Below, one piece after another: positions 1 to 40,211 of a stretch of 40,211 bases of DNA. Both the position numbers and the translations under genes were made by a program. Source of the stretch: Chryseobacterium sp. Its GTDB lineage: Bacteria; Bacteroidota; Bacteroidia; Flavobacteriales; Weeksellaceae. Every line of letters starts with the position of its first letter. Position 1 is the stretch's first letter. A model generated the notes under the pieces. The model was not told where the DNA came from and made no database searches. It saw nothing but the letters and a program-made list of their open reading frames with translations. The stretch is taken from NCBI RefSeq assembly GCF_022712095.1, contig NZ_JALAHD010000175.1:1-40211 (forward strand). Reading direction: 5' to 3'.

Positions 1-85
1 GATACTAAATTAAATATTTACATAAATATACACTAAAAAATTAAAATACAACAAAAATCATTCAACTTTAGCAGTAAAATAAAAA

Positions 86-111
86 AAATACTCACTAATT
101 TGTGAGTATTT
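86..111. repeat. Perfect 10-bp inverted repeat AAATACTCAC-N6-GTGAGTATTT overlapping the -33 element
   Basis: Direct sequence reading; arms 86-95 and 102-111. Confidence 0.85.
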
Positions 112-129
112 AAAAATTATATATATTTG
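99..129 (+). promoter_or_regulatory. Putative Bacteroidetes-type promoter (TTTG at 99-102, 19 nt spacer, TATATTTG at 122-129)
   Basis: Matches the TTTG-N19-TAnnTTTG consensus about 50 nt upstream of the first gene of the block. Confidence 0.65.
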
Positions 130-175
130 CAAAGTATTTATTAAAACATTTACACCAACACCAAACCATCACATA

Positions 176-895
176 ATGAACAGAAAAAAAATCCTGACTA
201 TAGCAGTCTTTGCTATAATGTCTACATCCTGTTATTCCCAGGTGGGAATTAACACTCGGGATCCCCAACAAGCTTTGCACATCTCCGGCACAGGTACAGG
301 AACTTCACAAGCCACTATGAGAATTGAAGGTTTAAATAGCCAGAACAATCCAGCTCATGAAGATGCCAGTTCCTCAAAAAGAGTCTTTTCAGACTCGAAC
401 GGATCTTTTGTGATTGCCAGAAATGATCAGGTTAACAAGTCCTATTTAATTACTCCACTTCCAAATACCTCAGTATCAGGCGGAACAGAACAACTAGTTA
501 CCACTCAGTCATTTATACTAGAATATCCGTCCATAGTACATATTGAAGCAAGAGTAGGCATGTCCATTACAGACCATATTTCAACAGAAGCAGATCTGAA
601 AGACGGGCAGGCAAGATTATTTGGAAGTTATTACAAATTTTCTTCAGCTCCTTCCAGTGTCCTTTCCAACACTTCATTCGGACAAACTATTATTTCTCAT
701 TCCACCAATACCGAAGAGGCTCAATTGGATGGCGTATTTTATATTGAACCCAGAAAAGACCTTTCCCTTCCAAAGGGTAGTTACACCATCGCGTTATATG
801 GCTATTCTCAGGACAATAAGCTGAATTTTGCCGTCAATAGTCTCAACCAAACCTCACAACAAATGGCTATAAGCATCACCCCCTTAAGCTACTAA
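176..895 (+). CDS. Secreted protein of unknown function, paralogue 1 (VGINTRDPQQALHISG motif)
   Basis: ORF with signal peptide (MNRKKILTIAVFAIMSTSCYSQ) and a QVGINT..PQ.ALH.SG motif shared with the next two ORFs. Confidence 0.85.
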   Translation: MNRKKILTIAVFAIMSTSCYSQVGINTRDPQQALHISGTGTGTSQATMRIEGLNSQNNPAHEDASSSKRVFSDSNGSFVIARNDQVNKSYLITPLPNTSVSGGTEQLVTTQSFILEYPSIVHIEARVGMSITDHISTEADLKDGQARLFGSYYKFSSAPSSVLSNTSFGQTIISHSTNTEEAQLDGVFYIEPRKDLSLPKGSYTIALYGYSQDNKLNFAVNSLNQTSQQMAISITPLSY

Positions 896-914
896 ACCAC
901 CACCAATCATAAAT

Positions 915-1691
915 ATGAAAAATTTACTTCTAAGCACTCTGGTGCTTGGCGCCAATAGCCTGTGCGCGCAAGTGGGAATTTCCACAACTTCCCCTCAGAA
1001 AGCTCTTCATGTTTCGGGAACAACTTCTTCAGCTAACATTAGCGGAACTTCTATAGATGTTGTAAACCCAACCATCAGAATTGATGGATTGAATAATGCC
1101 AATCAGTCCATACAAGACAAATTACGACCTGTGTCGGTAACCGATCAGGGAGATGTGGTTCTTTCCCATCTACCAGCCAAATCATTACTCTTTATTGATC
1201 CTATTAATTCTTCTAATCCCGAACAAGACTATATTCCATCTGCTGTAACAATCAACCAAACCTCCCCGGCAACCAGTACAAACCTCACTATCAGATCTTT
1301 CAACTTTAGCCTTACCTCTCCCAGTATTGTTAAATTTAATACCGTTACAAGTTTTCAGTTTCTGAAAGCCTCTGATGGCACTCCAATCACAGATGGCTCC
1401 AATAGAACATGGGGCACCAGGTTCAGATTTTCCCAGGCACCTTCAGGAATTTCCACTGCACAAAATTCATTTTTCGGGGAATCAATACGGGCTTACAGCA
1501 ATATAGTCGATACCACAGCAGCATCTGGTCTATTTTATACGGTATCCGATGATACTTTATACCTCCCAAAAGGTAATTACACATTAGACATTAACCTTTT
1601 TGCAGGAACAGAATCTACACAAACACCTTTAAGGCTAGTTTATGGAGGCGGCACAGACACCGTCAGTATCATTGCATATCCTGTACAATAA
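915..1691 (+). CDS. Secreted protein of unknown function, paralogue 2
   Basis: ORF with signal peptide; QVGISTTSPQKALHVSG motif; C-terminal YGGGTDTVSIIAYPVQ resembles paralogue 3. Confidence 0.85.
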   Translation: MKNLLLSTLVLGANSLCAQVGISTTSPQKALHVSGTTSSANISGTSIDVVNPTIRIDGLNNANQSIQDKLRPVSVTDQGDVVLSHLPAKSLLFIDPINSSNPEQDYIPSAVTINQTSPATSTNLTIRSFNFSLTSPSIVKFNTVTSFQFLKASDGTPITDGSNRTWGTRFRFSQAPSGISTAQNSFFGESIRAYSNIVDTTAASGLFYTVSDDTLYLPKGNYTLDINLFAGTESTQTPLRLVYGGGTDTVSIIAYPVQ

Positions 1692-1715
1692 ATTTCAACG
1701 TCAAAATTATTCATC

Positions 1716-2510
1716 GTGAAAAACACAATAAAAATAATATACTTTCTAGGTATTCTAATGAGTTCCCCTATTTTCTCACAGCAATATATGGGAATCATGA
1801 CGGAAAACCCGAAAGCCCCACTGCATGTTAGCGGACCTGTCTCTGTCTCCAGCACCCAGATCGGGGATACCAATATCACATTAGTTACTCCCACAATAAG
1901 AATAGACGGTCTCAATATGAGCAACAATCCAACTGTTTTTACCAGCAGTAATACAACCAATCCATTATATGTCAACAGCAATGGAGACCTTTCCGTAAAG
2001 AAGGGAATAGAAATTTTCGGAACTTATACTCTTCCGGGTAGCGATGCTATTACAACCAGCACCACATTAAATGTAACTGCTAATGAAACCTATCAGGTTA
2101 CAGGTGATTTATTGAGTACTACTTTCACCCTCCAGCACAGATCAATGGTTTATATATCCTCCAGCCTTTCCGCAGAAATACAAAGTTCTACAGGAGATGT
2201 TATTACAGATGGAAAAGCCAGATCTATTGCTGCGGTTATATTATTTACTGCAGCTCCTGCCTCCAGTAATATTGTAGTTAATTCCAGCTATATGAGTGAC
2301 GGTATTACTTATTCAAACAGAAGGTCTGCTTCTTTGAACCGTTCTTTCACACTATGCCCGACTTCGGAAGTACTTCTTCCTCCCGGAACTTATACAGTTG
2401 CATTAAGAGGAGCAGGGATAGCAGGAAACAATTCCCCAGCCGAAAACTTCCGTGTAATATGGGGTGGAGGAAGTAATGATAAATTGAACATACTAGCAAA
2501 ACCATTATAA
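1716..2510 (+). CDS. Secreted protein of unknown function, paralogue 3 (GTG start)
   Basis: ORF with signal peptide; MGIMTENPKAPLHVSG and WGGGSNDKLNILAKPL motifs parallel paralogue 2; starts with GTG 25 nt after the previous stop. Confidence 0.8.
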   Translation: MKNTIKIIYFLGILMSSPIFSQQYMGIMTENPKAPLHVSGPVSVSSTQIGDTNITLVTPTIRIDGLNMSNNPTVFTSSNTTNPLYVNSNGDLSVKKGIEIFGTYTLPGSDAITTSTTLNVTANETYQVTGDLLSTTFTLQHRSMVYISSSLSAEIQSSTGDVITDGKARSIAAVILFTAAPASSNIVVNSSYMSDGITYSNRRSASLNRSFTLCPTSEVLLPPGTYTVALRGAGIAGNNSPAENFRVIWGGGSNDKLNILAKPL

Positions 2511-2537
2511 TTTTTTTTAACACAATACACTTATATT

Positions 2538-2711
2538 ATGAAAAATCTGAATGAAAAATTAGCCCAATTCTCAATCGAGAAACTTGAAGAACGTAAAGAG
2601 TTTACTTTCTATTGCAATCCTAAGCCAGGATGTCACCCTAAACCAACTCCGCCAGATGGTAATAACAATCAGGGAACTGACCCAGGAAATGGTGGCGGTG
2701 TAATAAATTAA
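2538..2711 (+). CDS. Small peptide, 57 aa, putative RiPP/natural-product precursor A: MKNLNEKLAQFSIEKLEERKEFTFYCNPKPGCHPKPTPPDGNNNQGTDPGNGGGVIN
   Basis: Translated by hand; absent from the ORF track (<60 aa); near-identical tandem copy downstream differing only synonymously over the first 40 codons. Confidence 0.75.
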   Translation: MKNLNEKLAQFSIEKLEERKEFTFYCNPKPGCHPKPTPPDGNNNQGTDPGNGGGVIN

Positions 2712-2753
2712 TTCATCCCTTTAAATCTTTTTTAACTTAATACAATTAACAAT

Positions 2754-2933
2754 ATGAAAAATTTAAACGAAAAATTAGCCCAATTCTCAATCGAGAAACT
2801 TGAAGAACGTAAAGAGTTTACTTTTTATTGCAACCCTAAGCCAGGATGTCACCCTAAACCAACTCCGCCAGATTGCAATACCAATCCAGGGACTGATCCA
2901 GGAACCGGAGGTGGAGGATTAAGAAACCTCTAA
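2754..2933 (+). CDS. Small peptide, 59 aa, putative RiPP/natural-product precursor B: MKNLNEKLAQFSIEKLEERKEFTFYCNPKPGCHPKPTPPDCNTNPGTDPGTGGGGLRNL
   Basis: Translated by hand; tandem paralogue of 2538-2711 with identical residues 1-40 and a diverged C-terminus. Confidence 0.75.
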   Translation: MKNLNEKLAQFSIEKLEERKEFTFYCNPKPGCHPKPTPPDCNTNPGTDPGTGGGGLRNL

Positions 2934-2942
2934 TATTATCTA

Positions 2943-2975
2943 AAAAGTACCCGGGTAATGATCTCGGGTACTTTT
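2943..2975 (+). terminator. Hairpin AAAAGTACCCG-N11-CGGGTACTTTT, intrinsic terminator or attenuator between peptide genes and enzyme genes
   Basis: 11-bp perfect arms 2943-2953 and 2965-2975, the right arm ending in TTTT. Confidence 0.75.
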
Positions 2976-3000
2976 CATCTTGAAGAATTATCTATTAGCT

Positions 3001-3810
3001 ATGAATAAACCATCACAATATTTTTTCAGGAATCAAACTGATTTTTTAAAGGAAAATTTCGTTATTGACAATGAAACATTACTTAAAGAATTCAATTCTT
3101 CCGTAGAGCATTTTTGTTTTTTCACTTTGGAAATGGATAAAATCATTGACAATGATTATAATTATCCACAAATGTATGAGAATAATACAAACACTCCCTA
3201 TTTAGCAATAAAAAGTCACATGAAGTCCGTAAAAGGACTTTCAAAGATCTTTCCGGACGATCATTTATTCTGGAAAATTCTTGATGACCACCAGCTTCAG
3301 TATTATTCAGGTCTTTTGAAAGAAAAGTTTGACTCCAGACAGCAAACATTATTCACACTTCAAAATTTTGAAGAATACGCGGTCAACAAGCACTGTCTTG
3401 CTTATATTCCAATATTAGGTATGGACTTTCTCTTTACCTCTAAAGAATCTGCAGACAATCTAGTGGACATTCACACCTCACTGTTTAAAGCAATCCAGAT
3501 GAATGATGATATTGAAGACTTCCAAACTGATCTGGTCAATAAACAATGGACCTATGCTCATTCACAAGTACATGATTTTATTATTAAAAATAATTTATCC
3601 AACACCAGCAATCTGGATCGGTTTGAAGAAAGGGTTTTGTATGTTTCCGGAATTGCTTCAGAACTAGCACATTACAGCAGAGAAAACTTTATGATTGCCA
3701 GAAATAAAGCTCAGAAATGTAATTTTCAAAAAATAGCATCTTGGCTGGATGAAGTATTATCTCAAATGGATGAAAATATAAAACTGATAGAAAATCTCGT
3801 TACCTCTTAA
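3001..3810 (+). CDS. Putative class I isoprenoid-synthase-like, all-alpha protein; the TTG at 2980 in the ORF track is probably not the start
   Basis: Helix-rich protein with acidic motif QMNDDIEDFQTD resembling prenyl/terpene synthase Asp-rich motifs; ATG at 3001 lies clear of the hairpin. Confidence 0.5.
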   Translation: MNKPSQYFFRNQTDFLKENFVIDNETLLKEFNSSVEHFCFFTLEMDKIIDNDYNYPQMYENNTNTPYLAIKSHMKSVKGLSKIFPDDHLFWKILDDHQLQYYSGLLKEKFDSRQQTLFTLQNFEEYAVNKHCLAYIPILGMDFLFTSKESADNLVDIHTSLFKAIQMNDDIEDFQTDLVNKQWTYAHSQVHDFIIKNNLSNTSNLDRFEERVLYVSGIASELAHYSRENFMIARNKAQKCNFQKIASWLDEVLSQMDENIKLIENLVTS

Positions 3811-3813
3811 ACT

Positions 3814-4971
3814 ATGTCTTTAATCCGAACCGATTATATCATTTCTCCTTATTCTGCGGAACAATCAATATTAGAAATTTCCGGAGATTATTTTACCATC
3901 AATACAGATGCTAAAAAACTGATTGAAATCTTATCTGTGTCAAAAAATTACCAGGAGGCTACTCATATTTTTAACTCTGACTTTCAAAATATAAACCTTA
4001 ATGAAAATGAATTTATTCGTTTCATAGAAAATATTTTTGCCGAAATTCCTATTTTCAATAGCTCTTCATTGGAGGTCAAGAAAACGAAAAGTTTTATTAA
4101 ATTTCAGAGAACACTGTTAAGCCCTTCTATAGCCAGCCAATTGGCAAATTGTATACTATTCCTTTTTAATAAGAAAGTATTCTGGATTATTTTTCCAGTT
4201 TTATTTATATCAGGAATCTTCACTATCATTGCTACTCCTGTCCCTTATAAAAACATTTCTCCACTATGGATTTTTGTTTTTTATACCCTAAGTATTTTTT
4301 TTCATGAGCTGGGACATATTGCAGCCTGTAAAAAATATACCCGACAAAATGGTGAAATCGGCTTTGGAATTTATTTTTTATTTCCTGTTCTGTATTCCAA
4401 TATTTCCGCCATATGGCACGGCAGCAAGGAAGAAAGGATCATTACCAATCTGGCAGGAATTTATATGCAATTATGGTGTATGCTGTGTTTCTATGTCGCT
4501 TATTGGTTCACCCAAAATGAAACTGCACTTTTTCTTACTTATTTTACTGCTGTTTACTGTATTATACAGATTTTTCCTTTTATCAGATCCGATGGATACT
4601 GGTTATTATCAGATATCTCCTCTACTTCCAATTTATTAGGAAAATCCGGAAAAGAAGTAAAGCTGTTTATCAAACATCCTCTGCAATGGCTGCGGGAAAA
4701 AAGAGAGAAAAAAATCTTCCTTTTGATATACGGACTTTTCAACACTTTGATACTCACCTATTTTATTGTCTATCAGGTACTGTTCCATTGGAAAGATATT
4801 CTTTATTTTCCAATAACCGTATTGGATATCCTTAAACTGATTTTCACCTTACAGTTCAGTCATATCTCATTACCAGATCATTTTATCGTGACATCAGTTT
4901 TTTATCTGCTTTTATTCACTCAAATCAAAAATCTTTTCAGTAGGTTTTCACAAAAAAAAGAGACTGCTTAA
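3814..4971 (+). CDS. M50/site-2-protease-like membrane peptidase with possible PqqD/RRE-like N-terminus
   Basis: HELGH motif in a TM context (FFHELGHIAACKKYT), downstream SDGYWLLSD, multiple TM helices; N-terminal ~90 aa soluble domain; starts 4 nt after previous stop. Confidence 0.7.
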   Translation: MSLIRTDYIISPYSAEQSILEISGDYFTINTDAKKLIEILSVSKNYQEATHIFNSDFQNINLNENEFIRFIENIFAEIPIFNSSSLEVKKTKSFIKFQRTLLSPSIASQLANCILFLFNKKVFWIIFPVLFISGIFTIIATPVPYKNISPLWIFVFYTLSIFFHELGHIAACKKYTRQNGEIGFGIYFLFPVLYSNISAIWHGSKEERIITNLAGIYMQLWCMLCFYVAYWFTQNETALFLTYFTAVYCIIQIFPFIRSDGYWLLSDISSTSNLLGKSGKEVKLFIKHPLQWLREKREKKIFLLIYGLFNTLILTYFIVYQVLFHWKDILYFPITVLDILKLIFTLQFSHISLPDHFIVTSVFYLLLFTQIKNLFSRFSQKKETA

Positions 4972-4981
4972 AGCAGTCTCT
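4959..4981. terminator. Bidirectional terminator AGAGACTGCT-TAA-AGCAGTCTCT between convergent genes
   Basis: 10-bp perfect arms; the loop TAA is the stop codon of the M50-like gene. Confidence 0.8.
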
Positions 4982-4987
4982 GGTTAT

Positions 4988-7825
4988 TTATTTGATGATC
5001 ATTTTCTGAATGGCAATTCCATTATCCGATTTTAAGTGAACCCAATAGGTTCCCGATGGATAATTTATTCTCTTTTCGTAAGCTCCTTCTTTATCCTTCA
5101 ATGTAAAGGAATCAATTTGTCTTCCTCCCATATTGTATATAGTGATTTTTCCATTGTTCACTTTATGATAAATGAATTTTGCCGTTCCATTTTTCACCGG
5201 ATTTTCTGCAATCTGAAGTGAAAATTTATTTTCTGTATTTTCGTCTACTACAGATAAACTTCCTGTATAATTTCCAAAAATCTTAAATTCTCCGGGAGCC
5301 AAAGTAATAGGTGCCGTAGCAGATGTAATATTGGAAATTGTATTGTCCATTAGGTTTTTCCATTGCCCCGTATAAGGAAAGTAAGGAATTACATTTTGAG
5401 TAGAGGTATCATAATTGGCAATCACGACAATATTCTTCACTCCGTTTGTAATCGAATCATCATAAACATAGATTCTGGTAATCAAACCGTTCGGGTCATT
5501 AGTAAGATTATTAGATTCTACGGTATATGTCTTAGACCGGAATACAGGATATGTATTTCTGATATTAATGATCTGCGCCCAGGTGTCATATATTGATTTT
5601 CTATTGATATCCGTATCATATCCTAAAGTAAATGCTACCGGCTTTTCATCTGTTCTGCATCCACTGTTAACAGAACCGTCTGCACATCGATTAATACTGA
5701 ATTCATATCCCAGTTCTCCGAACTGCCATATCATTTTAGGTCCCGGTATTGTAAAGAAAGTTGCACCGAAGGTTTTCATTCTATCCAAAGCTGTATTAAG
5801 GTTTTTCACATCATAAGTCCCATTCACAGCTCCATAAGCAAGATTTTTAAACATAAGCCTTTCTTCATCATGACTTTCTCCATAACCTACCGCATGCATA
5901 TTGGTAAAACCATGAAGTTCATGATCCATTCTGTCATAACTGCTATTTTCTTTATACCCCATAGTATTTTGATTATAGGGGTCGGTCTGCTTATTCCACA
6001 ACATTACACCTTTTCCTTCTGCTATTTTATAATTAGCCCACTGCTGCTCTTCAGCATCAGTTCCTAAATGTTCAAAAATCATATAGGAAGTGGGATCAAT
6101 TGTCCATTGCTTATCTGCATAATATTTGAGGATATCTACTCTATCCTGTTGATAAGTATTAGTACAGGTTTCATCTGTTTCCGTACAGTTCTGGGTAAAT
6201 CCTTTAGTCAAATCCCATCGAAAACCATCTATCTTATATTCTGTCAGCCAGTGTTCCAATGTCCTTTCTACATAATATTGGGTAGCTGTACTGGTATGGT
6301 TAAAATCATTAAATACATTATATGAATGTTTGGGAACCTGATTGAAGTAAGGATTATTTGGGGCCACATCTCCATATCCGTCATAGTCCGGATCAATATT
6401 CCAAAGCCTGGCTAAAGGGGATCTTCCAGTTGCATGATTAAATGCAATATCCAAAATAACTGCAATTCCATTCTGATGACAAACATCTACAAATTCTTTA
6501 AATTTTTCAGGAGTTCCGTACGCTTTGTCTATAGCATAATGAAATGAGGTATTGTAACCCCACGATAAATTTCCTTCAAACTCCATGATAGGAAGGAGCT
6601 CAACCGCATTGATATTTAAGTTTTTTAAATATAAAATTTTATCAATCAGGGATTGCCAGTTTTTCTCCTGTGTAAAGTCCCTTAATAATAATTCATAAAC
6701 TACCAGGTTTTCTTTATCTGGTCTTTGAAAATTGGCAACCTGCCAGCTATAAGGAGATTGTCCTGTCCGGAACATTGAAACTTCAAAATCCTGACCGGCA
6801 GGAAAGGCCGGTAAATTCGGATAAGTAGAAGCTGAGATCCATTGGTCATCATAAGAAGATAAAATCTGAGGTGAAAAAGGGTCCGCTACTTTTCTCAGAT
6901 CATTAGTCCTATACTGAAATGTATACAATTGTGCCGGTGTTAATCCACTTAGTTCAATCCAATATAAATCGGGATTTGCTGTATCCCTTTTCATTAAATA
7001 TGAGTCATCAACAGTCCAGTTGTTAAAACTACCAATCACATGAATAAAGTCCTTAAAAGGAGCATATAAAGCTAATCCTACTTTTGTATTATCAGTCGGA
7101 TGATAATTAATTCCCTGTCTTATCCAGCCGGGAACAGATTCGGAAATAACAGTTCTTGGAATCTGTAAGATGAATGTTGAATTTTTTGAATTTGAATTGG
7201 TATCTGTAGCAATTAATTCCATATTAGCGTCTGCACTGACTGTATAAGAATACGCATAAGATGTTGATGGCACTAAAGTAGAGTTAACAACTGTTCCATT
7301 AGCTTTCAACTGAAAAGTGGCATTAACATTCGTAGCTGCTGTAATAGATATTGTATTTCCTTGAGATACTGATGTTAAACTATTCGCTAAAGGACTGGTC
7401 AGTGTTACACTCAATATGCCGACATTGACAAATACATCAGAAGTCTGATGACTTCCGTTTTTATCTTTCAGTAAAAAGCCAAATCTTCCCATTCCGGTTC
7501 TGTTAAAAAATACAGAGGGCGTAAAGGTAATGGAATAAGAATCCGTTCCTGAGTTATACGTAAGTTTATTCTGATCATTGGAATCATTCCAGCTTCCATT
7601 GGAGGGGCAATCCATACTATTCCCATAATTGGAGTCAAGTGACCATGACCATACATAAACAGCATTATTAGTAATTCCCCATGCATTTTCATCTATCTGA
7701 TCACCGGGAATAGTTAAGGTAATCTGATCTGTTTCATTGAATGGATTGGGATTAATGGTGTAGTTGATCTGTCCAAATAAAAGGGTCGCCAGAAAAACTA
7801 AAATTCCAGAGTAAATTTTTTCCAT
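4988..7825 (-). CDS. Secreted alpha-amylase family (GH13) protein with T9SS type A sorting domain
   Basis: Signal peptide; CBM48-like region (FIHVIGSFNNWTVDDSY); GH13 motifs DGFRWDL, YMIFEHLG, GESHDEERL; C-terminal YPSGTYWVHLKSDNGIAIQKMIIK. Confidence 0.92.
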   Translation of the reverse strand: MEKIYSGILVFLATLLFGQINYTINPNPFNETDQITLTIPGDQIDENAWGITNNAVYVWSWSLDSNYGNSMDCPSNGSWNDSNDQNKLTYNSGTDSYSITFTPSVFFNRTGMGRFGFLLKDKNGSHQTSDVFVNVGILSVTLTSPLANSLTSVSQGNTISITAATNVNATFQLKANGTVVNSTLVPSTSYAYSYTVSADANMELIATDTNSNSKNSTFILQIPRTVISESVPGWIRQGINYHPTDNTKVGLALYAPFKDFIHVIGSFNNWTVDDSYLMKRDTANPDLYWIELSGLTPAQLYTFQYRTNDLRKVADPFSPQILSSYDDQWISASTYPNLPAFPAGQDFEVSMFRTGQSPYSWQVANFQRPDKENLVVYELLLRDFTQEKNWQSLIDKILYLKNLNINAVELLPIMEFEGNLSWGYNTSFHYAIDKAYGTPEKFKEFVDVCHQNGIAVILDIAFNHATGRSPLARLWNIDPDYDGYGDVAPNNPYFNQVPKHSYNVFNDFNHTSTATQYYVERTLEHWLTEYKIDGFRWDLTKGFTQNCTETDETCTNTYQQDRVDILKYYADKQWTIDPTSYMIFEHLGTDAEEQQWANYKIAEGKGVMLWNKQTDPYNQNTMGYKENSSYDRMDHELHGFTNMHAVGYGESHDEERLMFKNLAYGAVNGTYDVKNLNTALDRMKTFGATFFTIPGPKMIWQFGELGYEFSINRCADGSVNSGCRTDEKPVAFTLGYDTDINRKSIYDTWAQIINIRNTYPVFRSKTYTVESNNLTNDPNGLITRIYVYDDSITNGVKNIVVIANYDTSTQNVIPYFPYTGQWKNLMDNTISNITSATAPITLAPGEFKIFGNYTGSLSVVDENTENKFSLQIAENPVKNGTAKFIYHKVNNGKITIYNMGGRQIDSFTLKDKEGAYEKRINYPSGTYWVHLKSDNGIAIQKMIIK

Positions 7826-7888
7826 ATCAGGTATAAGTTTATTAATATTTTAGCTAAAATAATTTATTTTTCAAGATTTATCACATAT

Positions 7889-8128
7889 ATGAACTATAAT
7901 TTAGTTATTTATGTAAAATATCATCATAAAATAAGAGCAGTATTCAAAGCTCATTTCTACTCTACCATTACAGATCATATATCAGAACTCAGGATGCTCA
8001 GGACTAAAAAACTGATCATCAATAAGGATATCATGATTAAAGAAATAGCTATAGAATGCGGATATGAATATGTTCAAAATTTCACAAGGCATTTAAGAAA
8101 AAGTCCGGAGTATCACCGGAAGCCCTGA
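7889..8128 (+). pseudogene. Remnant of an AraC-family regulator (C-terminal HTH only)
   Basis: ISELRMLRTKKLIINKDIMIKEIAIECGYEYVQNFTRHLRKSPEYHR matches AraC-type HTH; no N-terminal domain upstream. Confidence 0.55.
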
Positions 8129-8144
8129 GGAACGAATAAAAAAA

Positions 8145-8166
8145 AGCTACCTTAAAAAAGGTAGCT
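8145..8166. terminator. Terminator hairpin AGCTACCTT-AAAA-AAGGTAGCT
   Basis: 9-bp perfect arms, A-rich upstream. Confidence 0.7.
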
Positions 8167-8235
8167 ATATATGTTGTTTTGCTTGAATATTACTTTTTCA
8201 GAATTCAGGAGAAAAAGTAATGACATCCAAATTAA

Positions 8236-8517
8236 TTAATGATGTCCATGATCATCATGATGTAAGAATGGACCGTGTCCTTTTGGCTGATTGTAGATTA
8301 CTTCTACACCTTCCTGCTCAAATACGTTTTTCCTTCTAATTTCTTCAGGATCAAAAGATTTCCCTTTTCCAAAGTACTCCATTAATCCTTCAGTTAACCA
8401 CATTGGTATTACCAAACCGAAAAACATAAAAATACACCAGAACCCTACTAAAAACATTACAAAAAAGTAGATAGTCCAAAGGAACTGATAAAACGGCCAA
8501 AATGCTGATAACATCAT
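8236..8517 (-). CDS. Small membrane protein of unknown function with His-rich C-terminus
   Basis: ORF with two hydrophobic segments; ends HGPFLHHDDHGHH. Confidence 0.7.
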   Translation of the reverse strand: MMLSAFWPFYQFLWTIYFFVMFLVGFWCIFMFFGLVIPMWLTEGLMEYFGKGKSFDPEEIRRKNVFEQEGVEVIYNQPKGHGPFLHHDDHGHH

Positions 8518-8609
8518 TTTCTAAGATTTTAAGCAAAATTAAGACTTTTTTCCTTTTTGACAAAAGATATAGTCCCTATTTTTTATTATTTATTTTAATT
8601 TTAAACTAA

Positions 8610-10217
8610 TTAGTGAGCCAGATCTGCGAAAAAGTCATTCCCTTTATCATCTGTAATGATAAATGCAGGAAAATCCTTTACTTCAATTTTTCTTACGGCC
8701 TCCATTCCCAACTCCGGGAAATCCACAACTTCTACAGACAAAATATTATCTTTTGCTAAAATTGCAGCCGGACCTCCGATCGAACCTAAGTAAAAACCTC
8801 CATGTTTTTTACATGCATCAGTTACATTTTTGCTTCTGTTTCCTTTTGCAAGCATAATCATACTTCCTCCGTGGCTTTGGAACTCATCTACATAAACGTC
8901 CATTCTTCCTGCCGTAGTTGGACCAAAGCTTCCCGAAGCCATTCCTTCCGGAGTTTTTGCAGGTCCAGCATAGTAAACAGGATGATTTTTAAAATAATCC
9001 GGCATTGGTTTTCCGCTATCAATCAGTTCTTTAATTTTTGCATGGGCAATATCCCTTGCTACAATTAAGGTTCCGTTAAGTTTTAATCTTGTTTTAATCG
9101 GGTATTGAGAAAGTTCAGCCAGCACTTCCGACATAGGTCTGTTCAGATTGATCTCAACAGCTTCTTCAAGATGTGGTGGAGTTTCCGGTAAGAACCTCTT
9201 AGGGTTGGTTTCTAACTGTTCCAGAAAAATACCGTCTTTAGTAATTTTTCCTTTGATATTTCTATCCGCAGAACAGGACACTCCCATTCCTACAGGGCAC
9301 GATGCCGCATGACGGGGAAGTCTGATTACTCTTACATCATGAGTAAGATATTTCCCACCAAACTGAGCTCCAATAGCGCTTTCCTGACATATTTTCTGAA
9401 CTTTGGCTTCCCATTCCAGATCTCTGAAAGCCTGGCCGGCTTCATTTCCTGAAGTAGGCAAATTATCATAATATTTAGCGGAAGCCTTCTTTACAGCTGC
9501 AAGATTAGCTTCTGCCGAAGTTCCTCCGATAACCAACGCCAAATGATAAGGCGGACATGCTGCTGTTCCAAGATCTGAAATTTTCTCTTTAATAAATTCT
9601 TCAAGAGACTTCTCATTAAGTAAAGATTTCGTTTTCTGATACAGGAACGTTTTGTTGGCAGAGCCCCCACCTTTTGTAAGAAACAGAAATTCATAAGAAC
9701 TTCCCTGTTTAGTATACAGATCTATTTGAGCCGGTAGGTTTGAGCCTGAGTTCTTCTCATCAAACATGGTTAATGGAACAACCTGAGAGTATCTCAGATT
9801 TCTTTTCTGATAGGTATTATAAATTCCTTTACTCAGATATTCTCCGTCATCCACTCCAGTATAAACATTTTCTCCTTTTTTTCCCATCACAATAGACGTT
9901 CCTGTATCCTGACAGGAAGGAAGAGCTCCATCAGCAGCCACAGCAGCATTCTGTAAAAGGTTATAAGCTACAAATCTATCATTATCAGTAGCTTCAGGAT
10001 CATCAATAATTCTTTTCAGACTTTCAAGATGGGAAGACCTAAGCATAAAAGAAACATCAGCCATTGCTTCTTCAGCAAGTAATTCCAGGCCTTTAGGATC
10101 AACTATCAAAATTTCTCTGTCCCCCAGTTTTTCAACTCTCACATAATCTGAGGTCAATTTTTTATATTCCGTATCATCTTTCTGAATCGGATACGGATCC
10201 TGATATCTAAATTCCAT
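8610..10217 (-). CDS. Class I (Fe-S) fumarate hydratase
   Basis: 535 aa with class I fumarase motifs ([63 protein letters not shown]). Confidence 0.95.
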
Positions 10218-10354
10218 TCTACTTTTCTTTATTACAAAAATAGAACATGCATAAGAAAAGATCAGTGGAATCCTACTTCTTAATAGATATTTATAATCAT
10301 TATAAATTGTAAAATATCCATGTAATCCTTAATTTTATAAAAATTTAAACCTCT

Positions 10355-11749
10355 ATGAATTACAGAATAGAAAAAGACACGATGGGAGAAGTGCAGGTTC
10401 CTGCTGATAAGTTTTGGGGTGCACAGACTGAGCGTTCCAGAAACAACTTCAAAATCGGACCGGAGGGTTCCATGCCTCACGAAATTATTGAAGCATTTGC
10501 TTATTTAAAAAAAGCAGCAGCTTATGCCAATGCCGAATTAGGTGTTTTACCTACTGAAAAAAGGGATATGATTTCCAAAGTTTGTGAAGAAATCCTTGAA
10601 GGAAAACTGAATGACCAGTTTCCTTTAGTGATATGGCAAACAGGATCTGGAACACAATCCAACATGAATGTCAATGAGGTGATCTCTAACAGGGCTCACG
10701 TGAATAATGGAGGGAATCTGGGTGAAAAATCAGAAATTCATCCTAATGATGACGTTAACAAATCCCAGTCTTCTAATGACACTTACCCTACCGCAATGCA
10801 CATCGCAGCTTACACAAAAGTGGTGGAAACTACGATTCCTGCGGTAGAAAAACTTAAAAATACCCTGTCTGAAAAAGCAAAAGCTTTTAAAGACGTTGTA
10901 AAAATCGGAAGAACCCATTTAATGGATGCTACTCCTTTAACACTGGGGCAGGAATTCTCCGGATATGCAGCTCAGCTGGAATTCGGCTTGAGAGCTTTAA
11001 AAAATACACTTCCTCATCTATCAGAACTTGCTCTGGGAGGTACAGCTGTAGGGACAGGTCTTAATACTCCGAAAGGATATGATGTAAAAGTGGCAGAATA
11101 TATTGCAAAATTTACTAATCACCCTTTTATCACGGCAGAAAATAAATTTGAGGCGCTCGCAGCTCATGATGCAATCGTAGAGTCTCATGGTGCATTAAAG
11201 CAGTTAGCTGTTTCTTTATTCAAGATAGCACAAGATATCAGATTGTTAGCTTCAGGCCCCCGCTCCGGAATCGGTGAAATTCACATTCCTGAAAATGAAC
11301 CCGGATCTTCTATTATGCCGGGAAAAGTTAATCCTACGCAGAATGAGGCTATGACCATGGTTTGTGCCCAGGTATTAGGAAATGACACTACGATTTCTTT
11401 TGCCGGCACTCAGGGGAATTATGAGCTTAATGTATTTAAACCTGTTATGGCCTTCAACTTTTTACAATCCGCTCAGCTTATTGCTGATGCATGTATTTCA
11501 TTTAATGATCACTGTGCTGTAGGTATTGAGCCTAATTATGAAAGAATTAAAGAATTGGTAGACAAGTCTCTGATGCTGGTAACTGCTTTGAATACACATA
11601 TCGGATATGAAAATGCTGCCAAGATTGCAAAAACAGCCCATAAAAACGGAACAACCCTGAAAGAAGAAGCTGTCAATCTTGGATTACTAACTGCGGAACA
11701 ATTTGATGAGTGGGTAAAGCCGGAAGACATGGTAGGAAGTTTAAAATAA
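10355..11749 (+). CDS. fumC: Class II fumarate hydratase
   Basis: 464 aa; [16 protein letters not shown] signature; [16 protein letters not shown]-terminus. Confidence 0.97.
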
Positions 11750-11862
11750 AAAATGCTATAAAAAACTAACTGTCAATGATATAAATTAAAAAATATATAT
11801 ATTTAAAATATTTTTTTCATATTTTAGTAAGGCAAAAACTTATATCCTCAAAACAAAATATC

Positions 11863-12069
11863 ATGCCTGAAAATCGTTTAAAAAAAGCTGAAAAATTGAA
11901 CCGGGAAAGCCTGAAAACCGTGATGGGAGGACATACTTGCCCTAACAATTTATATCATATCACATGGAACGGCTATCATGGATGTTGTATTCAGGTTCCT
12001 GAAGGAAATCCCTGCAACTCAACTTTATGCCTGATACCTGTAGAAATGTGTGACTCCGGAATTAATTAA
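11863..12069 (+). CDS. Bacteriocin-like small peptide with GG-type leader and Cys-rich core
   Basis: Leader KLNRESLKTVMGG followed by HTCPNNLYHITWNGYHGCCIQVPEGNPCNSTLCLIPVEMCDSGIN (6 Cys). Confidence 0.75.
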   Translation: MPENRLKKAEKLNRESLKTVMGGHTCPNNLYHITWNGYHGCCIQVPEGNPCNSTLCLIPVEMCDSGIN

Positions 12070-12101
12070 TGATTAAATAAAAAGGAAAAAGAAGAGGAAA
12101 A

Positions 12102-12123
12102 GGTCGGAGAAAATTCTCCGATC
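12102..12123 (+). terminator. Terminator hairpin GGTCGGAGAA-AA-TTCTCCGATC followed by TTTTT
   Basis: 10-bp arms with one G-T wobble, then a T tract. Confidence 0.8.
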
Positions 12124-12146
12124 TTTTTGTTTTAAAACAGGTTTTA

Positions 12147-13079
12147 TTATCCTGAAAAACTATCCAGCATGTCCCTTGTCGGAACAAAAAACAATGTTCC
12201 AGTAACAGCTGTACTGAAATCCAGAATCCTATCATAATTGCCGGGAGGGTTTCCTATAAACATGTTGACCAGCATCTTCTGAACCGTACTGAATGTACTT
12301 GCATAGGCAATAAAATAAGTCCCGAATTCATTAGTGGAAGGATTCCCGAATGGCATATTATCCCTGATGATCTTTAATTCTTCTCCATTTTCCCCTTCAA
12401 TATTAGCTAAAGCAATATGAGAGTTGGAAGGCTTTACCTCATCAGCCATTTCAATATCATTTTCTTTTGACCTACCTATCACTTTCTCCTGTTCTTCCGT
12501 AGAGAGGTTTTTCCAGGCTTTCATATCATGAATATATTTTTGGGTAAACAAATAGCTTCCTCCTTTATATTCTGCATCTTCATCTCCTATTTTACCGAAG
12601 TAATCCCTGTCTTCTCCATGCGGGTTTTCCGTTCCGTCCACAAAGCCTAAAATAGACCGGGCATCCCAATATTTGAATCCATGAACCTCCAATATGCTTT
12701 GTGCTACAGGGTTTAAAATATTGGATATTTCTATCGCCATATCAAAGCAAATACTTTTATTATCTGCCCTTATGTGAAAATGTAAATCTCCGGGGGTAGA
12801 AACAGCTATATGTTTATCCCCTTTAATTGCCTCAAAATTAGAAAGTTCTTTAGGCATTGGGGTGGGAAGGTCCAGCATTTTCCATGCTTCATAGCCGATA
12901 CCCATTATACAGCTTGCCCTGCTATCAGGAAATCTATTTAAAACAGAATTATTTAAATTCAGGACCAAAGCACACAGTCTCTGGAAGTTTTCTTTCAACT
13001 GAGGATTATCATTAAGCTTCCATACCATGAAAATAGTATTGGCATTCGGATAATCCGTGACATTTTGTGAATCACTCAT
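12147..13079 (-). CDS. Dyp-type peroxidase
   Basis: GFVDGTENP motif and C-terminal DRILDFSTAVTGTLFFVPTRDML. Confidence 0.93.
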   Translation of the reverse strand: MSDSQNVTDYPNANTIFMVWKLNDNPQLKENFQRLCALVLNLNNSVLNRFPDSRASCIMGIGYEAWKMLDLPTPMPKELSNFEAIKGDKHIAVSTPGDLHFHIRADNKSICFDMAIEISNILNPVAQSILEVHGFKYWDARSILGFVDGTENPHGEDRDYFGKIGDEDAEYKGGSYLFTQKYIHDMKAWKNLSTEEQEKVIGRSKENDIEMADEVKPSNSHIALANIEGENGEELKIIRDNMPFGNPSTNEFGTYFIAYASTFSTVQKMLVNMFIGNPPGNYDRILDFSTAVTGTLFFVPTRDMLDSFSG

Positions 13080-13103
13080 TTCATTTGCATTTAATAATAA
13101 AAA

Positions 13104-13808
13104 TTACTGTACTTGGTCAGCAAAATATTGTTCCAAATCTCTCAATGTTTCCGGATTGGTTCGGATGTCTCTTACCACCTGGCCTTTGTTTACCACCACA
13201 ATTCTGTTACAAACTTCAGTAGTATGTGATAAGTCGTGGCTTGAGATAAGGAAGGTCACTCCATCCTGCTTAGAGAGTTCTTTAATTAAGTTTTTTAATT
13301 TTATCTGTGTAGAAGGGTCAAGGTTAGCAAAAGGCTCATCTAAAATAATGATCTCAGGATTCCCTATAATAGCTCCTACTATTCCTACTTTTTTCTGATT
13401 TCCTTTGGATAGATCCCTGATGTATTTCCCTGATTTCAAAATTTCCCCATTGAAAAAGTCCTGAAATGGAATCAGAAACTGATCTACAGAGTTTTTATTT
13501 TGCCCTCTCAATTCTCCGATAAAATAAAAATATTCCTCAGGAGTAAGGTACCCGATCAGAAAGGTATCATCTATAAAAGCTGAAACTTTACTTTTCCATA
13601 ATTCGGACTCATTTACCTTGATATCGTCGATTCCTACAAATCCTGTCGTAGGCTGAATAAGGTCCAGCATCAGACTGAACAATGTGGTTTTGCCGGCACC
13701 GTTATTTCCTACCAAGCCAAAGGTTTCCCCTTCTGAAATAGCAAGGTCATCAATTTTAAGAACCGTAGCTGTCCCGTATGTTTTGGATAAATTATTTATC
13801 GTTATCAT
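13104..13808 (-). CDS. ABC transporter ATP-binding protein
   Basis: Walker A GNNGAGKTT, signature LSKGNQKKVG, Walker B IIILDEP. Confidence 0.95.
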   Translation of the reverse strand: MITINNLSKTYGTATVLKIDDLAISEGETFGLVGNNGAGKTTLFSLMLDLIQPTTGFVGIDDIKVNESELWKSKVSAFIDDTFLIGYLTPEEYFYFIGELRGQNKNSVDQFLIPFQDFFNGEILKSGKYIRDLSKGNQKKVGIVGAIIGNPEIIILDEPFANLDPSTQIKLKNLIKELSKQDGVTFLISSHDLSHTTEVCNRIVVVNKGQVVRDIRTNPETLRDLEQYFADQVQ

Positions 13809-13813
13809 TCTTA

Positions 13814-15280
13814 TTAATTTTTAGCCTTAAAAGCTTCTATAGTACTATATTTTTCTCTTTTATAATGTCTTATTATGATATCAAATATTTTTTCCCTGAA
13901 CAGAAATCCGATCAGCCCAAGAATCGCAATGCTTATTACACCTGCTGTCATTCCTCCAAAATATTGAGATACTCCGAAAACAGCCATTGGTAAAAGTAGT
14001 TTAGGAATAAGTAATAATAAAGACTTGATATTAAAACTGTTTTTCTGTCCCATCACCTTCTCTTTGGAATTAAGATCAATTTGGTTTTTATTGAAAGCCC
14101 CGGTCCAAAGCGTGAATTGTGAATTAACCCCGATATTGTACAGCCCCGCTGCAAAGAAGGTCAAGTAAATATCCCATCCGAGAATAGCATAGAATAAGGC
14201 AAGCACAATGGAAAAGGAAGTAACGATATTCATAAGCCACCATTTGGCCTTAATATATTCTTTATAGGGAACATTTAGGGTCATCATTAAAGGATAATAG
14301 GAACTGTCGAAAGAGGGCACCCTCTGACCGAACAGGAACTGGAAACCACCTGTCACAAACAATCCCATGAACATCATCATATAAGGTGTCTTATAAATAG
14401 GCGATGTAAACATGAGCAATCCGTAAAAAACAAACATAAGGCTTCCTAAAATGATTCCTTTGGCTACTTTATTACGTTTCAACATTTTAATATCATTATT
14501 GATAAAAGAACCCAACGCTCCGTACTTATTAAGAAAAACAATATTTTCCGTTTTACCTACTGCCTTTTTAGCTTCTAAACCCTGATCCAGATAAAATTCT
14601 TTGCGCAAATACCAGAAGCATATTCCCCAAAGCAGAATAAACAGAAGTAAGGGAAGTAAAGCTATATAAGGGTATGCATAAAGCCCATAGAAAAATACTT
14701 CTGAATAGGATAGAAGTGGAATTATATTATAATAGGTAAGACCTGCCAACACGGCAATCAAGGCTCCTGCAGCAAATACCACCTTTTCTTTATTATTAAA
14801 AAGAATATTGATGAAATTATTAAGATAAAACAAACATGAAACTCCTATCAGCCAGCTTGTAATTTCTAAAAAACTATATCCGTTGAATATCGTAATTAAG
14901 GAAAAACTTATAAAAAAGAAAGAATTAAGCCAACTTAAGGGTGACAGGAAAGTTTTAGCCAATGCATAATTAACAAGTGTTTTTTTAGAAATATTAAGTG
15001 TAAGAAAAGGCTTGATATTCTGAGTAGGCATCTGCTGGACAATATATTTAAAAATAAGATCCATCCCCCATAATACAACCAAAAATCTGGATACCACCTT
15101 TAATGGATCTTCATGCATTTCTTCCTGAATATAATAGAAAGCACCAAATGCACCCCCAATAAGGCACGCCACGAAATACAAAACTCCAAGAATCCGGAAT
15201 ATCTTCATAACAAGATTAATCCCTACAGAGGTCCCCCGAAAGAAACTTTTAATTTCTAACCGCAAAAGTTTAAAAAACAT
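13814..15280 (-). CDS. ABC transporter membrane protein, DUF5687-like
   Basis: Polytopic protein 5 nt upstream of the ATPase gene. Confidence 0.75.
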   Translation of the reverse strand: MFFKLLRLEIKSFFRGTSVGINLVMKIFRILGVLYFVACLIGGAFGAFYYIQEEMHEDPLKVVSRFLVVLWGMDLIFKYIVQQMPTQNIKPFLTLNISKKTLVNYALAKTFLSPLSWLNSFFFISFSLITIFNGYSFLEITSWLIGVSCLFYLNNFINILFNNKEKVVFAAGALIAVLAGLTYYNIIPLLSYSEVFFYGLYAYPYIALLPLLLFILLWGICFWYLRKEFYLDQGLEAKKAVGKTENIVFLNKYGALGSFINNDIKMLKRNKVAKGIILGSLMFVFYGLLMFTSPIYKTPYMMMFMGLFVTGGFQFLFGQRVPSFDSSYYPLMMTLNVPYKEYIKAKWWLMNIVTSFSIVLALFYAILGWDIYLTFFAAGLYNIGVNSQFTLWTGAFNKNQIDLNSKEKVMGQKNSFNIKSLLLLIPKLLLPMAVFGVSQYFGGMTAGVISIAILGLIGFLFREKIFDIIIRHYKREKYSTIEAFKAKN

Positions 15281-15355
15281 ACTTACTTTTTTGCATTAGT
15301 AAATATAATATAAAATATGTTACAGAGTTTCTTAACTTATTATGATTGCATCCAT

Positions 15356-16978
15356 TTATAGGATCTGTACCATATAGTATTCCCCCAATTGTTTACTTCG
15401 CGTATCAGGGTTCAGGAATTTAAGTGAGAGTTTTGTAATTCTGTAATTATCTTCTTTCTTAATTAAAATAAATTTCTTCTTGATATTCTTCATATCCTCT
15501 TCATTTAAAATCAGGTAATCCCCGGATTTTACTTTATCAAGGTCTACACGCTGGAAGTTGTTATGAGCATAAAAATCAAAAGCCCATGTTCCATATCCTT
15601 TGGGAACTCTAATTTTTTGAAGATTGATATGATGGTTATTTACGAAGCGGGCCAGTTTCAGACTTCCCTGATATTGAGTAAGTATAGGATAGAATTGAGA
15701 ATTAAGATACATATTCACACAAATGGCAAACATAAATGACACCACTACATATTTATGAAAAAGGCTGTCTTTCCTGAAAACAAAAAAGAGTAAAACACCT
15801 GTAAGGATAAGAGTACAAATAAACATAGGTAGATTCGGGACCTTTGTGAAGAAAAAAGTGAGTAAGATAATTCCTGTAAGAGATAAAAACACAAAAACTA
15901 CCTGAACCACATAAAGTAATCTGATCGTCTTTCTCTTTTCATTATCCAGCAAATTAAAAAGGTAATATGCTGTAAATATAGACAGTATAGGAATAATACC
16001 ATTCATATAATGAGGCAGCTTAAATTTAGACCAAGAAAACAGAAGAATAGTAATCCAAAATCCTCCAATCGTAAGAAACTCGGGTGTAATATTACTTTTA
16101 AAGGATTTTCGGAATAAAAAAATAGTCTTTTCAAAAATCCCACTATAAAATAGGATAGAAAAGGGAAGAAACAGCCATAGTAATGAATGGAAAAAGAAAA
16201 AGTAATCTGAATTGGTTTTCTCAAATCCTTCGGCAGTCATACGATTATAACTTTGATTAAAAAGAATAAAACCTATTCCCTCTTTCCCGAACTGATAATA
16301 ATAGGAATAAAGTATCGGAACTACTCCTATTATAAAAGCCAGCATAACTAACAAGAGTTTTTTATTAAAGAATTGTTTCCACTCTTTTGAATAAATGAGA
16401 TAAGAGAAAATACAAAGCCCTATAATCACCACCGCCATCATTCCCTTGGAAGAAAAAGCCATCGCTATTCCAAACCCTGACAGCAATGCTGCGAGTGCTT
16501 TACCATTTTTGATAAAAGAAATCAGTTGCCAGATAGAGAATATGATAAAACCCGTTAATACAGCATCCGTCCTCACATCATGTGCGGAAAGGATGATCGT
16601 CTGTGACGACAGAAATATCAACGAAGCCAGATAGCTGAGATTTTCATTCTCATAGAGCAGGTCAGCTAATTTTTTAGTGGAATAAGCCGCCAATATAATA
16701 CATAAAAAGGCAGGAATTCTATAAGCAATATCATTGATTCCAAATATTTTCATGAAAAGAGCAGCTAGCCAAAAGTGAAGATGGGGCTTATCCAGATAAG
16801 GGCTATCTCCTTTATACAGTTCTAAAAAATTATCACTTAGGGTCATTCTCATCGCCATGGAGGCATGCTGTGCAGAGTCATTCTCCATAAGCGGGATAAA
16901 AAGACCGGAAATATAGACCAATGCAAACAGGAGATAAAGAATGGTAATCTGGGAAGAGGACAGAAGGCTTTTTTGCAT
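15356..16978 (-). CDS. ArnT/GT39-like glycosyltransferase
   Basis: Polytopic; ENDSAQHASMAMRM and YLDKPHLHFWL typical of the ArnT/PMT superfamily. Confidence 0.85.
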   Translation of the reverse strand: MQKSLLSSSQITILYLLFALVYISGLFIPLMENDSAQHASMAMRMTLSDNFLELYKGDSPYLDKPHLHFWLAALFMKIFGINDIAYRIPAFLCIILAAYSTKKLADLLYENENLSYLASLIFLSSQTIILSAHDVRTDAVLTGFIIFSIWQLISFIKNGKALAALLSGFGIAMAFSSKGMMAVVIIGLCIFSYLIYSKEWKQFFNKKLLLVMLAFIIGVVPILYSYYYQFGKEGIGFILFNQSYNRMTAEGFEKTNSDYFFFFHSLLWLFLPFSILFYSGIFEKTIFLFRKSFKSNITPEFLTIGGFWITILLFSWSKFKLPHYMNGIIPILSIFTAYYLFNLLDNEKRKTIRLLYVVQVVFVFLSLTGIILLTFFFTKVPNLPMFICTLILTGVLLFFVFRKDSLFHKYVVVSFMFAICVNMYLNSQFYPILTQYQGSLKLARFVNNHHINLQKIRVPKGYGTWAFDFYAHNNFQRVDLDKVKSGDYLILNEEDMKNIKKKFILIKKEDNYRITKLSLKFLNPDTRSKQLGEYYMVQIL

Positions 16979-17087
16979 AAGGCTCTTATTTTGACACCCT
17001 AAAATTAGGTACAGCTTTAACCTTAAGACCTTTAAAAATCTTTAACTATTCTTTACATTTATGTTTCAAAATTGAAATAAGCGGCTC

Positions 17088-18737
17088 CTAACCTATAAGT
17101 TCTCTGGCTTGTGCCAAAGCAGCATCAGTGATTTTGCTTCCCGAAAGAAGCTGAGCGATCTCATTGAGCTTCTCTTCATCATTAAGAGTAATAATAGTGG
17201 ATTGGGTTTTTCCTGAAATATCTTCCTTCACCACTTTATAATTATTATTTCCTTTTGCAGCTACCTGTGCCAGGTGAGAGATCACGATCAACTGCATATC
17301 CTCAGACATTTCCCGCATAAGGTTTCCAATTTCTTCTGCGACCTTTCCTGAAACTCCGGCATCAATTTCATCCAGAATCAGTGTAGGGAGCTCATCGCTT
17401 TCTGCAATAATTTTCTTTACAGCCAACATCACCCTTGACCTTTCCCCTCCAGAAATAGCCGTCTGAATCGGTTTCAAAGGGAATCCAGAGTTCGCCTGGA
17501 ATAATAACTGAATATTTTCTTTACCAAAAGAATCAAATTCCGGAGCATCCTTTAGTTCTATATCCACTTTTGCTTTTTCCAGCCCAAGCTTCTTTAAGAG
17601 CCCTTCAGCTTTTTGTACAAATACAGGAATACTTTCTTTTCGGTTTTGGGAAAGTTTTCCGGCAAGTTCCTGAAGCTCTTTTTCCTTATTTACAATATTA
17701 TGTTCTATTTCTGCAATAGCAAATTCCAGTTCTTCAGCTCCTTTTTGTTCACCAGATAATTGATCTCTGATTTCTTTCAGCTCATTGACGTCAGAAACAT
17801 TATGTTTGAGAAATAATGTATTGAGTTTATTATTAAGTTCTGATAATAAAGCCAAGTGTTCCGGATTGACTTCAATTTTTTCAGATTCATTTTCCAGTTC
17901 GGCAATGATATCCTTTAACTCTACAAAAGTTTCTTCCAACCTTTGATCCAGTGCTGAAAAACTTACGGAAACATCGGCTATTTTAGATAATTTAGCTTTG
18001 GCTTCATTAAAGAAGGATAATATACCAATTTCTTCCTGCTGAAAACGTGATAAAATCTGACTGAGATTCTCGGAGATCATTTCTGCATTTTCCTGAATGG
18101 AAAGCTGTCCCAGCATATCTTCATAGTCTATATCATCCAGCTCTATTTCTTCCAGTTCACTTAGCAGGAATTGCTTATAATCACTTTCTTGCTTTGAATC
18201 GTTCAACTGGTTCTGCAACTTTTTAAGCTGAAGTTTCAAACTTTGAAATTCAGAAAACTCATGCTGATAATCTTCTATTAAAGTTTTATTTTCTGAGAGC
18301 CCATCAATAATTTTAAACTGGTATTCCGAAGTAAAAAGATTGGAAGTTTCAAATTGAGAATGGATATCGATCAATTGAGAAGAAAGTTCTTTAAGAATAT
18401 CTAATGTTACGGGAACATCATTGATAAATGCCCTTGATTTTCCTGATGGGAGAATCTCTCGTCTGATAATTGTCTGATGTTCATAATCCAGATCATTTTC
18501 AATAAAGAACTTTTTAAAACGGTTATTTAATGCAAACTCCGTTTCCACCACACTTTTTTCCTCCGCATTGGATATGGATTTCAGATCAGCCCTTTCACCT
18601 AGAATAAGTCGCAGGGCTCCTAAAATAATAGATTTACCTGCACCAGTCTCACCGGTAATTACCTGAAGACCATTATGTAATGAAACATCCAGGGTATCAA
18701 TTAATGCGAAATTTTTAATAAAGATTCTCGAAAGCAT
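17088..18737 (-). CDS. recN: DNA repair protein RecN
   Basis: N-terminal MLSRIFIKNFALID, GETGAGKSI, ISGGERSRVMLAVK, LDEIDAGVSG. Confidence 0.97.
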   Translation of the reverse strand: MLSRIFIKNFALIDTLDVSLHNGLQVITGETGAGKSIILGALRLILGERADLKSISNAEEKSVVETEFALNNRFKKFFIENDLDYEHQTIIRREILPSGKSRAFINDVPVTLDILKELSSQLIDIHSQFETSNLFTSEYQFKIIDGLSENKTLIEDYQHEFSEFQSLKLQLKKLQNQLNDSKQESDYKQFLLSELEEIELDDIDYEDMLGQLSIQENAEMISENLSQILSRFQQEEIGILSFFNEAKAKLSKIADVSVSFSALDQRLEETFVELKDIIAELENESEKIEVNPEHLALLSELNNKLNTLFLKHNVSDVNELKEIRDQLSGEQKGAEELEFAIAEIEHNIVNKEKELQELAGKLSQNRKESIPVFVQKAEGLLKKLGLEKAKVDIELKDAPEFDSFGKENIQLLFQANSGFPLKPIQTAISGGERSRVMLAVKKIIAESDELPTLILDEIDAGVSGKVAEEIGNLMREMSEDMQLIVISHLAQVAAKGNNNYKVVKEDISGKTQSTIITLNDEEKLNEIAQLLSGSKITDAALAQARELIG

Positions 18738-18765
18738 GGATCAATAGCAATTACTTTAAGTAATG

Positions 18766-18796
18766 CAAATATAGAGTTTTAGATTTCAGTATTCAA
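18766..18796 (-). promoter_or_regulatory. Putative promoter for recN (minus strand TTGA-N19-TATATTTG)
   Basis: Matches Bacteroidetes -33/-7 consensus upstream of recN. Confidence 0.5.
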
Positions 18797-18823
18797 GGGA
18801 AGCGTAATTATAATATAAGAGTG

Positions 18824-19726
18824 CTATTTCCATTTATTCCACTTAGAATCTGTATACTTTGGTGCAAAAGTTATCATCAGCTGCTTCAGGTCATTAAGAA
18901 CGACTCCTCCATTATTTCCTGAATTGAAAATATTGAAGATCTCATCACTCTTATTGTCCATAAACAAGTTGAAAAAATAATTTTGCTGGAAGGAGTTTTC
19001 GTACATTTTCAGTCTCATGAGCGCATCAAAAATAACTTTCTTAGCGGTTGTCTGGTCCTGATTGAATAAGTTATCCAAACCCGATCTGTGATAAGTATAC
19101 AAAGTAGTCCTTAGCTGGGCCATATTAGGATTAATAATTTCACCTATTAAAATAGCTCGGCTGCGGGGCTCATTGATCAGATTCCATCCTTCATACCCTC
19201 TGTTCTGGCTATTCTGAGCAATCTGTTGGGCCTTTGCAAACCAAGGTGACCCTCCCATCGACTGGAAACTATCTGCATCATATCCCAGTATCAGATATAC
19301 GTAAAAGCTTACTACATCAATCAGGTTTTTACCTGAAAATTGTCTTTCATTGAATATAAGATTTTCATTCTCTACATATTCAAAAGCAAATTTAGTATCC
19401 TGAAGATTAATAAGCGGAGATTCGTACGTCGTATTATAAACAGGGCGCACTGCCTGAATCACAATATTTCCTTTGTATGTATTACTATTTCTCTCTGTTA
19501 AAACAATCGCAAAATTAGCTTTTATCTTCTCAAAATTCTGAAGTTTTTTACCTGTCCAGCTTGTATTATTAATAAAATCTCTAAGACTTTTCTCCAGAGC
19601 TTTATAAGCCTGCTGGTTACTTCCTGAAATCTGTTGAGAGTTAACCTGAACTGTCGCCAGTAATTCCTGACCCCAGCCAAGATTAAATAAAAAAACCAAT
19701 AGGAATATGCTTATTATTTTTTTCAT
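18824..19726 (-). CDS. porD: DUF4835 family, PorD-like type IX secretion protein
   Basis: Signal peptide; QELLATVQVNSQQISGSNQQAYKALEKSLRDFINNTSW and FYVYLILGYDADSF typical of the family; located next to coaBC. Confidence 0.85.
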   Translation of the reverse strand: MKKIISIFLLVFLFNLGWGQELLATVQVNSQQISGSNQQAYKALEKSLRDFINNTSWTGKKLQNFEKIKANFAIVLTERNSNTYKGNIVIQAVRPVYNTTYESPLINLQDTKFAFEYVENENLIFNERQFSGKNLIDVVSFYVYLILGYDADSFQSMGGSPWFAKAQQIAQNSQNRGYEGWNLINEPRSRAILIGEIINPNMAQLRTTLYTYHRSGLDNLFNQDQTTAKKVIFDALMRLKMYENSFQQNYFFNLFMDNKSDEIFNIFNSGNNGGVVLNDLKQLMITFAPKYTDSKWNKWK

Positions 19727-19762
19727 TATCGAGTAAAAATTGAGAACGGAAATTTATTAAAT

Positions 19763-20965
19763 TTATTTTAAATACTGAGTTTCAATGAAATTAAATATGT
19801 CTTTAGCTACCTCTGTTTTGGATTTAAGATCAAATTCCTCTTTACCGGTTTTAGTGAATATTTTTATTTTATTCGTATCTTTTCTAAAGCCTGCCCCTTC
19901 ATCTCTGAGAGAGTTAAGAATGATCATGTCAAGGTTTTTCTTTTCGAGTTTCCCTTTGGCATTTTCTTCTTCATTCTGGGTTTCCAATGCAAATCCGACT
20001 AAAAACTGATTCACTTTCTTCTCCCCCATTGTTTTAAGAATATCAGGATTCTTTACCAGCTCTATAATTAGATGCTCATCATTTTTCTTGATTTTTTCTT
20101 TAGCAACCTCTTTGGGAGCATAATCTGCAACAGCTGCACTACCAATAGCAATATCCACTTTTTCATAGAATTGAAATACTTTCTCCAACATTTCTTTTGC
20201 CGAAACGACTCTAAAAAGTTCAATATTTTTATGAACGGCTTTTTGCGAGCTTGGACCTGAAATCAGAATTACCCTGGCACCTCTTTTAGCAGCTTCTTCT
20301 GCTAACGAAAATCCCATTTTTCCTGAAGAATGGTTTCCTATAAATCTCACAGGATCAATAGCTTCATAGGTAGGACCGGCTGTGATCAAAACTGTTTTTC
20401 CTTCAAAATTGTTATTTTTTTCCGAATCTAAAAATGCTTCTATAATTTCAGAGACTGTTTCCGGTTCTGCCATTCGGCCCTGCCCTGTTAATCCACTTGC
20501 CAGTTCTCCCTTTTCAGCAGGAATCACTATATGACCAAAGTCTTCTGCGAGTTCAAGATTTTGTCTGGTAGAAGGATGCTGATACATATCCAAATCCATT
20601 GCAGGAGCTATAAAAACAGGACATTTTGCTGACATATAGGTAGCTATGACAAGATTATCACATATCCCGTGTACCATTTTAGCTAATGTATTGGCTGTAC
20701 ACGGAGCCACAATCATTACATCCGCCCATAGTGCCAACTCCACATGACTATTCCAGGTACCGTTTTCACCATAAAAATCGGAATATACAGGATTCTTAGA
20801 TAAAGTAGCAAGGCTCAGTTTAGTTACAAAATTTTCTGAATCCGGTGTCATTATCACCCGAACGTCTGCTCCTTTTTTTATAAAATCCCTGATTAAAAAA
20901 TGAATTTTATATGCAGCAATTCCTCCTGTAACAGCGATGAGAATCTTTTTCCCTGAAATACTCAT
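19763..20965 (-). CDS. coaBC: Bifunctional phosphopantothenoylcysteine decarboxylase/phosphopantothenate-cysteine ligase
   Basis: GKKILIAVTGGIAAYK, APAMDLDMY, ITAGPTYEAIDPVRFIGNHSSGKMG. Confidence 0.97.
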   Translation of the reverse strand: MSISGKKILIAVTGGIAAYKIHFLIRDFIKKGADVRVIMTPDSENFVTKLSLATLSKNPVYSDFYGENGTWNSHVELALWADVMIVAPCTANTLAKMVHGICDNLVIATYMSAKCPVFIAPAMDLDMYQHPSTRQNLELAEDFGHIVIPAEKGELASGLTGQGRMAEPETVSEIIEAFLDSEKNNNFEGKTVLITAGPTYEAIDPVRFIGNHSSGKMGFSLAEEAAKRGARVILISGPSSQKAVHKNIELFRVVSAKEMLEKVFQFYEKVDIAIGSAAVADYAPKEVAKEKIKKNDEHLIIELVKNPDILKTMGEKKVNQFLVGFALETQNEEENAKGKLEKKNLDMIILNSLRDEGAGFRKDTNKIKIFTKTGKEEFDLKSKTEVAKDIFNFIETQYLK

Positions 20966-21027
20966 GTAGTTTATTTTTTTAAAAGACTAAATTACTTAAT
21001 TTTTCTTATACCTGTCGACCATAAATA

Positions 21028-21068
21028 ATAAAGGTCATAGAAAGAATAGCTCCTCCTATGACCTTTAT
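21028..21068. terminator. Hairpin ATAAAGGTCATAG-N15-CTATGACCTTTAT between the RpoZ-like gene and coaBC
   Basis: 13-bp perfect arms 21028-21040 and 21056-21068. Confidence 0.65.
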
Positions 21069-21084
21069 GTATAAAATACAGATA

Positions 21085-21411
21085 CTATTTTTGTCTGTCT
21101 TCTGTCTTTCTGAAATAAACTTCTTCATCCAACCATTCCTGAATAGCAATAGAAGTTGGCTTTGGAAGTTTCTCATAGTGCTTAGATATTTCTATCTGCT
21201 CTCTGTTTTCAAAAACTTCTTCCAAGGTAGAATTATGAACAGCAAACTCATCTAATTTGTTATGAAGTTCCGTACGGATCTCCGCATTGATTTGTTCTGC
21301 TCTCTTTCCCATGATAACAATAGCCTCATAGATTGAACCTACTTTATCTTCAATCTTATCTTTATCGTAAGTAATTGTATTTACTTCTGCTTTTGTATCT
21401 TTTACACTCAT
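21085..21411 (-). CDS. DNA-directed RNA polymerase omega-like subunit
   Basis: Small protein with KVGSIYEAIVIMGKRAEQINAEIR, in the bamD-coaBC neighbourhood. Confidence 0.8.
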   Translation of the reverse strand: MSVKDTKAEVNTITYDKDKIEDKVGSIYEAIVIMGKRAEQINAEIRTELHNKLDEFAVHNSTLEEVFENREQIEISKHYEKLPKPTSIAIQEWLDEEVYFRKTEDRQK

Positions 21412-21453
21412 TTTGAGAAAATTATTTTATTTATAAGATGGCAAATTTACAAA

Positions 21454-22449
21454 TTATCTTTGAATTTTGAAAGTAGCTGCAGGAGGTGGTGTATTTAATG
21501 CTGCACTATCTCTCTGAATCTGCATTGCTTTCTTTTCAGCTCCCACCTGTTCTTTTATCTGCTTTTCTGTTTTGCTTCTTTCAGCAAGTTTTTCAGCTTC
21601 TTTTTTTTGCTTTGCAGTTAATGCTGCAATTCTCGCCTCAGTTTGTTTTTTTACAACGGCGAAGTTTTCTTTTTCTTTTTCGAGTTTTCCTCTTAAGTCT
21701 ACAGCAGTCTTGGAGTACTCAGTATCCGGAAGATCTTTTTCAACCTGTCTAGTCCAAGATAGAGCACTTTCAATACGCTCTTCTTTAAGATCATAAACGG
21801 AATTGGTAGCTAACTGATAACGGGATCTTAGTATATAATCATAGATTTTCGGACGCAGTTTGGTACTTGGAAAATCTTCCAATACATTTTCCAAAGCAAC
21901 ATTGGCCGCCTTATATTCTCCCATCTTATAATATTGTCTTGCATTCTCATAAGCTTTAAACTCAAGTTTATAAGACAATTCCTCTACAAGCTGATTGATA
22001 TTTTTTGCCCTTTCAGAGTTTGGATAATTATTGATAAAATCCTGCATCTCATTAATAGCAAGTTCTGTACTGGACTGGTCCAAATTATAATCCATTGATC
22101 CTTCATAATAGCATAAAGCAGACATATAAGCTGCTTCTTCAGCTCTCGGATCTTTTGAAAAGCTTACTGCAAAATTTTTAAACTGATGTCCTGCCAGTTT
22201 ATAGTTTTTATCATAATAGTTTGCATAAGCGGTATTAAATCCAACATTCGGAAAATCGTCTGTTCCTGCTACTAAATTCGCAAGTCTGTCGTATAGAGCC
22301 AGCGCATTTTTCCAATTCTTTTTAGCAAAATTTTCGTTTGCTACTTTTAGAATATAGTTTTTGTCAGCACTCTTCATCGCTTTTTCCTGCTGGCTTGAAC
22401 ATGCTGTAATTACAGCAACCGCAAGAAGACCTAAAATGTATTTTTTCAT
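21454..22449 (-). CDS. bamD: Outer membrane assembly lipoprotein BamD-like
   Basis: Lipoprotein signal (AVAVITACSS), TPR-like repeats, YPNSERAKNINQLVEELSYKLEFKAYENARQYYK. Confidence 0.9.
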   Translation of the reverse strand: MKKYILGLLAVAVITACSSQQEKAMKSADKNYILKVANENFAKKNWKNALALYDRLANLVAGTDDFPNVGFNTAYANYYDKNYKLAGHQFKNFAVSFSKDPRAEEAAYMSALCYYEGSMDYNLDQSSTELAINEMQDFINNYPNSERAKNINQLVEELSYKLEFKAYENARQYYKMGEYKAANVALENVLEDFPSTKLRPKIYDYILRSRYQLATNSVYDLKEERIESALSWTRQVEKDLPDTEYSKTAVDLRGKLEKEKENFAVVKKQTEARIAALTAKQKKEAEKLAERSKTEKQIKEQVGAEKKAMQIQRDSAALNTPPPAATFKIQR

Positions 22450-22552
22450 ATAAAAAATTCAACAGTTTTCGGAATATTATACCGATCTATTAATTTGCAA
22501 AAATAAAGTTTTTTTGCCAATTGATTTTTTTTTATGATTATTTAACGTAATT

Positions 22553-23182
22553 TTAGTCTGCAGCGTATCCCAGAATTGCAAAAACACTTAATAAAAGACT
22601 CATTCTTATCTTTTTTTCAGCTTCTTTAGTGTAAGCCTCTTCGTTTTTGCTGGGAACATAGAGTTCATAAAAATTCTTATTTCTAATCACAAATAAAGTA
22701 GACCCCAGAATCATTGTTAAAATATCCTCAGGCTTAGGTGCAAAAGTAAATACTCCAGATGCAACCCCCTTCTTGATTACTTCTTCAAGCTTTTTCACAA
22801 AGAGTTGGTAAAAATCAAGCAATTCATCTTTCAGATTATCAGTGTGGCGAAGTTCCTGTGTAACAAAACCATGGAAATAATTGTATTTAAACAGTTGGGA
22901 AATAATATATTTTATAATTTCTCTCATTTGCATTTCCGGTTTTCCATCTTTAATGGTATCTGCAAACTCTGAAAAAGTCTCACGTGTCTTTAATACCCTA
23001 TACTGATACAGATAGGACATCATTTTTTCTTTTGATCCGAAATAGTACGAAATCATCGCAACATTAATATTCGCCTTTGAACAGATATCTCTTACGGAGG
23101 TGCCATCATAGCCCTTTTTTGCGATAAGTTCCTCCGCAATATCTAATATGTAGATCTGTTTTTCAGTAAATTTTTTTCTCAT
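22553..23182 (-). CDS. TetR/AcrR family transcriptional regulator
   Basis: N-terminal HTH GYDGTSVRDICSKANINVAMISYYFGSKEKMM. Confidence 0.95.
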   Translation of the reverse strand: MRKKFTEKQIYILDIAEELIAKKGYDGTSVRDICSKANINVAMISYYFGSKEKMMSYLYQYRVLKTRETFSEFADTIKDGKPEMQMREIIKYIISQLFKYNYFHGFVTQELRHTDNLKDELLDFYQLFVKKLEEVIKKGVASGVFTFAPKPEDILTMILGSTLFVIRNKNFYELYVPSKNEEAYTKEAEKKIRMSLLLSVFAILGYAAD

Positions 23183-23404
23183 GAAATGCGCTAATTTGAG
23201 TAAAGTTATGACTTTTTACCATAACAATAAACTTATGTCAAAGTAATTTTCAATTTTACAAAAAAAACACCTAATTTATACCACTATTAAATAAAAAAAT
23301 AAATAACATCCATAGATTTAATTAATTAAAACAAACAACACACAGCAAGTACCTATAATTAAATTAATTTTAAAAATTCCATCTAAATTATAGTATTTTT
23401 GGAT

Positions 23405-24034
23405 ATGATTTTTTTTGATTTTCATCATCACCATAAAAATATTTCTTATGGAATTTACAATTTAAATGTAGAGGACATTCCATCTGACATCCCCTATTCA
23501 GCGGGAATTCACCCACAGGACATCTCTACGCATTCCATTGCAAACCAACTCAATTGGCTATATTCCGTAGCCTCTTCAGAAAATTGCATTGCTATTGGAG
23601 AATGCGGTTTAGACGGTTTGATTTCAGTAGATATGAATCTTCAGGAAGAGGTGTTTTTTAAACAGATCGAATTTTCAAATGAGATAAAGAAACCATTGAT
23701 TATTCATTGTGTCCGAAAATATTATGAGGTTATTTCTTATAAAAAAAAATCAAAGCAAGCCATGATTATCCATGGTTTTAATAAAAAACAATCTATTGCC
23801 GAAGATCTCCTGAAAAATAATTTCTATTTAAGTTTTGGAAAAGCTGTTTTGTATAATTTATCTTTGCAAAATACTTTAAAAATTGTCCCTTTAGATAAAA
23901 TCTTTTTAGAGACTGATGATCAGGCTTTTGAGATTAAAGATTTATATCAGAAAGTAGCTGAAATAAAGGACATTTCTATAGAGAAACTTAATTTACAGAT
24001 TTTAGAAAATTTAGATACGATAAAAAATGGATAA
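23405..24034 (+). CDS. TatD-like metal-dependent hydrolase (ATG at 23405)
   Basis: FDFHHHH, AGIHPQD, AIGECGLDG, PLIIHCVRKYYEV, IFLETDD. Confidence 0.85.
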   Translation: MIFFDFHHHHKNISYGIYNLNVEDIPSDIPYSAGIHPQDISTHSIANQLNWLYSVASSENCIAIGECGLDGLISVDMNLQEEVFFKQIEFSNEIKKPLIIHCVRKYYEVISYKKKSKQAMIIHGFNKKQSIAEDLLKNNFYLSFGKAVLYNLSLQNTLKIVPLDKIFLETDDQAFEIKDLYQKVAEIKDISIEKLNLQILENLDTIKNG

Positions 24035-24752
24035 ATTTTGGCTGGAGAGAACGGAACTGCTGATTAAAGAGGAGGGGCTCACCAAATTAAATAAAGCCTC
24101 AGTTCTTGTTGTTGGTTTAGGAGGAGTAGGTTCTTTTGCTGCTGAATTTCTGGCAAGAGCAGGAGTAGGCCATATGACAATTATAGATGGGGATACGGTA
24201 GATATCACCAATATCAACCGACAGCTTCCGGCCTTACACTCTACTATAGGGCAACATAAGGTAGAAGTAGTAGCAGAAAGACTGTTAGATATCAATCCTC
24301 AGCTTAATCTTATTAAAATCAATGAGTTTCTGAACCCGGAAAGAATGGATGAAGTATTGGATTCCGGAAAGTTTGATTATATCCTGGACTGTATTGATAG
24401 CGTAACTCCCAAGCTATGTCTCATCAAAGCAGCACGAAAAAGAAAAATAAAGCTGATAAGCTCCATGGGAGCCGGAGGAAAGACCGACCCCAGTAAAGTA
24501 ATGGTAAGAGACATCAGTAAAACACATAATTGTTTCTTAGCAAAACAGGTCAGAAAAAGGCTCAAAAAAGAAAATATCCACAAAGGGTTCCGATGTGTAT
24601 TTTCCAATGAATTACAGAAGGAAGAAAGTCTGAAAATGACAGACGGTAGTAATTTTAAAAAATCATTTTACGGAACAATCAGTTTCATTCCTGCTGTTTT
24701 CGGATTGTATGCTGCTGCCGAAGTAATCAATTATTTAGTGAAAAAAGACTGA
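24027..24752 (+). CDS. tcdA: tRNA threonylcarbamoyladenosine dehydratase (ThiF/E1-like)
   Basis: VVGLGGVGSFAAEFLARAGVG, DGDTVDITNINRQLPAL; overlaps the upstream ORF by 8 nt. Confidence 0.93.
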   Translation: MDKFWLERTELLIKEEGLTKLNKASVLVVGLGGVGSFAAEFLARAGVGHMTIIDGDTVDITNINRQLPALHSTIGQHKVEVVAERLLDINPQLNLIKINEFLNPERMDEVLDSGKFDYILDCIDSVTPKLCLIKAARKRKIKLISSMGAGGKTDPSKVMVRDISKTHNCFLAKQVRKRLKKENIHKGFRCVFSNELQKEESLKMTDGSNFKKSFYGTISFIPAVFGLYAAAEVINYLVKKD

Positions 24753-25126
24753 TGCATCACTCACGATATACCCGAAAGGAAAAATTAAAAAAAACCAATG
24801 AAATCTCTTTACTTTTTGAAAAGGGAAAATGGAAAACGAGTGGAAATCTGAGAATTATCAATTTAAGAAATACAGAGGATCTTTCTTTAGAAAATACAAA
24901 ATTCGGCGTTTCCGTGTCTAAAAGATATTTCAAAAAAGCAGTTCACAGAAACAGAATAAAGAGATTATTAAGAGAGGCTTATCGTTTAAATAAAGATCTA
25001 TTTAAAGAAGCATTCGGAGAGAAAACGATTGCTATGCTTTTTTGGGCATCTTCGGAAATACCAACTGGTTTTCAGGAGGTTGAAAGCCAGTTTATCAAAC
25101 TTTGTTCTTCGGTTAAAAAAAATTAG
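24752..25126 (+). CDS. rnpA: Ribonuclease P protein component
   Basis: KFGVSVSKRYFKKAVHRNRIKRLLREAYR motif; ATG overlaps the tcdA stop by 1 nt. Confidence 0.95.
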   Translation: MHHSRYTRKEKLKKTNEISLLFEKGKWKTSGNLRIINLRNTEDLSLENTKFGVSVSKRYFKKAVHRNRIKRLLREAYRLNKDLFKEAFGEKTIAMLFWASSEIPTGFQEVESQFIKLCSSVKKN

Positions 25127-25176
25127 TTATCCGGGCAGTTTTCGTAACTTGGGAAAAACTTTAATCTGAAGAAATC

Positions 25177-25776
25177 ATGTTAGACCACGTTTCCTATTTC
25201 AATTATATTTTAGGAGCTTTTATCGGTATTGGCTTAGCCGCTGCAACGGGATTCAGGGTATTCCTTCCTATGTTCGCCGTAAGCCTTGCCTCTTATTTCA
25301 ACTGGATCCCAATAAATGAGCAGTTTGAATGGTTAGCCAGTCTCCCGACTCTTATCACTACAGGAATTGCAACGGTTGTTGAGATCCTTGCCTATTACAT
25401 TCCTTATGTAGATCATTTACTGGACAGTCTTTCTGTTCCTTTAGCAACTATCGCTGGATCTGTTTTATTTGCCAGCCAGTTTGCAGATCTGGGAACTTTT
25501 CCTCAGTGGGCATTAGCATTAATTGCAGGTGGCGGAACGGCTGCTACTATCAGTTCAGGGTTTGCCGGATTAAGAGCAGCTTCTACAGCGACAACAGGGG
25601 GGCTGGGAAATCCTATAGTAGGAACAACTGAAACCGCAGGGGCCGGCCTAATGGCAATTATGGCAATGGTTTTGCCTGTCCTGGCTGCTATATTTGCTGT
25701 TATCCTCATCGTGTTAGTCTGGGTGTATGGCCGTAAAATATGGAGAAAGCTAAAGACAAATAAGAATAATAAGTAA
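25177..25776 (+). CDS. DUF4126-like membrane protein
   Basis: Gly/Ala-rich polytopic protein (GIGLAAATGFRVFLPMFAVSLAS). Confidence 0.8.
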   Translation: MLDHVSYFNYILGAFIGIGLAAATGFRVFLPMFAVSLASYFNWIPINEQFEWLASLPTLITTGIATVVEILAYYIPYVDHLLDSLSVPLATIAGSVLFASQFADLGTFPQWALALIAGGGTAATISSGFAGLRAASTATTGGLGNPIVGTTETAGAGLMAIMAMVLPVLAAIFAVILIVLVWVYGRKIWRKLKTNKNNK

Positions 25777-25779
25777 TAA

Positions 25780-25810
25780 AAAATGGACAAGAATTTTTCT
25801 TGTCCATTTT
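25780..25810. terminator. Bidirectional terminator AAAATGGACAAGAA-TTT-TTCTTGTCCATTTT
   Basis: 14-bp perfect arms between convergent genes. Confidence 0.85.
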
Positions 25811-25840
25811 AGTATTTTTTTGCTTTACTTCAGTATTTAT

Positions 25841-27622
25841 TTACTCTTTATTTCCTCCACGGATTGTTTTGATTTCCTGAATTTTACCTTCAAAATAGTC
25901 TTTTCTTTCAGGATACTTTTTCACTAATATATGGAAAGCATTTGTCGCTTTTGTATATAGTTTCTGTTCAAGATAAAGATTTGCTAGGGTCTCAGTCATT
26001 AAATGTGAAATATCATCCGTTTTTTCCTTTACAACATAGTTGTTCTCGTCCTTCAGCTGAGTGATTTTAGGATTATTTTCAATAAAAGAATCAATGGCTT
26101 TAATCTTATTCTGGGCTTTTTCTTTTTCTATTTCCTCTGTACGGTCAATCTTCAGCCAGCTTTGCCATGTATTGATAAATCCGGGAATATTACTGTCTGA
26201 AGAAATCGGCTCTGTAGCGGCATGCTGTTTAGTTTCCTCCGGCTGCTCCTTCTCTTCTTCTTTATTAATTCTTAAACTCGAAATATCTGAACCAAAGAAA
26301 GACACATTCATTACCGGAACATCTGTTTCTTCCACTTCTATAACATTCTCTTCTTCTTTTTCTTCATTTACTTCTGCAACAGGTTCCTCTTTTTGAGAGA
26401 TTTTCGATAAAGCTTCTTTTTGTTCAGCTTCAGGAGCTTCCTTTAACTGAGTCTCCTTTTCTTTCTCCTGAACGGGCACAGGCATTTCTATTTTATTGAT
26501 GAAAGAATCCGGAATATTTGACTCTAATACCATAGGTTTCCATGTAGACTTTACCTCTTGGGTATCAGACAGTTTACCTTTATCCTCTTCAATAAGTTCT
26601 ATTTCCTTAATCTCATCACTTTTACTTTCATTTCCCCTGTCAGATATCTTATTATCAGGCTGGATATCTACTTTAGGTTTTTCGGAAGGTCTTAGTGTTT
26701 CCACATGAAAACTCTGGGTATCAGCAAAGCTAATTTCATGGCTTTCTGACTCTTCTTTCTCCCTTTCTTTTTCAGAAATAGACCCTTTACTCATCTTCAT
26801 CTTTTTTTCCACTTCGTCGATAAGTCTTCTCATTTCCTCCTCATGTTTATTAACATTGGGTTGAGAAATTTCCGATTGCATGGATTCCGTTTCATTCGTT
26901 GTCTGAATCTTAACATCCGGTAAAAAAGAATCCGTTCCATGAAAGCTCAGCTCTGAACCATCATTGATCTCTGTCTTTTCTGCTTCTGTAGAAATTTCTT
27001 CTTCGTTGATAATTACTTCAGGGGTTACTTCCTCTTCAACCTCATTAGTAATCTCCTGCTGATTCTCAACTATTGCTTTCTCTTCATCTTCTATAACTTC
27101 TTTTTCCTTTTTTTGAGTGACAATTACTCCGGATTCTAAAGTAGACTCCAGATCAATTGTTTCTGAATGGTCTTCCTCTAAAAAGTTTTCTTCCCCTTCA
27201 AAAAGTATCCTGTTTCTTTCCCCATTTACATATATCAGCTTATTTTGAGGAGGTATATTGTGAATAGGAATCTGTTTTTGATCTTCCTGTGTAGGTGTTT
27301 TTTCAGCCAGAGGTTCTTCTTCCTGAATGGGAACAGGCTCTATAACAGCTTTCTTCTCTTGTTCTATTATAACGGGTTTCTGAATTTCCGGAATTTTACC
27401 ATTGATCAGCTGATAAAGAATCTTCTTCTCCGTAGTATAGGCTGCAGTAACGGAAAGCTCTTTCTGATAATTTTCCTGATCAAATAAGTGAACACCATAC
27501 AAATGAAGTGCTCTGATGTTTTGAATATATGGGAATGAATCTATTTCTCCTTTCAGAAGCTGAATATCTTCCGGCTGGATATTTTTCGGGTCCTTTAATA
27601 ATTCTAAAACTCTGGAATTCAT
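25841..27622 (-). CDS. TPR-like protein with long Glu-rich low-complexity centre
   Basis: N- and C-terminal helical regions (LANLYLEQKLYTKATNAFHILVKKYPERKDYF) flanking about 350 aa rich in E/K. Confidence 0.8.
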   Translation of the reverse strand: MNSRVLELLKDPKNIQPEDIQLLKGEIDSFPYIQNIRALHLYGVHLFDQENYQKELSVTAAYTTEKKILYQLINGKIPEIQKPVIIEQEKKAVIEPVPIQEEEPLAEKTPTQEDQKQIPIHNIPPQNKLIYVNGERNRILFEGEENFLEEDHSETIDLESTLESGVIVTQKKEKEVIEDEEKAIVENQQEITNEVEEEVTPEVIINEEEISTEAEKTEINDGSELSFHGTDSFLPDVKIQTTNETESMQSEISQPNVNKHEEEMRRLIDEVEKKMKMSKGSISEKEREKEESESHEISFADTQSFHVETLRPSEKPKVDIQPDNKISDRGNESKSDEIKEIELIEEDKGKLSDTQEVKSTWKPMVLESNIPDSFINKIEMPVPVQEKEKETQLKEAPEAEQKEALSKISQKEEPVAEVNEEKEEENVIEVEETDVPVMNVSFFGSDISSLRINKEEEKEQPEETKQHAATEPISSDSNIPGFINTWQSWLKIDRTEEIEKEKAQNKIKAIDSFIENNPKITQLKDENNYVVKEKTDDISHLMTETLANLYLEQKLYTKATNAFHILVKKYPERKDYFEGKIQEIKTIRGGNKE

Positions 27623-27623
27623 C

Positions 27624-28166
27624 TTACCAATTTGCTACAATATCGTTAAATATCTTATTAATAATCCTTTCATTTACAATCTTCACCTGGGAGTTTTCAA
27701 TATCACTCTGAGACAAACTGCTGTTAAATACAGCCTCATCAGAATAAGTTCTGTCAAAGCTGAGATCAGGATGAAGTTTATTTTCATAATGAACTTTTAC
27801 AGTGATTGTAAGTTTATTCTGAGACTCCTGCACAGTTCCTCCTGTACTGGTCGTCGTTGTTGTTGAGCTAATTGTCGTAGGGGTAATTGAATAATCCGTA
27901 ATCTCCCCTTCGATCAAAATATCCGGATTTTCTTTAGTCCCTTTTAACGTGGTTCTCTGTAAGAACCTGTTTTGAATATCTGTAGAAAATTGCTGTGACA
28001 AGGAAGGGTTAACCAAAGCCGCATTGTTTGGAAATTCATTAATCTGAACAGTTTTCTCATCCTTTAGGGAGGACCCCGTAAAGCTATAGCATGATTTCAA
28101 AACACTTAAAGAAAGAAACAAGGCCATTAAAATCCCTAATCTTCCATATTTTTTGTTACTATTCAT
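27624..28166 (-). CDS. lptE: LptE-family LPS assembly lipoprotein
   Basis: Lipoprotein signal LKSCYSFTG; QINEFPNNAALVNPSLSQQFSTDIQNRFLQRT motif. Confidence 0.88.
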   Translation of the reverse strand: MNSNKKYGRLGILMALFLSLSVLKSCYSFTGSSLKDEKTVQINEFPNNAALVNPSLSQQFSTDIQNRFLQRTTLKGTKENPDILIEGEITDYSITPTTISSTTTTTSTGGTVQESQNKLTITVKVHYENKLHPDLSFDRTYSDEAVFNSSLSQSDIENSQVKIVNERIINKIFNDIVANW

Positions 28167-28875
28167 CTTTTTCTTTTAATCCGATTTCTTTGATCTCATC
28201 ATACCCGATTTGCTGAATAGCATCCTCAAAGGCAAAATAATGAGTCGTATAATAATAAGGCATTGTCACTAAAAGCCCAATCCCACAGGCAAGAACCCCA
28301 AGCTGAGCAAGGAAACACACAACAATTGCAAATAAAAATATTAATAATAAATTATTTTTTGTCATGACTTTAGACATATTCCATGCTGTTTTAATATCCG
28401 TTGTTTTATTCAAAGATATTAATCCCGGTATATAAAAACCTTTTAAAGCAAAATAAAATATAGCAAAAATAAAAGCAGCTAAATAAAGAAACATAAACAA
28501 CACCATAAAAACAGATGATGCTTCATTTCCTCCGCCTATTCCCCCCAGTAATCCTGCCATAGGTATAAAGATAAAGAAAGGAATATAAAGAGCAAAAAAT
28601 CCTCCGATAATAATTAACTGCAGTATAAAATACGGCATGAAATCATCGAAATTAAAAATTTCTCCGGCACCCACCATTTCTCCTCTATCTAACTTTTTGC
28701 AATATTTATAAAAGTTACCCATTGCCAAAAGCCCGCAAAGGGGGATTATTGCCATAATCATACAAAAGAAATAGGCCAATATGAAATTTCCAAAATCTTT
28801 CTTTATAAGTTCTAAACCCTTGCTCAGATAATCATTAAATTTAAACTCCACAGGTTTTACTACGCTTCTCATCAT
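28159..28875 (-). CDS. Polytopic membrane protein of unknown function
   Basis: Several TM segments; overlaps lptE by 8 nt. Confidence 0.75.
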   Translation of the reverse strand: MMRSVVKPVEFKFNDYLSKGLELIKKDFGNFILAYFFCMIMAIIPLCGLLAMGNFYKYCKKLDRGEMVGAGEIFNFDDFMPYFILQLIIIGGFFALYIPFFIFIPMAGLLGGIGGGNEASSVFMVLFMFLYLAAFIFAIFYFALKGFYIPGLISLNKTTDIKTAWNMSKVMTKNNLLLIFLFAIVVCFLAQLGVLACGIGLLVTMPYYYTTHYFAFEDAIQQIGYDEIKEIGLKEKDE

Positions 28876-28899
28876 TTATTTTAAGTTATATATGTTTTT

Positions 28900-30189
28900 T
28901 TAGCTTTCCAAGTTATATTGTTTTATTTTTCTGTATAATGTCCTTTGGGAAATCCCTAATTCTTCTGCGGCTTTATTCCTGCGTCCTTTATGTTTTTCCA
29001 AGGCCTTAACAATAAGATCTTTTTCATTATTCTGAAGAGAGAGGGATTCTGGCTTTTCTTCTTCTATTTCAATATCTTCGATATCTTCATAACTATCATC
29101 AGGATTTGAAATTATGGTAGGATTCTGAACAGTGGTATTATTTCCATTTTCAAAATACAGCAGGGATCCTGAATTGGAAGACTGTGAGGGTTCCTGAGTA
29201 TAGATCCTGTTGATCAGATTTTTTTCCTGATTACTTAAATCTGAAGTGCCTCTGTTCTTGATAAGCTCTGATGTTAAAGACTTTAAATCATTAATATCAT
29301 TTCTCATATCAAAGAGGATTTTATACATGATCTCCCTATCACTGGCAAAATCGTTCTGCTTAGGAGCATTCGGAGTACTTACAACCATAGGAAGATGTGA
29401 TTCCATAGGAATGTATTCCGCCAGCTTTTCAACTGTAATATTTCTTTCTCTTTCTACTACCGTCATTTGCTCCACCAGATTTCTCAGCTGGCGAATATTT
29501 CCGGGAAAAGTATAGCTTTCTATATAATGTACTGCACTGGGTTCCAGTTCTAACTCAGGCATACGGTATTTCTCAGCAAAATCTATAGCAAACTTCCTGA
29601 ATAACAAATGGATATCCCCTTTTCTTTCTCTTAAAGGCGGCATATCTATCTGGACTGTATTCAGACGGTAATAAAGATCTTCACGGAATCTTCCATCCTG
29701 AATAGCTTTCATCATATTAACATTGGTAGCAGCAACAATTCTCACATTCGTTTTTTGGACCTGAGAAGATCCCACTTTCATGAATTCACCGCTTTCCAGC
29801 ACCCTCAAAAGACGGACCTGAGTTTGCAGAGGCAATTCACCCACCTCATCCAAGAAAATAGTTCCCCCATCTGCTACTTCAAAATACCCTTTTCTGGTTG
29901 CTGTAGCTCCCGTAAAGGCACCTTTTTCGTGCCCGAATAATTCTGAATCAATAGTTCCTTCCGGAATTGCTCCACAGTTAACTACAATATAAGGCTGATG
30001 TTTTCTTCGGGATTCTGAATGAATAATTTTAGGAATAAATTCTTTTCCTACTCCACTTTCCCCGATCACAAGGACAGAAATATCTGTTGGTGCTACCTGA
30101 ATAGCTTTTTCCAAAGCTCGGTTTAAAGCCGGATAATTTCCAATGATTCCAAAACGGGTTTTTATATTCTGAAGTTCTGACATGTTCAA
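28900..30189 (-). CDS. Sigma-54-interacting Fis-family transcriptional regulator
   Basis: GESGVGKEFIPKIIH, ELFGHEKGAFTGA, C-terminal Fis-type HTH NKAAEELGISQRTLYRKIKQY. Confidence 0.95.
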   Translation of the reverse strand: MNMSELQNIKTRFGIIGNYPALNRALEKAIQVAPTDISVLVIGESGVGKEFIPKIIHSESRRKHQPYIVVNCGAIPEGTIDSELFGHEKGAFTGATATRKGYFEVADGGTIFLDEVGELPLQTQVRLLRVLESGEFMKVGSSQVQKTNVRIVAATNVNMMKAIQDGRFREDLYYRLNTVQIDMPPLRERKGDIHLLFRKFAIDFAEKYRMPELELEPSAVHYIESYTFPGNIRQLRNLVEQMTVVERERNITVEKLAEYIPMESHLPMVVSTPNAPKQNDFASDREIMYKILFDMRNDINDLKSLTSELIKNRGTSDLSNQEKNLINRIYTQEPSQSSNSGSLLYFENGNNTTVQNPTIISNPDDSYEDIEDIEIEEEKPESLSLQNNEKDLIVKALEKHKGRRNKAAEELGISQRTLYRKIKQYNLES

Positions 30190-30230
30190 TAAGATTTAGT
30201 AGTAATACTATTTGAGCATAACCGGTCAAA

Positions 30231-31667
30231 TTATTTGACTGTCTCCCCTAAAAGTGTGCCCTGAGTATTATCAAAGACAAAAACATCCACAATGTCACCA
30301 ATCTTCTGCCCTTCCAGTTTATCAAACACGCAGACAGCATTCTGAGAATTTCTTCCCTTCCATTGATTTTCATTCTTTTTGGATGTTCCTTCAATTAAAA
30401 TTTGATGTACTTTTCCTGTATAGGATTTCATTCTTTTTCTGGATAGTTCTCCCTGTAAGGCAATTACTTCTGCCAAACGTCTCTGTTTTACGTCTGCAGG
30501 AATATTATCTTCCATTTTTTTATGAGCCGGCGTTCCCGGTCTTTCCGAATATGCAAACATATAACCGTAATCGTATTCGACTTCTTTCATCAGACTCAAT
30601 GTATCCTGATGATCCTGTTCTGTTTCATTACAGAAGCCTACGATCATATCCTGTGAAAAAGCAATATCGGGAACAATCTCTTTTGCTTTATGAATCAGCT
30701 CCAGATATTCTTCTCTCGTATGTTGTCTGTTCATAGCAGCCAGCATATTATTGCTTCCACTTTGAACCGGTAAGTGAACATATTTACAAATATTCTCATG
30801 TTTTGCCATCACTTTGAATACCTCCAGACTCATGTCCTGAGGATTTGATGTAGAGAATCTTATTCTTATTTCCGGAACGGCATTCGCCACCAGATCAAGC
30901 AGCTGAGCAAAATTAACTGCCGTAGCTTTCTGCATTTCGGAAGCCTTTTCAAAATCTTTTTTCGGACCTCCGCCATACCATAAATAGGAATCTACATTTT
31001 GTCCCAATAAAGTAATTTCTTTATAGCCATTGCTCAAAAGGTCCTGACATTCCTGAATAATAGAATGCGGATCGCGGCTTCTTTCTCTTCCTCTCGTAAA
31101 TGGAACGACACAAAAGGTACACATATTATCACATCCTCTGGTAATGGTAACAAAAGCTGTAACACCATTTCCTCCCAGACGGACCGGATTGATATCCGCA
31201 TAAGTTTCTTCTTTGGAAAGAATCACATTAATTGCATCTCTGCCATCTTCAGTTTCTTTTAAAAGGTTAGGCAGATCTCTATAGGCATCAGGTCCAACCA
31301 CTAAATCTACCAGCTGTTCTTCTTCCAGAAATTTAGTTTTCAGCCTTTCAGCCATACAGCCTAATACTCCAACAGTCATATTGGGTCTTTCCTTTTTAAG
31401 GTTTTTAAATTGGGAGAGGCGCATTCTTACTGTCTGCTCCGCTTTTTCACGAATAGAGCATGTGTTTAAAAGTATAAGGTCTGCCTCTTCCACTTTCAAA
31501 GTAGTATTGTAACCCTGCTCATTCAAAATAGAAGCAACAATCTCAGAATCAGAAAAATTCATCTGACATCCGTAGCTTTCCAAAAACAGTTTTTTAGAGT
31601 TTTCTGCTCTTTCTGCAATAGCAAAAGCTTCTCCTTGTTTTGTTTCGTCTATATATTTTTCCTGCAC
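30231..31667 (-). CDS. miaB: tRNA-2-methylthio-N6-dimethylallyladenosine synthase
   Basis: [46 protein letters not shown] domain at C-terminus. Confidence 0.97.
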
Positions 31668-31718
31668 TTTCGTAAATGATATTTAGTCGTTAAGAATCCG
31701 ATTAAAATGATTAGTTTG

Positions 31719-31726
31719 CAAAGATA
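31719..31726 (-). promoter_or_regulatory. Putative -7 element TATCTTTG upstream of miaB
   Basis: TAnnTTTG match on minus strand; no clear -33. Confidence 0.35.
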
Positions 31727-31753
31727 CAAAATATTGTGCCAGAATGGCAGAAA

Positions 31754-32485
31754 TTATCTCTGGTAAAATTTAATTGAGAAACTGATAGGAAAAGCGATTC
31801 TTTCTTTTATCGGTATATTGGAATATAGTGCCGGTTTCCAGACTTTTTTCAACCTAACCAACGCCCTCATGAAATCTTTATTAAAATCCCGGTCATATAT
31901 TGTAGGATAAATTCTTGCATTTACAATTCTTCCGGATTCATTGATATAAAATTCCAGATTTACGTCTCCATTGATATGATAATCAGAAAAAAGAGCCATA
32001 AAATTATCATGAAATTCTTCCTCAAATACTTTTGGACCTCCGGGGTATTCTGCATGAATAATGAAATTATCTGCATTATAGTTTGGGCTGTAATTGCTCA
32101 TCAGATCATATGGATAAACAATAAACTCGGTAATCGCTCCTATCTTTTTTCCTTTCACTTCTGCGGGTGTCCAGTTTTTAAGATTTTTAAGGATTTCCAT
32201 GGACAGATCATAAGCACATTTATTTTTTGCAATATTGGCCGTATCATTATCTTTTATAATCTTAACTGCAGCATCCTTTGTAACAATAATTCTGGGCTGA
32301 TAAATTTCTTTCTTATCACATTCATTGAATGTATTTATACTTAAAAACTCATGGGCATCTTTATAAAGATTTACCATTCCTCCTTTATAAAAATCCTGAT
32401 CATGAGGATATTCATCTAAAACCTGTGCTTTAAAAGAAGTTATTGTACAAACTAAAATCAATAACAGAATTTTCTTATAATTCAT
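31754..32485 (-). CDS. Secreted protein with TonB C-terminal-like domain
   Basis: Signal peptide; GDVNLEFYINESGRIVNARIYPTIYDRDFNKDFMRALVRLKKVWKPA. Confidence 0.7.
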   Translation of the reverse strand: MNYKKILLLILVCTITSFKAQVLDEYPHDQDFYKGGMVNLYKDAHEFLSINTFNECDKKEIYQPRIIVTKDAAVKIIKDNDTANIAKNKCAYDLSMEILKNLKNWTPAEVKGKKIGAITEFIVYPYDLMSNYSPNYNADNFIIHAEYPGGPKVFEEEFHDNFMALFSDYHINGDVNLEFYINESGRIVNARIYPTIYDRDFNKDFMRALVRLKKVWKPALYSNIPIKERIAFPISFSIKFYQR

Positions 32486-32594
32486 AATCAGATATTTTCA
32501 ATCTTTTCGACAACCTTTATTTACAAATTTACATTATAAAAGAAGAAACTCCACTTAAAAGTGAAGTCTCCTATATTAATTCTTTATGATGTAT

Positions 32595-33794
32595 TTATAA
32601 TACTTCAATCTGGTTTCTCAAAAGATCTTCAAACTCATCTCTCTTGCGGATAAGATGGGCTTTTCCATCCATGAATAAAACCTCAGCAGGTTTTAATCTT
32701 GAGTTAAAGTTGGAACTCATCTCAAATCCATAGGCTCCCGCATTGTGAAAAGCAAGGATGTCTCCTTCTCTTACTTCATGAAGTTTTCTATCCCATGCAA
32801 AAGTATCTGTTTCACAGATATTTCCTACAACAGTATAAATTCTTTCCGCTCCTTTAGGATTGGATAAGTTTTCAATAACATGGTAGGAATCATAGAACAT
32901 GGGACGGATCAAATGATTAAATCCGGAATTCACCCCTACGAAAACGGTAGCTGTAGTTTGTTTAATAACATTTGCTTTCACTAAAAGATATCCGCTTTTT
33001 CCTACTAAGAATTTTCCCGGCTCAAACCAAAGTTCAAATTTTCTTCCGGTAGATTTGGAATATTCTGATATTACTTTTTCCACTTTTTTACCCAGCGTTG
33101 CTACATCCGTTTCTTCTTCATTATCCTGGTAAGGAATTTTGAAACCACTTCCCATATCCAGATACTTCAGATTCGGGAAATGTTCTGCAAGGTCAAGCAT
33201 GATGTCCAATGCCTGAAGGAAAACCTCAGGATCTTTAATCTCACTTCCTGTGTGCATATGCAATCCTTCTACATTCAGATTGGTGCTTTTCATAATTCTT
33301 TCAATATGACGAAGCTGATGAATGGAGACTCCGAATTTACTATCGATATGTCCTGTAGAAATCTTATAGTTTCCACCGGCAAAAATGTGCGGATTGATTC
33401 TCACAAAAATAGGATAAGAATCTCCATATTTATTTCCAAACTGCTCCAGAATAGAAATATTGTCTATATTAATATGTACTTCAAACTTCATAGCCTGTTC
33501 TATTTCTTCCAGGTCTACACAGTTGGGAGTAAACAATATCTTTTCTTTAGGAAATCCGGCCTTCAGACCAAGTTTTACTTCATGAATAGACACACAATCC
33601 AGAGAAGCTCCCAGGTTCTTTATATATTTTAAAATATTAATATTCGTTAAAGCCTTTGCTGCATAAAAGAACTTTGTGTGTTTTAAAAAAGAAGATGTAA
33701 GTTTTTCATATTGTGTTTTAATAGATTCAGCATCATAAACATACACCGGCGTGCCATATTCATTGGCAATTTTTAGCAAATCTTTTGAGTTCAT
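32595..33794 (-). CDS. lysA: Diaminopimelate decarboxylase
   Basis: PLP motif FYAAKALTN, HMHTGSEI, GNICETDTFAWDR, NAGAYGFEMSSNFNSR. Confidence 0.96.
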   Translation of the reverse strand: MNSKDLLKIANEYGTPVYVYDAESIKTQYEKLTSSFLKHTKFFYAAKALTNINILKYIKNLGASLDCVSIHEVKLGLKAGFPKEKILFTPNCVDLEEIEQAMKFEVHINIDNISILEQFGNKYGDSYPIFVRINPHIFAGGNYKISTGHIDSKFGVSIHQLRHIERIMKSTNLNVEGLHMHTGSEIKDPEVFLQALDIMLDLAEHFPNLKYLDMGSGFKIPYQDNEEETDVATLGKKVEKVISEYSKSTGRKFELWFEPGKFLVGKSGYLLVKANVIKQTTATVFVGVNSGFNHLIRPMFYDSYHVIENLSNPKGAERIYTVVGNICETDTFAWDRKLHEVREGDILAFHNAGAYGFEMSSNFNSRLKPAEVLFMDGKAHLIRKRDEFEDLLRNQIEVL

Positions 33795-33855
33795 AATTTA
33801 ATTAAGTAAAACTTCTTTTTTTATTAAGAAAGTACAAATGTAAGGAATCAAAATT

Positions 33856-35079
33856 TTATTTTGGCAATGGTAGTGTCTCAAAATCACCACGAAGCAGTGC
33901 CAATTGCAATTCATTATTTAAATCAACCGACTGTAAAGGAAGATCTATTTTCAATTTTGAAATTTTACTCATGGTCTGAATCTGCGTAAACAGCTCATAA
34001 AAACCATAAGATTCTACTTTTCCATTTTCTATAATAATGAATAATTTCTCTCCCAGCTTTCTTCCTGATCCCAGCCAAATTTCATTTCTTTTCTTAAATT
34101 CTATTTTCTGTCTGAAAACTGCTTCATCATTAAACACTTCCTGTTTACTTATGAATTGTACAGCTTTTGTTCCCTGGGTAAAGGATCGGAATTTAAGAAT
34201 AGGTTTTTCCAGCTTATTCAGTTTATTTTTTTCAACAATATATTTATTATTTCTAAAATAGAGTCCAAAGGGAAGCGCTTCTCTTTTTTTTATGTTTCGC
34301 GAATTCAGTATCAGCTTAGCAATAGTGTCTGTTCCGGTAAGCTCATAATTAATCTGCTCTACCCCTCTCTGCAGCTCCTCCCATTTCTTAGATTTAGAAT
34401 TAAATATTTTTTTGGAAAACTTATTAATATCCTGAACATGATCAGAAAAAATGATTCTTCCCGCCTCATCCTGAAAATAAATAAATCCTTTTTCATTAGG
34501 CAAATCCTGCGTTAACTCTTTGATTTTGTTAATATATGTTTTCGCATTGGTCTCATCGTGCTGCTTCTGGATAATTTCGTTTTCTGTATCCTTGGATATC
34601 AGCAATTTAAACAGTTCAAGAGTTGCCCTAGCATCTCCTTCTGCTCTGTGATGGTTAGTAAGGGGAATTCCCAACGATTTCACCAGCTTTCCCAGTGAAT
34701 AACTCACTTCCTCAGGCACCAGCTTTTTAGCTAACGGGATAGTATCTAATGTATTGATTTTAAAGTCATAACCCAGTCTTTTAAAAGACTGGCGAAGCAT
34801 ACGGTAATCAAAATCTATATTATGACCGACCAAAGTAGTATTTTCCGTAATTTCAATAACTCTTTTAGCAATTTCATGAAATTTGGGAGCGGTTTTAACC
34901 ATTTTGGGAGTAATATTAGTCAGCTTCTGTACAAAAGGAGTAATATCACTTTCGGGATTCACCAAAGAAAAAAACTGATCAGTAATCTTCTGACCATCAT
35001 ATCTATAGATGGCAATATCAATAATGCTTTCTTTTCTATACCCTGCACCATTACTTTCTATATCTATTATCGAATACAT
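33856..35079 (-). CDS. DEDDh 3'-5' exonuclease (Pol III epsilon-like) with GIY-YIG-like C-terminal region
   Basis: Exo motifs IDIESNG, VGHNIDFDYRML, HHRAEGDARAT; C-terminal LPNEKGFIYFQDEAGRIIF. Confidence 0.85.
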   Translation of the reverse strand: MYSIIDIESNGAGYRKESIIDIAIYRYDGQKITDQFFSLVNPESDITPFVQKLTNITPKMVKTAPKFHEIAKRVIEITENTTLVGHNIDFDYRMLRQSFKRLGYDFKINTLDTIPLAKKLVPEEVSYSLGKLVKSLGIPLTNHHRAEGDARATLELFKLLISKDTENEIIQKQHDETNAKTYINKIKELTQDLPNEKGFIYFQDEAGRIIFSDHVQDINKFSKKIFNSKSKKWEELQRGVEQINYELTGTDTIAKLILNSRNIKKREALPFGLYFRNNKYIVEKNKLNKLEKPILKFRSFTQGTKAVQFISKQEVFNDEAVFRQKIEFKKRNEIWLGSGRKLGEKLFIIIENGKVESYGFYELFTQIQTMSKISKLKIDLPLQSVDLNNELQLALLRGDFETLPLPK

Positions 35080-35168
35080 TTAATCTGTGTGTTAAGCTAA
35101 AATACTAAAATTATGTTAAAAACATGATAAAGCATCAGAAGAGTTAACATTTTAAAACTTTTTCGTTT

Positions 35169-36695
35169 CTATTTTTTCCGTCCCCCTAACCCAAACATTC
35201 CTAAAATAGCTTTTGCACCTTCACGCATCAACGTATTTGTAAATGTTTTTCCTGCTTTACTTTGCAGAACCTGCTCAAACATTCCCGGTTCTTCTTTTAC
35301 CGTTCTTGTTTTTTGGGTAGGCGCTGCCGTTTGCACAGCCTGTTCCATTCTGCTTACAAGGATTTCATAGGCTGATTCTTTATCAATAAACTGCTCATAT
35401 TTAGCTACTAAAGCTGATTTACTTACTAATTCCGTGACCTCAGCATCATTTAATACATCCATTCTAGATTCCGGAGAAATAAGATAGGTATGCACTAAAG
35501 GAGTAGGTATTCCTTTTTCATCCAATGCAGTAATAAAAGCTTCCCCGATTCCCAGATTTTGAATAAGGGTTGAAGCGTTATAAAATTCTGTTGTAGGATA
35601 GTTTTCCACCGCTTTGGAAATCTCCTTTTTATCTTTTGCCGTAAACCCTCTTAAAGCATGCTGAATTTTCAACCCCAACTGAGAAAGAATACTCTCAGGA
35701 ACATCTCCTGGAATCTGGGTAATAAAATAAATACCTACTCCTTTGGAACGGATCAACTTTACCATAGTTTCAATCTGGGAAACTAATGCTTTGGATGATT
35801 CATCAAAAATCAAATGAGCTTCGTCTATAAATAAAACAAATTTTGGTTTTCCACTGTCCCCTTCTTCAGGAAAAGTCATATAGATTTCAGCAAAAAGAGA
35901 AAGCATGAAAGTAGAAAACAACTGAGGTTTATTCTGAATATCAGCTACTCTCAGGATGTTGACCACCCCTTTCCCATCTTTTGTATGAAGCAGATCCTGA
36001 ACATCAAAGCTCAATTCTCCAAAAAAGCTGGTTGCTCCCTGCTGTTCCAATGCAACAATTGACCTTAAAATAGCTCCCAGAGAAGAAGAGGCAATTGATC
36101 CGTAGTCTGCTGCCAGCTCAGCCTTCCCCTGAGGATTATCGGTTACATACTGCAATACTTTTTTCAGATCTTTCAGATCAATAAGTGGCAGCCCTTTATC
36201 ATCACAATATTTGAAGACAATAGACATAATGCTCTGCTGGGTATCATTAAGTCCAAGAATTTTACTTAATAGAACAGGCCCGAATTCTGTAACCGTAGCT
36301 CTCAGTTTCACCCCTTTTTCTCCTGAAATAGTCATCAATTCCACTGGAAATGCCTGAGGAGTGTAAGGTAGTTGTGTTTTCGCATATCTTTCAGAAATAT
36401 TGGCATTCATTTCCCCAGCTTCAGCAATTCCCGAAAAGTCTCCTTTAATATCCAGTACCAAAGAGGGAATTCCGGCATGAGAAAGCTGTTCTGCAAAAGC
36501 CTGCAACGTTTTGGTTTTACCCGTTCCTGTAGCTCCGGCAATAAGACCATGCCGATTGATTGTTTTTAAAGGAATAGTGACGTTAACTTCCGGAACCACT
36601 TCTCCGTCCAGCATTCCCTTTCCCAATATTATATGTTCTCCCTTAGGAGTATACCTGGCATTAAGCTCTTCAATAAATTGTGTTTTATTTTCCAT
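35169..36695 (-). CDS. HerA-like helicase/ATPase (DUF853 type)
   Basis: GLIAGATGTGKTKTLQAFAEQLS, VLFIDEAHLIFDE; GLGGRKK C-terminus. Confidence 0.93.
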   Translation of the reverse strand: MENKTQFIEELNARYTPKGEHIILGKGMLDGEVVPEVNVTIPLKTINRHGLIAGATGTGKTKTLQAFAEQLSHAGIPSLVLDIKGDFSGIAEAGEMNANISERYAKTQLPYTPQAFPVELMTISGEKGVKLRATVTEFGPVLLSKILGLNDTQQSIMSIVFKYCDDKGLPLIDLKDLKKVLQYVTDNPQGKAELAADYGSIASSSLGAILRSIVALEQQGATSFFGELSFDVQDLLHTKDGKGVVNILRVADIQNKPQLFSTFMLSLFAEIYMTFPEEGDSGKPKFVLFIDEAHLIFDESSKALVSQIETMVKLIRSKGVGIYFITQIPGDVPESILSQLGLKIQHALRGFTAKDKKEISKAVENYPTTEFYNASTLIQNLGIGEAFITALDEKGIPTPLVHTYLISPESRMDVLNDAEVTELVSKSALVAKYEQFIDKESAYEILVSRMEQAVQTAAPTQKTRTVKEEPGMFEQVLQSKAGKTFTNTLMREGAKAILGMFGLGGRKK

Positions 36696-37003
36696 TCGAT
36701 TTTTTTAACTCATAAATATAAAATTTTTTGAAAAATATATCCGTCTTTATCAAATAAGTTTCATTTCTTCTTTACATTGATATTATTTATCAAATAACTT
36801 TTTATAGAGACATGATAAAAAACATCCAATCCGTTTTACGTTTTCTTAAACCCTCCTGTTTCTCCTGAAAACCACAGCATTCACTAATATTTAAAACTTC
36901 ACTACTATTTGAAAATTGATTATAACCATTACCTGCAGTTCAAAAATCCTCATACTTTTTATCTAATACTTTGTATATTTATCTAAAATTTAAAATAGAT
37001 CCA

Positions 37004-38414
37004 ATGAAAATTGAACAGATATATACGGGTTGTCTGGCTCAAGGAGCCTACTACATAGTATCAGAAAAAGAAGCAGCCATTATCGATCCTCTGAGAGAAA
37101 TCAAACCTTATCTGGATCGTCTGGAAAAAGACGGTGTTACCTTAAAATATATTTTCGAAACTCATTTTCATGCGGATTTTGTTTCCGGTCATTTGGATTT
37201 AAGCAAAAAAAACAGGAGCTCAAATCGTATACGGACCAACCGCAGTCCCTGACTTTGAAGCTGTGATCGCTGAAGACAATCAGATTTTTGAAATTGGAAA
37301 AATAAAAATAAAAGTATTGCACACTCCCGGACATACCATGGAAAGCAGTACTTTTCTTTTAATTGATGAAAATGGTGTTGAAACGGCAATCTTCACCGGC
37401 GACACATTATTCTTAGGAGATGTAGGCCGTCCCGATCTTGCCCAGAAAGCAGCCAATATGTCTAAAGAAGATCTTGCGGGTGTTTTATATGAAAGTCTGC
37501 AAAGAAAAATAATGCCTTTAGATGATACCATTACAGTATATCCGGCGCATGGTGCGGGTTCTGCATGTGGAAAGAACATGCAGAAAGAAACTGTTGACAC
37601 ATTAGGTAATCAAAAGAAAACAAACTATGCACTCAACCAGCCGAACAAGGAATCCTTTGTAAGAGAAGTTCTGGATGGACTAACTGCTCCTCCCAAATAT
37701 TTCGGAATGAATGTAGCCATGAACAAAGGAGGATACGAAAGCTTTGATGATGTGATGAATAAAGGGCTTCATGCTGTTTCAGTAGAAGAATTTGAAAAAA
37801 TAGCCGAAGATTCAGGAGCTCTCATTTTGGATACAAGAAACGCAGCAGAATTCCATAAAGGATATATTCCCAATTCAATTAATATTGGTTTAAAAGGAGA
37901 TTTTGCTCCGTGGGTAGGAACTATGATCGTAGATGTAAAACACCCTTTATTACTAGTTACCGATCCCGGAACTGAAGAAGAAGTTATCACAAGATTAAGC
38001 CGGGTTGGTTTTGATAATGTAATAGGTTATTTAGACGGAAGCTTTGAGGCCTGGAAAAAATTGAATAAAGAAACTGACGAGATAAAAAGAATCTCTCCAT
38101 CTGAATTTGCAGAACAATTTAATGGGGATTCAAAAGTAATCGATGTACGTAAGTTTACTGAATACTCGGCAGAACATATCGACAATGCTTACAATAAGCC
38201 ATTGGATATGATCAGCGATTGGATTGGCACAATCGATAGTTCCGAACATTTCTTCCTTCATTGTGCAGGAGGCTACAGAAGTATGATTGCAGCGAGTATC
38301 CTTAATTCTCACGGAATAAGAAACTTTACTGAGATAGACGGAGGTTTTAACGGAATTAAAAAAACAGAGAAATTTCCAACTTCAGATTTTGTATGCCAAT
38401 CCAAAACTGTATAA
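37004..38414 (+). pseudogene. MBL-fold metallo-hydrolase with two rhodanese domains, interrupted by a +1 frameshift in an A8 tract (37205-37212)
   Basis: Two ORFs (to 37252 and from 37263) join as ...HLDLSKKTGAQIVYGPTAVPDFEAVIAEDNQ... if one A is removed; THFHADFVSGH, HTPGHTMES, HCAGGYRSM. Confidence 0.85.
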
Positions 38415-38415
38415 A

Positions 38416-38799
38416 ATGAAAAGAAGTATCTGGGGAATTATTCTCGCGGCTTCTTTCGCATTATATTCATGTAAAACTTCTGCTTCCGAACATGTGGCTA
38501 AAGGTAATATAAAGGAAATTGTGAATAGTCCGGAGGCCACTTTAGTGGATGTAAGAATTCCTGAACAGTATAAAGCAGGAACAGCTAATAATGCCGTTAA
38601 TATTCCTCTTGCAGAAATTGAAAACAATATCGATTTTTTCAAAAAGCAGAAAAATGTAGTGGTATTCTGTAATAGAGGGATACAGGCCGATAAAGCTATT
38701 GAAATTTTAAAAAAGAATGGGGTTGAGAATTTATATGATGGAACAACATGGAAAAATGTAAAGGCCATTCAAAACGAAAAACCGGCCAATCACCCATAA
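38416..38799 (+). CDS. Rhodanese-like domain lipoprotein
   Basis: ATG at 38416; lipoprotein signal FALYSCKTS; active-site loop VVFCNRGIQADKA. Confidence 0.85.
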   Translation: MKRSIWGIILAASFALYSCKTSASEHVAKGNIKEIVNSPEATLVDVRIPEQYKAGTANNAVNIPLAEIENNIDFFKKQKNVVVFCNRGIQADKAIEILKKNGVENLYDGTTWKNVKAIQNEKPANHP

Positions 38800-38809
38800 A
38801 ATAAGAATT

Positions 38810-39109
38810 ATGTCACAAAAATTTCAGGAAATCATTAACTCTGAAAGACCTGTATTAATAGATTTTTTTGCTACATGGTGTCAGCCTTGTAAAGTTCAGT
38901 CTTCTGTTTTAACGGCTGTGAAAGAGAATATAGGCACGGGTGCAAGAATTATTAAAATAGATGTAGACCAGTATCCTGCCATTGCTGCCCAATATGGGGT
39001 TCGCGGGGTACCCACTCTTGCTATTTTTAAAAATGGAGAATTATTATGGAAAGAAAGTGGTGTTCATGATGTCAACACATTAACACAACTTCTAAATCAA
39101 TATAAATAA
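38810..39109 (+). CDS. Thioredoxin
   Basis: FFATWCQPCKVQS active site, GVRGVPTLAIFKNGE. Confidence 0.95.
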   Translation: MSQKFQEIINSERPVLIDFFATWCQPCKVQSSVLTAVKENIGTGARIIKIDVDQYPAIAAQYGVRGVPTLAIFKNGELLWKESGVHDVNTLTQLLNQYK

Positions 39110-39124
39110 TAATATTTAATAGAC

Positions 39125-39149
39125 AAAGCCACTTGATTAAAGTGGCTTT
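39125..39149 (+). terminator. Terminator AAAGCCACTT-GATTA-AAGTGGCTTT
   Basis: 10-bp perfect arms after the thioredoxin gene. Confidence 0.8.
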
Positions 39150-39303
39150 TATGCTCTCTTATTTACTTTCCATTAAAGAATAACAATTTAATTAAAAACT
39201 AACTCTATATTTAATTTTTGGGAACTTCATCTAAAAAACAGAAAATAAATATATAGAAAAAAGGGGATAAGGTGTTTCAATAATAAATTTCGTGTTATAC
39301 TTA

Positions 39304-40149
39304 TCAATCAGCTCTTATAAGATTAAATTTTGCATAATCCATGTTTCCTTTATTAACAACTCCTACTGTATAATAACCAAAAGAAACTACAATATCATTC
39401 TTTCCTGTTATTCCTGTTATAGCGGTTTCAACCCCGTCAGCTCTAACTATAGAGAGTGTTCCAGACCCTACAGTAGTTCCTTGATTGAAAAATATCTGCC
39501 CAGTCTCTAAATTTTCACTTAATCCAGGTAATACGTAAGTATATGTAACTCCAGTCACTGTATCTGTGAATTTTATAATTCCATACCAGGCATCAACAGC
39601 ACCTCCTGTTCTGTAAAATCTGAATAAATAATCTATGTAACTGGCATTATTGGCAACCAATGCCCCTCCGGGTATTGTAAAATTATATCTTGAGAAATAG
39701 TTTGGGTTGTTTACACTTCCTCCTGTTCCCACGCCCAGTTCATTTTGGGTACTATAAAATAGCAAGCTTTCTGATATAGGCTTACCACCATCTGAAGGCG
39801 GAGTATACAACATCTTAGACCATTTCTTTCCATCCCAATAATATACCCCTTCAGTATAATTACTTCCTTCTTTCATGTTATAAACTAACGTCCCTGTATG
39901 GATTTTATTTTGGCCTAAAGTATCTGAAACAGCTACTAAAGGCTGCAGCCCATTCATATCTTCCAACTCTACTCTTGGAAGTACAAATCCTTTGTTAATT
40001 ACAGTAGCTTCTCCTGAGCTTGAATCCTGATTACCAACCTGTAATAAAGCCCCTTTTAATGCATGAATATCATCACCATTATTACTAATTACAACTTGTG
40101 CTTTCGTTAGGGAAAAACATATTATATATAAGAATAAGATTTTTTTCAT
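39304..40149 (-). CDS. Secreted protein of unknown function
   Basis: Signal peptide MKKILFLYIICFSLTKAQ (internal Met of the 40209 ORF); GFVLPRVELEDM, VYYWDGKKWSKM. Confidence 0.75.
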   Translation of the reverse strand: MKKILFLYIICFSLTKAQVVISNNGDDIHALKGALLQVGNQDSSSGEATVINKGFVLPRVELEDMNGLQPLVAVSDTLGQNKIHTGTLVYNMKEGSNYTEGVYYWDGKKWSKMLYTPPSDGGKPISESLLFYSTQNELGVGTGGSVNNPNYFSRYNFTIPGGALVANNASYIDYLFRFYRTGGAVDAWYGIIKFTDTVTGVTYTYVLPGLSENLETGQIFFNQGTTVGSGTLSIVRADGVETAITGITGKNDIVVSFGYYTVGVVNKGNMDYAKFNLIRAD

Positions 40150-40211
40150 AAATTTTCTTGGTTTTTTATAAAGCAAAAATATCACATGTCTCTCCTTAAA
40201 CATTGTCATTA

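Follow-up and report, generated by a model that had tools for sequence, protein, structure and literature searches.

A tandem pair of small-peptide genes in Chryseobacterium as probable precursors of a prenylated RiPP

Results

What do two small tandem genes in a Chryseobacterium genome encode? We read them as the precursor genes of a prenylated RiPP (a ribosomally synthesised and post-translationally modified peptide), in which a prenyltransferase-like enzyme would modify the peptides before an M50 protease cleaves them; the chemistry is inferred, and we give the reading as a whole a probability of roughly 0.75. The genes lie in a window of 40,211 nucleotides (the whole stretch analysed; contig NZ_JALAHD010000175.1, assembly GCF_022712095.1), within an operon of seven genes on one strand with gaps of 3 to 67 nt. 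Its order is three secreted paralogues, precursor A, precursor B, a hairpin, a 269-aa enzyme and an M50 protease:

99..129, + strand: possible promoter of the operon, read from the sequence (TTTG, 19 nt, TATATTTG)
176..895, + strand: secreted protein 1, 239 aa, with a signal peptide and a QVGINTxxPQxALHISG motif
915..1691, + strand: secreted protein 2, 258 aa, paralogue of 1
1716..2510, + strand: secreted protein 3, 264 aa, starting with GTG, a paralogue of both 1 and 2
2538..2711, + strand: precursor peptide A, 57 aa; the leader spans about residues 1-21 and the core starts at Phe22
2754..2933, + strand: precursor peptide B, 59 aa, front as in A, different tail, third Cys
2943..2975, + strand: hairpin that separates the precursor genes from the enzyme genes, perhaps a partial terminator (-18.9 kcal/mol, z -3.9)
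3001..3810, + strand: candidate stand-alone peptide prenyltransferase, 269 aa (D46xxxD50, K130-H131, Q166xxDDxxDxxxD177)
3814..4971, + strand: M50 intramembrane metalloprotease, 385 aa, with a putative N-terminal RiPP recognition element (RRE) at about residues 1-80 (3814-4053)
4959..4981, no strand assigned: terminator hairpin at the operon end, its T run suiting the convergent gene at 4988-7825

The elements at 99..129 fit TTTG/TAnnTTTG, which we take to be the Bacteroidota promoter type. Function-level annotation of the operon is nearly blank in Pfam, NCBIfam and PADLOC: none of the three had an informative hit for the peptides, the 269-aa enzyme or the secreted proteins, and Rfam had no hit at all over positions 1-5100.

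Tandem precursor genes under selection

Are the two short reading frames genuine genes? The first-pass annotation had proposed them as a tandem pair that the ORF track missed, and both lie exactly where it placed them and are real tandem genes. They form a 170-nt direct repeat with 89% identity, spaced 215-216 nt apart, and the proposed extension of the repeat upstream of the ORFs was borne out by a further 32-nt repeat (2502-2533 and 2717-2748, 78%). Residues 1-40 of A and B are indeed identical, and the five substitutions that separate their codons, in four positions (L4, CTG/TTA; N5; F24; N27), are all synonymous, an outcome with a probability of about 3e-4 in the absence of selection, given some 19% synonymous sites. 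The C-terminal tails differ as described, the third Cys of copy B being C41. Because synonymous substitutions, too, are denser in the tail (8 over 11.7 sites, versus 5 over 23 sites in codons 1-40), the near-identity of the front may partly reflect gene conversion or a recent partial duplication and not selection alone. Selection on the peptide, the point that the annotation had drawn from the A/B comparison, is shown independently of it by homologues across Chryseobacterium: over the 15 codons up to a conserved Tyr, pS is 0.72 and pN 0.03, while pN reaches 0.38 in the next six core codons. A strongly constrained leader with a variable core, as seen in these codons, is the pattern of RiPP precursors.

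Two of the earlier descriptions needed adjustment. The conserved leader and diverging tail are both present; the true leader, however, probably stops near Glu21, which makes residues 22-40 of that conserved stretch part of the core. The Pro/Lys repeat is no signature of the family, whose invariant core feature is instead F-x-x-Tyr directly after the leader. The leader motif of the family is F-x-[VIM]-E-x-L-E-x-R-x-E, and that of the window peptides ends ...FSIEKLEERKE. A double-Gly leader is missing from the precursors, as had been observed, and so, on reading the sequence, is a signal peptide.

How widespread are these peptides? The first-pass annotation had tied its claim to homologous small ORFs in related genomes; these occur in 15 of 299 family genomes, so the claim is not refuted, and the view that A and B are encoded by small tandem genes under selection is supported. 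Homologues were found in other Chryseobacterium species, Empedobacter, Algoriella and Algibacter. With the peptide in that many family genomes and the gene for the 269-aa type of enzyme in 13 of the 175 from Chryseobacterium, the system is patchily distributed. The precursor adjoins the same two enzyme genes in the loci examined. A first scan of genome contigs with the protease as query gave no matches; a phylum search and a contig scan placed the precursor–enzyme–protease trio also in Flavobacterium, Tenacibaculum, Apibacter, Algibacter, Candidatus Symbiothrix and others.

Precursor copy number differs between species, from one in most loci to two (the window and L077), three (L074) or six (L136). 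The six tandem copies of L136, in another Chryseobacterium (3615-4872), include three that are identical from the leader end onward and one that has no Cys yet keeps the Tyr. One of the two copies in L077 (8877-9119) looks degenerate, with an altered leader and a different tail, which suggests turnover of precursor copies.

Small size and high-identity tandem repetition would also be expected of a chance or noncoding repeat, a reading to which we attach practically no weight; it is already refuted, since many species have homologues in frame, with E as low as 1e-19, and purifying selection is strong. The peptides might instead be ordinary unmodified secreted peptides, a bacteriocin or a signal, that lie beside unrelated genes by chance: they are small, tandem and Cys-containing, and their tails vary. 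Yet they have neither a signal peptide nor a double-Gly leader, and a gene trio with the same leader motif recurs in several genera, which makes this account very improbable. Double-glycine bacteriocins, lanthipeptides and epipeptides were rejected as identities because their enzymes are absent. We have little doubt that the two ORFs are RiPP precursors.

A stand-alone enzyme of isoprenoid synthase fold

What could the 269-aa protein do to such peptides? Its AlphaFold2 model (pLDDT 92.7) is all-helical and has the trans-isoprenyl diphosphate synthase (trans-IDS) fold; its PDB fold matches are isoprenoid synthases, with TM-scores up to 0.73 (a GGPP synthase), and it aligns to Ord1, a Trp farnesyltransferase, with a TM-score of 0.66. 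The invariant residues include D46, D50, K130, Q166, D169, D170, D173 and D177, an Asp layout that corresponds to the two Asp-rich motifs of trans-isoprenyl diphosphate synthases, except that the first motif is DxxxD, not DDxxD. The Gln just before the second motif is present, as Q166 in QxxDD, and over this second motif a profile matches a trans-hexaprenyltransferase. Homologues of 570-740 aa join an N-terminal part with a weak resemblance to polyprenyl_synt to a C-terminal part resembling SQHop_cyclase_C, and several carry a DIDD motif and QW repeats. The enzyme profile also matches two prenyl-synthase-like proteins outside such loci (L130 and L131). In one genome of g21, an Empedobacter-like genus, a stop and a frame change break the prenyltransferase-fold gene (L086, 9560-10359), and the precursor and protease are still there.

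Because ordinary prenyl synthases have the same fold and motifs, and because the known acceptor Trp is absent, the enzyme might make a free prenyl diphosphate or terpene, or serve as a noncatalytic binding partner, with the peptides modified otherwise (e.g., by disulfides only). We regard this as improbable: the enzyme is constantly linked to precursors, its metal-binding Asp residues are invariant, and its fused relatives are established peptide-modifying enzymes according to a review (PMC13290415). That a prenyltransferase acts on these peptides is, by contrast, a well-favored conclusion.

An intramembrane protease with a predicted recognition element

The second enzyme has HELGH (HExxH) and DGYW motifs that are invariant in 18 relatives. 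Peptidase_M50 matched the window protease at E 6.5e-5, below the Pfam cut-off, and matched 18 of 18 relatives. The nearest NCBIfam models are those of epipeptide and daptide proteases, both also below cut-off (scores of 88 bits against an equivalog threshold of 300, and of 62 against 225). A model of residues 1-100 (three strands and three helices, pLDDT 79) has as its top PDB matches the RRE domains of TbiB1, ThcOx, LynD-type heterocyclases, PqqD, TruD and McbB; the matches are weak (Foldseek E 0.014 at best, TM about 0.5). Pfam gave no PqqD match at this N terminus, and the likeness emerged by structure only. We conclude from the predicted structure that the region is an RRE, which would bind the leader. 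M50 proteases occur in epipeptide and pearlin pathways (PMC10885120), and leader cleavage by this one is likely. A link between an RRE-M50 protease and lipidated peptides would explain why an intramembrane protease acts on precursors that have no membrane segment.

Which residue is the acceptor?

The characterised peptide prenyltransferases of trans-IDS fold all act on Trp (2026 review, PMC13290415), and the Gln before the second Asp-rich motif has been linked to Trp recognition (PMC13290415). Precursors encoded with fused prenyltransferase–cyclase enzymes contain Trp in all 37 motif-matched cases, and in 35 of these the Trp lies no more than 12 residues past the leader, in agreement with what the review says of ChrPC. 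The window enzyme is one of 16 stand-alone enzymes that group in a single clade (support 100/98) and have no cyclase domain; no such domain was found in the operon or in the rest of the window genome (94.65% complete). Neither A nor B has a Trp, and the clade precursors have no conserved one: 6 of 26 distinct sequences contain any Trp, and none has it at the leader end (those of L079-L082, in the same clade, end in Trp). What is fixed is a Tyr four residues after the leader Glu, in 26/26 distinct sequences, at a position within the range of the Trp positions of the fused systems. Since these Trp-less precursors are unlike their known relatives, the attachment site has probably changed; Q166, the Gln type tied to Trp recognition, is kept, and the change is therefore not plainly written in the active site.

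We favor Tyr25 as the acceptor, at close to an even chance, because no other nucleophile is invariant and its position is that of the acceptor Trp in related systems. A Cys (C26 or another) is the other candidate, and the product would then be an S-prenylated peptide comparable to the yeast a-factor. Eukaryotic protein prenylation usually falls on thiols (PMC13290415), and a Cys, mostly directly after the Tyr, is found in 25 of the 26 distinct clade precursors. However, its position shifts (TVKNC in L079-L082, FNYAQC in L107), and one of the six L136 copies (EFTYYGYSKP) lacks it, while the Tyr never moves; a Cys acceptor is thus rather unlikely.

Do the enzymes carry a matching change? Clade-wide differences are K130-H131 (elsewhere mostly K-S or K-A), F162 and M167; these share one origin, and their match with Tyr precursors therefore counts once. 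It would be too simple to treat Trp loss as a consequence of the loss of the cyclase domain, an explanation we rejected on account of two Hymenobacter plasmids (L137, NZ_CP040937.1, 4902-7229; L138, NZ_CP053909.1, 4758-7354). Each encodes a stand-alone enzyme of prenyltransferase fold together with an M50 protease and a short precursor that contains Trp, in genes annotated as hypothetical proteins. Their enzymes are neighbors of the window clade and keep K-S, so the lack of Trp tracks the K-H clade and not stand-alone enzymes generally. That the clade enzyme is the first trans-IDS-fold peptide prenyltransferase to act on a non-Trp residue (Tyr25, by position), with His131 part of the change, is a tentative proposal. 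A distant stand-alone enzyme without His131 (L125, 627-4221) accompanies Cys-rich precursors with a core of LSCYC and no Trp near the leader, possibly a second, independent acceptor change.

Discussion

How might the operon work? Precursors would first be made in excess over the enzymes, because the hairpin separating them from the downstream genes would raise precursor RNA above enzyme RNA. Such a hairpin is predicted in 12 of 12 loci compared and folds clearly better than shuffles in all of them except L079. The leader (...FSIEKLEERKE) would be bound by the RRE at the protease N terminus, and the 269-aa protein would move an isoprenyl chain (C10-C20) from its diphosphate onto an early core residue, most likely Tyr25 and, second, Cys26. 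The lipid tail would take the peptide to the membrane, where the M50 protease would cut near Glu21/Phe22. More speculatively, the tailed Pro/Cys/Gly-rich peptide would end up at or outside the cell surface with the operon's three secreted proteins.

The order of the three secreted paralogues is conserved in L073-L078, and L135 has them too. Three other secreted proteins adjoin the trio in Empedobacter and Algoriella, and a large cadherin/Ig-type protein follows it in the Leaf394/404 group. The operon itself has no transporter; in Candidatus Symbiothrix (L120, 7202-10515), genes for an HlyD adaptor and for an ABC transporter with a C39 peptidase lie next to those for precursor and enzyme, which gives a clue to export.

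If the proposal is true, flavobacteria display or release tyrosine-prenylated Pro/Cys/Gly-rich peptides that are processed by an RRE-equipped intramembrane protease and made alongside a set of secreted proteins. A clade whose precursors have no conserved Trp but a fixed Tyr, and whose enzymes share a few changes near the active site, is a natural experiment on acceptor choice, and its enzymes are a possible source of Tyr- or Cys-lipidating tools for peptide engineering.

How does the system compare with those already described? The general kind, a RiPP with a trans-IDS-like prenyltransferase, is known. As far as the literature shows (Hubrich et al. 2024 through a review only), we found no description of a clade of stand-alone enzymes that is paired with Trp-less precursors and an RRE-M50 protease. 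The closest likeness is to ChrPC-type RiPPs, which, according to that review (PMC13290415, on Hubrich et al. 2024, doi 10.1016/j.chempr.2024.07.026), pair a precursor peptide with an enzyme whose trans-IDS-like P domain prenylates an internal peptide Trp from C10-C20 donors and whose C domain cyclises the prenyl chain. The fused loci that we recovered have the ChrPC architecture (polyprenyl_synt plus squalene-hopene cyclase) and share the leader motif and the M50 protease with the window. In contrast, the window has no C (cyclase) domain and its precursors no Trp, and its clade has K-H, F162 and M167.

Some of the fused loci (L121, L124, L126, L128 and L090) also have a radical SAM gene, so the peptides there may carry a second modification. 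A Tenacibaculum locus (L112, 6665-13117) encodes two fused-type enzymes, three precursors and a 691-aa M50 protein. A secreted protein of 280-400 aa is often present, in several cases with a CarboxypepD_reg-like domain; in L113, L123 and L121, genes for secreted proteins of 278-396 aa adjoin the enzyme.

Among stand-alone enzymes, ComQ/ComX (the Bacillus pheromone system) likewise places an isoprenoid-synthase-fold enzyme beside a small precursor. ComX, however, is modified on Trp, which the window precursors lack; ComQ has the first Asp-rich motif only (PMC10853753), whereas the window enzyme has the second; and the window operon has no counterpart of the ComP kinase and ComA regulator pair of ComQXPA. 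PalQ/PalX of Paenibacillus alvei also uses a stand-alone trans-IDS-like RiPP prenyltransferase (PMC10853753), but with a required terminal Trp and an NHLP leader, neither of which is found in the window precursors. The M50 proteases of epipeptides (YydH/EpeP, LiaK) and daptides are related intramembrane metalloproteases in RiPP operons (PMC10885120); the window protease differs in scoring far below their equivalog cut-offs and in its N-terminal RRE, and its operon has no radical SAM or aminotransferase gene. Finally, cyanobactin prenyltransferases (PirF and others) prenylate Tyr of ribosomal peptides (PMC13290415), the chemistry predicted here, but they do so with an ABBA-type fold, whereas the window enzyme has the all-helical trans-IDS fold.
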